From: Pseudorhodoplanes sp.
GTDB taxonomy: Bacteria > Pseudomonadota > Alphaproteobacteria > Rhizobiales > Xanthobacteraceae
Direction: 5' to 3'
NCBI GenBank assembly: GCA_032027085.1
Contig: JAVSMS010000001.1
Coordinates: forward strand, 2,442,501 to 2,506,500
DNA length: 64,000 nucleotides
Part shown: piece after piece, positions 1 to 64,000 of the stretch
Layout of the letters: each line of letters opens with the position of its first letter
How positions within the stretch are numbered: the first letter of the stretch is position 1
Made by a program: the position numbers and the translations under genes
Notes under the pieces: generated by a model
What the model saw: only the letters and a program-made list of their open reading frames with translations
Told to the model about the DNA's origin: nothing
Databases searched by the model: none

Positions 1-708
1 TCGTGAAATGCAGGTCGGCCGCCTATAGTTTTGCCTACGCGCCCGGCGGCATGATGCTGACCATCTGTTCCGGGATTTCAGCGTGCCGCTCGTCGCGCGT
101 CATAGGGGCAGGACGTAAAGCGTTGCGTCGGTCGGCCCGCAGCTACACGAATTTCCCGTTGTTGCTGAAGCGCAGATGGCGCAGCCGCCCTCGGCTCCGT
201 ATTCGGGTCAGGCGGCTTGAGTGTGCCGGTCGCAGGACCGAACAGGAACTGATTGACAACGTCGGCCCCGAGGCTTGGCAAGAACGCGCGACGGTCGGTC
301 AAGAACCCGGCGCTTGTGGATTTCACCCTTGTCCAAAAAATTTTTTTTGGCTGCAAAATCTCGCCTCTCAAAAGAAAGCGTCCGACAGCGTTTTCGCTGC
401 TGCAGCACGCTCGTATGGAAAGCACTGTAGTGCTTTCTTCTGCCTTTGTTTTTTCAATTCTCCACGTTTTTCATTCGAGCCAAAATGTTTGCGACGCAAC
501 ATAACTTTGCGGCACAGTCCGTATTGTTTGTCGAATCCATTATTATGAATAATTGCACTTCCGTTTTCCGCTGGACCTGTTCTAGGCTTGCCCACCCTCG
601 GGGGTGCAGGCGTCTAATCACCGCGTTGAAGATGTCGGGCAAGTCGCGTTCAGTCGCAAAGTCGGCTCAAGACCGGCACGGACCTAATGACTCAAGGGAG
701 AAACGCTT
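1..708. other. Intergenic region upstream of the tct operon; no supportable gene
   Basis: No reading frame here has a convincing product: the open frames on both strands are arginine/serine-rich and mutually overlapping, with no recognisable motif. Roughly positions 330-560 are much richer in A+T than the surrounding DNA (for example the run of A then T near 335-350), which fits a regulatory region for the transporter operon that starts at 709. A short perfect inverted repeat at 539-553 is listed separately. The first 240 bases could belong to the end of an element lying outside the window; I cannot tell. Confidence 0.6.
539..553. promoter_or_regulatory. Perfect inverted repeat ATTATT-N3-AATAAT upstream of tctC
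   Basis: The arms ATTATT (539-544) and AATAAT (548-553) are exact reverse complements around a three-base centre, inside the AT-rich island 156 bases before the tctC start. Such symmetry suits a dimeric regulator; the GntR/FCD protein encoded four genes downstream is the obvious candidate, but that link is inference. AT-rich six-base arms can also arise by chance. Confidence 0.3.
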
Positions 709-1728
709 ATGAAGCGATCATTACTGAATTTCGGATTTGGCGCGGCAGGCTTGGTCGGGGCTGCTGCTTGCGCCCTCGCACCGGTCTCCGCGCAGGCTGC
801 CTGGGAGCCGACCCGGCCGGTTGAATTCATTATTCCAGCGGGTACCGGTGGCGGCGCTGACCAGATGGCTCGCGCCATTCAGGGCATCGTCACCAAGCAC
901 AATCTGATGAAGCAGCCGATGGTGGTCATCAACAAGGCGGGTGGCGCCGGCGGTGAAGGCTTCCTCGATGTCAAGGCGTCGCGCGGCAATCCGCACAAGA
1001 TCATCATCACCTTGTCCAATCTGTTCACCACACCGCTCGCCACCGGCATCCCGTTCAACTGGAAGGATCTGACACCGGTCGCGATGCTGGCGCTCGACGA
1101 GTTCGTGCTCTGGGTCAATGCCGAGAAGCCCTACAAATCCGTCAAGGAATATGTCGATGCAGTGAAGAAGGCGCCTCCCGGCTCGATGAAGATGGGCGGC
1201 ACCGGATCCAAGCAGGAAGACCAGATCATCACCGTCGCGCTTGAAAAGGCGACGGGTACCAAGTTCACCTACATCCCGTATCGCGGCGGCGGCGAAGTCG
1301 CGGTGCAGCTCGTCGGTGGACACGTCGATTCCACGGTCAACAATCCGATCGAAGGCGTCGCCCAGTGGCGCGGCGGCAAGGTGCGCCCGCTCTGCGTGTT
1401 CGATGGCAAGCCGCTCGCGTACAAGGACGCGATCGCGGACGGAAAGACCTGGGCCGACATTCCGACCTGCAAGTCGCAGGGCATCGACATGGAATACCTG
1501 ATGTTGCGCGGCATCTTCACCGTGCCGGGCGCGACCAAGGATCAGGTGCAATACTATGTCGACCTGTTGAAGAAGGTGCGTGAGACGCCGGAGTGGAAAG
1601 ATCTCATGAAGAACGGCGCCTTCAACACGACCTTCATGTCGGGCGATGACTATGCCAAGTGGGTCGCGAAAGAAGAAGCGCGTCACCAGCAACTGATGAA
1701 AGAAGCCGGCTTCCTGGCCGGTCAATAA
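709..1728 (+). CDS. tctC: Tripartite tricarboxylate transporter substrate-binding protein (TctC/Bug family)
   Basis: Periplasmic solute receptor of a TTT-type secondary transporter. The 339-residue protein starts with a Sec signal peptide (Lys-Arg, hydrophobic core, cleavage likely after AQA near residue 30), followed by WEPTRPVEFIIPAGTGGGAD, the usual opening of mature Bug proteins, in which the first loop wraps a carboxylate group. Length is normal for the family. The ATG is preceded by GGGAGA at a good distance. It is the first gene of a tctC-tctB-tctA set, with a strong hairpin between tctC and tctB. Bug receptors bind very different carboxylates, so the substrate cannot be read from sequence; the downstream oxalate genes make oxalate a reasonable guess. 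Confidence 0.9.
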   Translation: MKRSLLNFGFGAAGLVGAAACALAPVSAQAAWEPTRPVEFIIPAGTGGGADQMARAIQGIVTKHNLMKQPMVVINKAGGAGGEGFLDVKASRGNPHKIIITLSNLFTTPLATGIPFNWKDLTPVAMLALDEFVLWVNAEKPYKSVKEYVDAVKKAPPGSMKMGGTGSKQEDQIITVALEKATGTKFTYIPYRGGGEVAVQLVGGHVDSTVNNPIEGVAQWRGGKVRPLCVFDGKPLAYKDAIADGKTWADIPTCKSQGIDMEYLMLRGIFTVPGATKDQVQYYVDLLKKVRETPEWKDLMKNGAFNTTFMSGDDYAKWVAKEEARHQQLMKEAGFLAGQ

Positions 1729-1742
1729 TCAGACAAAGGCTC

Positions 1743-1774
1743 TGTGAGCCGGCGGACTCGTCCGCCGGCTCACA
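1743..1774 (+). promoter_or_regulatory. Strong intercistronic hairpin between tctC and tctB
   Basis: A perfect 14-bp stem: TGTGAGCCGGCGGA at 1743-1756 pairs with TCCGCCGGCTCACA at 1761-1774 across the four-base loop CTCG. No run of T follows, so it is not a classical terminator. A very stable hairpin just after a binding-protein gene commonly protects the upstream message or lets only part of transcription through, which would give excess receptor over membrane subunits. That role is inference. Confidence 0.6.
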
Positions 1775-1797
1775 GCCTGCGCTTCTAGAGGGAAGAT

Positions 1798-2298
1798 ATG
1801 TCCAACGCACAAGGTCAATCCGGGGGTCCGGCACACGATTATGTCGAAATCGGCGTTGCCATCGCGACGGCGCTCTTCGGCATCATCGTCATTATCGGCA
1901 GCATGCAGGTGGGAATCGGCTGGGGCCTGGAAGGTCCGAAAGCGGGATTTCTTCCCTTCTATTTCGGCCTCCTCATTGTCGCGAGCAGCCTGATCAATCT
2001 TTGGAACTCCTATCGGGAGGCCGACTACAAGGCGGTGTTTGCCACCTGGGGCCAGCTTTACAGCGTGATGTCCGTCGTGGTGCCGACGGCCTTCTACGTT
2101 GTGGCGGTGCCCTATATCGGCATCTATGTCGCATCGATCCTGCTCATCGCGTTCTTCATGCGCTGGATCGGAAAATACGGCTGGGGAATGGTCGCCGCCC
2201 TCTCCATCGGCGTGCCGCTCGTTTGCTTCATCGTCTTCGAACGCTATTTCCTCGTGTCGCTGCCGAAAGGACCGATCGAGGAATGGCTCGGCTTCTGA
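1798..2298 (+). CDS. tctB: Tripartite tricarboxylate transporter small membrane subunit (TctB)
   Basis: Small integral membrane subunit of the TTT transporter. The 166-residue product shows four hydrophobic segments (roughly residues 16-36, 48-62, 85-110 and 120-148), the expected four-helix TctB topology, and little sequence conservation otherwise, as is normal for the family. It lies 69 bp after tctC and 44 bp before tctA, so the three genes are very likely one operon. The ATG at 1798 follows GAGGGAAGAT, a plausible ribosome-binding site. The assignment depends on position and topology more than on motifs. Confidence 0.85.
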   Translation: MSNAQGQSGGPAHDYVEIGVAIATALFGIIVIIGSMQVGIGWGLEGPKAGFLPFYFGLLIVASSLINLWNSYREADYKAVFATWGQLYSVMSVVVPTAFYVVAVPYIGIYVASILLIAFFMRWIGKYGWGMVAALSIGVPLVCFIVFERYFLVSLPKGPIEEWLGF

Positions 2299-2342
2299 TT
2301 TGAAACAAGCGCGTCACCGGTCTGGGTTCTGAGGATTCTCAA

Positions 2343-3842
2343 ATGGACGAGTTAGTCAGCCTTTTTCACGGGTTTGCGACTGTCGCGCAGCCTTTCAACA
2401 TTCTGGTGATGATCGTCGGCATCATGCTCGGCATCGTCATCGGCGTGCTCCCCGGCCTTGGCGGCGCGAATGGCGTGGCCATTCTGCTGCCGTTGACCTT
2501 CAGCATGTCGCCGACCTCGGCGATCATCATGCTGACCTGTATCTATTGGGGCGCGCTGTTCGGCGGCGCCATCACCTCGATCCTGTTCAACATTCCAGGC
2601 GAGCCATGGTCGGTGGCGACGACGTTCGACGGCCATCCGATGGCGCAGAAAGGTCAAGCCGGCGAGGCGCTGACCGCGGCATTCACCTCGTCCTTCGTGG
2701 GCGCGCTTTTCGCCGTCATCATGATCACGCTGGTGGCGCCGCTGGTCGCGAGATTCGCCCTGCAATTCGGGCCAGCCGAGAAATTCGCCGTCTACTTCCT
2801 GGCTTTCGCCAGTTTCGTGGGCCTGAGCAAGGAGCCGCCGTTCAAGACCGTGGTGTCGATGATGATCGGTTTTGCGCTCGCCGCAGTGGGACTCGATGCC
2901 GTCACCGGCCAGTTGCGGCTGACCTTCGGCATGACCGAATTGCTCAACGGGTTCGATTTCCTGATCGCCGTGATCGGACTCTTCGGCATCGGCGAGATCC
3001 TCCTCACGATGGAGGAAGGACTAAACTTCCGCGGCAATGCGGCCAAGATCAACCTCAAGGTCGTGATCCAGACCTGGAAGGAACTGCCGAAATACTGGTG
3101 GACGTCGCTGCGCTCCTGCGTCATCGGCTGCTGGATGGGCGTCACGCCGGCCGGCGCCACCCCGGCGTCCTTCATGAGCTATGGCATTGCCAAGCGCATG
3201 TCGAAGAAGGGCAAGAATTTCGGCAATGGTGAAATCGAAGGTGTCGTCGCACCGGAAACCGCGGCTCACGCCGCCGGCACTTCCGCGCTGCTGCCGATGC
3301 TGTCGCTCGGCGTGCCGGGATCGCCGACCGCCGCGGTCCTGTTGGGCGGCCTCCTGATCTGGGGCCTGCAGCCCGGTCCGATGCTGTTTGTCGAGCAGAA
3401 GGAATTCGTCTGGGGCCTGATCGCTTCGATGTATCTCGGCAATCTCGTCGGCCTTGTCATCGTGCTGACCTGCGTGCCGGTGCTGGCGGCCATTCTGCGG
3501 ATTCCGTTCAGCATCATCGCGCCGGTGATCCTGGTGCTCTGCGCGATCGGCGCCTACACGGTGAACAACAACCCGTTCGATATCGTGATGATGCTGGTCT
3601 TCGGCGTCATCGGATATCTGCTGAAGAAGTGCAATTACCCACTGGCCCCGCTGGTCCTCGCCCTCGTCCTCGGGAAGATGGCCGAGGAAGCCTTCCGGCA
3701 GGCGCTCCTGTCCTCGCAGGGCAATCTGGGCGTGTTCTTCTCCAACGGCCTCGTCAGTTCGATCATGGTTCTGGGCCTTATTGCCCTGTTCTGGTCGGTG
3801 ATTCAGAACAGCTTCAGCCGCCTGATGGCGAAACCAGCCTGA
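2343..3842 (+). CDS. tctA: Tripartite tricarboxylate transporter large permease subunit (TctA)
   Basis: Main permease subunit of the TTT transporter, about 12 membrane segments over 499 residues, the usual TctA length. Two hallmarks are visible: GVLPGLGGANGVAILLPLTF near residue 35, and the mirrored second-half motif around EGVVAPETAAHAAGTSALLP near residue 300 followed by GVPGSPTAAVLLGG. These two conserved stretches form the substrate site in each inverted half. The gene completes a tctCBA set and is followed by a strong hairpin before the regulator gene. Substrate unknown; likely a small dicarboxylate given the neighbouring oxc and frc. Confidence 0.93.
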   Translation: MDELVSLFHGFATVAQPFNILVMIVGIMLGIVIGVLPGLGGANGVAILLPLTFSMSPTSAIIMLTCIYWGALFGGAITSILFNIPGEPWSVATTFDGHPMAQKGQAGEALTAAFTSSFVGALFAVIMITLVAPLVARFALQFGPAEKFAVYFLAFASFVGLSKEPPFKTVVSMMIGFALAAVGLDAVTGQLRLTFGMTELLNGFDFLIAVIGLFGIGEILLTMEEGLNFRGNAAKINLKVVIQTWKELPKYWWTSLRSCVIGCWMGVTPAGATPASFMSYGIAKRMSKKGKNFGNGEIEGVVAPETAAHAAGTSALLPMLSLGVPGSPTAAVLLGGLLIWGLQPGPMLFVEQKEFVWGLIASMYLGNLVGLVIVLTCVPVLAAILRIPFSIIAPVILVLCAIGAYTVNNNPFDIVMMLVFGVIGYLLKKCNYPLAPLVLALVLGKMAEEAFRQALLSSQGNLGVFFSNGLVSSIMVLGLIALFWSVIQNSFSRLMAKPA

Positions 3843-3858
3843 GGCCGGGAAAAATGGG

Positions 3859-3883
3859 GTCCGCCGGGTATGACCTGGCGGAC
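3859..3883 (+). terminator. Hairpin downstream of tctA
   Basis: GTCCGCC at 3859-3865 pairs with GGCGGAC at 3877-3883, and the stem is extended by a wobble pair and GGT/ACC around a three-base loop ATG. The following bases CTCCGACATTTTC contain only a weak T run, so termination is likely partial. It separates the transporter genes from gntR. Confidence 0.45.
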
Positions 3884-3963
3884 TCCGACATTTTCAGAGA
3901 GCCAAGATTTGCAGTGGCGTGAAGTCTGGAATATTGTATGCCAGATACCGTAATGGTGCTTCC

Positions 3964-4716
3964 ATGAGCCAGAACGAAACCACACCTCCGAACGTAGCCT
4001 CACGGCGCAAGCCCGCCGCGGTCAGTGACGACGCACCGCGTCTGGCGATCCAGCCGATCGACACCTCGTTCAGCTTCAAGAACAAGGCGTATGCGGCGCT
4101 GAAAAACGTCATCGTCTCGATGGATATCTATCGCAGCCGCAACGACATCCGGCTCGACGAGCGCCAACTGGCGCAGGACTTCGGCGTCAGCCGCACCCCG
4201 GTGCGCGAGGCGATGGCGCAGCTCGAGCGCGAGGGCTTCGTCCGCTCGATCCCGCGCCGCGGCGTCTATGTCGTGCGCAAGACCAAGGAAGAGGTCATCG
4301 AACTGATCACCGCCTGGGCGGCGCTGGAAAGCATGGCCGCCCGCCTCATCACCGAGAACGCCAAGGACGAGGATATCGCCTCGTTGCGCAAGATGTTCGC
4401 GACCTTCGAGGGCGGACAGTTGCGGGCGCATCTCGACGAGTATTCCGAGGTCAATATTGAATTCCATCAGACCATTGTTCGCATGAGTGGCAATCAGGTG
4501 CTGATCGATCTGGCGGAAAATCTGTTCACGCATATGCGGATGATCCGCCGCAAGACGATCACCGAAAAGAATCGCGCCGACAAGTCGATCCGCGACCACA
4601 TGAACATCATCGAAGCGCTGGAAGCGCGCGACACCGCGCGCGCCGAAACGCTGGTGCGCGATCATGCGCTCGGCCTGGCCGACCATGTGGCGCGCTACGC
4701 CGATTATCTCGATTAA
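3964..4716 (+). CDS. GntR-family transcriptional regulator with FCD ligand-binding domain
   Basis: DNA-binding regulator of the FadR subfamily. After about 35 disordered residues the winged helix appears ([20 protein letters not shown] is the classic GntR helix-turn-helix), followed by an all-helical FCD domain with histidine and acidic residues that usually bind a metal and an organic acid. An in-frame GTG at 3919 would add 15 residues; I chose ATG 3964 because the added residues look unlike protein. The stop is 26 bp before oxc, so it is probably cotranscribed with the oxalate genes and controls them and/or the tct operon in response to a small carboxylate. Ligand and operator are not known. 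Confidence 0.88.
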
Positions 4717-4742
4717 CGACAGGTTGGTTAGGGAGGAGTCCC

Positions 4743-6485
4743 ATGTCTGGTGCTGCAGTAAAAACAAAGCCGGAAACGGCGGAGGACACGCAGCAGGAAT
4801 TGACCGATGGCTTTCATCTCGTCATCGACGCACTGAAGCTCAACGGCCTCAACACGATCTATGACGTGCCGGGAATTCCGATTTCGGATTTCCTCCGCAT
4901 GGCGCAGGCGGAAGGGCTGCGCGTGATCTCGTTCCGGCACGAGCAGAACGCCGGCAATGCCGCCGCGATCGCCGGCTTCCTCAACAAGAAGCCGGGCGTC
5001 TGCTTGACGGTGTCCGCTCCGGGCTTCCTGAATGGGCTGACGGCGCTGGCCAATGCCACGACCAATTGCTGGCCGATGATCTTGATCTCTGGCTCGTCCG
5101 AGCGCGAGATCGTCGACCTGCAGCAGGGCGACTATGAAGAGATGGACCAACTGGCCATCGCCAAGCCGCTCTGCAAGGCCGCTTTCCGCATCCTTCACGC
5201 GCAGGACATCGGCATCGGCGTGGCGCGCGCGATCCGCGCCGCAGTCTCCGGGCGTCCGGGCGGCGTCTATCTCGATCTGCCGGCCAAGCTATTCTCTCAG
5301 GTCATGAATGCGGAAGCCGGGAAAAAGTCGCTGGTGAAGGTGATCGATCCTGCGCCGGCGCAGATCCCGGCGCCGGCCGCGGTCAAGCGCGCGCTCGATG
5401 TGCTGAAGAGCGCCAACCGTCCACTGATCATTCTCGGCAAGGGCGCAGCTTATGCTCAGGCCGATGACGCGATCCGCACTCTGGTCGAAAAGAGCGGCAT
5501 TCCGTTCCTGCCGATGAGCATGGCCAAGGGCCTTCTGCCCGACACGCATCCGCAATGCGCCGGTGCAGCGCGCTCGACCGTGCTGAAGGAGAGCGATGTC
5601 GTGATGCTGATCGGCGCGCGTCTCAACTGGCTCTTGTCGCACGGCAAGGGGAAGACCTGGGGCGAGGCCCCGAAGAAGTTCATCCAGATCGACATCGAGC
5701 CCAGGGAAATGGACTCAAATGTCGAGATCGCCGCTCCGGTGGTTGGCGATATCGGTTCCTGCGTCGAGGCCCTCCTGAATGGGATGGGCGGGGCCTGGCC
5801 AACGCCGCCGGCCGACTGGATCAATGCCGTCAAGACGAAGAAGGAAGACAACATCGCCAAGATGGCGCCGCGGCTGATGAACAACAATTCGCCGATGGAT
5901 TTCTACGGCGCCCTCGGTGCTCTGCGCAACGTCATCAAGGAAAGGCCGAACGCCATTCTCGTCAACGAGGGCGCCAACACGCTCGATCTCGCGCGCGGCG
6001 CCATCGACATGTATCAGCCGCGCAAGCGTCTCGATGTCGGCACCTGGGGCGTCATGGGCATCGGAATGGGCTTTGCGATCGCCGCCGCAGTGGAGACCGG
6101 CAAGCCGGTGCTCGCGCTTGAAGGCGATTCGGCATTCGGGTTCTCCGGAATGGAGGTGGAGACGATCTGCCGCTACAAGCTGCCGGTCTGCGTTGTCGTC
6201 TTCAACAATAACGGCATCTATCGCGGCACCGACGTCAATCCCACGGGTGGCGCGGACGCGGCGCCGATGGTTTTCGTCAAGGACGCGCGCTACGACAAGC
6301 TGATGGAAGCTTTCGGCGGCGTCGGCGTCCATGTGACGACCCCCGATGAGCTCTACCGCGCTGTCAGCGAGGCTATGGATTCCGGCAAGCCGACACTCGT
6401 CAACGCGGTGATCGATCCGGCGGCCGGAAGCGAAAGCGGCCGCATCGGCAACCTCAATCCGCAAAGCGTGCTGAAGAAGAAATGA
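4743..6485 (+). CDS. oxc: Oxalyl-CoA decarboxylase
   Basis: Thiamine-diphosphate enzyme that splits oxalyl-CoA to formyl-CoA and CO2, the committed step of oxalate catabolism. The 580-residue protein follows Oxalobacter formigenes Oxc along its whole length as I remember that sequence: catalytic Glu67 in [10 protein letters not shown], the stretch [39 protein letters not shown], and the C-terminal ThDP motif starting at [16 protein letters not shown] (Gly461-Asp462) and ending in NNNGIYRG. There is a short N-terminal extension of about ten residues. It sits 26 bp after gntR and 55 bp before frc, its partner enzyme. Confidence 0.96.
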
Positions 6486-6540
6486 ACTGGCGCGAATTGC
6501 GCTGGGTCCGGTACGACACTGAGATTTAGGAGAATTCGGA

Positions 6541-8001
6541 ATGGCCAAGAAGGTCGCGAAGAAGTCCAAGGCAGGTAAATCGGCGAAATCCCGTGCAAAG
6601 CCTGCTGCGAAGAAGGCGGTCGCGAAGCGCTCGTCGAAGGTGGTCAAGCTGAAGACCGCAAAGAACGGAAAGACCGCCAAGTCGGCGATGCCGGCGCCCT
6701 CCAAGAAACCGTTCGGTCAGGCGGGCAAGGCGCTGGATGGCGTGCGCATTCTGGACTTCACCCATGTTCAGTCGGGACCGACCTGCACGCAGTTGCTCGC
6801 CTGGTTCGGCGCCGATGTGATCAAGATCGAGCGCCCGGGCGTGGGCGACATCACCCGCGGCCAGCTTGTGGATGTAAAGGGCGCCGATTCGCTCTACTTC
6901 ACCATGCTCAATCACAACAAGCGCTCGATCACGATCGACTCCAAGCATCCGGAAGGAAAGCGGGTGCTGAACGAGCTCATCAAGAAGTGTGACGTGCTGG
7001 TTGAGAATTTCGCGCCGGGCGCGCTCGACCGCATGGGCCTGACCTGGGAGCACATCCACAAGCTCAACCCGCGCATGATCGTCGCGTCGGTCAAAGGCTT
7101 CGGCCCCGGCCGCTACGAGGACTGCAAGGTCTACGAGAACGTCGCGCAATGCGCCGGCGGCTCGGCCTCGACCACCGGCTTCCGCGACGGCCCGCCGCTT
7201 GTCACCGGCGCGCAGATCGGCGATAGCGGCACCGGCCTGCATCTTGCGCTCGGCATCGTCGCCGCGCTTTATCAGCGCAACCGCACCGGCCGCGGGCAGA
7301 AGGTGCTCGCCGCCATGCAGGACGGCGTGCTCAACCTCTGCCGCGTCAAGCTGCGCGACCAGCAGCGCCTGAAAGCCGGCCCGCTCACCGAATACAGCCA
7401 GTACGGCGAGGGCGTGCCGTTCGGCGATGCGGTGCCGCGCGCCGGCAATGACTCGGGTGGCGGCCAGCCGGGCTGGATTTTGAAGTGCAAAGGTTGGGAG
7501 ACCGATCCGAACGCCTACATCTATTTCATCACGCAGGCGCCGGTCTGGGGCGCCATCTGCGATCTGATCGGCGAGCCGACCTGGAAGACGGATCCGGAAT
7601 ATGCAACGCCGAAGGCGCGGCTGCCGAAGCTGAAGCAGATCTTCGCGCGCATCGAAGAGTGGACGATGACCAAGACCAAGTTCGAGGTCATGGAAGCTTG
7701 CAATGCCGTCGACATCCCGGTCGGACCGATTCTGTCGATGAAGGAAATCGCCGAGGACGAGTCGCTGCGCAAGACCGGCACCATCGTCGAGGTTGATCAT
7801 CCGACGCGCGGCAAGTATCTGACCGTCGGCAATCCGATCAAACTGTCGGACTCGATTTCGGAAGTGAAGCGCTCGCCGCTGCTCGGCGAACACACCGACG
7901 AAATCCTGACCAAGGTGCTGGGCTTCGACAAGAAGGAAGTCGCCAAGATCAAGAATTCCGGCGCGCTGTCGGCGCCCGCGAAGGAAGACAAGGCGGCGTA
8001 G
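6541..8001 (+). CDS. frc: Formyl-CoA:oxalate CoA-transferase with a lysine-rich N-terminal tail
   Basis: Class III CoA-transferase that moves CoA from formyl-CoA to oxalate, releasing formate and feeding oxalyl-CoA to Oxc. From about residue 64 ([20 protein letters not shown]) the sequence matches Frc throughout. The catalytic aspartate corresponding to Asp169 is Asp228 in [10 protein letters not shown], and the glycine-rich loop [17 protein letters not shown] is present. Residues 1-57 are foreign to the family: 19 lysines and many alanines, resembling histone H1-like tails. An internal ATG at 6688 would remove most of the tail but has no ribosome-binding site, whereas ATG 6541 follows AGGAG at 6528-6532, so I keep the long form. 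Confidence 0.95.
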
Positions 8002-8010
8002 TTCATTTTC

Positions 8011-8162
8011 CCTCTCCCCGCTTGCGGGGAGAGGGTGCCGAGCGCCGCCAGGCGCGAGGCGGGTGAGGGGGCGTCACCCATCGCATGACGATGACGCCCC
8101 CTCACCCGACTTCCTCGCTGACGCTCGGAAGTTGATCTCTCCCCGCGAGCGGGGAGAAGTGA
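8011..8162. repeat. Composite palindromic intergenic element between frc and the formyltransferase gene
   Basis: Three nested palindromes fill the 191-bp gap. CCTCTCCCCGC (8011-8021) pairs with its complement ending at 8034; GGGTGAGGGGGCGTCA (8061-8076) pairs exactly with 8092-8107; and TCTCCCCGC near 8143 pairs with GCGGGGAGA. Similar CCCTCTCCCC elements recur near 59.66 and 59.82 kb. This is a dispersed repeat family of Bradyrhizobium-like genomes, not a gene. It may separate the oxalate genes from the folate genes transcriptionally or only shape the mRNA. Confidence 0.75.
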
Positions 8163-8192
8163 AAAAGAGAAGACGCGGGAGAGACCAGAAAT

Positions 8193-9119
8193 ATGCGTAT
8201 TGTCGTTCACGGTCAGCAGGCCTTCGGCAAGGCGGTGCTGGAAGCGCTGCTCAAGCGCGGTGACAATGTCATTGCCGTTTACGTCGCGCCGGAAAAGCCG
8301 GGGCAGAAGGCCGATCCGCTGAAGGATGCCGCCATTGCGGCCGGATTGCCGGTTTACCAGCCGGATTCCTACAAGAAGCCGGAAGTGTGGGAGCAATTCA
8401 AGTCGCTGAAACCCGACCTGCAGGTGATGGCTTTCGTCACCCTGTTCGTACCGGAGGAATTCCTCAACATCCCGACGCATGGGTCGATCCAGTATCATCC
8501 CTCGCTGCTGCCGGCCTATCGCGGCGCCAGCGCCATCAACTGGCCGATCATCAAGGGCGAGAAGGAGACCGGGCTGTCGATCTTCTGGCCGGATAACGGC
8601 CTCGATACCGGCGACATCCTGATCCAGAAGAAGACGCCGATCAGCGACAAGGACACGCTCGGCACCGTCTATTTCGACCGTCTGTTCCCGATGGGCGTCG
8701 AGGCCATGCTGGAATCGGTCGATCTGGTGAAGGCCGGCAAGGCCCCGCGCATCAAACAGGATGAATCGAAGGCGACTTATGAAGGTCTGTGCCGCGCAGA
8801 CAATGCGCATATCGACTGGGGCAAACCCTGGGAGCAGATCGACCGCCTGATCCGCGGCTGCAACCCCGCGCCCGGCGCCTGGACCACGCTCAACGGCGCC
8901 AAACTGAAAATCTTCGACGCCACGCCGCTGCCGGCGCGCGATCCGAAAGGCATCGGCGGCAAGCTCGGTGAAGTCGTCGTGGTGGACGCCGATAGCTTCA
9001 CTGTCGTCTGCGCCGACGGCCGCTTCAAGGTCACGCGCGTGCAGGCCGACGGGCCGAAGGTCGGCGCCGGCGAATGGGCCGCGGCCGCCAAGCTCGAAAA
9101 GGGCGCGCGGTTCTCCTGA
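8193..9119 (+). CDS. Formyltransferase-fold protein resembling the 10-formyl-THF hydrolase domain of ALDH1L1
   Basis: Stand-alone folate-dependent formyl transferase/hydrolase. The 308 residues are a formyl_trans_N domain (1 to about 180) plus the C-terminal beta-barrel seen in Fmt. It follows the amino-terminal domain of mammalian 10-formyltetrahydrofolate dehydrogenase more closely than Fmt: HGSIQYHPSLLP, RGASAINW, SIFWPDNGLDTGDILIQKK. Catalytic His102 and Asp138 are 36 residues apart, exactly as His106/Asp142 in ALDH1L1, and the Asn two residues before the His in Fmt/PurN is Gln100 here. It lies 49 bp before fhs. Likely jobs are hydrolysis of 10-formyl-THF to formate, or formyl transfer between folate and a C1 carrier. 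True Met-tRNA formyltransferase is less likely. Confidence 0.8.
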   Translation: MRIVVHGQQAFGKAVLEALLKRGDNVIAVYVAPEKPGQKADPLKDAAIAAGLPVYQPDSYKKPEVWEQFKSLKPDLQVMAFVTLFVPEEFLNIPTHGSIQYHPSLLPAYRGASAINWPIIKGEKETGLSIFWPDNGLDTGDILIQKKTPISDKDTLGTVYFDRLFPMGVEAMLESVDLVKAGKAPRIKQDESKATYEGLCRADNAHIDWGKPWEQIDRLIRGCNPAPGAWTTLNGAKLKIFDATPLPARDPKGIGGKLGEVVVVDADSFTVVCADGRFKVTRVQADGPKVGAGEWAAAAKLEKGARFS

Positions 9120-9168
9120 CCCGTTTTCCTGATCATGAATTCACAACATCTCACTTCGGAAACGCTCC

Positions 9169-10860
9169 ATGCCTGCCTCACAGCACCAGTCGCCCAAATC
9201 CGATATTGAAATCTCTCAGGCCGCAAAAATGCGGCTCATCGTCGATGTCGCCAAGGACAGGCTGGGCATCGACGCCAAGAACCTCGAGCCCTATGGCCAT
9301 TACAAGGCCAAGGTATCGATGGATTACATTAAATCGCTGGGCGACAAGAAGGACGGCAAGCTCATTCTGGTGTCGGCGATCTCGCCGACCCCGGCCGGCG
9401 AGGGCAAGACGACGACGACGGTCGGGCTCACCGACGCGCTGAATCATATCGGCAAGAAGGCCATGTGCGCGCTTCGCGAGCCTTCGCTCGGACCGTCTTT
9501 CGGCATGAAGGGCGGAGCGGCCGGCGGCGGCTACGCGCAGGTCGTGCCAATGGAGGATATCAATCTTCACTTCACCGGCGATTTCCACGCGATCACTGCC
9601 GCGCACAATCTGCTGGCGGCGCTGATCGACAACCATATCTACTGGGGCAACGCGCTCGGCATCGACAGCCGCCGTGTGACCTGGCGACGCGTCATGGACA
9701 TGAACGACCGTGCGCTGCGCGAGATCGTATGCTCGCTCGGCGGTGTCGCCAATGGATATCCGCGCGAGGCCGGCTTTGACATCACGGTCGCCTCGGAAGT
9801 GATGGCGATCTTCTGCCTCGCCAAGGACCTCGACGACCTGAAGGCCCGGCTCGGCAATATCATTGTCGCCTATACACGCGACCGCAAGCCGATCCGCGCC
9901 AAGGACCTGAACGCGCACGGCGCCATGACCGCTCTGCTGAAGGAAGCAATTGCGCCGAACCTGGTACAGACGCTGGAAGGCACGCCCGCCTTCATTCATG
10001 GTGGTCCGTTCGCCAATATCGCGCATGGCTGCAACTCGGTCGTGGCGACAACCACGGCGCTGAAACTCGCCGATTATGTGGTGACCGAGGCCGGCTTCGG
10101 CGCCGATCTCGGCGGCGAAAAGTTCCTCGACATCAAGTGCCGCAAGGCCGGGCTGAAACCGGATTGCGTGGTCATCGTCGCCACCATCCGCGCGCTCAAG
10201 ATGCATGGCGGGGTGAAGAAGGAAGATCTCAAGAAAGAGAATCTGAAGGCGCTGGAAGCGGGCATGGCCAATCTCGAGCGCCACATTGAAAACGTCAAAA
10301 AATTCGGCCTGCCGGCGGTGGTCTCGATCAACCGGTTTTCGGCCGATACCGACGCCGAAATCATGGTGGTCAAGAACAAGTGCAAGGCACTCGGCGTCGA
10401 GGCGCTGATGGCCGATCACTGGGCCATGGGCGGCGAAGGCGCGGCTGATGTGGCACGGGCCGTCGTGAAAGTTTGTGAGGGCAAGGCCAATCTCAAGCTG
10501 CTCTATCCGGACGACATGCCCCTGTTCGAAAAGATCCGCACGATCGCCAAGGAAATCTACCGCGCCGACGATGCCACCGCCGATAAATCGGTGAAGGATC
10601 AGCTGAAACAGTGGGAAGAGATGGGTTTCGGCAATCTGCCGGTCTGCATCGCCAAGACGCAGTATTCCTTCTCGACCAATCCAGACTCCAAGGGCGCGCC
10701 GACCGGCTTCAACATCCCGGTGCGCGAGGTGCGCCTCGCAGCCGGCGCGGAATTCATCGTAGCGATCTGCGGTGAGATCATGACCATGCCGGGCCTGCCC
10801 AAGGTGCCATCGGCGGACTCAATCGACGTCAAGGACGGCAAGATCGTCGGGCTGTTCTGA
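9169..10860 (+). CDS. fhs: Formate--tetrahydrofolate ligase
   Basis: ATP-dependent synthesis of 10-formyl-THF from formate and THF, the entry point of formate into biosynthesis. The 563-residue product is full length and carries the ATP-binding loop [14 protein letters not shown] near residue 71, the [20 protein letters not shown] stretch, and the folate-region motif [14 protein letters not shown]. The C-terminal end [19 protein letters not shown] is also typical. Placed after the oxalate genes and before formate dehydrogenase, it gives formate from Frc an assimilatory route next to the oxidative one. A clear terminator follows. Confidence 0.97.
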
Positions 10861-10880
10861 CGAACCAACTTTTCCTGCAG

Positions 10881-10912
10881 GCCCTCTCCGTTCGCGCGGA
10901 GAGGGCTTTTTT
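10881..10912 (+). terminator. Rho-independent terminator after fhs
   Basis: GCCCTCTCCG at 10881-10890 pairs with CGGAGAGGGC at 10897-10906, followed directly by six T. It ends the fhs transcript and lies just before the end of the converging LysR gene. Confidence 0.85.
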
Positions 10913-10913
10913 A

Positions 10914-11810
10914 TCAGGCTTTGTTCATCGCTGCCGCAACGCGGCGCGCCTCGGCGACCAGCGCTGCGGTCTGTGGCGTCATCGGCTCACGCATCGGCAC
11001 AACCAGCCCGATGGTGTGCACGGCTTCAGGTCCCACGATGGGAATGGCGCGGATCGTGTCGGTGAGGCCAAGCGTTTCGGCCAGCTTCGCCGGCATCACG
11101 CTGGCCCAGCGCCCAGTCCGGATATGGGCGAACAGCACGATGACGGAATTCGATTCCAGCGTCGGCTGCGGGTCTCCGCCGGCATTGCGCAGCAGGTTTT
11201 CGATGATGCGCCGGTTTTGCATGTCCGGCGTCAAAAGGCAGAGAGGCACCTGCGCAACCTCGGCCCAGGTGACGCTGTCGCGATCGCCAAGCGGTGCGTC
11301 AGGCGCAGTAAGAAGCTGGTAGCGCTCCTGATAAAGCGGCACCGTATTCACGCGCCCGAGCGGTTCGTTGTCGAGATATGTGATGCCAGCGTCGATCTCC
11401 AGATTTTCCAGAAGCGTCAGGATCTGGATGGAGGTCTGCGAGAGAATGGTGAAGCGCACGTCGGGATGCTTGGCGCGATAGGGCGTCGTGATGGCGGCGA
11501 CCATTGCAAGCGTCGTCGGAATGGCGGCGATTTTCAGCCTGCCGGTCAGACCATGGCGGAGCGCGGAGATTTCCTGCCGCATGGCGCGGCTGTCGCCGAC
11601 AATGCGACGCGCCCAGTCGAGCGTGCGTTCGCCTTCCGGGGTGAACCCGATGAAGCGCGATCCGCGTTGGACCAGCAGCACGCCGAGCATTTCCTCGAGC
11701 TGTTTGATGCCGGCGGAGAGCGTGGGCTGAGTTACGCCGGAAGCCTCTGCGGCGCGACCAAAGTGCCGCTCGCGGGCCAGCGCCATGAGATATTCGAGCT
11801 GTTGGATCAA
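10914..11810 (-). CDS. LysR-family regulator divergent from formate dehydrogenase (FdsR-like)
   Basis: 298-residue LysR protein. Residues 1-60 form the winged HTH (IQQLEYLMALARERHFGRAA, then SGVTQPTLSAGIKQLEEMLG), followed by a two-lobed effector domain. It is transcribed away from the formate dehydrogenase genes across a 106-bp gap that contains a symmetrical T-N11-A site, the usual arrangement for a LysR regulator controlling the divergent operon. In Cupriavidus-type organisms a LysR protein (FdsR) controls fds genes in this layout; equivalence here is inferred from position. Effector probably formate or a related C1 compound. Confidence 0.85.
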   Translation of the reverse strand: MIQQLEYLMALARERHFGRAAEASGVTQPTLSAGIKQLEEMLGVLLVQRGSRFIGFTPEGERTLDWARRIVGDSRAMRQEISALRHGLTGRLKIAAIPTTLAMVAAITTPYRAKHPDVRFTILSQTSIQILTLLENLEIDAGITYLDNEPLGRVNTVPLYQERYQLLTAPDAPLGDRDSVTWAEVAQVPLCLLTPDMQNRRIIENLLRNAGGDPQPTLESNSVIVLFAHIRTGRWASVMPAKLAETLGLTDTIRAIPIVGPEAVHTIGLVVPMREPMTPQTAALVAEARRVAAAMNKA

Positions 11811-11843
11811 TGACTTAGTTCCTTTATTCCACCATAGGCCCTT

Positions 11844-11862
11844 CGATAGATTTTTTCAATCG
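11844..11862. promoter_or_regulatory. LysR-type operator CGAT-N11-ATCG between lysR and fdh
   Basis: CGAT at 11844-11847 and ATCG at 11859-11862 are reverse complements separated by exactly 11 bases, fulfilling the T-N11-A rule for LysR binding sites. It lies 34 bp upstream of the lysR start and 55 bp upstream of the fdh start, where an activator/autorepressor site is expected. Confidence 0.55.
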
Positions 11863-11916
11863 TCGCATTGAGACTTGGGGATTGTTCTAAACTGACTGTG
11901 CCGCGATGCTGGTATT

Positions 11917-13644
11917 ATGAATACACACGTCACGCCACCTCACTCGAAGGCGGCTCTGAACGGAGGGGGTGGTCGCAGACGCGCCCGCCAGACTCCCAAG
12001 GGTCGTCAGGTCGATCTGCAGGCGCTTGAGGAAATCCAGGCCCTGCTGACGGACCGTCCGCGCCGCCGCGATCTCCTGATCGAGCATCTGCATCTGATCC
12101 AGGACAGATACGGCCATCTCTCTGCCGCGCATCTGAATGCGCTCGCCGCTGAGATGAAGATGGCGCAGGCGGAAGTGTACGAGGTTGCGACCTTCTACGC
12201 GCATTTCGATGTCGTGAAGGAAGGCGAAACGCCGCCGCCGGCCATCACCGTGCGGGTGTGCGATTCTCTTTCCTGCGCCATGGCGGGCGCGGAGCGACTG
12301 CTCGAAAAGCTGCCGGCGATTCTCGGCAAGGATGTGTGCGTCGTGCGCGCCCCTTGCATGGGCGCCTGCGAGCGTGCGCCCGTTGCTGCCGTCGGTCATG
12401 TGCAGACCTTCAACGCCACGACCGAAAGCGTTGCAAATGCTGTGAAGGGCGACACGCACGCGCATGCCGCAAAGCCCGAAGTGTCGTTCGAGCAATATCG
12501 CGCCAGCGGTGGTTACACGCTGCTGAGCGGATGCCTTGCAGGCAAACGCACGCGCGAGGATACCATCAAGGCAGTTGATGATGCAGGCCTGCGCGGTCTT
12601 GGCGGCGCCGGTTTTCCTACCGGCCGCAAGTGGACTTTGGTGCGGGCAGAGCCAGCGCCGCGCCTGATGGCGGTGAACGGCGACGAAGGCGAGCCCGGCA
12701 CCTTCAAGGATCGCTATTATCTCGCGCGCGATCCGCATCGCTTCATCGAAGGCATGCTGCTCGCTGCCTGGGTCGTCGAAGCGGCGCACGTCTATTTTTA
12801 TCTGCGCGACGAATATCCCGAATTACGGCTGATGCTGATCGAGGAGATCGCCAAGGCGGAAGCGGCTGGTCTCTCGCCGCACACCAAGTTGCATCTGCGG
12901 CGCGGCGCCGGCGCTTACATCTGCGGCGAAGAATCGGCGATGATCGAATCGATCGAAGGCAAACGCGGCCTGCCACGGCACCGTCCGCCCTATGTGGCGC
13001 AAGTCGGCATTTTCGGCCGACCGACGCTGGTTCAGAATGTCGAGACGCTTTACTGGGTGCGTGACATCGTTGAGCGCGGAGCAGAGTGGTTCACATCGCA
13101 GGGGCGCAACGAGCGCAAGGGCTTCCGCTCGTTCTCGGTTTCCGGCCGCGTGAAAAATCCGGGTGTGAAGGTCGCGCCCGCCGGGATCACGATGCAAGAA
13201 TTGATCGACGAATATTGCGGCGGCATGGCAGATGGTCACACATTCAAGGCCTATCTTCCGGGCGGCGCGTCCGGCGGTATCTTGCCGGCATCGATGGCCG
13301 ATATCCCGCTCGATTTTGGAACCCTGGAAATGCACGGCTGCTTCGTCGGGTCGCACGCGGTTGTGGTGCTCTCCGACAAGGACGATATGAAGGCCGTCGC
13401 GCTCAACCTGATGAAATTCTTCGAGGATGAGAGCTGCGGCCAATGCACGCCCTGCCGCGTTGGCACCGAGAAGGCGGTCAAGCTCATGCAGCAGGGGCCC
13501 TGGAACGAAGCGCTGCTGGAAGAGCTTTCCAATGCGATGCGCGATGCGTCGATCTGCGGCCTCGGCCAGGCCGCGCCGAACCCGCTGGTAAGCGTGCTGA
13601 AGCGTTTTCCGGACGATCTGAAAAAGCCGCTGCAGAACTGGTGA
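11917..13644 (+). CDS. NAD-dependent formate dehydrogenase, fused diaphorase (gamma-beta) subunit
   Basis: Electron-output subunit of a soluble formate dehydrogenase. The 575-residue protein fuses a NuoE/FdsG-like domain to a NuoF/FdsB-like domain. The first (about residues 30-160) carries the [2Fe-2S] cysteines Cys115, Cys120, Cys147 and Cys151. The second shows the FMN-binding GLRGLGGAGFPTGRKW, the NADH loop GAGAYICGEESAMIESIEG, and the [4Fe-4S] motif ESCGQCTPCRVG near the end. This fused form is known from Methylobacterium Fdh1B, of similar length. It starts 106 bp from the divergent LysR gene and ends 4 bp before the catalytic subunit gene. Confidence 0.94.
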   Translation: MNTHVTPPHSKAALNGGGGRRRARQTPKGRQVDLQALEEIQALLTDRPRRRDLLIEHLHLIQDRYGHLSAAHLNALAAEMKMAQAEVYEVATFYAHFDVVKEGETPPPAITVRVCDSLSCAMAGAERLLEKLPAILGKDVCVVRAPCMGACERAPVAAVGHVQTFNATTESVANAVKGDTHAHAAKPEVSFEQYRASGGYTLLSGCLAGKRTREDTIKAVDDAGLRGLGGAGFPTGRKWTLVRAEPAPRLMAVNGDEGEPGTFKDRYYLARDPHRFIEGMLLAAWVVEAAHVYFYLRDEYPELRLMLIEEIAKAEAAGLSPHTKLHLRRGAGAYICGEESAMIESIEGKRGLPRHRPPYVAQVGIFGRPTLVQNVETLYWVRDIVERGAEWFTSQGRNERKGFRSFSVSGRVKNPGVKVAPAGITMQELIDEYCGGMADGHTFKAYLPGGASGGILPASMADIPLDFGTLEMHGCFVGSHAVVVLSDKDDMKAVALNLMKFFEDESCGQCTPCRVGTEKAVKLMQQGPWNEALLEELSNAMRDASICGLGQAAPNPLVSVLKRFPDDLKKPLQNW

Positions 13645-13648
13645 CGCG

Positions 13649-16528
13649 ATGAATGAACAGAAAATGCCGGTCGGCTATGGTCACGACAAGAAGGGCGCCG
13701 CCGGTGGCAATACCCGAAATGACGGCCGCGTGCATGTCGTTCACGCGACGCCCGAGCACGAGGAAAAATGCTTGACCTTCAAGTTGGATGGTCGCGAAGT
13801 TCACGCGCGCGAGGGCGAGACCATCTGGCAGGTTGCCAAGCGCGAAGGCATCGATATCCCGCATTTGTGCTATTCGCCGGAGCCCGGCTACCGTGCCGAC
13901 GGTAATTGTCGCGCCTGCATGGTCGAGATCGAGGGAGAGCGCGTGCTGGCGGCGAGCTGCATCCGCAAGCCGAGCCAAGGCATGAAGGTGAATGTCTCGA
14001 ACCATCGTGCCGAGCGCGCGCGCAAGATGGTGTTCGATCTGCTGGTGTCCGATCAGCCCAAGCGCGAAGAGGCGCATGATCCAGACTCCAAGTTCTGGTC
14101 CTGGGCCGACAAGATGGGTATCGAGACCGGCCGTTTTCCTGAGCGGGAGAAGCCGGAAACCGACCGCAGCCATCCGGCGATGGCGGTCAATCTCGACGCC
14201 TGCATCCACTGCAATCTCTGCGTCCGCGCTTGTCGCGAAGTGCAGGTCAACGACGTGATCGGGATGGCCGGGCGCGGCCACAGCGAGAAGATCGTCTTCG
14301 ACTTCGATGATCCGATGGGCAATTCAACCTGCGTCGGCTGCGGCGAGTGCGTGCAGGCTTGCCCGACCGGCGCCCTGATGCCGGCGACCATGGTGGACGC
14401 GAACAACGTCTACAAGGGCAAGCCCGACCGCACCGTGGATTCGGTCTGCCCCTATTGCGGCGTCGGCTGCCAGATCACCTATCAGATCAAGGACGACAAA
14501 ATCGTCGCCGTCACCGGCCGCAACGGTCCGGCCAACGAAAACCGGCTCTGCGTGAAAGGTCGCTTCGGTTTCGACTATGTCCACAACAAGCAGCGCCTCT
14601 TGAAGCCGTTGATCCGCAAGGACGGCGCGCCGAAAGTGCCGCACGAATTCATTGACCCGTCGAATCCGTATACGCATTTCCGCGAGGCGACCTGGGACGA
14701 GGCGCTGGACCGCGCCGCCAGCGGTCTTGTGAAGATCCGCGACCGCGACGGGCCGCAGGCGCTGGCTGGTTTCGGCTCCGCCAAAGGTTCGAACGAAGAG
14801 GCCTATCTGTTTCAGAAGCTGGTGCGTACCGGCTTCGGCACCAATAACGTCGATCACTGCACGAGGCTTTGCCACGCCTCGTCGGTCGCGGCGCTTCTGG
14901 AAGGCGTCGGCTCCGCGGCGGTGACCGCGACTTTCAACGAGTGCAGGAACTCCGAAGTCATCATTGTCATCGGCGCCAACCCGACGGAGAACCATCCCGT
15001 TGCGGCTACCTTCTTCAAGCAGGCGGCCAAACGCGGCACCAAGCTGGTCATCATGGACCCGCGCGGCACGGCGATGAAGCGTCACGCCTGGAAGATGATG
15101 CAGTTCAAGAACGGCACCGACGTCGCGATGCTCAACGCGATGCTGAACGTGATCGTGGAGGAAAAGCTCTACGACCAACAATATATCCAGACCTATGTCG
15201 AGGGCTTTGAGGCCTGGAAAGAGAATATCAAGGACTTCACGCCGGAGGAGATGGAGCCGATCTGCGGCATCCCGGCGGAGACCTTGCGCGACGTCGCGCG
15301 CGCGTATGCGCGCGCCGAAAGCTCGATCATCTTCTGGGGCATGGGCGTCTCGCAGCACACCCACGGCACCGACAATGCGCGCTGCCTGATCGCGCTCGCG
15401 CTGATTACCGGGCAGATCGGACGCCCCGGCACCGGCCTGCATCCTTTGCGTGGCCAGAACAACGTGCAGGGCGCCTCCGACGCCGGCCTCATTCCGATGT
15501 TCTTCCCCGATTACAGGTCGGTGGAGAATCCGGAGATCCGCGCGCAGTATGAGAAGGCCTGGGGCGTGAAGCTCGATCCCAAGCGCGGCAAGACCGTGGT
15601 CGAGATTATGGACGCGATCCACGCAAACGAGATCAAGGGCATGTATATCGAGGGCGAAAACCCGGCGATGTCCGACCCCGATCTCAACCACGCGCGCGAG
15701 GCTTTGGCGCATCTCGAACATCTCGTGGTGCAGGATCTCTTCCTCACCGAGACCGCGGTTTATGCCGACGTGATTCTGCCGGCGTCAGGCTGGCCGGAGA
15801 AGGACGGCACCGTCACCAACACGAACCGTCAGGTGCAGGTGGGCCGGCAGGCCATCCCGCTGCCGGGCGAGGTGCGGCAGGACCTCTGGATCATTCAGGA
15901 CATCGCCAAGCGCATGGGTCTGAATTGGAACTACAAGAGCGTGAGCGAGGTCTATACCGAGATGGCCTCGATGATGCCGGCGCTCGACAACATCTCCTGG
16001 GAACGCCTGATGCGCGAGGATGCGGTCACCTATCCGTCCGACGCGCCGGACAAGCCGGGCCGCGACGTCGTGTTCGACAAGGGCTTCCCGCGTCCGGGCG
16101 GCTTCGCCAAGCTCGTCGCCGCGAAGCTGACACCGCCGGACGAAACGCCGGACCACGAATATCCCTACATCCTCTCGACCGGCCGCCAGCTCGAACACTG
16201 GCACACCGGGTCGATGACACGCCGCGCCGAAGTGCTTGATGCAATAGAGCCGAATGCCATCGCGCAGGTCTCGCGCGGCACCATCGCCAGGCTCGGCATC
16301 CAGCCGGGCGACATGATCCGCGTCACCACGCGCCGCGGCGCGGTCGAGTTGCAGTCGCGGCAGGATGATGCGGTGCCGGACGGCGTCGTGTTCATCCCCT
16401 TCGCCTATGTCGAAGCGGCAGCGAACCTCTTGACCAACCCGGCGCTCGACCCGTTCGGGAAGATCCCCGAGTTCAAGTATTGCGCGGCAAAGGTGGAAGC
16501 CGTGCCGGTCCGGGAAGCGGCGGAGTAA
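13649..16528 (+). CDS. Formate dehydrogenase catalytic (alpha) subunit, Mo/W-bis-MGD type
   Basis: Oxidises formate to CO2 in the cytoplasm and passes electrons through iron-sulfur clusters to the diaphorase. The 959 residues contain, in order, a [2Fe-2S] ferredoxin domain (CYSPEPGYRADGNCRACM), a His-Cys3 region, two [4Fe-4S] motifs (CIHCNLCVRAC, CVGCGECVQACPTGA), the extra cluster motif CPYCGVGC, and the molybdopterin domains. The metal ligand is a cysteine, Cys408, followed by His409 (HCTRLCHASS); there is no selenocysteine. Domain plan and length match Methylobacterium Fdh1A, which uses tungsten, but the metal cannot be read from sequence. No fdhD/fdsC or fdsD gene follows. Confidence 0.95.
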   Translation: MNEQKMPVGYGHDKKGAAGGNTRNDGRVHVVHATPEHEEKCLTFKLDGREVHAREGETIWQVAKREGIDIPHLCYSPEPGYRADGNCRACMVEIEGERVLAASCIRKPSQGMKVNVSNHRAERARKMVFDLLVSDQPKREEAHDPDSKFWSWADKMGIETGRFPEREKPETDRSHPAMAVNLDACIHCNLCVRACREVQVNDVIGMAGRGHSEKIVFDFDDPMGNSTCVGCGECVQACPTGALMPATMVDANNVYKGKPDRTVDSVCPYCGVGCQITYQIKDDKIVAVTGRNGPANENRLCVKGRFGFDYVHNKQRLLKPLIRKDGAPKVPHEFIDPSNPYTHFREATWDEALDRAASGLVKIRDRDGPQALAGFGSAKGSNEEAYLFQKLVRTGFGTNNVDHCTRLCHASSVAALLEGVGSAAVTATFNECRNSEVIIVIGANPTENHPVAATFFKQAAKRGTKLVIMDPRGTAMKRHAWKMMQFKNGTDVAMLNAMLNVIVEEKLYDQQYIQTYVEGFEAWKENIKDFTPEEMEPICGIPAETLRDVARAYARAESSIIFWGMGVSQHTHGTDNARCLIALALITGQIGRPGTGLHPLRGQNNVQGASDAGLIPMFFPDYRSVENPEIRAQYEKAWGVKLDPKRGKTVVEIMDAIHANEIKGMYIEGENPAMSDPDLNHAREALAHLEHLVVQDLFLTETAVYADVILPASGWPEKDGTVTNTNRQVQVGRQAIPLPGEVRQDLWIIQDIAKRMGLNWNYKSVSEVYTEMASMMPALDNISWERLMREDAVTYPSDAPDKPGRDVVFDKGFPRPGGFAKLVAAKLTPPDETPDHEYPYILSTGRQLEHWHTGSMTRRAEVLDAIEPNAIAQVSRGTIARLGIQPGDMIRVTTRRGAVELQSRQDDAVPDGVVFIPFAYVEAAANLLTNPALDPFGKIPEFKYCAAKVEAVPVREAAE

Positions 16529-16571
16529 TGCGCTTCACGTCTTCCGAGAGTACTGCGAGCCGTCAGGCTGG

Positions 16572-17189
16572 TTATCCAGCCTGACGCAACTTCTCAAGCT
16601 CCGCTTCCAGTTCGGCGATCTTTCTATCGCGCTCGGTCAGCGCTGCCGCCACATCGGCTGCATCGAAGCGCTGCGGAATGTGTTGCGGGCAATTCGTATC
16701 CCAGGCTGAGATTGTGAACAGGATCGCCTGCTCCGGCCTTGCCCTGTAGTCCGGTGGCATCAGCCGCGCCACGAGGGCGGCGTCATTCTCCACTACGCGT
16801 GCGCGGCCCCAGATCTTGATGCGCTGCCGGTGCGCGTAGTCGATCAGAAACAAATAGGCTTTGGGATTGTCGGCGAGATTGCCCGCGGTGATATATTGCC
16901 GGTTGCCGGAAAAATCTGCGAAGCCCAGTGTTGCCTCATCGAGCACGTGCAAAAAGCCGGCCGGACCGCCGCGATGCTGGATGTAGGGTTGTCCTTCGGC
17001 ATTTGCGGTCGCCAGGAAAATGCTGGTCTGCGATTCAATGAACGCTTTCAACTCGGACGTAATGAGACTCTGCCATCCGCCCCGCTCTTCCATGCGCGCA
17101 TAAGAGTGGCGCGATCCCTTTCGGTTCTGGATCGCCTTCACGGTCGGAGTGAAGGCGACATCGCTGGACGGGCGTTTGAGCGTCGTCAT
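16572..17189 (-). CDS. Pyridoxamine 5'-phosphate oxidase-family FMN-binding protein
   Basis: 205-residue split-barrel flavoprotein. The barrel covers roughly residues 40-175, with FIESQTSIFLATANAEGQPY and the FMN-phosphate/aromatic region FADFSGNRQYITAGNLADNP, followed by KIWGRARVV. The last 25 residues are a charged coiled coil (TERDRKIAELEAELEKLRQ). Such proteins often reduce or bind flavin substrates and are not the PdxH of vitamin B6 synthesis. It is divergent from a LysR gene across about 206 bp, suggesting control by that regulator. Substrate unknown. Confidence 0.83.
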   Translation of the reverse strand: MTTLKRPSSDVAFTPTVKAIQNRKGSRHSYARMEERGGWQSLITSELKAFIESQTSIFLATANAEGQPYIQHRGGPAGFLHVLDEATLGFADFSGNRQYITAGNLADNPKAYLFLIDYAHRQRIKIWGRARVVENDAALVARLMPPDYRARPEQAILFTISAWDTNCPQHIPQRFDAADVAAALTERDRKIAELEAELEKLRQAG

Positions 17190-17395
17190 GTGACGTTGCC
17201 GCTGCTATTTCCAATCAACACTATCAGCCGGTTGCGATGCAGCCGGGCGGTGTCGATGGTGGGAGAGGTCGGGAGGCGGGACATGGGAATCTCCTGGCGC
17301 TTGGTCTTGTGCCACCGCGCAGGGATTTATGCCCTTTCACAATATGGATATAGTACGCTTTTCCAGTAATCATCCTCTCGTTTTTTGGAAATATA

Positions 17396-18295
17396 ATGGA
17401 TCGCCTGGACGCAATGGAGATGGTGCTGGCCGTGGTCGAGGCCGGAAGCCTGTCCGGGGCCGCGCGGCGCACCGGCACGCCGCTTGCTACCGTCAGCCGC
17501 AAGATTTCCGAGCTTGAGGCGCATCTGAAGACGCGGCTATTCAACCGCAGCAGTCGCCGCATCGTACTGACTGACGCCGGACGGACGTATGTCGCGGCTT
17601 GCGAGCGAATTCTCGAGGACGTCGGCGAGGCGGAGCGCGCGGCGGCCGGAGAATACAGTGTGCCGCGCGGCGATCTGGTGATCACGGCGCCGATTGTTTT
17701 CGGACGGCTGCACGTCCTCCCGGTGGTTGCGGAGTTTCTCGCCGCCTATCCCGAGATCGACATACGCCTGGCGTTGTCTGATCGCGTCGCGGCGCTGCTG
17801 GACGATCACATCGATGTCGGTCTTCGGATTGGCGCCTTGCCGGACAGCAGCCTCATTGCGCTCCGGATCGGAATGATCCGGCAGATCGTCTGCGGCAGCC
17901 CCGACTATTTTTCCGCGCATGGCGTGCCTCGCAAACCTGAAGCTCTCGCCGCGCACCGCTGCATCGCGTTTGAAGGATTGACCCCGGGCGGCGCCTGGAT
18001 ATTCCGCAACGGCGGCGCGCTGACGTCCATTCCGGTGCGGGCGCGTCTCTCGGTCAATACGGCAGAGGCCGCGATCGACGCCGCGTTGTCGGGACTTGGA
18101 ATGACGCGCGTGCTCTCTTATCAAGTTGCAGGCGCGCTGAAGGCCGGTTCGCTTCGAGCCGTGCTGACGCGCTATGAACCGGAGCCATGGCCCGTCAGTC
18201 TCGTCTATCTGGGACAAGGCCGTCTGCCGCTCAAGCTGCGGGCTTTTCTCGATTTCGCGGCGCCACGGCTGAAGCGCAGGCTGACGCGGATGTGA
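17396..18295 (+). CDS. LysR-family transcriptional regulator
   Basis: 299 residues; N-terminal HTH (MDRLDAMEMVLAVVEAGSLS, ARRTGTPLATVSRKISELEA) and a type-2 periplasmic-binding-like effector domain. It belongs to the large DsdC/AaeR-like group, which often controls a divergent redox or detoxification gene; here that is the FMN-binding protein at 16572-17189. I found no convincing operator in the 206-bp gap. Inducer unknown. Confidence 0.85.
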   Translation: MDRLDAMEMVLAVVEAGSLSGAARRTGTPLATVSRKISELEAHLKTRLFNRSSRRIVLTDAGRTYVAACERILEDVGEAERAAAGEYSVPRGDLVITAPIVFGRLHVLPVVAEFLAAYPEIDIRLALSDRVAALLDDHIDVGLRIGALPDSSLIALRIGMIRQIVCGSPDYFSAHGVPRKPEALAAHRCIAFEGLTPGGAWIFRNGGALTSIPVRARLSVNTAEAAIDAALSGLGMTRVLSYQVAGALKAGSLRAVLTRYEPEPWPVSLVYLGQGRLPLKLRAFLDFAAPRLKRRLTRM

Positions 18296-18324
18296 ATCAA
18301 TCCGCCTTGGCGGGGACGGCGAAA

Positions 18325-18573
18325 TCACCCCGCCTTCTTATCCTTCAAGTAGGGCTCCACCGGTCCCTTCAGCTTAATGGTCAGCGGATTGCCGAACCGG
18401 TCCTTGGCGTTGCCCGCCGCAACGCGAATCCAGCCCTCGCTGACGCAATATTCCTCGACATTGGTCTTTTCCTTGCCCGCGAAGCGGATGCCGATATCCC
18501 GCTTCAGAAGCTCTTCATTGTAGTAGGGGCTGTTCGGATCGACCGAGAGGCGGTCGGGAAGCGTGTCGCTCAT
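18325..18573 (-). CDS. DUF3297 family protein
   Basis: Small cytosolic protein of 82 residues starting MSDTLPDRLSVDPNSPYYNE. It matches the DUF3297 family, widespread in proteobacteria, of unknown biochemical role (sometimes mislabelled glutathione peroxidase). The conserved DIGIRFAGKEKTNVEEYCVS and GNAKDRFGNPLTIKLKGPVE segments are present. I chose ATG 18573 over an upstream TTG at 18582, which would add only three residues. It stands alone between a convergent LysR gene and a terminator belonging to the next gene. Confidence 0.8.
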   Translation of the reverse strand: MSDTLPDRLSVDPNSPYYNEELLKRDIGIRFAGKEKTNVEEYCVSEGWIRVAAGNAKDRFGNPLTIKLKGPVEPYLKDKKAG

Positions 18574-18672
18574 GGCATCCAATTCCGGGTGAACGATTCG
18601 ACGTGGAAACGTTACGGACGCAAGGGGTCGCAGACAACTGCGACCCTCGTGAGGCGGCGCGAAAATAGAAAA

Positions 18673-18698
18673 GGCTCCCGCACATTCATGCGGGAGCC
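18673..18698 (-). terminator. Rho-independent terminator of the 120-residue secreted protein gene
   Basis: GGCTCCCGCA (18673-18682) and TGCGGGAGCC (18689-18698) form a perfect ten-base stem around a six-base loop. Read on the minus strand it is followed by TTTTCTATTTT, so it terminates the gene that ends at 18718. Confidence 0.85.
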
Positions 18699-18717
18699 TT
18701 GGCTGAAAAATCAGCGA

Positions 18718-19080
18718 TTAAGCGCGGCGCTTCTTGACCTTGTAGCCAACATACTTGCCGTTCACGCAGCCTGACGGCTGGCTGTAGAACGGGCTGAACA
18801 GCGCGCGAAAACCCTTGCACGGCTGCGTCGCAGCGTCGATCAGCACAACCGTGCCCACGCCCGCGACAAAGCCGGTGGTGGCGGCACCGGCGGCCGAAGC
18901 CGGCAGGCTCGCCGCGAACGAACCGCTGAACCAGCTGTTGTACAGGCCGACGCCGACGACGGTGCCGACAGCAGCGCCTGCAAGCCACGGATAGGCCGGC
19001 GCATGCTTGGTCTTGGCGGACGCCGGCGTCGTCATAGCGAGCGCCGCAACGGCGGAAAGGATCATTACAATTTTACGCAT
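18718..19080 (-). CDS. Small secreted Gly/Ala-rich protein, paralogue 1
   Basis: 120 residues starting MRKIVMILSAVAALAMTTPA with a clear signal peptide (cleavage near ASA). The mature part has a Gly/Ala-rich hydrophobic stretch (PWLAGAAVGTVVGVGLYNSW), the core WFSGSFAASLPASAAGAA, then VAGVGTVVLIDAATQPCKGF and a C-terminal SGCVNGKYVGY. The two cysteines could form a disulfide. The next gene upstream encodes a paralogue sharing the same core, so the pair arose by tandem duplication. An exported envelope protein of unknown function; the hydrophobic stretches could also be membrane-inserted. The ATG at 19080 lines up with its paralogue's start. Confidence 0.75.
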   Translation of the reverse strand: MRKIVMILSAVAALAMTTPASAKTKHAPAYPWLAGAAVGTVVGVGLYNSWFSGSFAASLPASAAGAATTGFVAGVGTVVLIDAATQPCKGFRALFSPFYSQPSGCVNGKYVGYKVKKRRA

Positions 19081-19252
19081 TTCTATCGTTTCTCCAGATA
19101 ACGCATCGCCCCCATGGCCGAACGGCCACAGGGGCGCAGGCCCGCTTGAAATCAGAAATGATCCTGTCGCGCCAGCCGCTGCAAAGGTTAACCATCGGGC
19201 ATCGTTAATCGCGCTTCGTCGCACGATCGCGAAAGGCGCAATTCGCAGCAGG

Positions 19253-19278
19253 AAAAAGGCCCCGCGTGGCGCGAGGCC
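19253..19278 (-). terminator. Rho-independent terminator of the 137-residue secreted protein gene
   Basis: On the minus strand GGCCTCGCG pairs (one G-U wobble) with CGCGGGGCC across a three-base loop, followed by five T (plus-strand A run 19253-19257). It ends the gene that stops at 19308 and separates the two paralogues into independent units. Confidence 0.83.
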
Positions 19279-19307
19279 TTTACCTTGTTGCATCTTGGCG
19301 TGCGAGC

Positions 19308-19721
19308 TCAGTAGCGCCGACGTGGCGCCGGTCGCTCAACGACGCGCGTGCGGTCGCCGCGATAGCCCACATACTGGCCATTCACACAGCCGGACTGGCC
19401 GGGTGCATAAGCGAACGGACTGAGCAATGCGCGGAAACCGGCGCAGGGCTGGGTGGCCGCGTCAATCAACACGACTGTGCCGACGCCTGCGACACCGCCG
19501 ACTGCTGCGGCGCCTGCAGCGGAGGCCGGCAAGCTCGCAGCCAGTGAACCGCTGAACCAGCCTTCCGCGAGACCCAGGCCGACGACGGTGCCGGCGGCGG
19601 CGCCCGCAACCCACGGCCAACCCGGATAATATCCCGTGCGGTCGTAGGCCGGTTGTGCCGAAGCCGGAGCGGCAAACGCGATCACGGACAGTGCGGACAA
19701 TGCAAATAAAGTTTTACGCAT
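19308..19721 (-). CDS. Small secreted Gly/Ala-rich protein, paralogue 2
   Basis: 137 residues starting MRKTLFALSALSVIAFAAPA, with a signal peptide cleaved near ASA-QPAYD. It shares with the 120-residue neighbour the block PWVAGAAAGTVVGLGLAEGW, then WFSGSLAASLPASAAGAA, VAGVGTVVLIDAATQPCAGF and SGCVNGQYVGYRG. It differs by a proline/tyrosine-rich start to the mature chain and a basic tail ending RPAPRRRY. Both genes have their own terminators. Exported, probably envelope-associated; function not recognised. Confidence 0.75.
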   Translation of the reverse strand: MRKTLFALSALSVIAFAAPASAQPAYDRTGYYPGWPWVAGAAAGTVVGLGLAEGWFSGSLAASLPASAAGAAAVGGVAGVGTVVLIDAATQPCAGFRALLSPFAYAPGQSGCVNGQYVGYRGDRTRVVERPAPRRRY

Positions 19722-19885
19722 GCGAGGACTCCTTTTTGTTCTGCTCCTCCGACCCACGCGTATGAACGCGAGCGGTCGCCATGCGTTCCGCAGGGCGCCC
19801 ATTTCTGCCCGCCCGATCAGTGGCTTCATCGTGGCAAGGACTTGGCGAGACGGTGGAACGGACCGCTGGTCTGCGGCCGAGGTGA

Positions 19886-20953
19886 TCAGCCCAGCGTGAA
19901 CGCCTCATGCACGGCGCTCTGGAAAGCGCCGCCCATGACCGGACCGCCGCCGGCGACATGAATGAAATCGCCGATCACCGCAGCACCCAGTCCGTGTCTT
20001 GGTGTTTTCATGGGCTCGTAGGATTCCCACGAATCGGCCGCGGGATCATAGGCCTCGTTTTGACCATAGACGCGGTTGGTGCCTTCGCCGCCCATCACGA
20101 AAATCTTGCCGCGATAGAAGACTGCGCCGTGACCGGAGCGCGCGGTCGGCAGCGGTGCACGCGGCGACCATTTGTCTTCCTTCGCGTCATAGACGTGATG
20201 CAGGTTGGAATTGGTATGGAAGGAATCCACCCGCCCGCCGATCACATGAATCAAGCCGTTCACCGCCAGCGCTCCGGTATGGTCGCGCCCCGTCGGCATC
20301 GGCGCCCGCGCGCTCCATTGATCGATGCGTGGATCGTACACGAGATGCCAATCGACCGATTTCTTGGTCGCGAAGGTGTCGCCGACAGCGCCGCCGATCG
20401 CATGCAGCATGCCGTTCAGCTCAACGCAGGCAATGGCCGCGAACGGCTTCGGCAGCGGTGCGATGGGACGCCAGCTTTCTCCGTCCAGCACATAGCAGAG
20501 ACCGTCCGGCTTGCGGTTCTGCTCGACGAAGCCGCCGATGGCGAACAGCTTGCCGCCGACGACGGCGACGCCGACGTGATTGGCGCCGCGCGGCAATTGC
20601 GGCGCGTCGAACCATTTGTCGGCGGCGGGGTCGTAGACATGATGGTAGGGACGGTCGACCCGCTGCTCGCCATAGCCGCCGACCAGATGCAGCCGGTTGT
20701 TCAGCACCGTGGCCCAGGCCATCTCGCTGCGCGGGATCGGCAGCGGCGCCTTGTCGACCCACATGCCTTGCTGTCGTGCGGGCGGGGCGGGCGAATCGAA
20801 CACATGCTGTGTCTTCATCACTTCTTGCGGCGCAGTCTTGATCTTCGGGTCGCTGAGATTGGAATAGACTGGATCATGACCCGCGTGCTGCGCCAGAGCA
20901 GGGGAGGCAAGGCTGGCGCCCAGACTGGCGACGAAGGTCCGGCGTGAAATCAT
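19886..20953 (-). CDS. Kelch-repeat protein with Tat signal peptide
   Basis: Exported beta-propeller. The start at 20953 gives a twin-arginine signal, MISRRTFVASLGASLASPAL ending in AQHAG; a longer frame begins at 20992 but would bury the signal. Five to six kelch blades follow, each about 50 residues, with recurring GG pairs (LHLVGGYGE, LFAIGGFVE, LHAIGGAVG, IHVIGGRVD, IFVMGGEGT) and W near the end (DKWFDAPQLP, DQWSARAPMP, DKWSPRAPLP). About 355 residues. Probably a periplasmic binding or structural protein; some bacterial kelch proteins act on sialic acid, but no such genes lie nearby. It is divergent from bioB. Confidence 0.85.
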   Translation of the reverse strand: MISRRTFVASLGASLASPALAQHAGHDPVYSNLSDPKIKTAPQEVMKTQHVFDSPAPPARQQGMWVDKAPLPIPRSEMAWATVLNNRLHLVGGYGEQRVDRPYHHVYDPAADKWFDAPQLPRGANHVGVAVVGGKLFAIGGFVEQNRKPDGLCYVLDGESWRPIAPLPKPFAAIACVELNGMLHAIGGAVGDTFATKKSVDWHLVYDPRIDQWSARAPMPTGRDHTGALAVNGLIHVIGGRVDSFHTNSNLHHVYDAKEDKWSPRAPLPTARSGHGAVFYRGKIFVMGGEGTNRVYGQNEAYDPAADSWESYEPMKTPRHGLGAAVIGDFIHVAGGGPVMGGAFQSAVHEAFTLG

Positions 20954-21089
20954 CCTAACGCTCCTTGCGGCGGTCCCCGATTTACCAACCATGCCGTCAG
21001 CGGCTTATTCCAGGCGGTCAGGCCGGCTCAGCTTGGCAGCGTCGCCGCTCTATGACATGAAGCGGAGACAAGGTTGAGAGGTATCCGCG

Positions 21090-22085
21090 ATGACCATCGG
21101 AACAGCCGAAAATGGCCGTTTTTCGAGCGCCAAGCTGGCCGGCGCCCTGCGCCATGACTGGACGCGCGCCGAGGTGCGGGGGCTCTTCGACCTGCCATTT
21201 CCGGATCTGATCTATCAGGCGCAGACGGTGCACCGTGCCTATTTCGACCCGACCGAGATCCAGGTCTCCACGCTGTTGTCGATCAAGACCGGCGGCTGCC
21301 CCGAGGATTGCGCCTATTGTCCGCAGAGCGCGAAATTCGACACCGGCGTGAAAGCCGAGAAGCTGATGGACGTCGACGCGGTGCTCAGCGAAGCGCGCGC
21401 GGCGAAGGAGGCCGGCGCCAGTCGCTTCTGCATGGGCGCCGCCTGGCGTTCGCCCAAGGACCGCGACCTCGACAAGGTCTGCGCCATGATCGAAGGCGTG
21501 CGGGCGATGGGGCTGGAGACCTGCGTCACGCTCGGCATGCTGACGGGCCCGCAGGCGAAGCGTCTGAAGGAATCCGGCCTCGATTACTACAACCACAACC
21601 TCGACACCTCGCCGGAATATTACGGCAACATCATCACCACGCGCACCTATCAGGATCGACTCGACACGCTCGAGCATGTGCGTGACGCCGGCATTCATGT
21701 CTGCTGCGGCGGCATTGTCGGCATGGGCGAGAGCACCGACGATCGCGTCGGCATGATCGCGACGCTGGCGAGCCTTCCGGTGCATCCGGAGAGCGTGCCG
21801 ATCAACATGCTGGTGCAGGTGGAGGGCACGCCGCTCTCGACCGGAGAAAAGTTCGACGCCATCGAATTCGTGCGCACCATTGCCGCGGCGCGCATTACCA
21901 TGCCGCGCTCGCTGGTGCGGCTCTCGGCCGGGCGCGAGGACATGAGCGACGAGATGCAGGCGCTCTGCTTTCTCGCCGGCGCCAATTCAATCTTTTACGG
22001 CCCGAAACTGCTGACGACGCCCAATCCCGCCGCCGACCTCGACAAACAGCTGATGAATCGCCTCGGCCTGCGGCCGATGGAGTAG
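21090..22085 (+). CDS. bioB: Biotin synthase
   Basis: Radical SAM enzyme that inserts sulfur into dethiobiotin, the last step of biotin synthesis. 331 residues; the radical-SAM cysteines are Cys70, Cys74 and Cys77 in [10 protein letters not shown], followed by PQSAKFDTG, the family-specific [14 protein letters not shown], and the C-terminal [12 protein letters not shown]. The auxiliary-cluster region [12 protein letters not shown] is intact. The ATG has GAGAGG eight bases upstream. It is followed after 6 bp by bioA. No BioR-type palindrome was seen in the short gap upstream. Confidence 0.97.
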
Positions 22086-22091
22086 GCCTCT

Positions 22092-23351
22092 GTGCCTGAC
22101 TGGTACGAGACCGGTCTGCCGCACGTCTGGCTGCCTTACGCGCAGATGAAGACGGCGCCGGCGCCCTTGCCGGTGAAACGCACTCAGGGCACACGCATCT
22201 TTCTTAAAGACGGTCGCGAGCTGGTCGACGGCATCGCGTCCTGGTGGACGGCTTGCCACGGCTACAATCATCCGCATATCCGCGAAGCGGTGCAGCGGCA
22301 GCTTGCGATCATGCCGCATGTGATGTTCGGCGGCCTGGTGCATGAGCAGGCGCTGACGCTGGCGAAGCGCCTTTCCGGCATGCTGCCAGGCGATCTGGAA
22401 CGGGTCTTCTTCACCGAGTCGGGTTCGGTGTCGGTCGAAGTCGCGCTGAAAATCGCGACGCAATACTGGCTCAACCGCGGGCAACGCCGACGCCGGCAAT
22501 TCGTGCATTTCCGGCATGGCTATCACGGCGACACATTCGGCACGATGGCAGTCACCGATCCCGACGAGGGAATGCACGAGATTTTCCGGGGTTTGCTGAT
22601 CGGGCATGTCATTGGGGATTTGCCGCGTAGCGACGCAAGCGAAACCGCGCTGGTCCGGCTGCTGGAGCGGCATGCCGAAGATCTGGCCGGAATTATCATC
22701 GAGCCGCTCATGCAGGGCGCGGGCGGCATGCGCTTTCATGAGCCTGAGGTGCTTTTGCGCCTGCGTGCGCTCGCCGATCGCTACGATCTGCTGCTGATCT
22801 TCGACGAAATCTTCACCGGCTTCGGGCGCACGGGCGCGATGTTCGCGTGCGAAAGCGCGGGCGTTGCGCCGGATATCATCACCCTGTCGAAAGCATTGAC
22901 CGGCGGAACTTTGCCGCTGGCCGCGACAATTGCGTCTCGCAAGGTGTTCGATGCCTTCTGGTCGAACGACCCGCGGCAGGCGTTGATGCATGGGCCGACC
23001 TACATGGCCAATGCGCTGGCTTGCGCGGCAGCGAACGCCTCGCTCGATCTGTTTGCGGATGGAGCGCGATTGCAGAATGTCGAAAAAATCGAGGCAGGGC
23101 TGAAGGCGGGGCTCGAGGTGTGTCGCGATCTGCGGGGGGTGCTGGATGTGCGAGTGAGCGGCGCGGTGGGTGTGGTCGAGCTCGATCGGATTGATGATTT
23201 GAACGGCTTGCGCCGCGCTTTTGTGGAAAAGGGCGCGTTCATCCGGCCGATCGGAAATGTGATTTATCTCACGCCGGCGTTGTCGATGGAGGCGGATGAC
23301 GTGGCGTTCCTGACGCGGACGGTTGTCGAGGTGTTGCGAAGTCGCGGCTGA
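22092..23351 (+). CDS. bioA: Adenosylmethionine-8-amino-7-oxononanoate aminotransferase
   Basis: PLP-dependent aminotransferase converting KAPA to DAPA with SAM as amino donor. 419 residues starting from GTG. It shows the BioA-typical N-terminal HVWLPYAQMK, the tryptophan pair in IASWWTACHGYNHP, the PLP site with IFDEIFTGFGRTG, and the Schiff-base lysine Lys267 in TLSKALTGG. The gene lies 6 bp after bioB and converges on bioD. Together with bioD and bioF this completes the dedicated second half of biotin synthesis. Confidence 0.96.
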   Translation: MPDWYETGLPHVWLPYAQMKTAPAPLPVKRTQGTRIFLKDGRELVDGIASWWTACHGYNHPHIREAVQRQLAIMPHVMFGGLVHEQALTLAKRLSGMLPGDLERVFFTESGSVSVEVALKIATQYWLNRGQRRRRQFVHFRHGYHGDTFGTMAVTDPDEGMHEIFRGLLIGHVIGDLPRSDASETALVRLLERHAEDLAGIIIEPLMQGAGGMRFHEPEVLLRLRALADRYDLLLIFDEIFTGFGRTGAMFACESAGVAPDIITLSKALTGGTLPLAATIASRKVFDAFWSNDPRQALMHGPTYMANALACAAANASLDLFADGARLQNVEKIEAGLKAGLEVCRDLRGVLDVRVSGAVGVVELDRIDDLNGLRRAFVEKGAFIRPIGNVIYLTPALSMEADDVAFLTRTVVEVLRSRG

Positions 23352-23456
23352 TCTTGTTGGTATTATCGCCCGCGAAGGGGCTATGCGGTACACACACCTC
23401 GCGCCGTGCTTACTGGATGCCCAGCTTACGCGGGGCATGACAACGGAAAGGTTGGC

Positions 23457-24143
23457 CTAAAGCAACCCGCAGCTATCTGCGATAAAGCCAAACGCCGCGT
23501 CCGCATCGGCGGCGCTCATTTTCCGCGGCAGCGCCACGATTCCGACATCACGGGCGAAGCGCGAGATTGTACCCGCGGTCTCGTCGAGATTGACGCTCGA
23601 ACCCTCAGTCTCGCTGACCACGATCATCGCCAGCTTGCAGCCATGCTGTCGCAGCACGGCGGCGGCGCTCAATGTGTGACTGATGCTGCCAAGGTAGCTG
23701 CCGGCGACGAGCAGGACCGGAAGGTCAATGGCCTTCATCCAGTCGAGCACCGTGTGGCTGCGGTCAAGCGGCACCATGATCCCGCCGGCGCCTTCGATGA
23801 TCGTCGCATCATTTGCTGCGGTGAGCGCGGATCGCGAAAAATCGACCAGTGCGTCGAAATCGATCGCCCTGTTTTCCCTCGCCGCCGCCATGTCGGGAGA
23901 GAGCGGCTCGGCAAAGCGCCAGGGCGAAATGCGTTCGACCTGCGCTTCGTTTGCCGGCAGGCCGAGCGCCGCCAGCAAAATGCCGGTGTCGCTCTGGTCC
24001 ACATGTGCCGGATCGAAGCCGCTGATCACCGGCTTGAACGCTTCCACCGTGCGGCCTTCGGCGCGCAGGTAGCGGATCAGGCCGGCCGAAACAAAAGTCT
24101 TGCCGATGCCGGTGCCGGTGGAGGTGACAAAGAGACCGGCCAT
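23457..24143 (-). CDS. bioD: Dethiobiotin synthetase
   Basis: ATP-dependent ring closure of DAPA to dethiobiotin. 228 residues with the P-loop [10 protein letters not shown] at residues 7-16, the DAPA-site region [12 protein letters not shown], and the second nucleotide-region motif [10 protein letters not shown]. Length is normal. The start lies 3 bp after the bioF stop, so the two genes are translationally coupled and form a bioF-bioD unit that converges on bioB-bioA. Confidence 0.95.
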
Positions 24144-24146
24144 GGG

Positions 24147-25298
24147 TCAGGTCAGAACCCGCTCGCGCACGACCGAAGCGAGGCGCTCGATATCGCGGTC
24201 CTCGTGTGCCGCACTGAAGGTGAAGCGCAGCCGCGCGGTGCCCGCAGGAACGGTCGGCGGCCGAATGCCGACGACTAGAAAGCCTTGGTCTTCCAGCAGC
24301 CTCGCCGAGGCCATCGTCCGCTCCTCGTCGCCGATCAGAAGCGGCACGATTGGGCTTGTCGCCTGCGGCAGATTGGTGAGCGCGGTGAAGCTTTTCGCCT
24401 TTTGCAGCGGCAACGCCGCATAACCGGGATCGTTTTCGATCAAATCGAGCGCGGCGATCGAGGCGGCGACGGCGGCCGGCGGGAGCCCGGTCGAGTAGAT
24501 CAATGTCCGGGCGCGGTTCTGCATCAGGTCGATGACCGGCTGCGACGCGCACAGGTAGCCGCCGTAGCTGCCGATCGCCTTGGACAGCGTGCCCATCTGG
24601 AGGGGGACATGCGGCGGCTCCGCATGCGCGAATGTGCTGCCGCGCCCGTGTCCGAGCACGCCGATGCCATGTGCATCGTCGGTCATCAGCCAGGCGTCAT
24701 ATTGCTGGGCCAGCCTGGCAAGCTCGTGCAGCGGCGCGAGATCGCCGTCCATCGAGAAGACGCCTTCGGTGGCCAGCAAGGCATGCTGATGCGATTTGCG
24801 GTGTGCGGCCAGCAAGGCTCGTGCGTGATCGACATTGTTGTGGCGGAACAGTCGGATCTCCGCGCCCGACAGCGAGGCGCCGGTGCGGATGCAGGAATGC
24901 GCCAGCTCGTCGACGACGATCAGATCGCCCTTGCCGAGCAAGGCGGGAATGATTCCAGTATTGGCAAGATAGCCGGAGCCGAAGACGCAGGCGGCTTCCG
25001 TGCCCTTCAGGCGGGCCAGCCGCGCTTCCAGTTTGGCGTAGAGCGGATGGCTGCCGGTGATGAGGCGCGAGGCGCCTGCGCCTGCACCGTAGCGGTCGAT
25101 GGCGTCCTTGGCGGCCTGTTTGATCGCCGGATGCTGCGTGAAATTGAGGTAGTCGTTGCTGCAGAAGGAGAGGAGCCGGCGGCCGCCGCGCGTCACCCAC
25201 ACACCATCGTCGGGCTCGGTTTCCGCAATGGCACGGCGCAAATTCTGCGCGGCGCGCTGCTGCAGCCGGTCTTGAGCGAACTGGTCGAGAGAACGCAT
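24147..25298 (-). CDS. bioF: 8-amino-7-oxononanoate synthase
   Basis: PLP enzyme condensing pimeloyl-thioester with alanine, the first dedicated step. I start at ATG 25298 ([20 protein letters not shown]), giving 383 residues, the usual BioF size; the open frame extends 61 codons further upstream but that part resembles non-coding DNA. Conserved features: [40 protein letters not shown] and the Schiff-base Lys240 in [13 protein letters not shown]. Divergent from crcB. Confidence 0.95.
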
Positions 25299-25435
25299 CC
25301 CAAATCCATAATCCCAATGCGGCGGCACCATAGCGTCCGGCCGGGCAAAGTCACCCCTTCTGCAGCATCCGACAGGTCTTTGACCGATGGACTGTTTCCG
25401 GTCTATCCCGGACCACCGTGGATGCGGGGGAGGCG

Positions 25436-25810
25436 ATGGGCTATCTGCTGGTTTTTCTGGGCGGCGGGCTTGGCGCCGCATTACGGCATGGGGTGAATCT
25501 GGCCTCCGCTGGCCTCCTGGGCACCCGGTTTCCCTACGCGACGTTGTTCGCCAATGTCTCCGGCTCGTTCGTCATGGGGCTGATCGCCGGTTATTTCGCC
25601 TTCAAGGATGGCGGCAGCCAGCACTGGAAGCTGTTCCTGACCACCGGCGTGTTGGGCGGCTACACCACGTTCTCGACCTTCTCGCTGGAGGCGGCGGTCC
25701 TCTATGAGCGCGGCGAGATCGGACTGGCTGCACTCTATGTCATTGCGTCCGTCGTTCTCGCTATTGGCGGTCTGTTCGCAGGCTTGCTTCTCGTGCGGCA
25801 TTTCTCCTGA
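25436..25810 (+). CDS. crcB: Fluoride ion channel CrcB/Fluc
   Basis: Small dual-topology fluoride exporter. 124 residues and four membrane helices. Hallmarks: GGGLGAALRHGVN in helix 1, the polar track FPYATLFANVSGSFVMGL (the Asn is the family-wide pore residue), and TTGVLGGYTTFSTFS with the phenylalanine box. ATG 25436 follows GGGAGG. No fluoride riboswitch was recognisable upstream. It stands alone between bioF (divergent) and eda. Confidence 0.94.
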   Translation: MGYLLVFLGGGLGAALRHGVNLASAGLLGTRFPYATLFANVSGSFVMGLIAGYFAFKDGGSQHWKLFLTTGVLGGYTTFSTFSLEAAVLYERGEIGLAALYVIASVVLAIGGLFAGLLLVRHFS

Positions 25811-25897
25811 TCGTCGTCAGGTTCCGCTCCCAAGATGGGCGACACATACGCTCGACCGCCTTGAACCGGCCTCTCTCCTGGGGCACATCTGCGCGTC

Positions 25898-26530
25898 ATG
25901 GCGGTTGCAGATCCACTCTTGCTGCTGGCGACGGTTCCGGTCATTCCGGTTCTTACCATCGACTCTGCCGAACAGGCCGTCCCGTTGGCGCGGGCCCTGT
26001 GCGATGGCGGCCTGCCCGCGATCGAGGTGACGTTGCGCACGCCTGCTGCGCTTGAGGCGATCAAGGCTATTGCGGCCAAGGTGCCGGACGCCGTTGTCGG
26101 CGCGGGCACCTTGAGAGAGGAAACGGATATCGCCGCATCGATCAAGGCAGGCGCCCGTTTTCTCGTGACGCCCGGCACGACCGGTTTGCTGGCCGCGGCA
26201 CTCGCTGATGCGCAGGTGCCGGCCTTGCCAGGCTGCGCGACGGTATCCGAGGCGCTGGCGCTGTCGGCGCTCGGGTTCAAGGCGCTGAAATTCTTTCCCG
26301 CCGAAGCGTGTGGCGGTGCGGCCTGGTTGAAATCGGTCGCTGCGCCGTTGCCGGATATTCGATTCTGCCCGACCGGCGGCATCGACATGAGCAACGCCGC
26401 CGATTACCTCGCTTTGCCGAATGTATTCGCGGTTGGCGGTTCCTGGGTCGCGCCGCGCGATGTGATTGCCCAGGGCGACTTTCCCCGTATTGCGGCGCTG
26501 GCGCGCAACGCGGTCGACCTGCTTTCGTGA
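25898..26530 (+). CDS. eda: 2-dehydro-3-deoxy-phosphogluconate (KDPG) aldolase
   Basis: Class I aldolase splitting KDPG to pyruvate and glyceraldehyde-3-phosphate in the Entner-Doudoroff pathway. 210 residues; general-acid Glu43 in AIEVTLRTPAAL and Schiff-base Lys131 in GFKALKFFPAE match the family. FLVTPGTT and FCPTGGID are the phosphate and substrate loops. The stop overlaps the GTG of the next gene (GTGA), so they are coupled. The kinase that makes its substrate (kdgK) lies 1 kb downstream on the other strand. Confidence 0.94.
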   Translation: MAVADPLLLLATVPVIPVLTIDSAEQAVPLARALCDGGLPAIEVTLRTPAALEAIKAIAAKVPDAVVGAGTLREETDIAASIKAGARFLVTPGTTGLLAAALADAQVPALPGCATVSEALALSALGFKALKFFPAEACGGAAWLKSVAAPLPDIRFCPTGGIDMSNAADYLALPNVFAVGGSWVAPRDVIAQGDFPRIAALARNAVDLLS

Positions 26531-27087
26531 ACGACGAGACCGCCGAACCGCCGCAATCGCGACGCACGACCTTCGACTGGTCGGCGGCGGTGATCCTTCT
26601 GATCATCAGCGCAGCCGCGGCCTATGTTTATCTGCGCGATGGTCGTGATCGCTTCTACGACGTGGCGTGGCACGATCTCGGTCTCTTCGGCAGCATGCTG
26701 CCGAAGGTTTTGGCGGGATGCCTGATCGCAACGTTCCTCACCGTCCTTTTGCCGCGGGAGGTGATCAGCCGCTGGGTTGGCACCGAATCCGGCCTCAAGG
26801 GAATTCTGATCGCGACTTTTGCCGGCATCATTCTTCCCGGAGGGCCGTTCGCCATCTTTCCGATTGCCGGCGCCTTCATCGCGGTCGGCGCGGATGTCAG
26901 CGCTGCTGTCACGCTGATCACAAGCTGGACGCTTCTCGGTATCAATCGCGCCGTGGTGTGGGAAATGCCATTTTTCGGCATTGAGTTTGTCGGCTGGCGC
27001 ATGCTGGCGGCTTTGCCGCTGCCCGTCATTGTCGGGCTGTCCGTGCGCTTCATCGTGCAGGCAATTTCGAAAGACCGGCAGGCATGA
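26527..27087 (+). CDS. Half-size permease of the YraQ/ArsP type, copy 1
   Basis: 186-residue membrane protein starting from GTG 26527, which overlaps the eda stop by four bases. About five hydrophobic segments. The central block LLPREVISRWVGTESGLKGI then IATFAGIILPGGPFAIFP resembles one repeat of YraQ/DUF318 permeases, which normally have two such repeats in about 300-350 residues. The next gene carries a second, diverged version (PQDVVGQWLGDSSGLLGI, AGALTPGGPVVGF), so the pair probably assembles as a heterodimer equivalent to one full permease. Substrate unknown; neither copy shows a metal or arsenite motif. Confidence 0.72.
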   Translation: MNDETAEPPQSRRTTFDWSAAVILLIISAAAAYVYLRDGRDRFYDVAWHDLGLFGSMLPKVLAGCLIATFLTVLLPREVISRWVGTESGLKGILIATFAGIILPGGPFAIFPIAGAFIAVGADVSAAVTLITSWTLLGINRAVVWEMPFFGIEFVGWRMLAALPLPVIVGLSVRFIVQAISKDRQA

Positions 27088-27581
27088 TGGACTTCGCGAT
27101 CACGATGGCGCTTTGGTTGATTGTGGCGGCGCTGGCGATTGCAGCGTCAAGGCGCCACGGCCTGTTGGTGCGCGGCGCCGCGCGGCAGGGTGGCGCCGAA
27201 TTCCTGCGTCTGTTGCCGCGGATCATGATCGGCGTGATGGGCTCGGGCTATATCGCTGCGGCCTTGCCGCAGGATGTCGTCGGGCAATGGCTTGGCGATT
27301 CGTCCGGGTTGTTGGGCATCGCCATCGCCGCCATTGCCGGCGCGCTGACGCCCGGCGGGCCCGTCGTCGGTTTCGCGCTTGGCGCCGCAGCTTTGAAAGG
27401 CGGAGCGGGGGCGCCGCAGGTGATCGCCTATTCGACCGCCTGGGCCCTGTTCGCGTTTCCGCGCCTGTTCATGTACGAATTGCCGATCCTGCCTGCGCGC
27501 GTGGTCTGGTTGCGCGTCGTGGCGTCGCTCCCGGTTCCCTTTGTTGCGGCGTTCGCCGCAATGCTGATCGGGAAGCCTTAG
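27084..27581 (+). CDS. Half-size permease of the YraQ/ArsP type, copy 2
   Basis: 165 residues, about five hydrophobic segments. Starts by an ATGA overlap with copy 1, implying translational coupling and similar stoichiometry. It shares with copy 1 the pattern LP-x(2)-V-x(2)-W-[LV]-G-x(2)-SG-L-x-G-I followed by PGGP. Lengths and order suggest a split internal duplication instead of a frameshift: each has its own plausible start and stop and the two carry equivalent motifs. Substrate unknown. Confidence 0.7.
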   Translation: MMDFAITMALWLIVAALAIAASRRHGLLVRGAARQGGAEFLRLLPRIMIGVMGSGYIAAALPQDVVGQWLGDSSGLLGIAIAAIAGALTPGGPVVGFALGAAALKGGAGAPQVIAYSTAWALFAFPRLFMYELPILPARVVWLRVVASLPVPFVAAFAAMLIGKP

Positions 27582-27601
27582 TCAAGAAATGAAATGATGA
27601 A

Positions 27602-28528
27602 TCAATGCACGGCTTGCGGCGCGCGCGGCATGATGGCGCCGCGATGCTTGATTTTTTCCGCGGCCAGCCGATGCCCGGCAATCGCAGCCTCGCGCGGTTT
27701 TTCTCCGGCGAGCCGTGCGGCGATATAACCGGCATTGAAACCGTCTCCGGCCGCCGTCGTGTCAGTCGGCACGACCACATCCGGAACTGGCACGAAGTCC
27801 TGGTCGCCGCCTGACGACACCACCGCGCTGTTCGGGCCGTTTTTCACCACCACTTCGGCGATGCCGAAAGCCTGCAACCTGCCGATGGTCGCCTCCGGCG
27901 AGGCATCGCCCCAGAGCAGCGCCTCGTCGTCGAAGGTCGGCAGCGCGATATCGACGCGCTTGAGTGCTTCCATAAACACGGTGCGCGTGCGCTGGATGTC
28001 GCCCTTCCATCCGCGCGGCCGATAATTGCCGTCGAAGGCGACCTTGGCGCCATTTTGCCGCGCCATTTCCAGAATAGCGAGGAAGCGGCCGAGCGCCGCA
28101 TTGGAATAGATCGACAGCGTGATGCCGGAGAAATAGATCAGCCGCGCATTCAGGAGGCTCTCGGCGATCCTGTTCCATTCCGGAAATTCGAACAGCTCGC
28201 GCGCCGGCGAGGACTCGCGCCAATAATGGAAGCTGCGTTCGCCCGCCGCGTCGGTCTCGATCATGTAGAGGCCGGGGAGGCGGTTCGGGATGCGCAGGAT
28301 CAGATCGGTCGCCACGCCTTCGGCGGCGGCGAGCGCCGCGATGGCGTCGGAATAGCGGTCGTCGCCGAGGGCGGTGGCGTAAGCGACCTCATGGCCCTGC
28401 CTGGCCAGATAGACCGCGGTGTTGAAGGTGTCGCCGCCGCAGCCCTGGCTGAAACGGCCGTCGCTGCCGCGTGCCATCTCGATCATGACCTCGCCGACCG
28501 AGACGATGCGGGTGCGGGGCTGGCTCAT
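27602..28528 (-). CDS. kdgK: PfkB-family sugar kinase, probable 2-dehydro-3-deoxygluconate kinase
   Basis: Phosphorylates KDG to KDPG. 308 residues from ATG 28528 (MSQPRTRIVSVGEVMIEMAR); the open frame runs 102 codons further upstream without resembling the family. Ribokinase-family features: the sugar-binding GCGGDTFNTAVYLARQG, FDGNYRPRGW typical of KDG kinases, and the catalytic motif DTTAAGDGFNAGY with Asp262 as base. It converges on the permease genes and sits close to eda, its pathway partner, which supports the assignment. Another ketose kinase cannot be excluded. Confidence 0.87.
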   Translation of the reverse strand: MSQPRTRIVSVGEVMIEMARGSDGRFSQGCGGDTFNTAVYLARQGHEVAYATALGDDRYSDAIAALAAAEGVATDLILRIPNRLPGLYMIETDAAGERSFHYWRESSPARELFEFPEWNRIAESLLNARLIYFSGITLSIYSNAALGRFLAILEMARQNGAKVAFDGNYRPRGWKGDIQRTRTVFMEALKRVDIALPTFDDEALLWGDASPEATIGRLQAFGIAEVVVKNGPNSAVVSSGGDQDFVPVPDVVVPTDTTAAGDGFNAGYIAARLAGEKPREAAIAGHRLAAEKIKHRGAIMPRAPQAVH

Positions 28529-28702
28529 GCAATGGACCCGGAAGCTGGAGGGCGGGAGCCGGTCTGGCGGGGCGCAAGATGGCCGTGTCCGCGAGACTTG
28601 GCAATGAATCGCGGCCACGATGGGGCTTTTCGAGCGGAAAGTCTGCCTGATTTGCGGGATTTCTCCGGCCGGTAGGCAAGAACGGCTCTTGGCAGCGGGC
28701 TT

Positions 28703-28717
28703 TGTTATACTATAACA
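28703..28717. promoter_or_regulatory. Zur-type operator in front of the zinc-uptake operon
   Basis: TGTTATA (28703-28709) and TATAACA (28711-28717) are a perfect inverted repeat around a single C. This fits the alphaproteobacterial Zur box (GTTAT-rich palindrome) as I know it. It lies 28 bp upstream of the 51-residue His-rich gene and about 190 bp upstream of znuC. Zinc-loaded Zur would repress the operon here. Confidence 0.78.
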
Positions 28718-28744
28718 GAACAAGCTCTTCCGACGATCAGAACC

Positions 28745-28900
28745 ATGGCTGCACACCATCATCACCACGCCCCGGGACATGCTCATCCGCCGGCCGTTCT
28801 CTCGCCCTCGATGCTGCGCCTGTCGGCGTTTCATCGTCTGGCCGGCGCGGCGATCCTGGTGGCGCTGATCTGGGCCGCGGTCATTTGGGCGATGACATGA
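28745..28900 (+). CDS. Small His-rich single-pass membrane protein at the head of the znu operon
   Basis: A 51-codon frame easily missed because of its size. It begins MAAHHHHHAPGHAHPP, seven histidines in the first 13 residues, and ends in one strongly hydrophobic helix, LAGAAILVALIWAAVIWAMT. The stop is 7 bp before the znuC ATG and the start lies 28 bp downstream of the Zur-like palindrome, so it is the first gene of the operon. The likely role is metal binding at the inner membrane, either feeding or sensing zinc near the ABC transporter; this is inference. Start at ATG 28745. It could be a leader peptide for translational coupling to znuC. Confidence 0.65.
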   Translation: MAAHHHHHAPGHAHPPAVLSPSMLRLSAFHRLAGAAILVALIWAAVIWAMT

Positions 28901-28907
28901 CCGTGCG

Positions 28908-29642
28908 ATGACCGCTCAGCTCCGCTTCAACAACGTCACGCTTGGCTACGACCGACACCCGGCCGTGCATCATCTTGACGGCGAGGTGACGCCCGGCGCG
29001 CTGATCGCTGTCGTCGGTCCGAACGGGGCCGGCAAGTCAACGCTGTTCAAGGGCATTGTCGGCGCGATCAGACCGCTGTCCGGCCGTATCGAGCGCAACG
29101 GTCTGCCCGATAACGACATCGCCTATCTCCCACAGGCGGCTGAGATCGACCGCAGCTTCCCGATCACGGTTTTCGATCTGGTGGCGATGGGGCTGTGGCA
29201 GAAGAAGGGGGCGTTCGGCGGCATCGGCGCTGGCGACCGCGAGCGCATCGAAGCCGCGATCCGCACGGTTGGGCTGACCGGTTTTGAGCAGCGCGCGATC
29301 GGCACGCTGTCCGGCGGGCAGATGCAGCGCATGCTGTTCGCGCGGCTGCTCTTGCAGGATGCGCGCGTCGTCGTGCTGGACGAGCCGTTCACCGCCATCG
29401 ACGCCAGGACCAGCGCCGACCTGCTCGCGCTGGTGAAGCATTGGCATGGTGAAGGCCGCACCGTGCTCGCCGCTCTGCATGATATCGATCTGGTGAAGGC
29501 GAATTTCCCGGAAACGCTGTTGCTCGCGCGCGAGAAGGTGGCGTGGGGCACGACGCCGGAGGTGCTGACCGCGGACAACCTCCTGAAAGCGCGGCGCATG
29601 TGCGAGGCCTTCGACGAGGAGGCGCACGAATGCGCGGCGTAG
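28908..29642 (+). CDS. znuC: Zinc ABC transporter ATP-binding protein
   Basis: 244-residue ATPase of a metal-type ABC importer. Walker A GPNGAGKST at residues 37-45, Q-loop YLPQAAEIDRSFP (the DRSFP stretch is typical of Zn/Mn importers), signature LSGGQMQRMLFARLL, Walker B VVVLDEPF, switch histidine in ALHDIDLV. It partners with the permease and binding protein genes that follow. Manganese import is possible from the ATPase alone; the Zur-like box, His-rich neighbours and COG0523 GTPase argue for zinc. Confidence 0.9.
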   Translation: MTAQLRFNNVTLGYDRHPAVHHLDGEVTPGALIAVVGPNGAGKSTLFKGIVGAIRPLSGRIERNGLPDNDIAYLPQAAEIDRSFPITVFDLVAMGLWQKKGAFGGIGAGDRERIEAAIRTVGLTGFEQRAIGTLSGGQMQRMLFARLLLQDARVVVLDEPFTAIDARTSADLLALVKHWHGEGRTVLAALHDIDLVKANFPETLLLAREKVAWGTTPEVLTADNLLKARRMCEAFDEEAHECAA

Positions 29643-29680
29643 ATGGATTGAGAATGAGCTGCCACGTACTTCGTTCATTT

Positions 29681-29744
29681 CCGCGCAAGCGGGAATCCAG
29701 GGGGTCTTGCGCCGGGTCCCCGCTTTGGCGGGGACGCGCGGATT
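29681..29744. repeat. REP-like palindromic element between znuC and znuB
   Basis: Two hairpins, one around CCGCGCAAGCGGG (near 29680) and one GTCCCCGC/GCGGGGAC (about 29716-29732), occupy the 108-bp gap inside the operon. Related GC-rich palindromes are scattered through the window. Likely stabilises or attenuates the message; no coding potential. Confidence 0.55.
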
Positions 29745-29750
29745 AAGCCT

Positions 29751-30620
29751 ATGCTCCAAGACCTCTTCATCTCCCCATTTACCGAATTCGAGTTCATGCG
29801 CCGCGCCTTGGTTGGCGCCTGTACGCTGGCGGTGGGTGCCGCGCCGATTGGTGTCTTCCTGATGCTGCGGCGCATGTCGCTGGTCGGAGACGCCATGGCG
29901 CACGCCATCCTGCCGGGTGCGGCGGTCGGTTTCCTGCTGTCGGGGTTGAATATCTTCGCCATGACGGCCGGCGGGCTGATTGCTGGTTTTGTCGTCGCGG
30001 TGCTGGCAGGACTTGTCGCACGCAGCACCGAATTGAAGGAGGACGCCTCACTTGCGGTGTTCTTCCTGATCTCGCTCGCGATCGGCGTCACCATCGTCTC
30101 CATGCGCGGCACCAATGTCGATCTCCTTCATTTCCTGTTCGGCTCGGTTCTGGCGCTCGACAATCCGACGATGATGCTCATCGCCATCAACACGACAGTC
30201 ACTTTGTTTGCGCTGGCGATAGTGTTCCGGCCGCTGGTGATCGAATGCGTGGATCCCAATTATCTGCGCTCGGTAAGCGGCATCGGCGCCGCCGTGCATC
30301 TCGTTTTTCTGGCGCTTGTGGTGATCAATCTGGTGTCAGGCTTTCACGCACTCGGCACGCTGCTCGCGGTCGGCATCATGATGTTGCCCGCCGCCATCGG
30401 CCGCTTCTGGGCGCGCGACATCACCCTGATGATCGCGGTCGCCGTGCTGAGCGGACTGATCGCAAGCTATGCCGGATTGCTGCTGTCCTTCCATAGCGGC
30501 GTGCCGGCGGGACCTGCGGTGATCCTTGTTGCAGCCTCCCTTTATGTGCTGTCGGTTTTGTTCGGGCGGGTCGGCGGAGTGGTACGGCAAATGATGCCGC
30601 GCCGTCATCTTGAGGCCTGA
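29751..30620 (+). CDS. znuB: Zinc ABC transporter permease
   Basis: 289-residue ABC-3 family membrane protein with about eight helices. Family landmarks: FMRRALVGACTLAVGAAPIG, FLMLRRMSLVGDAMAHAILPG (the conserved cytoplasmic loop and HA..G motif), GTNVDLLHFLFGS, and FHALGTLLAVGIMMLPAAIG. It lies 2 bp before znuA, so the two are tightly coupled, and follows znuC after a palindromic insert. Confidence 0.91.
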   Translation: MLQDLFISPFTEFEFMRRALVGACTLAVGAAPIGVFLMLRRMSLVGDAMAHAILPGAAVGFLLSGLNIFAMTAGGLIAGFVVAVLAGLVARSTELKEDASLAVFFLISLAIGVTIVSMRGTNVDLLHFLFGSVLALDNPTMMLIAINTTVTLFALAIVFRPLVIECVDPNYLRSVSGIGAAVHLVFLALVVINLVSGFHALGTLLAVGIMMLPAAIGRFWARDITLMIAVAVLSGLIASYAGLLLSFHSGVPAGPAVILVAASLYVLSVLFGRVGGVVRQMMPRRHLEA

Positions 30621-30622
30621 AC

Positions 30623-31516
30623 ATGCTGGTTCGACGCATCGTTGTTGCTGTAACGCTCCTGACAAGTCTTGCTGCGCCTGCGCTTGCGCAGGAGCGATTG
30701 AAAACTGTCGCCACCTTCTCGATCCTCGCCGACTTCGTGAAGAAGGTCGGCGGCGACAAGGTTGATGTTGTTAGCCTGGTGGCGCCGGACGGTGACGCGC
30801 ATGTCTATGCGCCGACGCCGGCGGACGCGAAGAAGCTCGCCGATGCGCAGATCGTTTTCACCAATGGCCTCGGCTTTGAGGGCTGGATCACGCGGCTGGT
30901 CAAATCCTCCGCCACGAAAGCCGACATAGTGGTCGCAACCAGGGGCCTCAAGCCGCTGAAAGCCGCGGGAGGGCATGGCCACGACCATGATGGCGACCCG
31001 CATGCCTGGCAGTCGGTGGCCAATGCCAAAACCTACGTCGCCAATATCCGCGATGCGCTTGTCGCGAAGGATCCGGCGAACAAGGCCGTGTATGAGGCGA
31101 ATGCCGCCGCCTATCTCGGCAAGCTCGACCAGCTCGACACGGACGTGCGGGAGGCCATCGCCCGCATCCCGGCCGAGCGGCGCCGCATCATCACGACGCA
31201 TGACGCCTTCGGCTATTTCCGCGCCGCCTATGGCGTCGACTTCGTCGCTCCGCAGGGTGTCTCGACTGATTCGGAGGCCTCAGCCAGGGACGTCGCCAAG
31301 ATCATCACCCAGATTAAGAAGCAGAAAATCCCGGCGGTCTTTCTGGAGAATGTCAGCGATCCGCGGCTGCTGAAGCGGATCGCCGATGAGACCGGGGCCA
31401 GGCTGGGGGGCACCCTCTATTCCGACGCCCTGACCGGCGAAAAGGGCCCGGCCCCCACTTACATCGATATGATCAGGCACAATATAAGGACGCTCAGCGC
31501 GGCTTTGATGTCATAG
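30623..31516 (+). CDS. znuA: Zinc ABC transporter substrate-binding protein
   Basis: Cluster A-I periplasmic metal receptor. 297 residues: signal peptide MLVRRIVVAVTLLTSLAAPA cleaved near LAQ; metal ligands likely His60 (GDAHVYAPTP), His127 (GDPHAWQS) and the His of TTHDAFGYF; a short His/Asp-rich loop GGHGHDHDGDPH at residues 117-128, which is the signature of zinc instead of manganese receptors. The loop is short compared with enterobacterial ZnuA. It ends the ABC set, 110 bp before the COG0523 gene. Confidence 0.91.
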   Translation: MLVRRIVVAVTLLTSLAAPALAQERLKTVATFSILADFVKKVGGDKVDVVSLVAPDGDAHVYAPTPADAKKLADAQIVFTNGLGFEGWITRLVKSSATKADIVVATRGLKPLKAAGGHGHDHDGDPHAWQSVANAKTYVANIRDALVAKDPANKAVYEANAAAYLGKLDQLDTDVREAIARIPAERRRIITTHDAFGYFRAAYGVDFVAPQGVSTDSEASARDVAKIITQIKKQKIPAVFLENVSDPRLLKRIADETGARLGGTLYSDALTGEKGPAPTYIDMIRHNIRTLSAALMS

Positions 31517-31564
31517 CTGCCAATCCGCCCCCTCGAAGGATGGGGCGGCCCCCAATAGTCTCGG

Positions 31565-31608
31565 CCTCATCCCTCGAGACGGCCTTCGGCCGCTCCTCCA
31601 AGATGAGG
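31565..31608. repeat. Palindromic element upstream of the COG0523 GTPase gene
   Basis: CCTCATC (31565-31571) and GATGAGG (31602-31608) bracket an inner hairpin with GGCC-TTC-GGCC. The element is a known style of dispersed palindrome in Bradyrhizobium-like genomes; similar sequence (CTCGAAGG/CCTTCGAG) recurs near 39.65-39.70 kb. It lies in the znuA to GTPase gap. Confidence 0.55.
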
Positions 31609-31626
31609 TCTCAGGTTGGAGCGTCC

Positions 31627-32676
31627 ATGTCCGAAGCCAAGTCCGAAAAAACCCCAGTCACCGTCCTCACCGGCTATCTCGGCGCCGGTAAAACCACCTT
31701 GCTCAACCGCATTCTGTCGGAACCGCATGGCAAGAAATTCGCCGTGATCGTCAACGAATTCGGCGAAATCGGCATCGATAACGACCTCGTGGTCAATGCC
31801 GATGAGGAAGTGTTCGAGATGAACAACGGCTGCGTCTGCTGCACGGTGCGCGGTGACCTGATCCGCATCATCGAAGGCTTGATGCGACGCAAGGGCAAGT
31901 TCGACGCCATCATCGTCGAGACCACCGGTCTCGCCGATCCCGCGCCGGTGGCGCAGACCTTCTTCGTCGACGAAGAGGTCGGCAAGAAGACCCGGCTCGA
32001 CGCGGTGGTGACGGTTGCCGACGCTAAATGGCTGAAGGATCGTCTCAAGGATGCGCCGGAAGCCAAGAACCAGATCGCCTTCGCCGACGTGATCCTGCTC
32101 AACAAGACCGACTTGGTGAGCAAGGAAGACCTGGAAGAGGTCGAGGCGCGCATCCGCGGCATCAATCCCTATGCAAAGCTGCATCGTACCGAGCGCGCGA
32201 AGATTGCGCTGGACGAAGTGCTCGGCCGCAACGCCTTCGATCTCGACCGCATCCTCGATATCGAGCCGGATTTCCTGCGCGGCGACGACGGACATCATCA
32301 TGATCACGACGATCATCATCACCATCATGATCACGCGCATGACGGCCATCATCATCACGACCTGAAGCATTATCACGACGAGGAGATGCAGTCGCTCGCG
32401 CTGCGGACCGACCGGCCGCTCGATCCGGAGAAGTTCTTCCCCTGGATTCAGAATCTGGTGGCGACCGACGGCCCGGCGATCCTGCGCTCCAAGGGCATTC
32501 TAGCCTTCAACGATGATCCCGACCGTTTCGTCTTTCAGGGTGTGCACATGATCCTCGACGGCGATCACCAGCGCCCCTGGCAGGACGGCGAGAAGCGCGA
32601 AAGCCGCATCATCTTCATCGGCAAGAACCTGCCCGAGCAGAAAATCCGCGAGGGGTTTGAGAGCTGCGTGAAATAG
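31627..32676 (+). CDS. COG0523/CobW-family GTPase, probable zinc metallochaperone
   Basis: 349 residues from ATG 31627 (MSEAKSEKTPVTVLTGYLGA); an upstream ATG at 31540 lies in a palindromic repeat and was rejected. G1 loop GYLGAGKTTLLN, metal-binding motif GCVCC at residues 68-72, Walker B/G3 IIVETTGLADP, G4 NKTD, and a CobW C-terminal domain ending IIFIGKNLPEQKIREGFESC. Between the domains (about residues 219-253) is a very His/Asp-rich loop. In Zur regulons such GTPases (ZigA/ZNG1 type) deliver zinc to client proteins. Position behind znuCBA supports zinc; a cobalamin role is unlikely here. Confidence 0.9.
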   Translation: MSEAKSEKTPVTVLTGYLGAGKTTLLNRILSEPHGKKFAVIVNEFGEIGIDNDLVVNADEEVFEMNNGCVCCTVRGDLIRIIEGLMRRKGKFDAIIVETTGLADPAPVAQTFFVDEEVGKKTRLDAVVTVADAKWLKDRLKDAPEAKNQIAFADVILLNKTDLVSKEDLEEVEARIRGINPYAKLHRTERAKIALDEVLGRNAFDLDRILDIEPDFLRGDDGHHHDHDDHHHHHDHAHDGHHHHDLKHYHDEEMQSLALRTDRPLDPEKFFPWIQNLVATDGPAILRSKGILAFNDDPDRFVFQGVHMILDGDHQRPWQDGEKRESRIIFIGKNLPEQKIREGFESCVK

Positions 32677-32689
32677 GTCTCGGTCGTCC

Positions 32690-32833
32690 CGGCCGAACAC
32701 GCAAGCTTGACTGCGTGCGAGAGCCGGGGCCCATAACCCCGATGTCTGTTATCTTGCCCAAACTTTGAATTTTGGTGGTTATGGGTCCCGGATAGCCTTC
32801 GCTTCGCTCAGGTTTTTGGGACGACCGGAGAAA
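32690..32833. repeat. Dispersed palindrome between the GTPase and WD40 genes
   Basis: GGGGCCCATAACC near 32727 is mirrored by GGTTATGGGTCCC near 32777, with outer arms GGTCGTCCC / GGGACGACC near 32681 and 32818. Together they form a long imperfect cruciform. No coding potential. It separates but does not clearly terminate the zinc operon. Confidence 0.6.
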
Positions 32834-32838
32834 TAACG

Positions 32839-33846
32839 TTGACAGAGTCCCGATCCGACATCCCCTCCATCACCGATAAAACCCCACCCCTGAAAGCCGG
32901 CGAGTCCGTTGTCGGTGTGCATTTCCTCGGGGACCGCGCCGTGTTCGTCACCGGCGAAGAAGCGCTGCTGTTTGTCGCGCCGGATGGCGGCGAACAGCGT
33001 GTTGCCATGCATGCCGGCGGCATCCTCGCCTCGGCCGGCAACGGCGAGCGTGTCGTCACCGGCGGTGATGATGGCAAGGTCATTGCGACCAACGCCGCCG
33101 GCGAAACGCGCATCATCGCGTCAGACGAAAAGAAGCGCTGGATCGATCACGTCGCCCTTGGCCCCGACGGGGCCGTCGCCTGGTCGGTCGGCAAAACCGC
33201 CTTCGTGCAAAACAGGAAGGGCGAGGGGCGCAGCCTCGACCTAGCCTCAACCGCCGGCGGTCTCGCGTTCATGCCCAAAGGCTTCCGCCTCGCCATCGCG
33301 CATTACAATGGCGCGACACTCTGGTTTCCGAATGTGCAGGGCAAGCCCGAGACGCTGGACTGGAAAGGCTCGCATCTTGGCATCACCGTCAGTCCGGACG
33401 GCAAGTTCATCATCACCCCGATGCAGGAGCCGATGCTGCATGGCTGGCGGCTGATGGACGGCAAGCACATGCGCATGTCGGGCTACGCCGCGCGCGTGCG
33501 CTCGATGGAATGGACGGCGGGCGGCGATTTTCTTGCCACCGGCGGCGCCGACCAGCTCATCCTCTGGCCGTTCCAGACCAAGGACGGCCCGATGGGCAAG
33601 CAGCCCACCCTGTACGCGCCGCATTCGGCGCGGCTCAACATCGTCGCCTGTCATCCGAAGCAGCCGGTGGTTGCGTGCGGTTATGCCGATGGCCTGGTGC
33701 TGCTGGTGCGCGTCGCCGACGGCGCCGAAATATTGGCGAAGCGGCCCGGCGACGCGCCGATCTCCGCGCTCGGCTGGAGCAATGCCGGAACACGACTGGC
33801 GTTTGGGTGTGAAGACGGCGAGGCGGGTATCGTCGATTTGACGTGA
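32839..33846 (+). CDS. WD40-repeat protein downstream of the zinc GTPase
   Basis: 335 residues starting at TTG 32839, with GGAG upstream. Seven propeller blades are suggested by repeating units of about 40 residues with GG/DG turns (GERVVTGGDDGKVIATNAAG, GGDFLATGGADQLILWPFQT, RLAFGCEDGEAGIVDL). No signal peptide or enzymatic domain. WD40 proteins of this type often follow a CobW-like GTPase in Hyphomicrobiales, so a shared process (zinc delivery or a scaffold for it) is likely but untested. Role not recognised. Confidence 0.8.
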   Translation: MTESRSDIPSITDKTPPLKAGESVVGVHFLGDRAVFVTGEEALLFVAPDGGEQRVAMHAGGILASAGNGERVVTGGDDGKVIATNAAGETRIIASDEKKRWIDHVALGPDGAVAWSVGKTAFVQNRKGEGRSLDLASTAGGLAFMPKGFRLAIAHYNGATLWFPNVQGKPETLDWKGSHLGITVSPDGKFIITPMQEPMLHGWRLMDGKHMRMSGYAARVRSMEWTAGGDFLATGGADQLILWPFQTKDGPMGKQPTLYAPHSARLNIVACHPKQPVVACGYADGLVLLVRVADGAEILAKRPGDAPISALGWSNAGTRLAFGCEDGEAGIVDLT

Positions 33847-33858
33847 AATCGGCGGGAA

Positions 33859-33924
33859 TTCGTAGGGCGGGTTACGCGCCGAGGCAAGTTGGCGGATTAC
33901 GCTTCGCTAAATCAGCCCTACGAA
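33859..33924. repeat. Short inverted repeat TTCGTAGGGC ... GCCCTACGAA
   Basis: TTCGTAGGGC (33859-33868) and GCCCTACGAA (33915-33924) are perfect complements around a segment with GGCG-GATTACGC. This is a recognisable dispersed intergenic repeat of proteobacteria. It lies between the converging WD40 and ornithine decarboxylase genes. Confidence 0.6.
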
Positions 33925-33940
33925 CTCCGCCGAAAGCAAA

Positions 33941-33964
33941 ACGGGCGGCCGTGTGGCCGCCCGT
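33941..33964 (-). terminator. Rho-independent terminator of ornithine decarboxylase 1
   Basis: On the minus strand ACGGGCGGCC pairs with GGCCGCCCGT around a four-base loop ACAC, then TTTGCTTT. It lies 22 bp beyond the decarboxylase stop. Confidence 0.85.
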
Positions 33965-33986
33965 TCCAGGTCTGCGCTTCCCGCGC

Positions 33987-35117
33987 TCAGATCACATATT
34001 GCCGCAGCGGCGGAAAGCCGTTGAAGCCGACCGATGAATACATTGTCGTGTAGGCCCCGGTGGCTTCGATCAGCACCTTGTCGCCGATGGCGAGTGACAC
34101 CGGCAGCGGGTAGGGGTTCTTCTCGTAGAGCACATCGACCGAATCGCAGGTGGGTCCCGCCAGCACACAAGGGGCCATCTCGTCGCGGTCACGCTTGGTC
34201 CGGATCGGATAGCGGATCGATTCGTCGATGGTCTCGGCGAGACCGTGGAACTTGCCGATGTCGAGATAGACCCAGCGCACCTCATCCTCTGGCGAGCGCT
34301 TGGCGATCAGCACCACTTCCGCTTCGATCATGCCGGCATTGCCGACGAGGCCGCGGCCCGGCTCGATAATGGTTTCCGGGATGCGGTTGCCGAAATGGCG
34401 CCGCAGCGCGCGGAAGATGGCGCGACCATAGGATTCGAGCTTCGGCGTCTTGCGCAGATATTTCGCCGGGAAGCCGCCGCCGAGATTGACCAGCGACAGG
34501 TTGATGCCACGCTCGGAGCAGGTGCGGAACACCGCCGCGGCCGAGGCGAGCGCAGCGTCCCAGGCCTGCACATTCTGCTGCTGCGAGCCGACATGGAAGG
34601 AAATGCCGTAGGCGACGAGGCCCTGCCGGTGCGCCAGCTCCAGAATGTCGGCGGCGAATTCCGGCTCGCAGCCGAATTTGCGCGACAGCGGCCATTCGGC
34701 ACCGGTGCCGTCGCAACGGATGCGGCAGATCACCTTGCTGCCGGGCGCCGCGCGCGCGACCTTCCCCACCTCCGCCTCGCAATCGATCGCGAAGAGGGTG
34801 ATGCCGAGCTGGAAGGCCGCCGCGATCTCGCTCTCCTTCTTGATCGGGTTGCCGTAGGAGATGCGGTCGGGCGTTGCGCCGGCGGCCAGCACGTCGCGCG
34901 TCTCCTGGATCGAGGCGACGTCAAAGGAGGAGCCGAGCTCGACCAGAAGCCTGAGCACTTCCGGTGCCGGATTGGCCTTCACTGCATAGAACACCTTGGT
35001 GTCGGGCAGGGCGTTGGCGAAGGCGAGATAGTTCTCGCGCACGATGTCGGTGTCGAGGACGAGACATGGTCCGTCCTCACGGCGGTTCTTCAGAAATTCG
35101 CGGATGCGTGCGGTCAT
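33987..35117 (-). CDS. Ornithine decarboxylase, alanine-racemase fold, copy 1
   Basis: PLP enzyme making putrescine from ornithine. 376 residues from ATG 35117 (MTARIREFLKNRREDGPCLV); the frame stays open upstream through the leader RNA but without homology. PLP lysine Lys47 in VFYAVKANPAPEV, the HVGSQQ loop, LVNLGGGFPAKYL, phosphate-binding EPGRGLVGNAG, and the active-site cysteine with substrate Asp in GPTCDSVDVLYE are all intact. Eukaryotic-type ODCs of this length are usual in alphaproteobacteria; lysine activity is possible too. A paralogue of identical length lies at 39780-40910 and homospermidine synthase lies between them. Expression is probably controlled by the 388-nt leader. Confidence 0.9.
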   Translation of the reverse strand: MTARIREFLKNRREDGPCLVLDTDIVRENYLAFANALPDTKVFYAVKANPAPEVLRLLVELGSSFDVASIQETRDVLAAGATPDRISYGNPIKKESEIAAAFQLGITLFAIDCEAEVGKVARAAPGSKVICRIRCDGTGAEWPLSRKFGCEPEFAADILELAHRQGLVAYGISFHVGSQQQNVQAWDAALASAAAVFRTCSERGINLSLVNLGGGFPAKYLRKTPKLESYGRAIFRALRRHFGNRIPETIIEPGRGLVGNAGMIEAEVVLIAKRSPEDEVRWVYLDIGKFHGLAETIDESIRYPIRTKRDRDEMAPCVLAGPTCDSVDVLYEKNPYPLPVSLAIGDKVLIEATGAYTTMYSSVGFNGFPPLRQYVI

Positions 35118-35505
35118 CGACCGGTTCCCCTCAACCAGCATGCGCGGCGAGAGCCGCTGCAAATGGACCTTTGATGATGCGTGCCGGCGGCCGCTGGAAC
35201 GGCGTCCTTCAACATCACCGCGATAACTCTGCCTTGGTCCGGATGGGGAGATCCCGCTCCGCACGGCCGGCAATGACTGACAAGCCTTTTTAGTGCTCCG
35301 GCATTTGCGCCAGCGTTCCAAAAAAGCCCGCTCCGTCGTTGCTTTAAGACGCGTCCCCCGTTGAGAGCGGGGTGGGCCGGTTTCGCCTCCGGCTGCCGGT
35401 CACTCGTGCAAGGAGGAAGCGTTGCTATCTCCTTGGCGGCTGTCCGGCCTCTTGTCCGGATACCTACCGACCGACACACGTCCACAGGCACGTGCGAATT
35501 TGGGC
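35118..35505 (-). ncRNA. Conserved leader RNA of ornithine decarboxylase 1 (speF motif candidate)
   Basis: The minus strand from about 35505 to the start codon is untranslated and about 388 nt long. Its 5' half (35326-35505) is nearly identical to the leader of the second decarboxylase gene, and a further block near 35250-35287 (GCTCCGCAC, GGCAATGA, GACAAGCCT) is also shared. A conserved RNA called speF is known upstream of alphaproteobacterial ornithine decarboxylase genes; position and organism fit. Possible pairing: CCCGCTC (plus 35365-35371) with GAGCGGG (plus 35327-35333), followed on the RNA by six U, a potential attenuator. Confidence 0.75.
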
Positions 35506-35511
35506 AGGCGA

Positions 35512-35540
35512 AAAATAAATCGAATCGACTCGTGCAGCAA
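35512..35540 (-). promoter_or_regulatory. Promoter of ornithine decarboxylase 1 leader
   Basis: On the minus strand TTGCTG (plus 35535-35540), a 17-base spacer, then TATTTT (plus 35512-35517). The predicted start, about 35505, coincides with the point where similarity to the second decarboxylase leader begins. Confidence 0.6.
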
Positions 35541-35562
35541 GTTTTTTTGACTCACCGAACGA

Positions 35563-35596
35563 GAAGGCGAGCGTCGCTCGCGCGGCGCTCGCCTTC
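35563..35596 (-). terminator. Hairpin downstream of the LysR gene
   Basis: GAAGGCGAGCG (35563-35573) and CGCTCGCCTTC (35586-35596) form a perfect 11-bp stem with a 12-base loop, 17 bp beyond the LysR stop. No T run follows on either strand, so termination efficiency is uncertain. Confidence 0.45.
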
Positions 35597-35612
35597 TTCC
35601 GGTCACGATCTC

Positions 35613-36632
35613 TTAACGCATCTTAACGATTGCTTGCTGCCGCGATGCGCGCGATACGCCGGCCCTGGGGTAACGCATTCCCCGCGGCTTGGCTCGCATC
35701 GTCGGCCAATTGTCCCGCAGCACACCGAACAGCCAGGCGATCCCATCATCCATCATCGCTGCTTTCGAGGCGACGGCCTGCAGCGGGTCACCACCGAGAG
35801 GAATCGGCGGCTCGGTCACAGTCAGGTCGAACCGCTTCGCATGAAGCGACACAAAGTGTCTCGGGATTGCCATGATGAGGTCCGTCTCCGCGATCACCGC
35901 AAGTGCCAGCATGAAGTTCGGAACGGTCAAGGCGATGCGCCGGCTGAATCCACGCTCGGCAAGCAGCCCGTCCACGAAACCGTAGCTGTCGCCGCTTTGG
36001 GATACGAGCAGATGCTGCGCGGCGCAGAATGTCTCCAGGCTGGGCGACCTTGCGAAAGGATGACGGGGGCGCGAGGCGATAACGAAGTCCTCGTCATACA
36101 GCGTATGCGAGACGAAGCGCGCCGGAATCCCGGAGAACGGCGCGATGGCGATATCGAGCGCGCGCGCGTCCAGTTCGGTAAAGGCATTCATCCAGACATG
36201 GCCCCGCGTCGGGCTGCCGGCTGACGGTAAGAGCTGGCGCAACCTGATATCGATATTGGGAGCCATCCGGCGCAGCACCGGCAACAGCTGCGGCAGGACG
36301 ACAGCATCCGGAGCGCCGATCGTGAAGGTGCGGCGCGATCTGGCAGGATCGAAGGGCTCCACGGTCGCAACGATCCGACTTACGCGTGTCAGGATATCGG
36401 CGATCGGCGCGGCGAGCTGTGTCGCGCGCTCGGTGGGCACGACGCCCTTTGGCGCGCGCAGAAACAGCGGGTCTTTGAACATCTGGCGGAGTCGCCCGAG
36501 ACCGTGACTAACGGCCGACGGCGTGAGGTTCAGCCGCCGTGCGGCGCGGCCGACATGCGCCTCCTCCATGACTGCCTGGAACAACACCAGCAGGTTGAGG
36601 TCATTCCGCGAGATGTTAATTTCGTTCAGCAT
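35613..36632 (-). CDS. LysR-family transcriptional regulator (NodD-like subgroup)
   Basis: 339 residues; HTH MEEAHVGRAARRLNLTPSAV then SHGLGRLRQMFKDPLFLRAP. The opening NISRNDLNLLVLFQAVMEE and LRAPKGVVPTERA are typical of the NodD/PA2877-like branch. About 30 residues longer than average at the C terminus, rich in Arg. It is divergent from the DUF924 gene across a 105-bp AT-rich gap. Target genes unknown; nothing ties it to polyamine synthesis besides location. Confidence 0.85.
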   Translation of the reverse strand: MLNEINISRNDLNLLVLFQAVMEEAHVGRAARRLNLTPSAVSHGLGRLRQMFKDPLFLRAPKGVVPTERATQLAAPIADILTRVSRIVATVEPFDPARSRRTFTIGAPDAVVLPQLLPVLRRMAPNIDIRLRQLLPSAGSPTRGHVWMNAFTELDARALDIAIAPFSGIPARFVSHTLYDEDFVIASRPRHPFARSPSLETFCAAQHLLVSQSGDSYGFVDGLLAERGFSRRIALTVPNFMLALAVIAETDLIMAIPRHFVSLHAKRFDLTVTEPPIPLGGDPLQAVASKAAMMDDGIAWLFGVLRDNWPTMRAKPRGMRYPRAGVSRASRQQAIVKMR

Positions 36633-36737
36633 TATACTGAAATCATATCATTGGATTCATCATGGTCCAGCGCCCATTTTCGCGCATGCAGCGGTTCGCG
36701 CGGTGCGGCCGCCACAACCATGTTGGAGATTCGAAGA

Positions 36738-37397
36738 ATGTTGCGATTGTTCAACAAAGACGCAGGCACAGATGCTGCGACGCGCGAAAGCTTCGCGGAA
36801 CTCAACTCTTTCGATGCCGGCGGTGGACTGCGGCAGCGGGCGCAACGAACGCCCCTGCTGTCGTTGTCGGAGGCGGCGGCAGTGATCCGGTTCTGGATCG
36901 AGGCCGGACGCGAGGAGTGGTTCGGTCAGCGCCCGGAATTTGACCAGAGGTTCCGCGAGCGGTTCTTGTCCCTGCATGAGCGGGTCGCGCGTGCGGACAC
37001 TGCAAGCCCGGATTCGGCCGACGAGTCGCTTGCGCTGTTGCTGCTGCTCGATCAATTTCCCCGAAACGCATTTCGCGGCACCCCGCGCATGTACGCGACC
37101 GATGCGCTCGCCTGCCGTATCGCGGACGCAGCGCTGCGCGCGGGGCATGATCAGAATTTCGAGACCGATCTCAGGCCATTCTTCTATCTGCCGTTCGCCC
37201 ATTCCGAAATCCTGGCGGATCAGGAACGCTCGGTCGCGCTCGCGGCATCGCTGCCGGAGCCGGTCCCGTCCCATGCCCGGCGGCATCGCGACATCATCCG
37301 CCGCTTCGGCCGCTTCCCGCATCGCAATCCGATCCTCGGTCGGGCGATGCGGTCGGAGGAGCAGCAATTTCTCGATGAAGGCGGCTTCGCCGGGTGA
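36738..37397 (+). CDS. DUF924 family protein
   Basis: About 219 residues, mostly helical. DUF924 landmarks are clear: VIRFWIEAGREEWFGQRPEF, LLLLLDQFPRNAFRGTPRMY, and FYLPFAHSEILADQERSVAL, followed by RRHRDIIRRFGRFPHRNPIL. The family resembles tetratricopeptide-like helical proteins and has no established function. I start at ATG 36738; ATG 36720 is in frame and possible. Divergent from a LysR gene, converging on homospermidine synthase. Confidence 0.83.
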   Translation: MLRLFNKDAGTDAATRESFAELNSFDAGGGLRQRAQRTPLLSLSEAAAVIRFWIEAGREEWFGQRPEFDQRFRERFLSLHERVARADTASPDSADESLALLLLLDQFPRNAFRGTPRMYATDALACRIADAALRAGHDQNFETDLRPFFYLPFAHSEILADQERSVALAASLPEPVPSHARRHRDIIRRFGRFPHRNPILGRAMRSEEQQFLDEGGFAG

Positions 37398-37412
37398 CGT
37401 GCGCGTAGAAAC

Positions 37413-37443
37413 AGCCATGGCCGGGCGCGACCCGGCCATGGCT
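37413..37443. terminator. Perfect palindrome between converging DUF924 and homospermidine synthase genes
   Basis: AGCCATGGCCGGG (37413-37425) and CCCGGCCATGGCT (37431-37443) pair over 13 bases with a five-base loop. Placed between converging genes it could terminate both, although no T run is present. It also resembles the GGCCGGG core of dispersed repeats elsewhere in the window. Confidence 0.45.
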
Positions 37444-37500
37444 CCAATATGGAGAACGCGTTGCCGGGCCACGCCGCTCGCGGCCAGCAATGACGTCGTG

Positions 37501-38931
37501 CTATCGCACCAGCACGTTCCGGAATTGCCACGGGTCGCTCTCGTCGATGTCTTCCGGAAAGAGTCCGGGACGATCGGTGAGCGGCGTCCAGTCGGTGTAA
37601 ACGCCGACCACGGGGCCGAGATAGGGCCGCTGCACCTCGAGGCAGCGGCGGAAATCCATCTCGTCGGCCTCGATGATGCCGGCATTCGGATTTTCCAGCG
37701 CCCAGACCATGCCCGTCATCACCGCCGAGGTCACCTGCAGGCCGGTTGCGTTCTGATACGGCGCCAGTTCCCGCGTCTCGTCGATCGAGAGCTGCGAGCC
37801 GTACCAATAGGCGTTCTTCTTGTGGCCGTAGACCAGCACGCCGAGCTCGTCGATGCCATCCACGATCTCGTTTTCGTCGAGAATGTGGAACGTATCCTGC
37901 CGCTTGCCGGCCTGGCCGAACATCTCGTGCAGCGACAGCACCGCGTCGTTGCAGGGATGATAGGCGTAGTGGCAGGTCGGCCGGTACACGACCTTGCCGC
38001 CCTCACGCAGCGTGAAATAGTCCGCAATCGAAATTGACTCGTTGTGGGTGACCAGGAACGCGCGCTGCGCCTGCGCCGTCGGCGTCCAGGAGCGCACGCG
38101 CGTGTCGGCGCCCGGCTGCAGCAGATAGATCGCCGAGCCGCAGCCGCTCTTGTGATGATGGCCGTTCGCCGGCATCCATTTTTCATGCGTGCCGAAGCCG
38201 AGCTCGGACGGCTGCAGGCCTTCGCCGGTAAAGCCCTCCACCGACCAGGTGTTGACGAAGACATTCTGCGGCTTCGGCTTCTTGGCGCGCTGGGTGTCGC
38301 GCTCGGCGATATGGATGCCTTTCACGCCGAGCTGCTGTGCCAGCCGGCCCCATTCCTCGCGGCTCGCCGGCTCCTTCACCTTCAGGCCGGTGTCGCGGGC
38401 GATGTCGAGCAGCGCCTGCTTCACGAACCAGGACACCATGCCGGGATTGGCGCCGCAGCAGGACACGGCGGTGGTGCCGCCCGGCTTCTTGCGGCGCGCC
38501 TCGAGAATGGTCTCGCGCAGGGCATAGTTGGAGCGCGCTTCCGGCCCCTTCTGCGGATCGAAATAGAAGCCGGCCCAGGGCTCGACCACGGTGTCGATGT
38601 AGAGCGCGCCGATCTCCCGGCACAGCTCCATGATATCGAGCGAGGAGGTATCGACTGAAACGTTGACGCAGAAGCCCTGGCCGCCGCCCTTGGTCAGAAG
38701 GGGCGTGAGCAGCTCGCGGTAATTGTTTTTGGTCACTGCCTCGTGGACGAAGCGGATGCCGCGCTGGTCGAGCAGGCTTCGATCCTTGTCCTCGGGGTCG
38801 ATGACCACGAAGCGCGCCTTGTCGAAGGCAAAATGCCGCTCGATCAGCGGCAGCAAGCCTTTGCCGATCGAACCAAATCCGATCATGACGACGGGGCCAT
38901 CGATCTTGGCGTGCACAGGCCAGGTGGTCAT
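37501..38931 (-). CDS. hss: Homospermidine synthase
   Basis: Makes sym-homospermidine from putrescine (or putrescine plus spermidine) with NAD as prosthetic cofactor. 476 residues from ATG 38931 (MTTWPVHAKIDGPVVMIGFG), one short of the Blastochloris viridis enzyme; the preceding 34 open codons lack homology. Rossmann motif GFGSIGKGLLP near residue 18, VDTSSLDIMELCREIGALYI, YFDPQKGPEARSNY, SCCGANPGMVSWFVKQALL, NGHHHKSGCGSAIYLLQPGA. It is the polyamine step following ornithine decarboxylase, whose two genes flank it. GGGAGC lies upstream of the start. Confidence 0.94.
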   Translation of the reverse strand: MTTWPVHAKIDGPVVMIGFGSIGKGLLPLIERHFAFDKARFVVIDPEDKDRSLLDQRGIRFVHEAVTKNNYRELLTPLLTKGGGQGFCVNVSVDTSSLDIMELCREIGALYIDTVVEPWAGFYFDPQKGPEARSNYALRETILEARRKKPGGTTAVSCCGANPGMVSWFVKQALLDIARDTGLKVKEPASREEWGRLAQQLGVKGIHIAERDTQRAKKPKPQNVFVNTWSVEGFTGEGLQPSELGFGTHEKWMPANGHHHKSGCGSAIYLLQPGADTRVRSWTPTAQAQRAFLVTHNESISIADYFTLREGGKVVYRPTCHYAYHPCNDAVLSLHEMFGQAGKRQDTFHILDENEIVDGIDELGVLVYGHKKNAYWYGSQLSIDETRELAPYQNATGLQVTSAVMTGMVWALENPNAGIIEADEMDFRRCLEVQRPYLGPVVGVYTDWTPLTDRPGLFPEDIDESDPWQFRNVLVR

Positions 38932-39035
38932 CTTTCTTTGCTCCCAGGACTCTTCAGGCGTGTTCGGGATGGGCGAAAGGCGGGGCCATCGCGGAAGACG
39001 CTCCGCGATAGCCCCAAAGTGAAGGGCTGGCAAAC

Positions 39036-39596
39036 TCAGGCTGCGCGCGGTGTGCGCCTGTTGACAGCCTTCCGCTCCGCCGCGATGTCGGGCTTCGCTG
39101 CCGGACGACCGGTCGCGCCGATCAGGCCGCGGGCGCCGGCAAGGGCGCCGGCCGTCAGCTCGAGGCCGAGCAGCCGGTGCTGCTCATACGCACCTGGCAT
39201 CCGCAGCGATCCGGTCTTCTCCGCCGAGAAGCCGAAGCGGCCATAGTAAGGCGCGTCGCCGACAAGCAGGATCGCGTCATGGCCGCGCATGCGCGCCGCA
39301 CTGATCGCGTGTTTCATCAGCCTGGCGCCAAGGCCCTTGCCCTGGTGCGCCGGATCGACCGCCAGCGGGCCGAGCAGCAATGCCCGCTGTCCGGGTCCGG
39401 CCGACACATTCCAGAGGCGAACGGTGCCGACGATCGTGTCGCGCTCGGTCGCGACGAAGGACAGGCCGTCCGCCGGCAGTCGGCCCTCGCGCAGGCGCGC
39501 CGAGGTCTTGGTGAAGCGCGCGGATCCGTAGGCGCGGTCGAGCAATGCTTCGCGCGCGGCAATATCGGAGACGCGTTCCTTGCGGATGGCGATCAT
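39036..39596 (-). CDS. GNAT-family N-acetyltransferase (YhbS-like)
   Basis: 186 residues from ATG 39596 (MIAIRKERVSDIAAREALLD). Acetyl-CoA-binding motif A is visible as LAVDPAHQGKGLGARLMKHA, followed by DAILLVGDAPYYGRFGFSAE, characteristic of YhbS-type enzymes. The C-terminal 40 residues are Ala/Arg-rich and probably disordered. It lies between hss and the second ornithine decarboxylase gene on the same strand; an acetyl acceptor among polyamines is possible but not indicated by sequence. Confidence 0.85.
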   Translation of the reverse strand: MIAIRKERVSDIAAREALLDRAYGSARFTKTSARLREGRLPADGLSFVATERDTIVGTVRLWNVSAGPGQRALLLGPLAVDPAHQGKGLGARLMKHAISAARMRGHDAILLVGDAPYYGRFGFSAEKTGSLRMPGAYEQHRLLGLELTAGALAGARGLIGATGRPAAKPDIAAERKAVNRRTPRAA

Positions 39597-39639
39597 CGGT
39601 CCACTCCGTCCTGGACCGTCACCTGAGGCGCGCACGCAG

Positions 39640-39725
39640 CGCGCCTCGAAGGGTGACAGCCAGGTCCTTGACGTTTTGGCCGTCGCCCTTCGAGGGCCTC
39701 GCCGCGCGAGGCCCGCAGGATGACG
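39640..39725. repeat. Dispersed palindromic element CCTCGAAGG / CCTTCGAGG
   Basis: GCGCCTCGAAGGGTGA near 39640 is mirrored by CGCCCTTCGAGGGC near 39686, with an added GCCTCGC/GCGAGGC hairpin at 39698. Similar sequence occurs near 31.53-31.60 kb. Non-coding, between the acetyltransferase start and the decarboxylase terminator. Confidence 0.55.
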
Positions 39726-39748
39726 GATGAATGCCGTTAAGAGAAAAG

Positions 39749-39772
39749 GGGAGCCGGCTTCGGCCGGCTCCC
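39749..39772 (-). terminator. Rho-independent terminator of ornithine decarboxylase 2
   Basis: On the minus strand GGGAGCCGGC pairs with GCCGGCTCCC around a CGAA tetraloop, then CTTTTCTC. Starts 8 bp after the decarboxylase stop. Confidence 0.85.
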
Positions 39773-39779
39773 GGCGATG

Positions 39780-40910
39780 TCAGATGTGATACGTCTTCAG
39801 CGGCGGGAAGCCGTTGAAGGCGACCGATGAGTAGGTGGCCGTATAGGCGCCGGTGCCCTCGATCAGCAGCTTGTCGCCGATCTCCAGGCTCACCGGCAGC
39901 AGATACGGCTGCTTCTCGTAGAGCACGTCCGCCGAGTCGCAGGTCGGGCCGGCGAGGATGCACGGCGACATCTCCGCATCGTCGCGTGGCGTCCTGATCG
40001 GATAGCGGATCGACTCGTCCATCGTCTCGGCGAGGCCGCCGAACTTGCCGATGTCGAGATAGACCCAACGCACCTCGTCCTCCTCGCTCTTCTTGGAGAC
40101 GAGGACGACTTCGGTCTCGATCACGCCGGCATTGCCGACCATGCCGCGGCCCGGCTCGATGATGGTCTCCGGGATGCGGTTGCCGAAATGCTTGCGCAGC
40201 GCGCGGAAGATCGCCGAGCCGTAGGTCTTCACCGTCGGCACGTTCTTCAGGTACCTGGTCGGGAAGCCGCCGCCAAGATTGACCATCGACAGGTTGATGC
40301 CGCGCTCGCCGCACTCCTTGAACACGGCGGCCGCCTGCGCCAGCGCACGGTCCCAGGCATGCTGGTTGCGCTGCTGCGAACCGACATGGAAGGAAATGCC
40401 GTAGGCGGCAAGGCCCAGCCGGTGCGCGTGCTCCAGCACGTCCGCGGCCATGGCCGGCTCGCAGCCGAACTTGCGCGACAGCGGCCATTCCGCGCCGGCG
40501 CCGTCGCACAGGATGCGGCAGAACACCTTCGCCTCAGGCGCCGCGCGGGCGACCTTCTCGACCTCGGCCTTGCAGTCGACCGCGAACAGGCGCACGCCGA
40601 GCGCAAAGGCGCGCGCGATATCGCGCTCCTTCTTGATGGTGTTGCCATAGGAGATGCGGTCGGCCGTCGCGCCGGCCGCGAGCACCATCTCGATCTCGGC
40701 GACCGAGGCGGTGTCGAAGCACGAGCCCATCGAGGCCAGCAAGGACAGCACTTCCGGCGCCGGGTTCGCCTTCACGGCGTAGAACACGCGGCTGTCCGGC
40801 AGCGCCTTGGCGAAGGCGTTGTAATTGTCGCGCACGACGTCGAGGTCGACGACAAGGCACGGCCCGTCATCCCGGCGCTGGCGCAGGAACTCGCGAATGC
40901 GGTCGGTCAT
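39780..40910 (-). CDS. Ornithine decarboxylase, alanine-racemase fold, copy 2
   Basis: Paralogue of the decarboxylase at 33987-35117, also 376 residues, and alignable without gaps over nearly the whole chain. PLP Lys47 in VFYAVKANPAPEV, HVGSQQRNQHAWD, LVNM-type NLGGGFPTRYL, EPGRGMVGNAG and GPTCDSADVLYEKQP are intact, so both copies should be active. Start ATG 40910 (MTDRIREFLRQRRDDGPCLV). It has its own terminator and its own copy of the conserved leader RNA and promoter. Substrate is probably ornithine; divergence of one copy toward lysine or another basic amino acid is possible. Confidence 0.9.
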   Translation of the reverse strand: MTDRIREFLRQRRDDGPCLVVDLDVVRDNYNAFAKALPDSRVFYAVKANPAPEVLSLLASMGSCFDTASVAEIEMVLAAGATADRISYGNTIKKERDIARAFALGVRLFAVDCKAEVEKVARAAPEAKVFCRILCDGAGAEWPLSRKFGCEPAMAADVLEHAHRLGLAAYGISFHVGSQQRNQHAWDRALAQAAAVFKECGERGINLSMVNLGGGFPTRYLKNVPTVKTYGSAIFRALRKHFGNRIPETIIEPGRGMVGNAGVIETEVVLVSKKSEEDEVRWVYLDIGKFGGLAETMDESIRYPIRTPRDDAEMSPCILAGPTCDSADVLYEKQPYLLPVSLEIGDKLLIEGTGAYTATYSSVAFNGFPPLKTYHI

Positions 40911-41311
40911 CTCGCTCTCCAAAACGGCACAAGGGGACGGCTGCGCCGTCCGCGATGAGCGCCGGTCCGCGATGGACGCCGCCGCGCGATGGAAGCGCGA
41001 CAAGCGCCGGGCTCGCGACCCGACTGGCTGCCTTGGATTGGAAAGGGAGGATCCCGTTCCGCACACCTGGCAATGAAGGACAAGCCTCTTCGGCTACAGG
41101 TCCGGCTTTTGGACAGCCGGGAGTTACCTAGAAGCCCGCTCCGTCGTTGCTTTAAGACGCGTCCCCCGTTGAGAGCGGGGATCGCCGGTTTCGCCTCCGG
41201 CTGCCGGTCGCTGATGCAAGGAAGGCAGGTCCCTTCCTTAGGCGGCTATCCGGCCTCTTGTCCGGACGCCCACCGACCGACACACGTCCACAGGCACGTG
41301 CGAATTTGGGC
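40911..41311 (-). ncRNA. Conserved leader RNA of ornithine decarboxylase 2 (speF motif candidate)
   Basis: About 401 nt of untranslated minus-strand RNA from about 41311 to the start codon. Positions 41134-41311 match the first leader almost base for base, including TCCACAGGCACGTGCGAATT, the GGCCTCTTGTCCGGA block and GCTTTAAGACGCG, while bases closer to the gene have drifted. It keeps the pairing partners CCCGCTC and GAGCGGG (plus 41173-41179 and 41135-41141), but the U run that follows in copy 1 is replaced by CUUCUAGG, so a terminator would not work here. Confidence 0.75.
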
Positions 41312-41317
41312 GAGGTG

Positions 41318-41346
41318 CAGATAAGAAAAGTGCACTTCGAATGCAA
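41318..41346 (-). promoter_or_regulatory. Promoter of ornithine decarboxylase 2 leader
   Basis: On the minus strand TTGCAT (plus 41341-41346), a 17-base spacer and TATCTG (plus 41318-41323). Predicted start near 41311, exactly where similarity to the other leader begins, as for copy 1. Confidence 0.55.
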
Positions 41347-41415
41347 GCATTGATTTGCCTGCACACAGAAAATCTCTCGCCGGACGTAAACGTTTGGAAA
41401 GAATTGCAGCGCCGC

Positions 41416-41652
41416 TCACCCGGTGAACGGCTCGACCTTCTTGGCGTTGCGCACGAACTGCACCATGACGAACAGCCCGATCAGGAAGAAGATGCCCTGC
41501 AGCGCGCGCGCGACATACTCGCCAAGCTGGAACAGGTTGGAGATCGCCCAGCCGGCGGCAAAGGCGACGCCGAACACCTCGGCGGCGATCAGGATCGCCG
41601 CGCTGATCACGGTCAGCACGTTCAGCCAGTGGATGCGGCGGCTTCGAGCCAT
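41416..41652 (-). CDS. Small two-helix membrane protein
   Basis: 78 residues from ATG 41652 (MARSRRIHWLNVLTVISAAI), with GGAG upstream. Two hydrophobic segments, about residues 9-35 and 46-66, joined by a short polar link, and a basic N and C terminus. The frame is open further upstream but that part is non-homologous. No domain recognised; similar small proteins are annotated hypothetical in related genera. Divergent from the M3 peptidase gene. Confidence 0.6.
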   Translation of the reverse strand: MARSRRIHWLNVLTVISAAILIAAEVFGVAFAAGWAISNLFQLGEYVARALQGIFFLIGLFVMVQFVRNAKKVEPFTG

Positions 41653-41774
41653 GGGGTTCTCCTTCAAGCGGGCGGCAATGTCGTCGAAAGGGCGGGTCTG
41701 ATCAAGTCTGGATTTATGGGGCCGAAAGTCCCATTTCAGGCTCAATTCACCCTCCTCCTGCATGGAATCCCCGC

Positions 41775-43850
41775 ATGACACAGGCGCCCGACACCAATCC
41801 GCTGCTCAAGCCATGGCCGGGGCCGGACGGCGTGCCGCCCTTTGCGGCGATTCGGCCGGAGCATTTTGTCCCTGCCTTCGAGCAGGCGATGGCACAGCAC
41901 CGGGCCGAGATCGACGCCATTGCCGGCCAGAGCGCCGCGCCGGACTTCGACAACACCATACGGGTATTGGAAGACAGCGGCCGGATGCTGGATCGTGTCT
42001 CCGCCGTCTTCTTCAATCTGGCGGGCGCCCATACCAGCGACGCCATCATGCAGATCGAGCGCGAGATGGCGCCGAAGCTCGCCGCGCATCACAACGCCAT
42101 CAACCTCAACGAGGCGCTGTTTCGCCGGGTCGAGGCGGTGTGGACCAAGCGCGCCGGCTTGACGCTCACGCCGGAGCAGGCGCGCGTGCTGGAACGCCAC
42201 CGCACCGCTTTCCGTCGGGCCGGCGCGCATCTGGAGCCGGCAACAAAGAAACGCCTCGCGCAGATCGGCGAGCGGCTCGCGGAACTCGCCACCGCCTTCG
42301 GCCAGAATGTGCTGGCCGACGAGCAGGATTACCGGCTGGTGCTGGAGGCGCCGGACGACCTTGCAGGCCTGCCCGATTTTGTGGCCGCGGCGGCGCGCGA
42401 AGCGGCAGAGGAAAGAGGCCTGCCCGACAAGCACGTGATCACGCTTTCGCGCTCCAGCGTCGAGCCATTCCTGCAGTTCTCCGCGCGCCGCGATTTGCGG
42501 GAGAAGCTGTTCAAGGACTGGACCGCGCGCGGCGACAAGGGCGGCGCGACCGACAACAAGGCGATCATCGCAGAGATGGTAAAGCTGCGGGCCGAACGCG
42601 CGAAGTTGCTCGGCTATCCGACCTTCGCGCATTACCGGCTCGACGACTGCATGGCGAAGATGCCGGCGGCCGTGCGCGACCTGCTCGGCGAGGTCTGGCC
42701 GCGCGCCCGCGCCCGTGCGCTGGCGGATCGCGACGCCATGCAGCAGCTCGCTCAGGAGGAGGGCGGCAATTTCCGTCTCGCGCCCTGGGACTGGCGCTAC
42801 TACGCTGAGAAGCTGCGCAAGAAGCTGCATGACGTCGATGAGGCGACGATCAAGTCCTACCTGCAGCTCGACAGGATCATCGAAGCCGCCTTTGACACCG
42901 CGCATCGCCTGTTCGGTCTGAATTTCAAGGAGCGCCGCGACGTGCCGGTCTGGCACCCCGACGTGCGCGTGTGGGATGTCACCGCGGCCGATGGCCGTGC
43001 GGTCGGTCTGTTCTTCGGCGATTATTTCGCGCGTCCCTCGAAACATTCCGGCGCCTGGATGACGACGTTGCGCGACCAGGAGAAGCTGAACGGCGACGTG
43101 CGGCCGCTAGTGGTCAATGTAATGAATTTCAACAAGGCGGCGGACGGCGAGCCGACGCTCCTTTCCTTCGACGATGCGCGTACGCTGTTCCATGAATTCG
43201 GGCATGGCCTGCACGGTCTGCTCTCGGATGTGACTTATCCGAGTGTGTCCGGCACCAGCGTGCTGCGCGATTTCGTCGAACTGCCCTCGCAGCTTTACGA
43301 GCACTGGCTGGAGCGGCCGGAGGTGCTGCGGCGCTTCGCCGTGCATCACAAGACCGGCGAGCCGATCCCGGAGGCGCTGCTGCAGAAGGTGCTCGATGCG
43401 CGCGCCTTCGATCAGGGCTGCGCGACGGTGGAGTATGTCTCCTCGGCAATCGTCGATCTCGATTTCCATTCTCTGGAAAGCGGCGACGTGCCCGATGTTG
43501 TTGCCTTCGAGAAGGCCGCGCTGGATCGCATCGGCATGCCCGACGAGATCGTGATGCGGCACCGGCCGTCGCATTTTCAGCACGTGTTCTCGGGCGACGG
43601 CTATTCCTCGGCCTACTACTGCTACATGTGGGCGGAGGTGCTGGACGCCGACGCCTTCCGCGCCTTCGAGGAAGCGGGCGACATCTTCGACCCGGAAACC
43701 GCGAAGCGGCTGCGCGACAATATCTATGCCGCCGGCGGCGCCCGCGATCCGGAGGCCGCCTATATCGCCTTCCGCGGAAAGATGCCGACGCCGGACGCCT
43801 TGCTGCAGCGGCGCGGGCTGCTCGATGCGGTGCCGGCAGGGGAGGCTTAG
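41775..43850 (+). CDS. M3-family metallopeptidase (peptidyl-dipeptidase Dcp / oligopeptidase A type)
   Basis: Cytosolic zinc oligopeptidase of 691 residues, mostly helical. Zinc site HEFGH gives His473, Glu474 and His477, with the third ligand Glu about 25 residues on in FVELPSQLYEHW. The upstream FFGDYFARPSKHSGAWM and the downstream FQHVFSGDGYSSAYYCYMWAEVLDAD, including the tyrosines that contact substrate, are family hallmarks. No signal peptide, so it degrades short peptides in the cytoplasm. Followed after about 110 bp by a gamma-glutamyltransferase gene; together they may recycle peptides and glutathione. Confidence 0.93.
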   Translation: MTQAPDTNPLLKPWPGPDGVPPFAAIRPEHFVPAFEQAMAQHRAEIDAIAGQSAAPDFDNTIRVLEDSGRMLDRVSAVFFNLAGAHTSDAIMQIEREMAPKLAAHHNAINLNEALFRRVEAVWTKRAGLTLTPEQARVLERHRTAFRRAGAHLEPATKKRLAQIGERLAELATAFGQNVLADEQDYRLVLEAPDDLAGLPDFVAAAAREAAEERGLPDKHVITLSRSSVEPFLQFSARRDLREKLFKDWTARGDKGGATDNKAIIAEMVKLRAERAKLLGYPTFAHYRLDDCMAKMPAAVRDLLGEVWPRARARALADRDAMQQLAQEEGGNFRLAPWDWRYYAEKLRKKLHDVDEATIKSYLQLDRIIEAAFDTAHRLFGLNFKERRDVPVWHPDVRVWDVTAADGRAVGLFFGDYFARPSKHSGAWMTTLRDQEKLNGDVRPLVVNVMNFNKAADGEPTLLSFDDARTLFHEFGHGLHGLLSDVTYPSVSGTSVLRDFVELPSQLYEHWLERPEVLRRFAVHHKTGEPIPEALLQKVLDARAFDQGCATVEYVSSAIVDLDFHSLESGDVPDVVAFEKAALDRIGMPDEIVMRHRPSHFQHVFSGDGYSSAYYCYMWAEVLDADAFRAFEEAGDIFDPETAKRLRDNIYAAGGARDPEAAYIAFRGKMPTPDALLQRRGLLDAVPAGEA

Positions 43851-43862
43851 CCTCGTTCGTCA

Positions 43863-43950
43863 TGGCCGGGCTTGTCCCGAGCATCCACGTCTTTTATCCA
43901 TGGCGCTCCCGTAAAGACGTGGATGCCCGCGACAAGCGCGGGCATAACGG
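43863..43950. repeat. Dispersed repeat, CATGGCCGGGCTTGTCCCG family, copy 1
   Basis: Between the peptidase and the transferase genes. Outer arms TGGCCGGGCTTGTCCCG and CGACAAGCGCGGGCAT enclose ATCCACGTCTTT (43883-43894) and AAAGACGTGGAT (43913-43924). A second member lies at 57016-57104 with identical outer arms but a different centre. Such elements are widespread in Bradyrhizobium-like genomes. Confidence 0.8.
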
Positions 43951-43959
43951 AAACACATA

Positions 43960-45555
43960 ATGCCTCTCCACTCCGCCGGATTTCGCCGCGGCGTTTGCGC
44001 CGCGCCCCATCATGCCGCCGCCGAAGCGGGCCGCCATGTGCTGGCGGAGGGCGGCAATGCGCTCGAGGCGATGGTGGCGATGGCGGCGACCATCGCGGCG
44101 GTCTATCCGCACATGAATCATGTCGGCGGCGACGGCTTCTGGCTCCTTCGCGAGCCGTCGGGGCGCGTGCGCGCGCTGATGGCGCCGGGGCCGGCGGGCG
44201 CGAAGGCGACGCCGGCCTTCTATCGCGAGCGCGGGCATGACACGATCCCGCCGCGCGGGCCGCTCGCAGCCCTCACCGTGCCGGGCGCGATCGGCGGCTG
44301 GATGATCGCGCTCGAAGCGGCCGCCGCGCGGGGTGGCAAGATGCCGCTCGACGTGCTGCTCGCGAACGCAATCGGTCATGCGCGCAATGGCTACACCGTC
44401 ACGCGCAGCCAGGCGGCGCTCACCAGCGAGAAGCTTTCCGAGCTGAAAGACGTGCCCGGCTTCGCCGACGCGTTCCTGGTCGACGGCAAGCCGCCGGAGC
44501 AGGGCACGACCATGAAGCAGCCGGCCTTCGCGGCCATGCTCGATCATCTGGCGAATGCCGGGCTCGACGATTTCTATCGCGGCGACGTCGGACGCGAGAT
44601 CGCCGCCGACCTGGAGCGCATCGGCTCGCCGGTGACGCGCGCCGATCTCGAGCGCTACAAGGCCTATGTCGCGGAGCCGCTGTCGGTTACGCTGAAGGCC
44701 GCCACGCTCTACAATGCGCCGCCGCCGACGCAAGGGCTGGCCTCGTTGATCATTTTGGCACTGTTGGAGCGGCTGCGCGTTACCGAAGCCGAGAGCTTCG
44801 ATTTTGTGCATGGCCTCGTCGAATCCACCAAGCGCGCGTTCCGCGTCCGCGACCGCGTGATCACCGATCCGAGCAAACTGAAAGAGCCGCTGGAAAAATA
44901 TCTGGAGGAGATGTTTCTCGACCGGGAAGCACAGCGAATAGATCGCAAGAAGGCCGCGCCCTGGCCCGCTCCTGCGGACAAGGGCGACACCATCTGGATG
45001 GGCACCGCCGATTCATCCGGCCTTGTCGTCTCCTATATCCAGTCGATCTACTGGGAATTCGGCTCCGGCTGCGTGCTGCCGGCGACCGGCGTCTTGTTGC
45101 AGAATCGCGGCGCCAGCTTCAGCCTCGACAAGAACGCCGCAAATCCGCTTGAACCCGGCCGCTTGCCGTTCCACACGCTCAATCCGGCGCTTGCCGTGCT
45201 CAAGGATGGCCGCGTCATGGCCTATGGCACCATGGGCGGCGACGGCCAGCCGCAGACGCAAGCCATGCTGTTCGCCCGTCACGCGCTGTTCCGCCAGCCG
45301 CTCGATCAGGCCATCGACGCGCCGCGCTGGCTGCTCGGCCGCACCTGGGGCTCGGCGCATACCAATCTGCGCTTGGAGCAGCGCTTCGACGGCAATCTGA
45401 TCGACCGCCTGCTGTCAGCCGGCCATGACGTTGAGGTCATGAACGATGCCTATTCCGACACGATGGGCCATGCCGGGGCGGTGGTCCTGCATCCCAATGG
45501 CACGCTGGAGGGTGGGCACGATCCGCGTGCCGACGCCGGCGTTGCCGGAATTTGA
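43960..45555 (+). CDS. Gamma-glutamyltransferase-family protein
   Basis: 531-residue Ntn-hydrolase precursor. The N-terminal part (HHAAAEAGRHVLAEGGNALE, NHVGGDGFWLL) and the small-subunit part (FGSGCVLPATGVLLQNRGAS, THTLNP-like FHTLNPALAVL, GTMGGDGQPQTQA) follow GGT. The expected nucleophile is Thr344 in KGDTIWMGTADSSG, aligned with the first Thr of TTHYSVVD in E. coli GGT; the second Thr and the His are replaced by Ile-Trp. No signal peptide is evident, unlike secreted GGT. It probably cleaves itself and acts on gamma-glutamyl or related acyl-amide compounds, but the substrate may differ from glutathione. Confidence 0.85.
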   Translation: MPLHSAGFRRGVCAAPHHAAAEAGRHVLAEGGNALEAMVAMAATIAAVYPHMNHVGGDGFWLLREPSGRVRALMAPGPAGAKATPAFYRERGHDTIPPRGPLAALTVPGAIGGWMIALEAAAARGGKMPLDVLLANAIGHARNGYTVTRSQAALTSEKLSELKDVPGFADAFLVDGKPPEQGTTMKQPAFAAMLDHLANAGLDDFYRGDVGREIAADLERIGSPVTRADLERYKAYVAEPLSVTLKAATLYNAPPPTQGLASLIILALLERLRVTEAESFDFVHGLVESTKRAFRVRDRVITDPSKLKEPLEKYLEEMFLDREAQRIDRKKAAPWPAPADKGDTIWMGTADSSGLVVSYIQSIYWEFGSGCVLPATGVLLQNRGASFSLDKNAANPLEPGRLPFHTLNPALAVLKDGRVMAYGTMGGDGQPQTQAMLFARHALFRQPLDQAIDAPRWLLGRTWGSAHTNLRLEQRFDGNLIDRLLSAGHDVEVMNDAYSDTMGHAGAVVLHPNGTLEGGHDPRADAGVAGI

Positions 45556-45635
45556 TGTCATAAAGGACGTTCGGCCTCTATTCCGCCGCACTCCGTGATA
45601 TCGTCCGCCTCATCCGAATTTCACCGGCAGCTTTT

Positions 45636-46274
45636 ATGACCCGTGTGCTGAAAGCCCTGTTTGCTGCGGCTTTGACGCTCGCTTGCGGCGCGACCGCGGC
45701 GAACGCGCATCCGCATGTCTTCGTCACCGTCAGGAGCGAGATCGTGCATGACAGCGAGGGCAAGGTGACCGGAATCCGTCACGCCTGGACCTTCGACGAC
45801 ATGTTCTCGACCTATGCGACGCAGGGACTGGAGCAGAAGCAAAAGGGTGTCTTTACCCGCGAGGAACTGGCGCCGCTCGCGGAGGTGAATGTCACCTCGA
45901 TGAAGGAGTTCGATTTCTTCACCGAAGGCAAGCTCAACGGCCAGAAGATCGAGTTCGCCGACCCGAAGGATTACTGGCTCGATTACACCAACCAGGAGCT
46001 GACGCTGAACTTCACCTTGCCGCTGAAGACGCCGGTCGCGGTCAAGGATCTCAATCTCGATATCTACGATCCGGTCTATTTCGTCTCATTCGAACTCGCC
46101 GAGAAAGATCCGATCACCCTCGTCGCCGCGCCGGCGGGCTGCAAGCTGAATGTCGCCAAGCCGAACGACACTGGCGGCGCCAAGAATCTCGGCGAGAGTT
46201 TTTTCAACAACATGGATCCGAAGAATCCATTCGGCACGCAATTCGCCAACAAGATTTCCGTGAAATGCCAGTGA
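45636..46274 (+). CDS. DUF1007 family periplasmic protein, partner of NicO exporter
   Basis: 212 residues with a signal peptide (MTRVLKALFAAALTLACGAT, cleaved near ANA-HPH). The mature start HPHVFVTVRSEIVHDSEGKV and the ITGIRHAWTFDDMFSTYAT region are typical of DUF1007. The family almost always precedes a NicO/RcnA permease, as here: the two frames overlap by 10 bp. It is thought to act as the periplasmic component of a nickel/cobalt export or uptake system. The N-terminal His-Pro-His could bind metal. Confidence 0.88.
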   Translation: MTRVLKALFAAALTLACGATAANAHPHVFVTVRSEIVHDSEGKVTGIRHAWTFDDMFSTYATQGLEQKQKGVFTREELAPLAEVNVTSMKEFDFFTEGKLNGQKIEFADPKDYWLDYTNQELTLNFTLPLKTPVAVKDLNLDIYDPVYFVSFELAEKDPITLVAAPAGCKLNVAKPNDTGGAKNLGESFFNNMDPKNPFGTQFANKISVKCQ

Positions 46275-47359
46275 CGCCGGTGCGGAAGCGATTTGGGTTG
46301 CTGCTCGCTGTGTCGGCGGCGATCGTCGTCGGTGGTGCGGCCCTTGTCGATGCGGCGCTGGCGCAATCGGCTCCCTTCGGCGTGCCGCGGCCGCAGACAC
46401 CGGCAGCGGCGCCGGACGGGATTGTCGGCTGGCTGCTGGCCAAGCAGGCGGAGTTCTATCGCGCGCTGTCGGGCATGATCCGCGCGGCCAAGGCGGACGG
46501 CAGCGCGGTGTGGGGATTGTTCGGGCTGTCTTTTCTCTACGGCATCTTCCATGCCGCCGGTCCCGGTCACGGCAAGGCGGTGATCTCGTCCTACGTCGTC
46601 GCCAACGACGAGACCTGGCGGCGCGGCGTCATTCTGTCCTTTGCCTCGGCTTTCCTGCAGGCGCTGGTGGCGGTGGCGTTGGTCGGGGTGGCCGCGATCC
46701 TGCTTGGCGCGACGGCGCGCGTGATGAGCGATGTGGTCCGCTATATCGAAATCATCAGCTATTCCCTGATCACGCTGCTGGGCCTGCGACTGCTCTGGGT
46801 CAAGGGCCGCGCCGCCATTGCGTCATTCCGCGAACTGCAGGCCGAGCACGAGCATTTCCAGCATGCACATGCACATGCACATGAACATGGACATGGACAT
46901 GGACATGGACATGGACATTCTCACCATCATCATGGCCATGCCCATCACGCGCACGACCATGAGCACGACGCGCATTGTGGTCACGCGCACGGCCCGGAGC
47001 CGAAGGATCTCGCCGGTCCGGGCGGCTGGCAGCGCGGGTTAACAGCGATCGTCGCGGTGGGCCTGCGGCCCTGCTCGGGCGCAATATTGGTGCTGGTCTT
47101 TGCGCTAGCGCAAGGTCTCTTCTGGGCCGGCGTCGGCGCGACCTTCATGATGGGGCTCGGCACTGCCATCACCGTCGCCGCCATCGCCACCATTGCCGTC
47201 GGCGCACAGGGCTGGGCGCGCCATCTGGCCTCCTCGCAGCCCGGCAGCGGCACATTGGCGATGCGCGGCCTGGAAGTGGCAGCGGCCCTGTTCGTATTCC
47301 TCTTCGGCCTGGCGCTGCTGACCGGCTATATGGTCAACGAGCGAATGTTCCCGGCGTAA
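46265..47359 (+). CDS. NicO-family nickel/cobalt transporter with long His-rich loop
   Basis: 364 residues, six to seven membrane helices. The NicO signatures GIFHAAGPGHGKAVISSYVV (first half) and LRPCSGAILVLVFALAQGLF (second half) are present. Between them, about residues 195-250, is a cytoplasmic-type loop very rich in His, encoded in part by a tandem hexanucleotide repeat (46862-46915). Family members export Ni/Co (RcnA) or import Ni; the DUF1007 partner fits both. No RcnR or NikR gene lies nearby. A hydrophobic N-terminal segment precedes the first conserved helix. Confidence 0.9.
   Translation: MPVTPVRKRFGLLLAVSAAIVVGGAALVDAALAQSAPFGVPRPQTPAAAPDGIVGWLLAKQAEFYRALSGMIRAAKADGSAVWGLFGLSFLYGIFHAAGPGHGKAVISSYVVANDETWRRGVILSFASAFLQALVAVALVGVAAILLGATARVMSDVVRYIEIISYSLITLLGLRLLWVKGRAAIASFRELQAEHEHFQHAHAHAHEHGHGHGHGHGHSHHHHGHAHHAHDHEHDAHCGHAHGPEPKDLAGPGGWQRGLTAIVAVGLRPCSGAILVLVFALAQGLFWAGVGATFMMGLGTAITVAAIATIAVGAQGWARHLASSQPGSGTLAMRGLEVAAALFVFLFGLALLTGYMVNERMFPA
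46862..46915 (+). repeat. In-frame hexanucleotide repeat CATGNA x9 in the NicO gene
   Basis: Nine exact six-base units: three CATGCA, one CATGAA and five CATGGA, coding for His-Ala, His-Glu and His-Gly pairs. Because the unit is six bases, slippage changes the number of histidines without breaking the frame. Confidence 0.9.
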
Positions 47360-47381
47360 ATTTATTATTGTCACGCCTCAC

Positions 47382-47441
47382 CCGATCTCGGATTTATCCG
47401 AGATCGGTATATTCAGCAAAGTCGGGTAAACCCGACTTTGC
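47382..47441. repeat. Tandem pair of perfect 12-bp-arm palindromes
   Basis: CCGATCTCGGAT/ATCCGAGATCGG (47382-47407, two-base spacer) and GCAAAGTCGGGT/ACCCGACTTTGC (47416-47441, two-base spacer), 8 bp apart, 22 bp after the NicO stop. A related GAAGTCGGA/TCCGACTTC hairpin occurs at 63238-63259. Could serve as a terminator for the NicO gene but lacks a T run. Confidence 0.75.
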
Positions 47442-47570
47442 GTAGCGGGGCATCCAATAATCACTGAAAGCGAGATGTTTACTGGATTGCCCGGCGAAGC
47501 TTGTCATCCGGCCGCGCTTCGCGCGGACCGGGTGGCGGGCGATGACAGATGCAAAGCCTGAGGGGGCAGT

Positions 47571-48347
47571 ATGAAAGCCGACAAACTTTTCGATCTCACG
47601 GGGGAAGTAGCGCTCGTCACCGGCGCGTCCAGCGGGCTTGGCCTGCGCTTCGCCGAAGTGCTTGCGGCCAATGGCGCCAGGGTGGTGCTGGTGGCGCGGC
47701 GTGCCGAGCGCCTTGCCGACGTGAAAGAGAAGATCGAGAAGGCCGGCGGCAAGGCCATCGCGGTGGAAGCCGACGTGCTCGATCGCGGCGGCATGAAAAA
47801 AGCCTTCGACGCCGCCGAGAAAGCTTTCGGCACCGTCACTATTCTTCTCAACAATGCCGGCATTGCGCATACCGACCGCGCCATCGATCTGTCGGAAGAC
47901 ACCTGGAAGCAGGTCCTGGCCATCGATCTCGACGCGGTCTTTTTCTGGTCGCAGGAAGCGGCCCGCCGCATGATCGCAGCGAGCAAGAAGGGCTCGATTG
48001 TCAACATTGCTTCGGTGGTCGGCTTCAACGTGTCGAAAGGCATCGTCGCCTATGCGGTCGCCAAGGCCGGTGTTGTGCAGGTCACCAAGGCGCTCGGTTT
48101 GGAGTGGGCCGGCAAAGGCATTCGCATCAACGGCATTGCGCCCGGCTGGTTCACCACCGACATCAACCGGGAGTTCCTCGCCAGCGAGCGCGGGCAGGCG
48201 ATCCGCCGGGAAATTCCCATGGAGCGGTTCGGCGAAGACGGCGATCTCGACGGGGCGTTGCTGCTGCTGGTATCGCAGGCGGGCCGTTTCATGACCGGCG
48301 AAACCATCCTTGTGGATGGTGGGCAGTCGGTTGCCTTGCGCGGCTAA
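47571..48347 (+). CDS. SDR-family NAD(P)-dependent oxidoreductase
   Basis: 258-residue classical short-chain dehydrogenase. Cofactor motif TGASSGLG near residue 18, NNAG near residue 95, catalytic Ser in NIASVVGF, and YAVAK as the Tyr-Lys pair. The R-rich segment VARRAERL after beta-2 suggests NADP preference. It stands alone between repeats, so the substrate cannot be inferred; 3-ketoacyl or sugar-alcohol reductions are typical for the subgroup. Confidence 0.9.
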   Translation: MKADKLFDLTGEVALVTGASSGLGLRFAEVLAANGARVVLVARRAERLADVKEKIEKAGGKAIAVEADVLDRGGMKKAFDAAEKAFGTVTILLNNAGIAHTDRAIDLSEDTWKQVLAIDLDAVFFWSQEAARRMIAASKKGSIVNIASVVGFNVSKGIVAYAVAKAGVVQVTKALGLEWAGKGIRINGIAPGWFTTDINREFLASERGQAIRREIPMERFGEDGDLDGALLLLVSQAGRFMTGETILVDGGQSVALRG

Positions 48348-48442
48348 TCAGTGTGCAATGCGCCAAATTTCGTGCCGCGGCGTGCTGCTGCAATTTCCTT
48401 CTGCGCAAGCGGACCCACACGAAATTGACTTGGGCGCGAGAA

Positions 48443-48461
48443 GTGTCAGCATTGCTGACAC
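48443..48461. promoter_or_regulatory. Perfect 19-bp palindrome upstream of the indolepyruvate oxidoreductase gene
   Basis: GTGTCAGCA (48443-48451) and TGCTGACAC (48453-48461) are exact complements around one T, 98 bp before the start at 48560, in an otherwise AT-richer promoter-like stretch (ACATAAATTATATG follows). Likely an operator for a dimeric regulator; the Crp/Fnr-type protein encoded downstream is a candidate, since TGTCA/TGACA half-sites resemble those of that superfamily. Confidence 0.6.
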
Positions 48462-48559
48462 ATAGACAGCAGACTACATAAATTATATGGGCCGGCCCAG
48501 AGTTTCAGCCGTCGGAATTTTCGTTCCTGCGTTGTCCTGGGCCGAGGAGAGGCAAGGAA

Positions 48560-51500
48560 ATGACCCTGCGGCAGGTCAGCCTGGATGATAAATATGATTT
48601 GAGCCGGCGGCAGATCTTCGTCACCGGCTATCAGGCAATCATTCGTCTCTGCCTGATGCAGAAGGAGCGCGACCGGCGTGTCGGCCTCAATACGGCAGGT
48701 TATATCACCGGCTATCGCGGCTCGCCGCTCGGCGGCCTCGACCTGCAGTTCATCCGCGCGCAGAAATTCCTCGCGCCCAATGACATCAAGTTTCAGGCCG
48801 GCCTGAACGAGGACCTCGCGGCCACCGCCCTGTGGGGCACGCAGCAGGCGGAACTGCGCGGCGAGGGCAGGTGCGATGGCGTGTTCGGAATGTGGTACGG
48901 CAAGGGACCGGGCGTCGACCGCACCGGTGACGCGTTCCGCCATGCCAACCTCGCCGGCACTTCCAAACATGGCGGTGTACTCGCGCTGATGGGCGACGAT
49001 CACACGGCCGAATCCTCCACGACGGCGCATCAGTCGGAATTCCATTTCGTCGACGTGATGATTCCCATCCTCAGTCCGGCGGGCGTCCAGGAATTCCTCG
49101 ACTACGGTCTCTATGGCTGGGCGATGTCGCGTTTCTGCGGCACCTGGGTCGCGCTCAAATGCATGCATGAGACCGTCGAATCGACGGCGGTGGTCGACGG
49201 CAGCCTCGACCGCATCAACATCGTCATGCCGACCGATTTTGTGCCGCCTGAAGGCGGCCTGAACATCCGCCTGCGCGACACATTCCTCGGCCAGGAAGCA
49301 CGGCTGCACGACTACAAACGCGATGCCATGCTGGCCTTCGTGCGCGCGAACAAGCTGAACAAGATCATCACCTCGGGCGGGCCGAACGCCAGGATCGGCA
49401 TCATCACCACCGGCAAATCCTATCTCGACGTGCGGCAAGCCTTCGACGAGCTCGGCATCGATGAAGTGGCTTGCAACAATCTTGGCATTCGGCTGTTCAA
49501 GATCGCCTGTCCTTGGCCTATCCCGAAAGACGAATTGGTCGAGTTTGCGAAAGGTCTCGATCTCATCATTGTCGTCGAAGAGAAACGCTCGCTCATCGAA
49601 GTGCAGGTGCGCGAGGAGCTTTACGGCACCGCCAACCAGCCGACCTGCATTGGCAAGAAGGATGAACGCGGCAACTGGCTGTTCCCAGTCAAAGGTGCGC
49701 TTGATCCGAACGAGGTCGCAATCTGCATCGGCGAACGTCTGCTCGCCTACGGTCCCAATGACGCGATTGCGACGCGCGTCTCGCGCCTGAAACAGGCGCA
49801 GCATGCGCTGGCGGAAATCCAGGAGGTCGCGGCGCGGACGCCGTATTTCTGCTCCGGCTGCCCGCACAACACCTCGACGGTGGTGCCGGACGGCATGCGC
49901 GCCTATGCCGGCATCGGCTGCCATTTCATGGCGCAGTGGATGGACCGCTCGACGCTCGGCTTCACCCAGATGGGCGGCGAGGGCGCCAACTGGATCGGCG
50001 AAGCGCCCTTCTCCAAGCGCGATCACGTCTTCCAGAATCTCGGCGACGGCACCTACAACCATTCCGGCTATCTTGCGATACGCGCCGCCATCGCCTCCGG
50101 CGTGAACATCACCTACAAGATTCTTTACAACGACGCGGTCGCCATGACCGGCGGTCAGGCGAATGAAGGCGGCCTCAACGTGCCGCAAATCGCGCAGCAG
50201 GTCGCGGCCGAAGGCGTCAAGCGCATTGCCGTCGTTAGCGACGAACCACAGAAATATCCGAGCGGCATCGACTGGCCGCGCGGCGTTACCTTCCATCACC
50301 GCGACGACCTGAACGAGGTGCAGAAGGAGCTCGCCGCGATTCCCGGCACCACCATTCTGATCTACGACCAAACCTGCGCCGCCGAGAAGCGACGCCGGCG
50401 GAAACGCGGCACCTTTCCCGATCCTGACAAGCGCATCCTGATCAACGAACTGGTCTGCGAAGGCTGCGGCGATTGCGGGTTGAAATCGAACTGCGTGTCG
50501 GTGCAGCCGCTGGAAACCGAGTGGGGCCGCAAGCGCACCATCGACCAGTCGAGCTGCAACAAGGATTATTCCTGCATCAAGGGTTTCTGCCCGTCCTTCG
50601 TGACGGTGCATGGGGCCAAGCTGAAGCGCGGCGAGGCAGTGGCCGAAGGCGACCATCTGCCCGCTCTGCCGGAGCCTGGATTGCCGCAGATCGGCACACC
50701 CTATGGCATTATTGTCACTGGCGTTGGCGGCACTGGCATCGTGACCATCGGTGGTGTGCTCGGCATGGCCGCGCATCTCGAAGGCAAGGGCGTCGGCATC
50801 ATCGACATGGCCGGTCTCGCGCAGAAGGGCGGTGCGGTCTACAGCCACATCCGCATCTCGAACAAGCCCGATGAAATCCACGCCATCCGCATGGCGGCGG
50901 GCGGCGCCGACCTGGTACTGGGTGGCGACATCGTCGTTGCCGGCAACAAGAAGGTGCTGGCTGCCGTCAAGCACGGGTCCACCAGGATCGTCGCCAATCT
51001 CGCCGAATTCCTGCCGGGCGATTTCACCCGCAATGCCGACTTCTCGCTGCCTATGGAACGGCTGAAGCGCGCCATTCAGGCGGCGGCGGGCCGTGAGAAT
51101 GTGTCATTCGTCGATGCCGGACGCCTTGCGACGGCTTTGCTCGGCAATTCGATCGCGGCCAATATTTTCCTCGTCGGCTATGCCTATCAGCTCGGCGCGT
51201 TGCCGCTCTCGGCGGAAGCGATCGAGAAGGCGATCGAGATGAATGGCGAAGCGGTGGCGATGAACCAGGCCGCTTTCCGCTGGGGCCGCCGTGCCGCGCT
51301 TGATCTCGCCGCCGTCGAGAAACTGGCGCCGCTCGCCGCGGCGCAGGATGACAACCGCCGCCTGTCGCAATCCTTCGAGGAGACCGTGCAGCGCCGTGTT
51401 GCCTTCCTCACCGATTATCAGAACGCGGCTTATGCCGGGCGCTACCGCAAGCGGGTGGAGCAGGTGCGGGCCGCCGAGCAATCGAAAACGCCGGGCAAGC

Positions 51501-52036
51501 AGGGGCTGGCCGAGGCCGTTGCGCATTATCTGTTCAAGCTGATGGCCTACAAGGACGAGTACGAGGTCGCGCGTCTCTATACCGACGGCACTTTCCTGAA
51601 GCAGGTCGACCAGACATTCGCTGGCGACAATCTGCGCTTTGAATTCCATCTGGCGCCGCCGCTCCTCGCCAAGATCGACAAAACCACCGGCGAGCCGAGG
51701 AAGATGAGCTTCGGCCCCTGGGTGCTAAAGGCGTTTGGCGTGCTCAAGCGCTTCAAGTTCCTGCGCGGCACGCCGCTTGATATCTTCGGCTATAGCGAAG
51801 AGCGCCGCACCGAGCGCAAGCTGATCGCCGATTACGAGGCGATGCTTGATGAAATTCTGCAAAAGCTGACGCCGGAGAATCATCCCCTCGGAGTCGGACT
51901 TGCCGCGATCCCTGAAAAGATCCGCGGCTTTGGCCATGTCAAGGCGCGGCATCTGAAGGCTGCGAAGGCCGATGAGGCCGCCTTGCTCGACCAGTTCCGC
52001 GCAACCTCCTCGCCGATGCTCAAGGCTGCGGAATGA
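48560..52036 (+). CDS. Indolepyruvate:ferredoxin oxidoreductase, fused alpha-beta type
   Basis: 1158-residue 2-oxoacid:acceptor oxidoreductase that decarboxylates aryl-pyruvates to aryl-acetyl-CoA. Order: IorA-type pyrimidine-binding domain (NTAGYITGYRGSPLGGLD), ThDP-binding part with GDGTYNHSG at residue 495 and YNDAVAMTGGQANEGG, a ferredoxin-like cluster region beginning CEGCGDC at Cys633 and continuing CNKDYSCIKGFCPS, then the IorB/gamma domain (GVGGTGIVTIGGVLGMAAHL, AQKGGAVYSHIRIS) and a C-terminal helical extension. Such single-chain forms are usual in aerobic proteobacteria. It precedes a Crp/Fnr gene and CoA-ligase/transport genes, pointing to aromatic amino acid or aryl-acid breakdown. 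Confidence 0.93.
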   Translation: MTLRQVSLDDKYDLSRRQIFVTGYQAIIRLCLMQKERDRRVGLNTAGYITGYRGSPLGGLDLQFIRAQKFLAPNDIKFQAGLNEDLAATALWGTQQAELRGEGRCDGVFGMWYGKGPGVDRTGDAFRHANLAGTSKHGGVLALMGDDHTAESSTTAHQSEFHFVDVMIPILSPAGVQEFLDYGLYGWAMSRFCGTWVALKCMHETVESTAVVDGSLDRINIVMPTDFVPPEGGLNIRLRDTFLGQEARLHDYKRDAMLAFVRANKLNKIITSGGPNARIGIITTGKSYLDVRQAFDELGIDEVACNNLGIRLFKIACPWPIPKDELVEFAKGLDLIIVVEEKRSLIEVQVREELYGTANQPTCIGKKDERGNWLFPVKGALDPNEVAICIGERLLAYGPNDAIATRVSRLKQAQHALAEIQEVAARTPYFCSGCPHNTSTVVPDGMRAYAGIGCHFMAQWMDRSTLGFTQMGGEGANWIGEAPFSKRDHVFQNLGDGTYNHSGYLAIRAAIASGVNITYKILYNDAVAMTGGQANEGGLNVPQIAQQVAAEGVKRIAVVSDEPQKYPSGIDWPRGVTFHHRDDLNEVQKELAAIPGTTILIYDQTCAAEKRRRRKRGTFPDPDKRILINELVCEGCGDCGLKSNCVSVQPLETEWGRKRTIDQSSCNKDYSCIKGFCPSFVTVHGAKLKRGEAVAEGDHLPALPEPGLPQIGTPYGIIVTGVGGTGIVTIGGVLGMAAHLEGKGVGIIDMAGLAQKGGAVYSHIRISNKPDEIHAIRMAAGGADLVLGGDIVVAGNKKVLAAVKHGSTRIVANLAEFLPGDFTRNADFSLPMERLKRAIQAAAGRENVSFVDAGRLATALLGNSIAANIFLVGYAYQLGALPLSAEAIEKAIEMNGEAVAMNQAAFRWGRRAALDLAAVEKLAPLAAAQDDNRRLSQSFEETVQRRVAFLTDYQNAAYAGRYRKRVEQVRAAEQSKTPGKQGLAEAVAHYLFKLMAYKDEYEVARLYTDGTFLKQVDQTFAGDNLRFEFHLAPPLLAKIDKTTGEPRKMSFGPWVLKAFGVLKRFKFLRGTPLDIFGYSEERRTERKLIADYEAMLDEILQKLTPENHPLGVGLAAIPEKIRGFGHVKARHLKAAKADEAALLDQFRATSSPMLKAAE

Positions 52037-52064
52037 CGCAGGCTGTGTCGAGCGGGCGGGCTGC

Positions 52065-52739
52065 GTGATTTCGGCTGAACATCTTCGGCAGGTGGCGTTC
52101 TGGTCGCACGACCTGAACGCAGACGAGATTGAACGCGCCCGCAAGGGCATCATCGAGAAATCCTACGCCGCTGGCGCCTATATCTGTCATCGTGGAGACC
52201 GGCTGGATTCATGGACCGGCGTCGCGCGCGGTCTCATCAAGCTGAGCACGGTGTCAAAGACCGGCAAGGCCGTGACGCTCGCCGGCTTGCGCGAAGGCGG
52301 ATGGTTCGGCGAGGGCACGCTACTCAAGAACGAGCCGCGGCAATATGATCTCGTCGCTTTGCGTGACACCACCATGGCGATCATGAACAACGCCACGTTC
52401 TTCTGGCTGTTCGAGCATTCCGCCGCCTTCAACCGCTTTCTGGTGCGGCAATTCAACGAGCGTCTCGGTCAGTTCATCGCGCTGGTGGAATACGACCGGA
52501 TGCTCGATGCCACCGCCCGCGTCGCTCGCAACATCGCCTGGCTGTTCAATCCGGTCCTGTACCACAGCCCGGGATTGCATCTGAACATCTCGCAGGAGGA
52601 GATCGGCTCCCTGTCCGGCGTCTCGCGGCAGGCGGCGAATCAAAGCCTGAAAACCCTGGAAGGGGAGGGCCTGCTCAAGCTCGAGCATGGCGGGATTACC
52701 ATCCTCAATCTCGAGGGGTTGAGCCATTACGGTGAATGA
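52065..52739 (+). CDS. Crp/Fnr-family transcriptional regulator
   Basis: 224 residues from GTG 52065, 28 bp after the oxidoreductase stop. Cupin-like effector domain (AAGAYICHRGDRLDSWTGVA, AGLREGGWFGEGTLL) and HTH (ISQEEIGSLSGVSRQAANQS, then LKTLEGEGLLKLEHG). There is no N-terminal Fnr cysteine cluster, so it is not an Fnr-type oxygen sensor; effector unknown. Position suggests it controls the oxidoreductase upstream and/or the ligase and transporter genes downstream. Confidence 0.85.
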   Translation: MISAEHLRQVAFWSHDLNADEIERARKGIIEKSYAAGAYICHRGDRLDSWTGVARGLIKLSTVSKTGKAVTLAGLREGGWFGEGTLLKNEPRQYDLVALRDTTMAIMNNATFFWLFEHSAAFNRFLVRQFNERLGQFIALVEYDRMLDATARVARNIAWLFNPVLYHSPGLHLNISQEEIGSLSGVSRQAANQSLKTLEGEGLLKLEHGGITILNLEGLSHYGE

Positions 52740-52842
52740 AATGCGGTCAAAGAGGCCCTGCGGCGAAACGCCGTTAGGAGCCAGACCCGCTCAAATATTC
52801 GTGCGAAACGGGACGGCCGCCATCTGTACCCAACAATCCCGG

Positions 52843-52859
52843 GTCTTGTCTGTCAAGAC
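52843..52859. promoter_or_regulatory. Inverted repeat GTCTTG-N5-CAAGAC
   Basis: Exact six-base arms (52843-52848 and 52854-52859) with a five-base centre TCTGT, 120 bp before the acyl-CoA ligase start. Shape fits a binding site for a dimeric regulator; the protein is unknown. Confidence 0.4.
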
Positions 52860-52875
52860 GCCACTTGCGGAAAGA

Positions 52876-52893
52876 TAGTTTCGTAGCAAACTA
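52876..52893. promoter_or_regulatory. Inverted repeat TAGTTT-N6-AAACTA
   Basis: Exact six-base arms at 52876-52881 and 52888-52893, 86 bp before the acyl-CoA ligase start and 17 bp after the preceding repeat. Candidate operator overlapping the promoter of the ligase/transport genes. Confidence 0.4.
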
Positions 52894-52978
52894 GCTTGGA
52901 CAGGCAGTCGCGCCGCAAGGCGACGGCCGCTCAAGAAGCGCGGCTAACGCGCAGGGGAAACCGGGAGGAGACTGCGCC

Positions 52979-54946
52979 GTGGCGATTGAGGCCGCTGCTG
53001 CCGAAGCGGACACATTTCCGAAGCTCCTGATTCACAATGCGCGCGTGCGCGGCGCCCGCCCCGCCTTGCGCCACAAGGATCTCGGCATCTGGCAGACCTG
53101 GACCTGGATGCAGGTCCTGGACGAGGTGCGCGCCTTGTCCGTGGGCTTGCGCGAATTGGGGCTCAAGCGCGGTGACAAGCTCGCCATCGTCGGAGCGAAT
53201 CGGCCGCGGCTGTATTGGGCGATGTGCGCGGCGCAGGCGCTCGGCGCCATCCCGGTTCCGCTCTATGCCGATTCGGTTGCCGAGGAGATGGCCTATGTCC
53301 TTGATCACGCCGAAGTCACGATCGCGGTGGTTCAGGACCAGGAGCAGGTCGACAAGCTGCTCTCGATTTCCGATCGCGTTCCGAAGCTGTCGCACATTAT
53401 CTATGACGAAACCCGCGGCCTGCGCGATTATGACCATTCCCGCCTGACCTCGATCGACGAGGTGCAGAAAAAGGGACGCAAGGAGCTGGTCGAGCTCTGG
53501 GCGCAGAAGCAGTGGGACGAGGGGGTGGCGCAGGGCCGCGGCAGCGATCTCGCCATTATTCTTTATACGTCAGGCACGACCGGCCGCCCGAAAGGCGTGA
53601 TGCTGACACACGACAACGTCCTGATCTCGGCGCGCAACGGCAACCTCTACGATCAGCTCGACGAGAACGAAGAGGTGATCGCCTATCTGCCACTGGCCTG
53701 GGTTGGCGATCACATCTTCTCTTATGCGCAGTCCTATGTCGCGGGCTTCTGCGTCAATTGCCCGGAAGCCGGCGAGACCGTGGTGGAAGACCGCCGCGAG
53801 ATCGGCACCACCTACGCCTTCGCGCCGCCGCGCATCTACGAAAATCTCCTGACGTTGACCATGGTGCGCATGGAAGACGCCGGCAAGCTGAAGCGGCGCA
53901 TGTTCCACTATTTCATCGATTTCGCCCGCAAATGGGGCGAGAAGATTCTGAACAGGGAGCGCGTGCCGCTGCATGTGCGGTTGATTTATTGGCTCGGCGA
54001 GTTTCTGGTCTATGGGCCGCTGAAGAACCGCTACGGATTGTCGCGCATCCGCGTCGCTTACACGGCCGGCGAGGCGATCGGTCCGGAAATATTCCGCTTC
54101 TACCGGTCGCTCGGCATCAACCTGAAACAGCTTTACGGATCAACCGAAGCGTCGGTCTATATCACCGCGCAGCCGGACGGTGAGATTTATGCCGACACCG
54201 TCGGCAAGCCGAATATCGATGTCGAAATCAAGATCGCAGAGAACGGCGAGGTGATGTTCAAGTCGCCGGGCGTATTCCAAGGCTATTACAAGGATCCGGA
54301 AAAGACCGCCGAGACCAAGACCCCGGATGGCTGGGTGCACACGGGCGATGCCGGTTTTATTGATCCCAAGAGCGGGCATCTGAAGATCATCGATCGCGCC
54401 AAGGATGTCGGCCGGCTGAAGGACGGTACGCTGTTCGCGCCGAAATACATCGAGAACAAGCTCAAATTCTATCCCAACATCAAGGAAGCGGTAGCTTACG
54501 GCGACCAGCGCGACATGGTCTGCGTGATGATCAACATTGATCTCGTCGCGGTCGGAAGCTGGGCCGAGCGCAACAACGTGGTCTACGGCTCCTATCAGGA
54601 ATTGGCCGGTCATCCGCGCGTCTACGAGATGATCGAGAAGCATGTCGCCGAGGTGAACCGGTCGCTCGCGGAAGAGGGTGCGATGGCTGGCGCGCAAATC
54701 CGCCGCTTCCTCATCCTGCACAAGGAGCTTGATGCCGACGACGGTGAACTGACCCGCACGCAGAAGGTGCGGCGCGGCTTCATCGCGGAGCGCTACGCGC
54801 CGCTGGTGACGGCCTTGTATGACGGGTCGAAGGAAGCCGACATCAGAACGGAAGTCACCTTCGAGGACGGCCGCAAGGGCGTCATCGCCGCGCGGGTGAA
54901 AATCCGCGACATGCAGACCGTACCTGCGATGGAGAAGGCGGCATGA
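52979..54946 (+). CDS. AMP-dependent acyl-CoA synthetase (long-chain/aryl acid type)
   Basis: 655-residue ANL-family ligase activating a carboxylic acid to its CoA thioester. Start GTG 52979 after GGGAGGAG. Motifs: P-loop-like YTSGTTGRPKGVM at residue 196, YGSTEASVYIT (A5 region), GWVHTGDAGFID (A7) and the A8 hinge DRAKDVGRLKDGTLFAPKYI. It resembles FadD15-like ligases commonly placed next to branched-chain-type ABC genes in Bradyrhizobium relatives. Likely substrate: the imported acid; chain type not readable. It is separated from the Crp/Fnr gene by a 239-bp gap with two inverted repeats. Confidence 0.88.
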   Translation: MAIEAAAAEADTFPKLLIHNARVRGARPALRHKDLGIWQTWTWMQVLDEVRALSVGLRELGLKRGDKLAIVGANRPRLYWAMCAAQALGAIPVPLYADSVAEEMAYVLDHAEVTIAVVQDQEQVDKLLSISDRVPKLSHIIYDETRGLRDYDHSRLTSIDEVQKKGRKELVELWAQKQWDEGVAQGRGSDLAIILYTSGTTGRPKGVMLTHDNVLISARNGNLYDQLDENEEVIAYLPLAWVGDHIFSYAQSYVAGFCVNCPEAGETVVEDRREIGTTYAFAPPRIYENLLTLTMVRMEDAGKLKRRMFHYFIDFARKWGEKILNRERVPLHVRLIYWLGEFLVYGPLKNRYGLSRIRVAYTAGEAIGPEIFRFYRSLGINLKQLYGSTEASVYITAQPDGEIYADTVGKPNIDVEIKIAENGEVMFKSPGVFQGYYKDPEKTAETKTPDGWVHTGDAGFIDPKSGHLKIIDRAKDVGRLKDGTLFAPKYIENKLKFYPNIKEAVAYGDQRDMVCVMINIDLVAVGSWAERNNVVYGSYQELAGHPRVYEMIEKHVAEVNRSLAEEGAMAGAQIRRFLILHKELDADDGELTRTQKVRRGFIAERYAPLVTALYDGSKEADIRTEVTFEDGRKGVIAARVKIRDMQTVPAMEKAA

Positions 54947-54988
54947 CCCTGATTCCGTCATTGCGGAACGCGAGCGGCTCGTTCGCTT

Positions 54989-55011
54989 ACCTCCCCCTGA
55001 AAGGGGGAGGT
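54989..55011. repeat. Short palindrome ACCTCCCCCT / AGGGGGAGGT
   Basis: Ten-base arms (54989-54998 and 55002-55011) with a three-base loop in the gap between the ligase and livG-like genes. Belongs to the CTCCCCC family also seen at 55.89-56.0, 59.66-59.84 and 63.2 kb. Confidence 0.65.
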
Positions 55012-55052
55012 CCGTCGGCGTACCCGACCGGGAAACGCCTGGGGCTCCGTGC

Positions 55053-55853
55053 ATGAGAGCTCCGAGCGAAAAGGACGTGGCGGCCGGCGATGTGCTCCTC
55101 GCCATCGACAACGTGTCGCTGTCGTTCGGCGGCATCAAGGCGATCCGCGACGTTTCCTTCGACATCCGCAAGGGAGAAATCCGCGCCATCATCGGCCCGA
55201 ACGGTGCCGGCAAGACCTCGATGCTGAATGTGATCAACGGCTTCTACACGCCGCAGCAGGGTCGCATCCGCTTCAAGGGCAAGACGCGATCCAAGATGCG
55301 CCCCTATGACGCCGCGCGCGGCGGTATCGCGCGCACTTTCCAGAATGTCGCGTTGTTCCGTGGCATGACCGCGCTCGACAACATCATGGCCGGCCGCACC
55401 CTGAAGATGCATCGCGGCCTGTTCTGGCAGATGTTGCGTTTCGGACCTGCCCTGCGTGAAGAGGTCGAACATCGCCGCGTGGTCGAGGAGATCATCGACT
55501 TTCTGCATATCGAGCATATCCGCAAGGTGCCGGTCGGCCGGCTGCCTTACGGCCTGCAGAAGCGGGTCGAACTCGGTCGCGCGCTGGCAATGGAACCGGA
55601 CCTGCTTCTCCTCGACGAGCCGATGGCCGGCATGAATCTCGAGGAGAAGGAAGACATGTCACGCTTTATTCTCGACGTGAACCAGCATTTTGGCACCACC
55701 ATAGCGCTGATCGAACATGACATGGGCGTGGTGATGGACCTGTCTGACCGCGTCATTGTGCTCGACTACGGGCGCAAGATCGCCGACGGCACGCCGGACG
55801 CGGTGAAAAAGGATCAGGGCGTGATCGACGCCTATCTCGGCGTGGCGCATTGA
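55053..55853 (+). CDS. Branched-chain-type ABC transporter ATP-binding protein (LivG-like)
   Basis: 266 residues. Walker A GPNGAGKTS, Q-loop RTFQNVALFRGMTALDN, signature region LPYGLQKRVELGRALAMEPD (the LivG variant of LSGGQ), Walker B LLLLDEPMAGMN, switch HD in LIEHDMGVVM. First gene of a complete HAAT-type importer set (livG, livH, livM, livK, livF order). The non-polar neighbours (CoA ligases) suggest aromatic or aliphatic acids as cargo. Confidence 0.9.
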   Translation: MRAPSEKDVAAGDVLLAIDNVSLSFGGIKAIRDVSFDIRKGEIRAIIGPNGAGKTSMLNVINGFYTPQQGRIRFKGKTRSKMRPYDAARGGIARTFQNVALFRGMTALDNIMAGRTLKMHRGLFWQMLRFGPALREEVEHRRVVEEIIDFLHIEHIRKVPVGRLPYGLQKRVELGRALAMEPDLLLLDEPMAGMNLEEKEDMSRFILDVNQHFGTTIALIEHDMGVVMDLSDRVIVLDYGRKIADGTPDAVKKDQGVIDAYLGVAH

Positions 55854-55887
55854 TCATGGTCAGGACATCTCACACACGCGCGCTTTC

Positions 55888-56010
55888 CTGGCCTCCCCCT
55901 TGTGGGCAGGGTCGCTCGCCAAGCAATGCGAGGCGAGCGGGGTCCCGCATTGGATTGCGGCGATTACCCCACTCCCTAACCCTCCCTCACAAGGGGGGAG
56001 GGAACAGTCA
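55888..56010. repeat. Composite palindromic repeat between livG and livH genes
   Basis: CCTCCCCCTTGTGGG near 55889 is mirrored by CACAAGGGGGGAGGG near 55988; within lie GCTCGCC/GGCGAGC and CAATGCG/CGCATTG pairs. Forms a long imperfect cruciform. Same family as the elements at 59.66-59.84 kb. No coding potential. Confidence 0.7.
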
Positions 56011-56034
56011 CAATGTGTGGAGGCGCCGCCGCTG

Positions 56035-56991
56035 ATGGACATCCTCTACAACATCTTCGTCGATCCTTTCATGCAGATGGGGAAGGCGCCCGACCTCCTG
56101 ATCCAGACCTTGTGGGAAGGTCTCGTTGCCGGCGTGCTTTATGCGCTGATCGCGCTCGGCTTTGTGCTGATCTTCAAGGCCTCCGGCGTGTTCAACTTCG
56201 CGCAGGGCATCATGATGGTGTTCGCTGCACTCACGCTGGTCGGTCTTCACGAAAAGGGCGTGCCGGCTTTCATCGCGCTGGCGCTAACAATCGTCGTGAT
56301 GTTCGTGCTCGCCGTCGGTATCGAACGGCTTGTGTTACGGCCGCTGGTGAACCAGCCCGACATCATCCTGTTCATGGCAACGTTCGGGCTGACTTACTTC
56401 CTGATCGGGCTTGGCGAGATCATATTCGGCGGCGAGCCGAAGGTGATGATCACCAACGAGCTTCTTCTGCCGAAGGGCTCCTATGAATGGAAGGTGTTCG
56501 GCGGCTTCGTCTCGTTCCAGAAGATCGATATCGCCGCGGCCGTCATCGCCTCGTTGATGGTTGCGGTACTTGCCGTCTTCTTCCAGAAGACGCGCATCGG
56601 ACGCGCGCTGCGGGCGGTGGCTGACAGCCACAAGGCGGCGCTCTCCGTTGGCATCTCGCTGGAACAGATCTGGGTGATCGTCTGGTTCACCGCCGGCATC
56701 GTAGCGCTTGCCACCGGCATCATGTGGGGTGCGCGTTCGGACGTCTCCTTCGCGCTGCAGATCCTGGCGCTGAAGGCCTTGCCGGTGCTGATTCTCGGCG
56801 GTTTCACATCCATTCCAGGTGCCATTGTCGGCGGCGTCATCATTGGCGTCGGCGAGAAGATCGGCGAATTCTACTGGGGACCGCTGCTTGGCTCCGGCAT
56901 TGAAAGCTGGCTCGCTTACGCCATCGCGCTCGTCTTCCTGCTGTTCCGTCCGCAAGGACTGTTCGGCGAGCGGATCATTGAGAGAATTTGA
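56035..56991 (+). CDS. Branched-chain-type ABC transporter permease (LivH-like)
   Basis: 318 residues from ATG 56035 (MDILYNIFVDPFMQMGKAPD); the frame extends upstream into the palindromic repeat, which I exclude. Eight hydrophobic segments; LivH landmarks GLVAGVLYALIALGFVLIFK, GVFNFAQGIMM and the EAA-like loop RALRAVADSHKAALSVGISL. Pairs with the LivM-type permease encoded next. Confidence 0.9.
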   Translation: MDILYNIFVDPFMQMGKAPDLLIQTLWEGLVAGVLYALIALGFVLIFKASGVFNFAQGIMMVFAALTLVGLHEKGVPAFIALALTIVVMFVLAVGIERLVLRPLVNQPDIILFMATFGLTYFLIGLGEIIFGGEPKVMITNELLLPKGSYEWKVFGGFVSFQKIDIAAAVIASLMVAVLAVFFQKTRIGRALRAVADSHKAALSVGISLEQIWVIVWFTAGIVALATGIMWGARSDVSFALQILALKALPVLILGGFTSIPGAIVGGVIIGVGEKIGEFYWGPLLGSGIESWLAYAIALVFLLFRPQGLFGERIIERI

Positions 56992-57015
56992 GGATGAGCC
57001 GCGTTAACACCTCCT

Positions 57016-57104
57016 CCGTCATGGCCGGGCTTGTCCCGACCATCCCGATGCGAGGCGCACATTGCCTGCGAAAGCGGGATGCCCGCGACAAGCGCGGGCA
57101 TGAC
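57016..57104. repeat. Dispersed repeat, CATGGCCGGGCTTGTCCCG family, copy 2
   Basis: Outer arms GTCATGGCCGGGCTTGTCCC and GACAAGCGCGGGCATGAC are the same as in the element at 43863-43950, while the centre (CATCCCG ... CGGGATG) is different. It fills most of the 134-bp gap between livH- and livM-like genes. Confidence 0.8.
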
Positions 57105-57125
57105 GACTGAAAGTGTGGTGACGAA

Positions 57126-58202
57126 ATGTTTTACCGCGAAGCCGGCCAGTACAAGACCAACTACGCCGCCGACATGGCACTGTTTCCGATCCGGCAGGAC
57201 CGGATTGGCATCGCGCTCATTCTGCTGATCGCCTTCGTGGTCATCCCGCTCACCACGTCCAGCTTCACGCTCTCGGCGGTGATGATCCCGATGCTGATCT
57301 TCTCGCTGGCGGCGATCGGGCTCAATCTGCTCACCGGCTATACCGGTCTGATCTCGCTCGGCACCGCCGGCTTCATGGGTGTGGGCGCTTACGCATGCTA
57401 CAAGCTCGCCACCTGGTTCCCGGACGTGAACATCATCCTGCTCATTCTTCTGTCCGGTCTTGCCGCCGCGGCGGTCGGCGCCGTGTTCGGGCTGCCGTCC
57501 TTGCGCATCAAGGGCTTTTATCTCGCGGTGGCGACGCTGGCCGCGCAATTCTTCCTGTCCTGGTGCTTTGTCCGCCTGCCGTGGCTGGTTAATTACAACG
57601 TCTCGAACGCCATTGAAGTGCCCACCCGCTACGTGTTCGACACAGCGGTGACTGGGCCGAACGCAACGCCGGTGGTGCGGTATCTGGTCGTGCTGACCAT
57701 TGTCGTGGCCATGACATGGATCGCCTCCAACATCCTCCGCGGGCGCATCGGGCGAAGCTGGATGGCGGTGCGGGATATGGACATCGCCGCCGAATTGATC
57801 GGCATCCGCCTTTATCGCACCAAGCTGCTCGCCTTCGCGATCTCGTCCTATTATTGCGGGGTGGCCGGCGCGCTGATGGTGTTTCTCTGGCTCGGCGCGG
57901 CGGAAGCCGACTCCTTCAACATCAACCAGTCCTTCATCATCCTGTTCATGGTGATCATCGGCGGGCTGGGCAGCCTGATCGGCTCCTTCTTCGGCGCCGC
58001 CCTGATCTGGGTGCTGCCGATCATCCTGCGCGCCGCACCCGCGGCGCTCGGCATCTCGATCCACGCCGCGACCGTCGAGCATCTGCAATTCATGATCGTC
58101 GGCGCGCTGATCATCTTCTTCCTGGTCGTCGAGCCGCATGGTCTCGCCCGGCTCTGGCAGATCGGAAAACAGAAATTGCGAGTGTGGCCTTTCCCGTATT
58201 GA
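57126..58202 (+). CDS. Branched-chain-type ABC transporter permease (LivM-like)
   Basis: 358 residues with about nine to ten hydrophobic segments. LivM features: LNLLTGYTGLISLGTAGFMG, RIKGFYLAVATLAAQFFLSW, and the cytoplasmic loop SWMAVRDMDIAAELIGIRLY. Partner of the LivH-like permease. The N-terminal 25 residues (MFYREAGQYKTNYAADMALF) are typical of the aromatic-acid-associated subgroup in Bradyrhizobium relatives, as far as I recall. Confidence 0.9.
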   Translation: MFYREAGQYKTNYAADMALFPIRQDRIGIALILLIAFVVIPLTTSSFTLSAVMIPMLIFSLAAIGLNLLTGYTGLISLGTAGFMGVGAYACYKLATWFPDVNIILLILLSGLAAAAVGAVFGLPSLRIKGFYLAVATLAAQFFLSWCFVRLPWLVNYNVSNAIEVPTRYVFDTAVTGPNATPVVRYLVVLTIVVAMTWIASNILRGRIGRSWMAVRDMDIAAELIGIRLYRTKLLAFAISSYYCGVAGALMVFLWLGAAEADSFNINQSFIILFMVIIGGLGSLIGSFFGAALIWVLPIILRAAPAALGISIHAATVEHLQFMIVGALIIFFLVVEPHGLARLWQIGKQKLRVWPFPY

Positions 58203-58316
58203 GGGTGCACACTCGACCTCAATTTCCCGGCCCGGGTATTACCTGGCCGGGGAGGCCCCCGGAGGGGCGACAAGAAATGCCGGCGATATAGCGCCGGCGA
58301 CAAAGGGAGAAACGCA

Positions 58317-59651
58317 ATGCGCCTGAAATATCTCGTTCTTGGCGCGGCCTTGGGAAGTCTTGTGGGTGTTTCCGCCTTGACTTCAAAGGCCGAAGCGCAG
58401 GACAGCATCTATGTGCCGCTGATGACCTACCGCACCGGGCCGTTTGCCGGTTCCGGCATCCCGATCGCCAACGGCATGCATGACTATCTCGCCATGCTCA
58501 ACGAACGTGATGGCGGCATTGGCGGTGTCAAGCTCACGATCGAGGAATGCGAAACCGGCTACGACACCAAGAAGGGTGTCGAATGCTACGAGCAAGTGAA
58601 AGCCAAGAAGCCGGTCATGGTGAATCCGTATTCCACCGGCATCACGCTGCAGCTTATCCCGAAGGCCGCGGTCGACAAGATTCCGGTGCTGTCGATGGCC
58701 TACGGCCTGTCGGCGTCGGCGGTCGGCAACGAGTTCCCGTGGATATTCAATCCGCCGGCGACCTACTGGGACGGCCTCTCGATGATGTTCCGCTATATCG
58801 GCGGCAAGGAAGGCGGGCTCGACAAGCTCAAGGGCAAGACCATCGGCTACATCTTCTTCGACGGCGGTTATGGCCGCGAGCCGATCCCGCTGCTTGAGCA
58901 GTTCGCGAAGGATTACGGCTTCACCGTGAAGCTCTATCCGGTGCCGGCGACGGAAATGCAGAACCAGTCGGCGCAATGGCTGAATGTGCGGCGCGACCGT
59001 CCGAATTGGATGATCATGTGGGGCTGGGGCGCCATGAACCCAACGGCTGTGCGCGAGGCCACCCGCATCAACTATCCGATGGACAAGTTCATCGGCATCT
59101 GGTGGTCGGGCGGCGAAGATGACGCGCGCGGCGGCGGCGCTGAAGCCAAGGGCTATCTGACCCTGAACTTCAATGGTGTCGGTGCGAATTATCCTGCGCT
59201 TCAGGACATCAAGAAGCTGGTCGTCGACAAGGGCAGGAGCCAGGTGACCGCCGACAAGTTCGCGGAGAATTTGTATAACCGCGGCGTCTATAATTCGGTG
59301 CTCATCGCGGAAGCGATCCGCAACGCGCAGAAGGTCACCGGCAAGAAGGCCGTGACCGGCGAAGATGTGCGGCGCGGACTGGAATCGCTGAAGATCTCGG
59401 CGGCGCGCTGGAAGGAGCTCGGGCTTCCCGAATTCGGTGCGCCGATCGACGGAGTGACCTGCACCGACCATAACGGCCATCATGCCGCCTACATGCAGCA
59501 ATGGGACGGCACCAAGTGGGTGAAGGTCTCGGACTGGATTCTGCCCATGAAGGAAAAGGTGCGTCCGCTGCTGGAAGCGGCTGCGAAGGACTATGTGTCC
59601 AAGAACCAGCCCTGGCCGAAACGCACCGAGCCCTGCGACAAGTCGTCGTGA
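58317..59651 (+). CDS. Branched-chain-type ABC transporter substrate-binding protein (LivK-like)
   Basis: Periplasmic type-1 binding protein, 444 residues. Signal peptide MRLKYLVLGAALGSLVGVSA cleaved near AEA-QDSIY. Two-lobed fold indicated by YRTGPFAGSGIPIANGMHDY, YSTGITLQLIPKAAVDKIPV and GYIFFDGGYGREPIPLL. It lacks the short leucine-binding motifs, and it is longer than LivJ/K, as are receptors for aromatic or other organic acids. GGGAGAAACGC precedes the ATG, the same Shine-Dalgarno context as tctC. Ligand unknown. Confidence 0.9.
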   Translation: MRLKYLVLGAALGSLVGVSALTSKAEAQDSIYVPLMTYRTGPFAGSGIPIANGMHDYLAMLNERDGGIGGVKLTIEECETGYDTKKGVECYEQVKAKKPVMVNPYSTGITLQLIPKAAVDKIPVLSMAYGLSASAVGNEFPWIFNPPATYWDGLSMMFRYIGGKEGGLDKLKGKTIGYIFFDGGYGREPIPLLEQFAKDYGFTVKLYPVPATEMQNQSAQWLNVRRDRPNWMIMWGWGAMNPTAVREATRINYPMDKFIGIWWSGGEDDARGGGAEAKGYLTLNFNGVGANYPALQDIKKLVVDKGRSQVTADKFAENLYNRGVYNSVLIAEAIRNAQKVTGKKAVTGEDVRRGLESLKISAARWKELGLPEFGAPIDGVTCTDHNGHHAAYMQQWDGTKWVKVSDWILPMKEKVRPLLEAAAKDYVSKNQPWPKRTEPCDKSS

Positions 59652-59655
59652 GGTT

Positions 59656-59836
59656 CTGACCCTCCCCTTTTGTGGGGAGGGTCGCCCGCTTGAGCGAAGC
59701 GGGCGGGGTGGGGTCGACGATCCACGACAACCCACCCCAGCTCGCTTCGCTCCGCAGCCGATGCTCCGCATCGGCATTCTGGACTTAAGAACGGCGGCTG
59801 GAGGCCGCCTCTGCCCTCCCCACAATGGGGAGGGTG
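59656..59836. repeat. Composite palindromic repeat between livK and livF genes
   Basis: CCCTCCCC near 59661 is mirrored by GGGGAGGG at 59676 and again by CTCCCCACAATGGGGAGGG near 59816; inside are CGCTTGAGCGAAGCG and CCACCCC/GGGGTGG pairs. It fills almost the whole 198-bp gap. Same family as the element at 8011-8162. Confidence 0.75.
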
Positions 59837-59849
59837 AAAGGAAGTGCCC

Positions 59850-60695
59850 ATGTCCACCGCCGCGCAGACAACGCCACAACCCGCCGCCGCCCCGGCCACC
59901 ATCCTCTCCGTCAACAACGTCGAGGTTATCTACGACCACGTGATCCTGGTCTTGAAGGGCGTCTCTCTCGAAGTGCCGAAAGGCGGCATCGTGGCGCTGC
60001 TCGGCGCCAATGGCGCCGGCAAGACCACGACCCTGAAAGCGATCTCCAATCTTCTGCATTCCGAGCGCGGCGAAGTGACCAAGGGCTCGATCGTGTTCGA
60101 CGGCGAGGAGGTGCAGGATTTGTCGCCGAACCAGCTCGTGAGGCGCGGCTGCGTACAGGTTATGGAAGGCCGCCATTGCTTCGGCCATCTCACCGTCGAG
60201 GAAAACCTCCTCACCGGCGCCTTCACGCGCCGCGACGGCAATGCCGCGATCCGCGCCGATCTGGAGCGCATCTATCAGTATTTCCCGCGCCTGCAGGAAC
60301 GCCGCGACGCCATGGCCGGCTACACCTCCGGCGGCGAGCAGCAGATGTGCGCCATCGGCCGCGCCATGATGGCGCGCCCGAAGATGATCCTGCTCGACGA
60401 GCCCTCGATGGGGCTGGCGCCGCAGATCGTGGAGGAGATTTTCGAGATCGTGCAGAGCCTGAACGAAAAGGAAGGCGTGTCCTTCCTGCTCGCCGAGCAG
60501 AATACCTTCATGGCGCTGAAATTCGCGCGCTACGGCTACATTCTGGAAAACGGCCGTGTGGTGATGGACGGGGATGCAAAGTCGCTCGCCGAGAACGAGG
60601 ACGTCAAGGAGTTCTATCTCGGCATCGCCGAGGGCAAGCGCAAATCCTTCCGCGAGGGCAAGCATTACAAGCGGCGCAAGCGGTGGCTGGCGTGA
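59850..60695 (+). CDS. Branched-chain-type ABC transporter ATP-binding protein (LivF-like)
   Basis: 281 residues from ATG 59850; a GTG two codons earlier is possible. Walker A LGANGAGKTTTLK, signature TSGGEQQMCAIGRAMMARPK, Walker B MILLDEPSMGLAP, switch LLAEQNTFMALKFA. The N-terminal 20 residues are Ala/Pro/Thr-rich. LivF forms the ATPase pair with LivG. The last residues (EGKRKSFREGKHYKRRKRWL) form a basic tail seen in the aromatic-acid-associated subgroup. Ends 16 bp before the PaaK-like gene. Confidence 0.9.
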   Translation: MSTAAQTTPQPAAAPATILSVNNVEVIYDHVILVLKGVSLEVPKGGIVALLGANGAGKTTTLKAISNLLHSERGEVTKGSIVFDGEEVQDLSPNQLVRRGCVQVMEGRHCFGHLTVEENLLTGAFTRRDGNAAIRADLERIYQYFPRLQERRDAMAGYTSGGEQQMCAIGRAMMARPKMILLDEPSMGLAPQIVEEIFEIVQSLNEKEGVSFLLAEQNTFMALKFARYGYILENGRVVMDGDAKSLAENEDVKEFYLGIAEGKRKSFREGKHYKRRKRWLA

Positions 60696-60711
60696 GCGTG
60701 CGTGCAATGTC

Positions 60712-61944
60712 ATGAGCGAGCATTACGACTCCCTCGAAACCCGCGATCCGGCGCAGCGCGAGCAGGATGACTTCACCAACCTGCCGAACGCGCTCACGCG
60801 CGCGCTCCGCGCCAAGGGATGGAAGCAGCAACTTGGAGGAGTCGATGCGAAGTCGGTCGCGTCCCGCGCCGCGCTCGCCAAGCTTCCCATCCTGCGCAAA
60901 TCCGATCTCGTCGCCCTGCACAGGCAGACCCCGCCCTTCGGCGGCTTCAACGTCACCGAGCCCGGCAGGCTCGTGCATTTGATGATGTCGCCCGGCCCGA
61001 TCTTCGAGCCGGAAGGCCATGAAGACGATTACGCGGGCGTCGCGCGCGCGATGTTCGCCGCCGGATTTCGATCCGGCCACATCGTGCATAACTGCTTTTC
61101 GTATCACCTGACACCAGGCGCCTGGATGTTCGAATCCGGCTGCCGCGCGCTCGGCTGCGCCGTCATTCCTGGCGGCACCGGCAATACCGAGCAGCAGGTC
61201 GAGGCGATCGCGCATCTGAAGCCGGACGGCTATGTCGGCACGCCGGACTTCCTGAAGGTCCTGCTCGACGCTGCGCAGGCGTCCGGCAAGAACGCCTCCT
61301 CGCTCAAGCGCGGTCTGGTCTCCGGCGCCGCCTTTCCCGCCTCGCTGCGGCAGGAATTGTCGGACCGCGGCGTCGAGGTGCTGCAATGCTACGCCATCGC
61401 CGAGACCGGGGTGATCGCCTACGAGACGCCCGCGCGCGAGGGTCTGGTGGTGAACGAGAACCTGATCGTGGAGATCGTGCGCCCCGGCACCGGCGATCCG
61501 GTGCCGGAAGGCGAGGTCGGCGAAGTGGTCGTCACCTCCTTCGATCCGCATTACCCGATGATCCGTCTCGCCACCGGCGATCTGTCCGCCGTCATGCCCG
61601 GCCGCTCGCCCTGCGGGCGCACCAATATGCGGATCAAGGGCTGGATGGGCCGCGCCGACCAGACGACCAAGGTGAAGGGCATGTTCGTGCGCCCGGAGCA
61701 GATCGCCGAAGTGGCGAAGCGCCATCCCGAACTCGGGCGGCTGCGGCTTGTGGTCTCGCGCCAGGGCGAGCAGGACAGCATGACCCTGCAGGCGGAATGC
61801 GCGGCGCCCGCGGGCGGCCTCTCCGACGCTGTCGCCGCCAGCCTGCAATCAGTTACCAAGCTCAAGGGCGCGGTGGCACTGGTAGCGCCCGGCAGCCTCG
61901 CTAATGACGGCAAGGTCATTGCGGATGAGCGGCCGATCGGCTGA
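60712..61944 (+). CDS. Phenylacetate--CoA ligase-like enzyme
   Basis: 410-residue ANL-superfamily ligase of the PaaK branch, shorter and lacking the usual SSGTTG-type P-loop in strict form: the corresponding segment is MMSPGPIFEPEGHEDDY. The PaaK-type acid site and adenine region (HNCFSYHLTPGAWMFESGCR, IPGGTGNTEQQ, CYAIAETGVIAYE) and the C-terminal RADQTTKVKGMFVRPEQIAE are clear. Start ATG 60712. It follows the importer genes closely and precedes glcE by 9 bp. Likely activates an aryl acid such as phenylacetate or a hydroxybenzoate; the altered P-loop leaves some doubt on activity. Confidence 0.85.
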   Translation: MSEHYDSLETRDPAQREQDDFTNLPNALTRALRAKGWKQQLGGVDAKSVASRAALAKLPILRKSDLVALHRQTPPFGGFNVTEPGRLVHLMMSPGPIFEPEGHEDDYAGVARAMFAAGFRSGHIVHNCFSYHLTPGAWMFESGCRALGCAVIPGGTGNTEQQVEAIAHLKPDGYVGTPDFLKVLLDAAQASGKNASSLKRGLVSGAAFPASLRQELSDRGVEVLQCYAIAETGVIAYETPAREGLVVNENLIVEIVRPGTGDPVPEGEVGEVVVTSFDPHYPMIRLATGDLSAVMPGRSPCGRTNMRIKGWMGRADQTTKVKGMFVRPEQIAEVAKRHPELGRLRLVVSRQGEQDSMTLQAECAAPAGGLSDAVAASLQSVTKLKGAVALVAPGSLANDGKVIADERPIG

Positions 61945-61953
61945 ACTCCGCAT

Positions 61954-63171
61954 ATGCCGGATGTGTTGAAAGCGCGCGACGCCAAAGACGTCGAGGAAAC
62001 CGTTGCCTGGGCTCTGGCCGAGGGCAAGCGGCTGGACGTCATCGGACAGGGGTCCAAGCGCGACATTGGCCGCCCCGGCCAGACCGACACAACGCTCGAT
62101 GTCTCCGCACTTTCCGGCGTGACGCTTTACGAGCCCGAGGAACTGGTGCTGTCGGCGCGTGCCGGCACCCCGATCGCCGAGATCGAAAAGCTGGTCGCGT
62201 CGAAGGGCCAGGAACTGGCCTTCGAGCCGCTCGATTTCGGATACACCCTGGGGCTGCCGCAAGGCCTGGGCACGATCGGCGGCGTCCTCGCCGCCAATCT
62301 CTCAGGCCCCCGCCGCATCAAGGTCGGCGCCGCCCGCGATCATTTTCTCGGCTTTACGGCGGTGTCGGGCCGTGGCGAGACGTTCAAATCGGGCGGCCGG
62401 GTAGTGAAGAACGTTACCGGCTACGATCTTTGCAAATTGCTGGCTGGGTCCTTCGGCACATTGGCGGTGATGACCGATGTCACCATCAAGACGCTGCCAC
62501 GCGCCGAGGCGGAAACCACGGTCATGGTACTCGGCCTGGGCGACCAGCGCGCCTGCCAGGTGATGGCGGAGGCGATGGGCTCCTCCTGCGAGGTGTCGGG
62601 CGCAGCGCATCTGCCATCGCACATCTCGTCGCATTTTGATGGCCTGCATGCGCTGACGCAGCCCGCCACCGTCTTCCGCCTTGAAGGCGTCGGCCCCTCC
62701 ATCGCGCATCGCAAGGATGTACTGGCGGCGATGATCGGGTCTCACGGGCCGGTCGAAATGCTCGATGAGGTGGCTTCGCACGCGCTCTGGCGCTGCATCC
62801 GTGATGCCGCGCCTTTTGGTCATGGCTTGGAAGCCGATCGCGTGCTCTGGCGCGTATCCGTACCGCCCGCCCGCGGTTTTGAGCTGGCGGAGATGGTCTC
62901 CACCGGTGCCCAGATGTTCTACGACTGGGCCGGCGGGCTGGTATGGATCGGCATGCCGCATGCGGAGGATGCCGGCGCGCTGCAATTGCGCGATGCCGTG
63001 GCGATCCTGGGCGGGCACGCGACGCTGATCCGTGCGCCGGCGGCGGTACGGGCCGCGCTGGACGTCTTCGAGCCGCAGGACTCCAGCGTCGCCGCCTTAA
63101 CCAAAAGAGTAAAGGACAGCTTCGACCCAAAGGGTATTCTCAATCCGGGACGGATGTGGGCGGGGGTGTGA
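61954..63171 (+). CDS. glcE: Glycolate oxidase FAD-binding subunit
   Basis: 405-residue FAD_binding_4 protein. FAD-site motif LSARAGTPIAEIEKLVASKG, the GTIGGVLAANLSGPRRIKVG phosphate loop, DHFLGFTAVSGRGETFKSGG and RVVKNVTGYDLCKLLAGSFG are GlcE hallmarks; the C terminus ends SFDPKGILNPGRMWAG. GlcE is a shorter paralogue of the catalytic GlcD. It starts 9 bp after the PaaK-like gene and is followed, after a palindrome-bearing gap, by glcF. glcD is not upstream. Confidence 0.92.
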   Translation: MPDVLKARDAKDVEETVAWALAEGKRLDVIGQGSKRDIGRPGQTDTTLDVSALSGVTLYEPEELVLSARAGTPIAEIEKLVASKGQELAFEPLDFGYTLGLPQGLGTIGGVLAANLSGPRRIKVGAARDHFLGFTAVSGRGETFKSGGRVVKNVTGYDLCKLLAGSFGTLAVMTDVTIKTLPRAEAETTVMVLGLGDQRACQVMAEAMGSSCEVSGAAHLPSHISSHFDGLHALTQPATVFRLEGVGPSIAHRKDVLAAMIGSHGPVEMLDEVASHALWRCIRDAAPFGHGLEADRVLWRVSVPPARGFELAEMVSTGAQMFYDWAGGLVWIGMPHAEDAGALQLRDAVAILGGHATLIRAPAAVRAALDVFEPQDSSVAALTKRVKDSFDPKGILNPGRMWAGV

Positions 63172-63214
63172 TGCAAACAGTCTTGACCATGCCAGGCGCG
63201 CTAGCCGCTGCGTA

Positions 63215-63259
63215 CCTCTCCCTCAAAGGGGGAGGCCGAAGTCGGAAACATCCGACTTC
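63215..63259. repeat. Two small palindromes between glcE and glcF
   Basis: CCTCTCCCTC/GGGGGAGG (63215-63234, imperfect) and GAAGTCGGA/TCCGACTTC (63238-63259, four-base loop). These belong to the CTCCCCC and AGTCGG families seen elsewhere in the window. Confidence 0.55.
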
Positions 63260-63299
63260 GACAGGGAGCGAATGCAGAGTCAGTGCGCGGCTTCGATAG

Positions 63300-64000
63300 A
63301 TGCAAACCAATTTCTCGCTCGCCCAGCTCGCCGATGCGCATATCGCCGAATCCAACAAGATCCTGCGCTCCTGCGTGCATTGCGGCTTCTGCACGGCGAC
63401 CTGTCCGACCTATGTGCTCCTGGGCGATGAACTCGATTCCCCGCGCGGGCGCATCTATCTGATCAAGGACATGCTGGAGCAGGACCGACCGGCGAGCGCC
63501 GATGTGGTCAAGCATATCGACCGTTGCCTGTCGTGCCTGTCCTGCATGACCACCTGTCCGTCGGGCGTGCATTACATGCATCTTGTCGACCACGCCCGTG
63601 TCCATATCGAGAAGACGTACAAGCGCCCGCTGCGCGAGCGCCTGCTGCGCGCGCTTCTGGCCCGGGTGCTGCCAAATCCCTCCCTGTTCCGTCCGGCATT
63701 GCTGCTCGGCTGGCTGGCGCGGCCGCTGGCGCCGTTGTTCGAAGCCGCCGGTCTGGCGCCGTTCGCGGCCATGCTGCGGCTCGCCCGGCCCCCGCGCCTT
63801 TCCGGTCTGGGGCGCGGTCGGATCTTTGCAGCGGCAGGCCCGCGCAAGGGCCGCGTCGCCCTGTTGTCCGGCTGCGCCAATGACACGCTCGATCCGACGA
63901 TCAACGCGGCGACTGTGCGCATTCTCAACCGGCATGGGATCGAGGTCGTCATTCCGCGGGGCGAGGGTTGCTGCGGTTCGCTGGTTCATCATATGGGGCG
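63300..64000 (+). CDS. glcF: Glycolate oxidase iron-sulfur subunit (truncated by the window end)
   Basis: Reads open from ATG 63300 (MQTNFSLAQLADAHIAESNK) to the last base, 233 codons; the C-terminal half lies outside. Two [4Fe-4S] motifs, CVHCGFCTATCPTY near residue 26 and CLSCLSCMTTCPSGVHY near residue 77, then the start of the CCG domain (LLSGCANDTLDPTINAATVR ... EGCCGSLVHHMG). It passes electrons from glycolate to the quinone pool with GlcD and GlcE. Confidence 0.93.
   Translation, partial: MQTNFSLAQLADAHIAESNKILRSCVHCGFCTATCPTYVLLGDELDSPRGRIYLIKDMLEQDRPASADVVKHIDRCLSCLSCMTTCPSGVHYMHLVDHARVHIEKTYKRPLRERLLRALLARVLPNPSLFRPALLLGWLARPLAPLFEAAGLAPFAAMLRLARPPRLSGLGRGRIFAAAGPRKGRVALLSGCANDTLDPTINAATVRILNRHGIEVVIPRGEGCCGSLVHHMG

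Follow-up and report, generated by a model that had tools for sequence, protein, structure and literature searches.

The window, a 64,000-nt stretch of a Pseudorhodoplanes genome, contains two paralogous ornithine decarboxylase (ODC) genes, each preceded by a long leader and a predicted promoter. A homospermidine synthase gene lies between them.

33987..35117, minus strand: ODC_A, PLP-dependent ornithine/lysine decarboxylase-like protein, 376 aa (Pfam PF02784/PF00278; 76% identity to ODC_B)
35118..35505, minus strand: leader A, 388 nt, 5' of ODC_A
35512..35540, minus strand: predicted promoter A, TTGCTG-17-TATTTT (sequence; CTTG and TA-type boxes at the same place in relatives, by eye)
37501..38934, minus strand: homospermidine synthase, 477 aa, between both ODC genes (phmmer to 4plp, homospermidine synthase, E 1.2e-265)
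39780..40910, minus strand: ODC_B, paralogue of ODC_A, 376 aa (Pfam; best solved chain 5gjm, lysine/ornithine decarboxylase, E 6.9e-63)
40911..41311, minus strand: leader B, 401 nt, 5' of ODC_B
41318..41346, minus strand: predicted promoter B, TTGCAT-17-TATCTG (sequence)

A preliminary description of this region had reported long leaders before two ODC genes, and that observation holds, with a COG0019 ODC gene directly 3' of both. The sharp start of the similarity between the two 5' blocks is likewise real, but calling them nearly identical was slightly strong, as 166 of 186 aligned columns (89%) are the same (35505-35322 vs. 41311-41130). Identity is 61% over the remainder of the leaders, 60% in the 60 bp upstream of them, and 79% (DNA) between the ODC genes. 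The 17-bp spacing between -35 and -10 boxes was found again at both leaders by eye, and in each case 6 nt (also counted by eye) separate the -10-type box from the sequence GCCC.

Covariance models from Rfam, with gathering scores of 40 bits for ar45 (RF02347) and 37 bits for speF (RF00518), match different halves of each leader.

35322..35505, minus strand: ar45 half of leader A (62.0 bits, above the cut-off)
35159..35315, minus strand: speF half of leader A, degenerate (35.2 bits, just below the cut-off; E 2.6e-7 for 461 bp searched)
41130..41311, minus strand: ar45 half of leader B (61.5 bits, above the cut-off)
40964..41122, minus strand: speF half of leader B (70.8 bits, above the cut-off)

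In both leaders speF begins 6-7 nt after ar45. The preliminary assignment of the leaders to the speF type was right for both, but the duplicated block of about 180 nt is a separate Rfam family, ar45, which lies outside the speF model and is filed as “Gene; sRNA.” The proposed search with the speF model succeeded for leader B and fell short of the cut-off for leader A, where the match is far above chance, yet a degenerate relative.

According to the accessible text of the cited papers, ar45 has been seen repeatedly as a short transcript. Deep sequencing of S. meliloti showed SmelC706/smrC45 as an RNA of 148 nt (PMC2873474), as long as the ar45 model; in Bartonella, ar45 is expressed independently and adjoins a >700-nt speF band (PMC7717549); and an intergenic transcription unit called in Methylosinus sporium was ar45 (PMC12403871). 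In the relevant passages of the latter two papers it is an sRNA whose function is not known. A study of Mesorhizobium huakuii reported a speF-region RNA of 325 nt but no Smr45C (PMC5596092). smrC45 and speF were already given as one locus in PMC2573895 and PMC7143759.

The Rfam classification, the expression in Bartonella and, in S. meliloti, co-immunoprecipitation with Hfq (as cited in PMC7717549) would all suit an ar45 that is primarily an independent, trans-acting, Hfq-bound sRNA sharing the ODC promoter, its place before speF being incidental to its function. Genomic context makes this improbable. Among the matches listed, the ar45-to-speF spacing could be compared in 122 of the 166 genomes of the order that have both, and it was 8 nt in 103, 7-9 nt in 121 and 6-9 nt in all 122. 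Only the window's genome, with its two ODC genes, has more than one ar45 among 169 genomes with ar45, and an ODC gene lies 3' of 154/154 leaders checked. This fixed place, single copy number and ODC context argue against a free sRNA gene, which would be expected to move. Furthermore, the pairing with speF described below would have no role in a free ar45. Across the order, a leader match is present in 206 of 211 genomes with ODC; the 186 genomes without ODC yielded two weak speF matches.

Covariation points to a long-range contact between the two halves, which is new here; we found no description of it, or of homospermidine binding, in the accessible text of the literature searched. The ar45 bases just 5' of the closing helix P1 co-vary with the loop of the speF GGC/GCC hairpin (GUA/UAC, GGU/ACC, GGA/UCC, GAA/UUY).

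35331..35334, minus strand: ar45 side of the contact in leader A, GGAG (sequence comparison)
35278..35281, minus strand: speF loop side in leader A, GUCA; with 2 pairs left, the contact is lost (sequence comparison)
41139..41142, minus strand: ar45 side of the contact in leader B, GGAG (sequence comparison)
41078..41081, minus strand: speF loop side in leader B, GUCC; GGA:UCC intact (sequence comparison)

In an alignment-free count over 202 distinct leaders, three Watson-Crick pairs can form in 168 (shuffled mean 82, maximum 102) and four in 94 (mean 33, maximum 49); with G-U allowed, three pairs form in 199 (mean 169, maximum 182). The contact also supplies two of the four top APC-corrected column pairs in a composite alignment (57-114 and 56-115), where unpairable columns score high as well (e.g., 8-25 and 30-57), a sign of shared ancestry. 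Four-pair contacts are paired in 89.5% of cells, with two-sided changes in three of the four pairs. For the 3-bp core, 94.4% of cells are paired, 59 are two-sided, and covariation is 0.573 vs. 0.019-0.207 in other registers. The contact is short, and once G-U and any register are allowed, pairing is also possible for 78% of mismatched combinations of motif and loop. For the 13-pair structure, the measures least swayed by relatedness, judged by shuffles, showed no excess (two-sided pairs 5 vs. 5.4; further pair types 18 vs. 16.6), and four hairpin pairs had hardly any filled cells. Phylogenetic sign tests gave three independent contrasts each on strongly supported branches, too few for significance; 2.0-2.8 of the three agreed on average and none opposed, and column 99, one of the two controls, behaved like the contact. 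A second candidate pairing, between UUGG after the U-tract and the UCCA loop, was dropped, as UUCG and UUGU variants leave UCCA unchanged (by eye).

Outside the order, 12 of 14 matches keep the contact (by eye). One of these, L272, is a leader in which the 5' ar45 strand was not found. Also by eye, and not only outside the order, P1 pairing is kept with changed letters in L151, L152, L269 and L270. The contact is ambiguous in L270, which is not among the 12; nor is the class-level match L271, which lacks both an ODC match and a visible contact and was taken as chance.

Directly 3' of P1 lies a U-tract that differs between the twins.

35320..35325, minus strand: U-tract after P1 in leader A, UUUUUU (sequence)
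41128..41133, minus strand: broken U-tract after P1 in leader B, UUCUAG (sequence)

With just four pairs, P1 would make a weak intrinsic terminator; the stem it closes is long and structured (MFE -80.3 and -88.8 kcal/mol). TTTTTT adjoins P1 in at least 126 of the 202 leaders, and interrupted tracts are common (CTTTCT in 18, TTCCTT in 8). With P1 so weak and U-tracts so often interrupted, the short RNA could come from processing. The leader would then be a folded platform for a protein or RNase rather than a metabolite sensor, with ar45 a stable processed 5' fragment, a reading that also suits the 325-nt M. huakuii RNA and the binding results below. Set against the frequent TTTTTT and the conserved ar45 internal loops, which look aptamer-like, we regard it as a minority possibility. 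The contact cannot itself decide the event at the U-tract, because transcription reaches the speF loop only beyond that tract. An alternative terminator stem seen in the window (CCCGCUC:GAGCGGG) was dropped as a general feature, since the 57-nt ar45 leaders L105-L108 are without the upstream strand.

As the preliminary description stated, a speF ligand is not established in the literature examined; the 2005 description, in its accessible text, gave none (PMC1273637). Its proposal of ornithine or a polyamine fares less evenly. Six pathway metabolites, including ornithine, putrescine and spermidine, were reported not to bind the Agrobacterium tumefaciens leader, which makes these three less likely; homospermidine is not named in the accessible text of that report, where the probing model covers -400 to +3 (PMC1273637). 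All 199 genomes with both homospermidine synthase and ODC have the leader, and seven other genomes have leader and ODC without the synthase. Tabulated as both, leader alone, synthase alone and neither, with kinship ignored, the counts are 199/9/18/171 over 397 genomes and 199/7/0/5 within those with ODC. The first table mostly reflects pathway presence and the second is fairer. The synthase search accepted matches to E 0.001, and two ODC-containing genomes (G162 and G249) count as positive on weaker matches.

The twins differ in opposite halves, copy A keeping the U6 tract and having lost the contact, copy B keeping the contact and having a broken U-tract. Ten genomes have both copies, and U6 is kept in 10/10 A vs. 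2/10 B copies (Fisher p 7e-4, which ignores shared ancestry). Since copies in these genomes were assigned to A or B by whether the hairpin 3' of the U-tract carries UCCA, the UCCA difference is itself no result. Duplicated copies may simply be losing parts at random, with no division of labor, and the U6 bias speaks against such neutral decay. In favor of decay, C-broken U-tracts also occur at loci with a single observed leader (L205, L209, L236, L240), and the 3-bp contact is missing, among the 202 leaders, only in L136 and in the A copies of the window's species and its close relative G403; most A copies therefore still have it. We give neutral decay a little less than an even chance. The preliminary view of a two-copy strain as a test system stands in that the pair is a useful natural contrast, but the copies are not equivalent, the speF half of A being degenerate.

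The ar45 halves of A and B also mix across species, window A being nearer to G403 B (0.939) than to G403 A (0.907). This is no more than suggestive of exchange between the twin leaders.

Taken together, the two Rfam families look like one RNA, and each leader is probably a single composite cis-regulatory RNA of an ODC gene, with an ar45 half and a speF half. We infer that the most likely mechanism is a cis-acting ODC attenuator whose short product is ar45. RNA polymerase would start at GCCC and ar45 would fold; many transcripts would end at the U-tract directly 3' of P1, giving the “ar45 sRNA” of about 150 nt, and those passing it would form the ar45-speF contact. The composite fold would then set ODC expression by polyamine state, with homospermidine the best candidate signal. 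Since leaders A and B diverged in opposite halves, the U-tract would be expected to be the main control point for ODC_A, and the speF contact that for ODC_B. More speculatively, and with considerable doubt, ar45 and speF could serve as the aptamer and the expression platform of a single riboswitch class not yet recognised, a sensor of homospermidine or of another polyamine of rhizobia that works through U-tract termination and a kissing contact across the U-tract; gene duplication in Pseudorhodoplanes and relatives would have split both control points between two ODC genes.

If ar45 and speF form a single RNA, experiments on one half by itself can be misleading, and the two families ought to be merged, contact included. 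Through compensatory mutations the contact offers a testable handle on the control of polyamine synthesis in these bacteria, and the twin leaders, each broken where the other is intact, provide a natural separation of the two proposed control points. The match between leader and homospermidine synthase among genomes with ODC points to a compound unlisted in the accessible 2005 text.

Several known systems resemble the composite leader in part. In gammaproteobacteria, the ornithine-sensing leader peptide SpeFL controls an ornithine decarboxylase through its leader. ODC control via a leader is shared; the candidate frame here differs in having no conserved length. That frame, which opens at the GTG in the conserved 5' strand (one frame tested), was rejected as a sensor, having 67 different lengths in 202 leaders; an ATG occurs within the first 24 nt in 4 of the 202. 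Cobalamin riboswitches use a kissing-loop contact between the sensing part and a downstream hairpin, to which the ar45-speF contact is a works-like analogy only. The speF leader itself (RF00518; Corbino et al., 2005, PMC1273637), which copy B matches at 70.8 bits, shares the place 5' of COG0019 ODC genes. The “extended speF element” of that paper starts near the transcription start and holds a stem with a large insertion, then about 80 conserved nt, unlike Rfam today, which has separate models for the two halves. As far as its main text is accessible, “pseudoknot” appears three times, in SAM-II passages, and the speF section mentions no terminator. ar45/smrC45/SmelC706 (RF02347) matches both leaders; filed as a separate sRNA, it is here the 5' half of an ODC leader, in two copies.

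Two paralogous ornithine decarboxylase (ODC) genes on the minus strand flank genes for homospermidine synthase and for a GNAT protein, and a LysR-type gene adjoins ODC copy A. The relevant features, in window coordinates, are:

35118-35505, minus: leader of ODC copy A, 388 nt
37501-39596, minus: homospermidine synthase and GNAT acetyltransferase, with the flanking ODC pair a compact polyamine cluster
40911-41311, minus: leader of ODC copy B, 401 nt

The assembly is a single contig of 4.97 Mb, and the closest named relatives of ODC_A are in Pseudorhodoplanes MAGs. Copies A and B are 89% identical over the first ~180 nt of the leader, 61% over its remainder, 60% in the 60 bp upstream, and 79% in the genes. 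The duplicated ~180-nt block is the Rfam family ar45, and speF follows after 6 nt in A and 7 nt in B. Two leader copies in one genome are unusual; ar45 matches 169 of 397 genomes of the order, with two copies only in the window genome, and two copies are present in five of eight genomes of the window genus.

The comparisons suggest that ar45 and speF are one element, not two. The gap between them was measured in 122 of the 166 genomes having both (those with places listed in both tables). Among these matches it is 8 nt in 103 genomes, 9 in 10, 7 in 8, and 6 in one, and in none of the 122 is ar45 located away from speF. Three genomes have ar45 without a speF match and 39 have speF without an ar45 match; when upstream DNA of 13 of the 39 was inspected by eye, both ar45 strands were visible in all 13, in most cases on either side of a long insert, which means that the ar45 model overlooks these copies. 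ODC lies downstream in all 154 leaders checked (64-100% identity to ODC_B), and median leader length is 428 nt (n = 153). In family f23 (L105-L108) ar45 is reduced to 57 nt, with a short loop in place of the large insert, thus revealing the ar45 core; this minimal ar45 is also a convenient RNA for probing. Both window leaders fall within known families, the speF half of copy A by close resemblance only; what is new is the joining of the two families in one structure and the divergence of the twins in opposite halves.

Sequence comparison supports a putative long-range contact, in which the ar45 strand just before P1 (a 4-bp stem, GCCC/GGGC, abutting a U-tract) would pair with the speF hairpin loop. 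Of the best four APC-corrected column pairs in the composite alignment (106 sequences), two link these segments and the other two lie within P4; non-pairable column pairs rank soon below, a sign that shared ancestry is not removed from this ranking. In a second, sequence-only MAFFT alignment of 105 leaders, 89.5% of contact-helix cells are paired, with two-sided changes at three of four pairs. The whole 13-pair structure exceeds each of 500 shuffles in score, paired share, and two-sided cells, and is not above them in pairs with two-sided changes (5 vs. 5.4) or further pair types (18 vs. 16.6). For the 3-bp contact core, 94.4% of cells are paired, 59 cells are two-sided, and covariation is 0.573 vs. 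0.019-0.207 in slid registers.

Without alignment, and allowing G-U in any register, 199 of the 202 distinct leaders can form at least 3 bp, compared with a mean of 169 and a maximum of 182 after shuffling; 78% of mismatched motif classes also satisfy this lax criterion. Watson-Crick-only counts are clearer: three pairs in 168 (shuffled mean 82, maximum 102) and four in 94 (mean 33, maximum 49). The three leaders failing the lax test are window copy A, copy A of genome G403 (L174), and L136, in which the contact would be recovered by allowing a bulge. A quick ODC tree, with strong support at just 24 of its 102 inner branches, implies no fewer than 13 changes of type for the 56:94 pair and no fewer than three for 57:93. 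Strongly supported branches gave three independent contrasts in each of three tests, with mean agreement of 2.7, 2.8, and 2.0 of 3 and none opposing, numbers that cannot reach significance; control column 96 did not follow and column 99 did (2.4 of 3). A class-level search model, built from the same alignment with the contact left out, gave hits in 19 of 367 genomes, including 14 from outside the order; among those 14 the contact is present by eye in 12 (e.g., GUAA with UUAC in L269) and ODC lies downstream in 13. One distant leader (L270, genome G469) has GACGC/GCGUC as P1 in place of GCCC/GGGC, immediately 5' of CUUUUU; it is not one of the 12 with the contact.

In ten genomes with both twins, copies were sorted by UCCA in the hairpin 3' of the U-tract (absent, A; present, B). 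An intact UUUUUU is found in 10/10 A copies vs. 2/10 B copies; L183 and L248, from one further genome outside this count, seem to fit. The window pair is the extreme of this divergence, as A keeps the intact tract with speF loop GUCA, and B has loop GUCC and UUCUAG. Neutral decay is a possible explanation of these differences, consistent with interrupted U-tracts at loci where one leader only was seen and with retention of the contact in most A copies. The ar45 halves (35505-35326 and 41311-41134, minus) mix across Pseudorhodoplanes species, window A being nearest to G403 copy B, which suggests exchange between twin leaders.

With a leader scored as present when either ar45 or speF matches at E <= 0.001, the 211 ODC-containing genomes of the order comprise 199 with leader and synthase, 7 with leader only, 0 with synthase only, and 5 with neither (Fisher p 2.4e-7, ancestry not corrected). 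The leader is therefore present wherever this ODC and the synthase share a genome. The five lacking both are G003, G043, G047, G083, and G388. Among the seven exceptions are G044, whose speF match is only weak, and the family f24 genomes G164 and G373 (1.5-1.6 Mb), which keep leader and ODC with no synthase match; homospermidine thus cannot be the sole reason for leader retention. Corbino et al. report six compounds without binding, homospermidine not being among those named (PMC1273637), and in S. meliloti Odc2 reportedly supplies nearly all putrescine (PMC13293326).

Predicted promoter B (41318-41346, minus) is CTTG-N-CTTAT-like, with its A counterpart at 35512-35540 (minus). This form may resemble the RpoH consensus. 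A review table assigns S. meliloti SmelC706 a predicted RpoH1/2 motif (PMC7143759), so control by a heat-shock sigma factor is worth a look.

For mechanism, as for ligand, we can only infer. Transcription would start at GCCC and would probably terminate at the U-tract, which among 202 leaders reads TTTTTT in 126 (plus 8 misassigned by the search pattern), CTTTCT in 18, and TTTTTC in 15, the remainder having other forms. RNA polymerase reaches the speF loop only once it has passed the U-tract, so the contact must operate on RNAs that extend beyond the tract, where it might act as a platform affecting either translation or a later stop. This start and end fit the 148-nt RNA at S. meliloti ar45 (PMC2873474) and the ar45 expressed separately in Bartonella, alongside a read-through band >700 nt (PMC7717549); a unit corresponding to ar45 is also reported from Methylosinus (PMC12403871). 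Against this start and end, Smr45C was reportedly absent in M. huakuii, for which a 325-nt RNA is listed at the speF region (PMC5596092). A rival to termination is that processing yields the short RNA. As for the joined element, papers on S. meliloti use ar45-type and speF names for one locus (PMC2573895, PMC7143759), and the "extended speF element" of Corbino et al. (2005), which starts near the transcription start (PMC1273637), agrees with a single ar45-speF leader.
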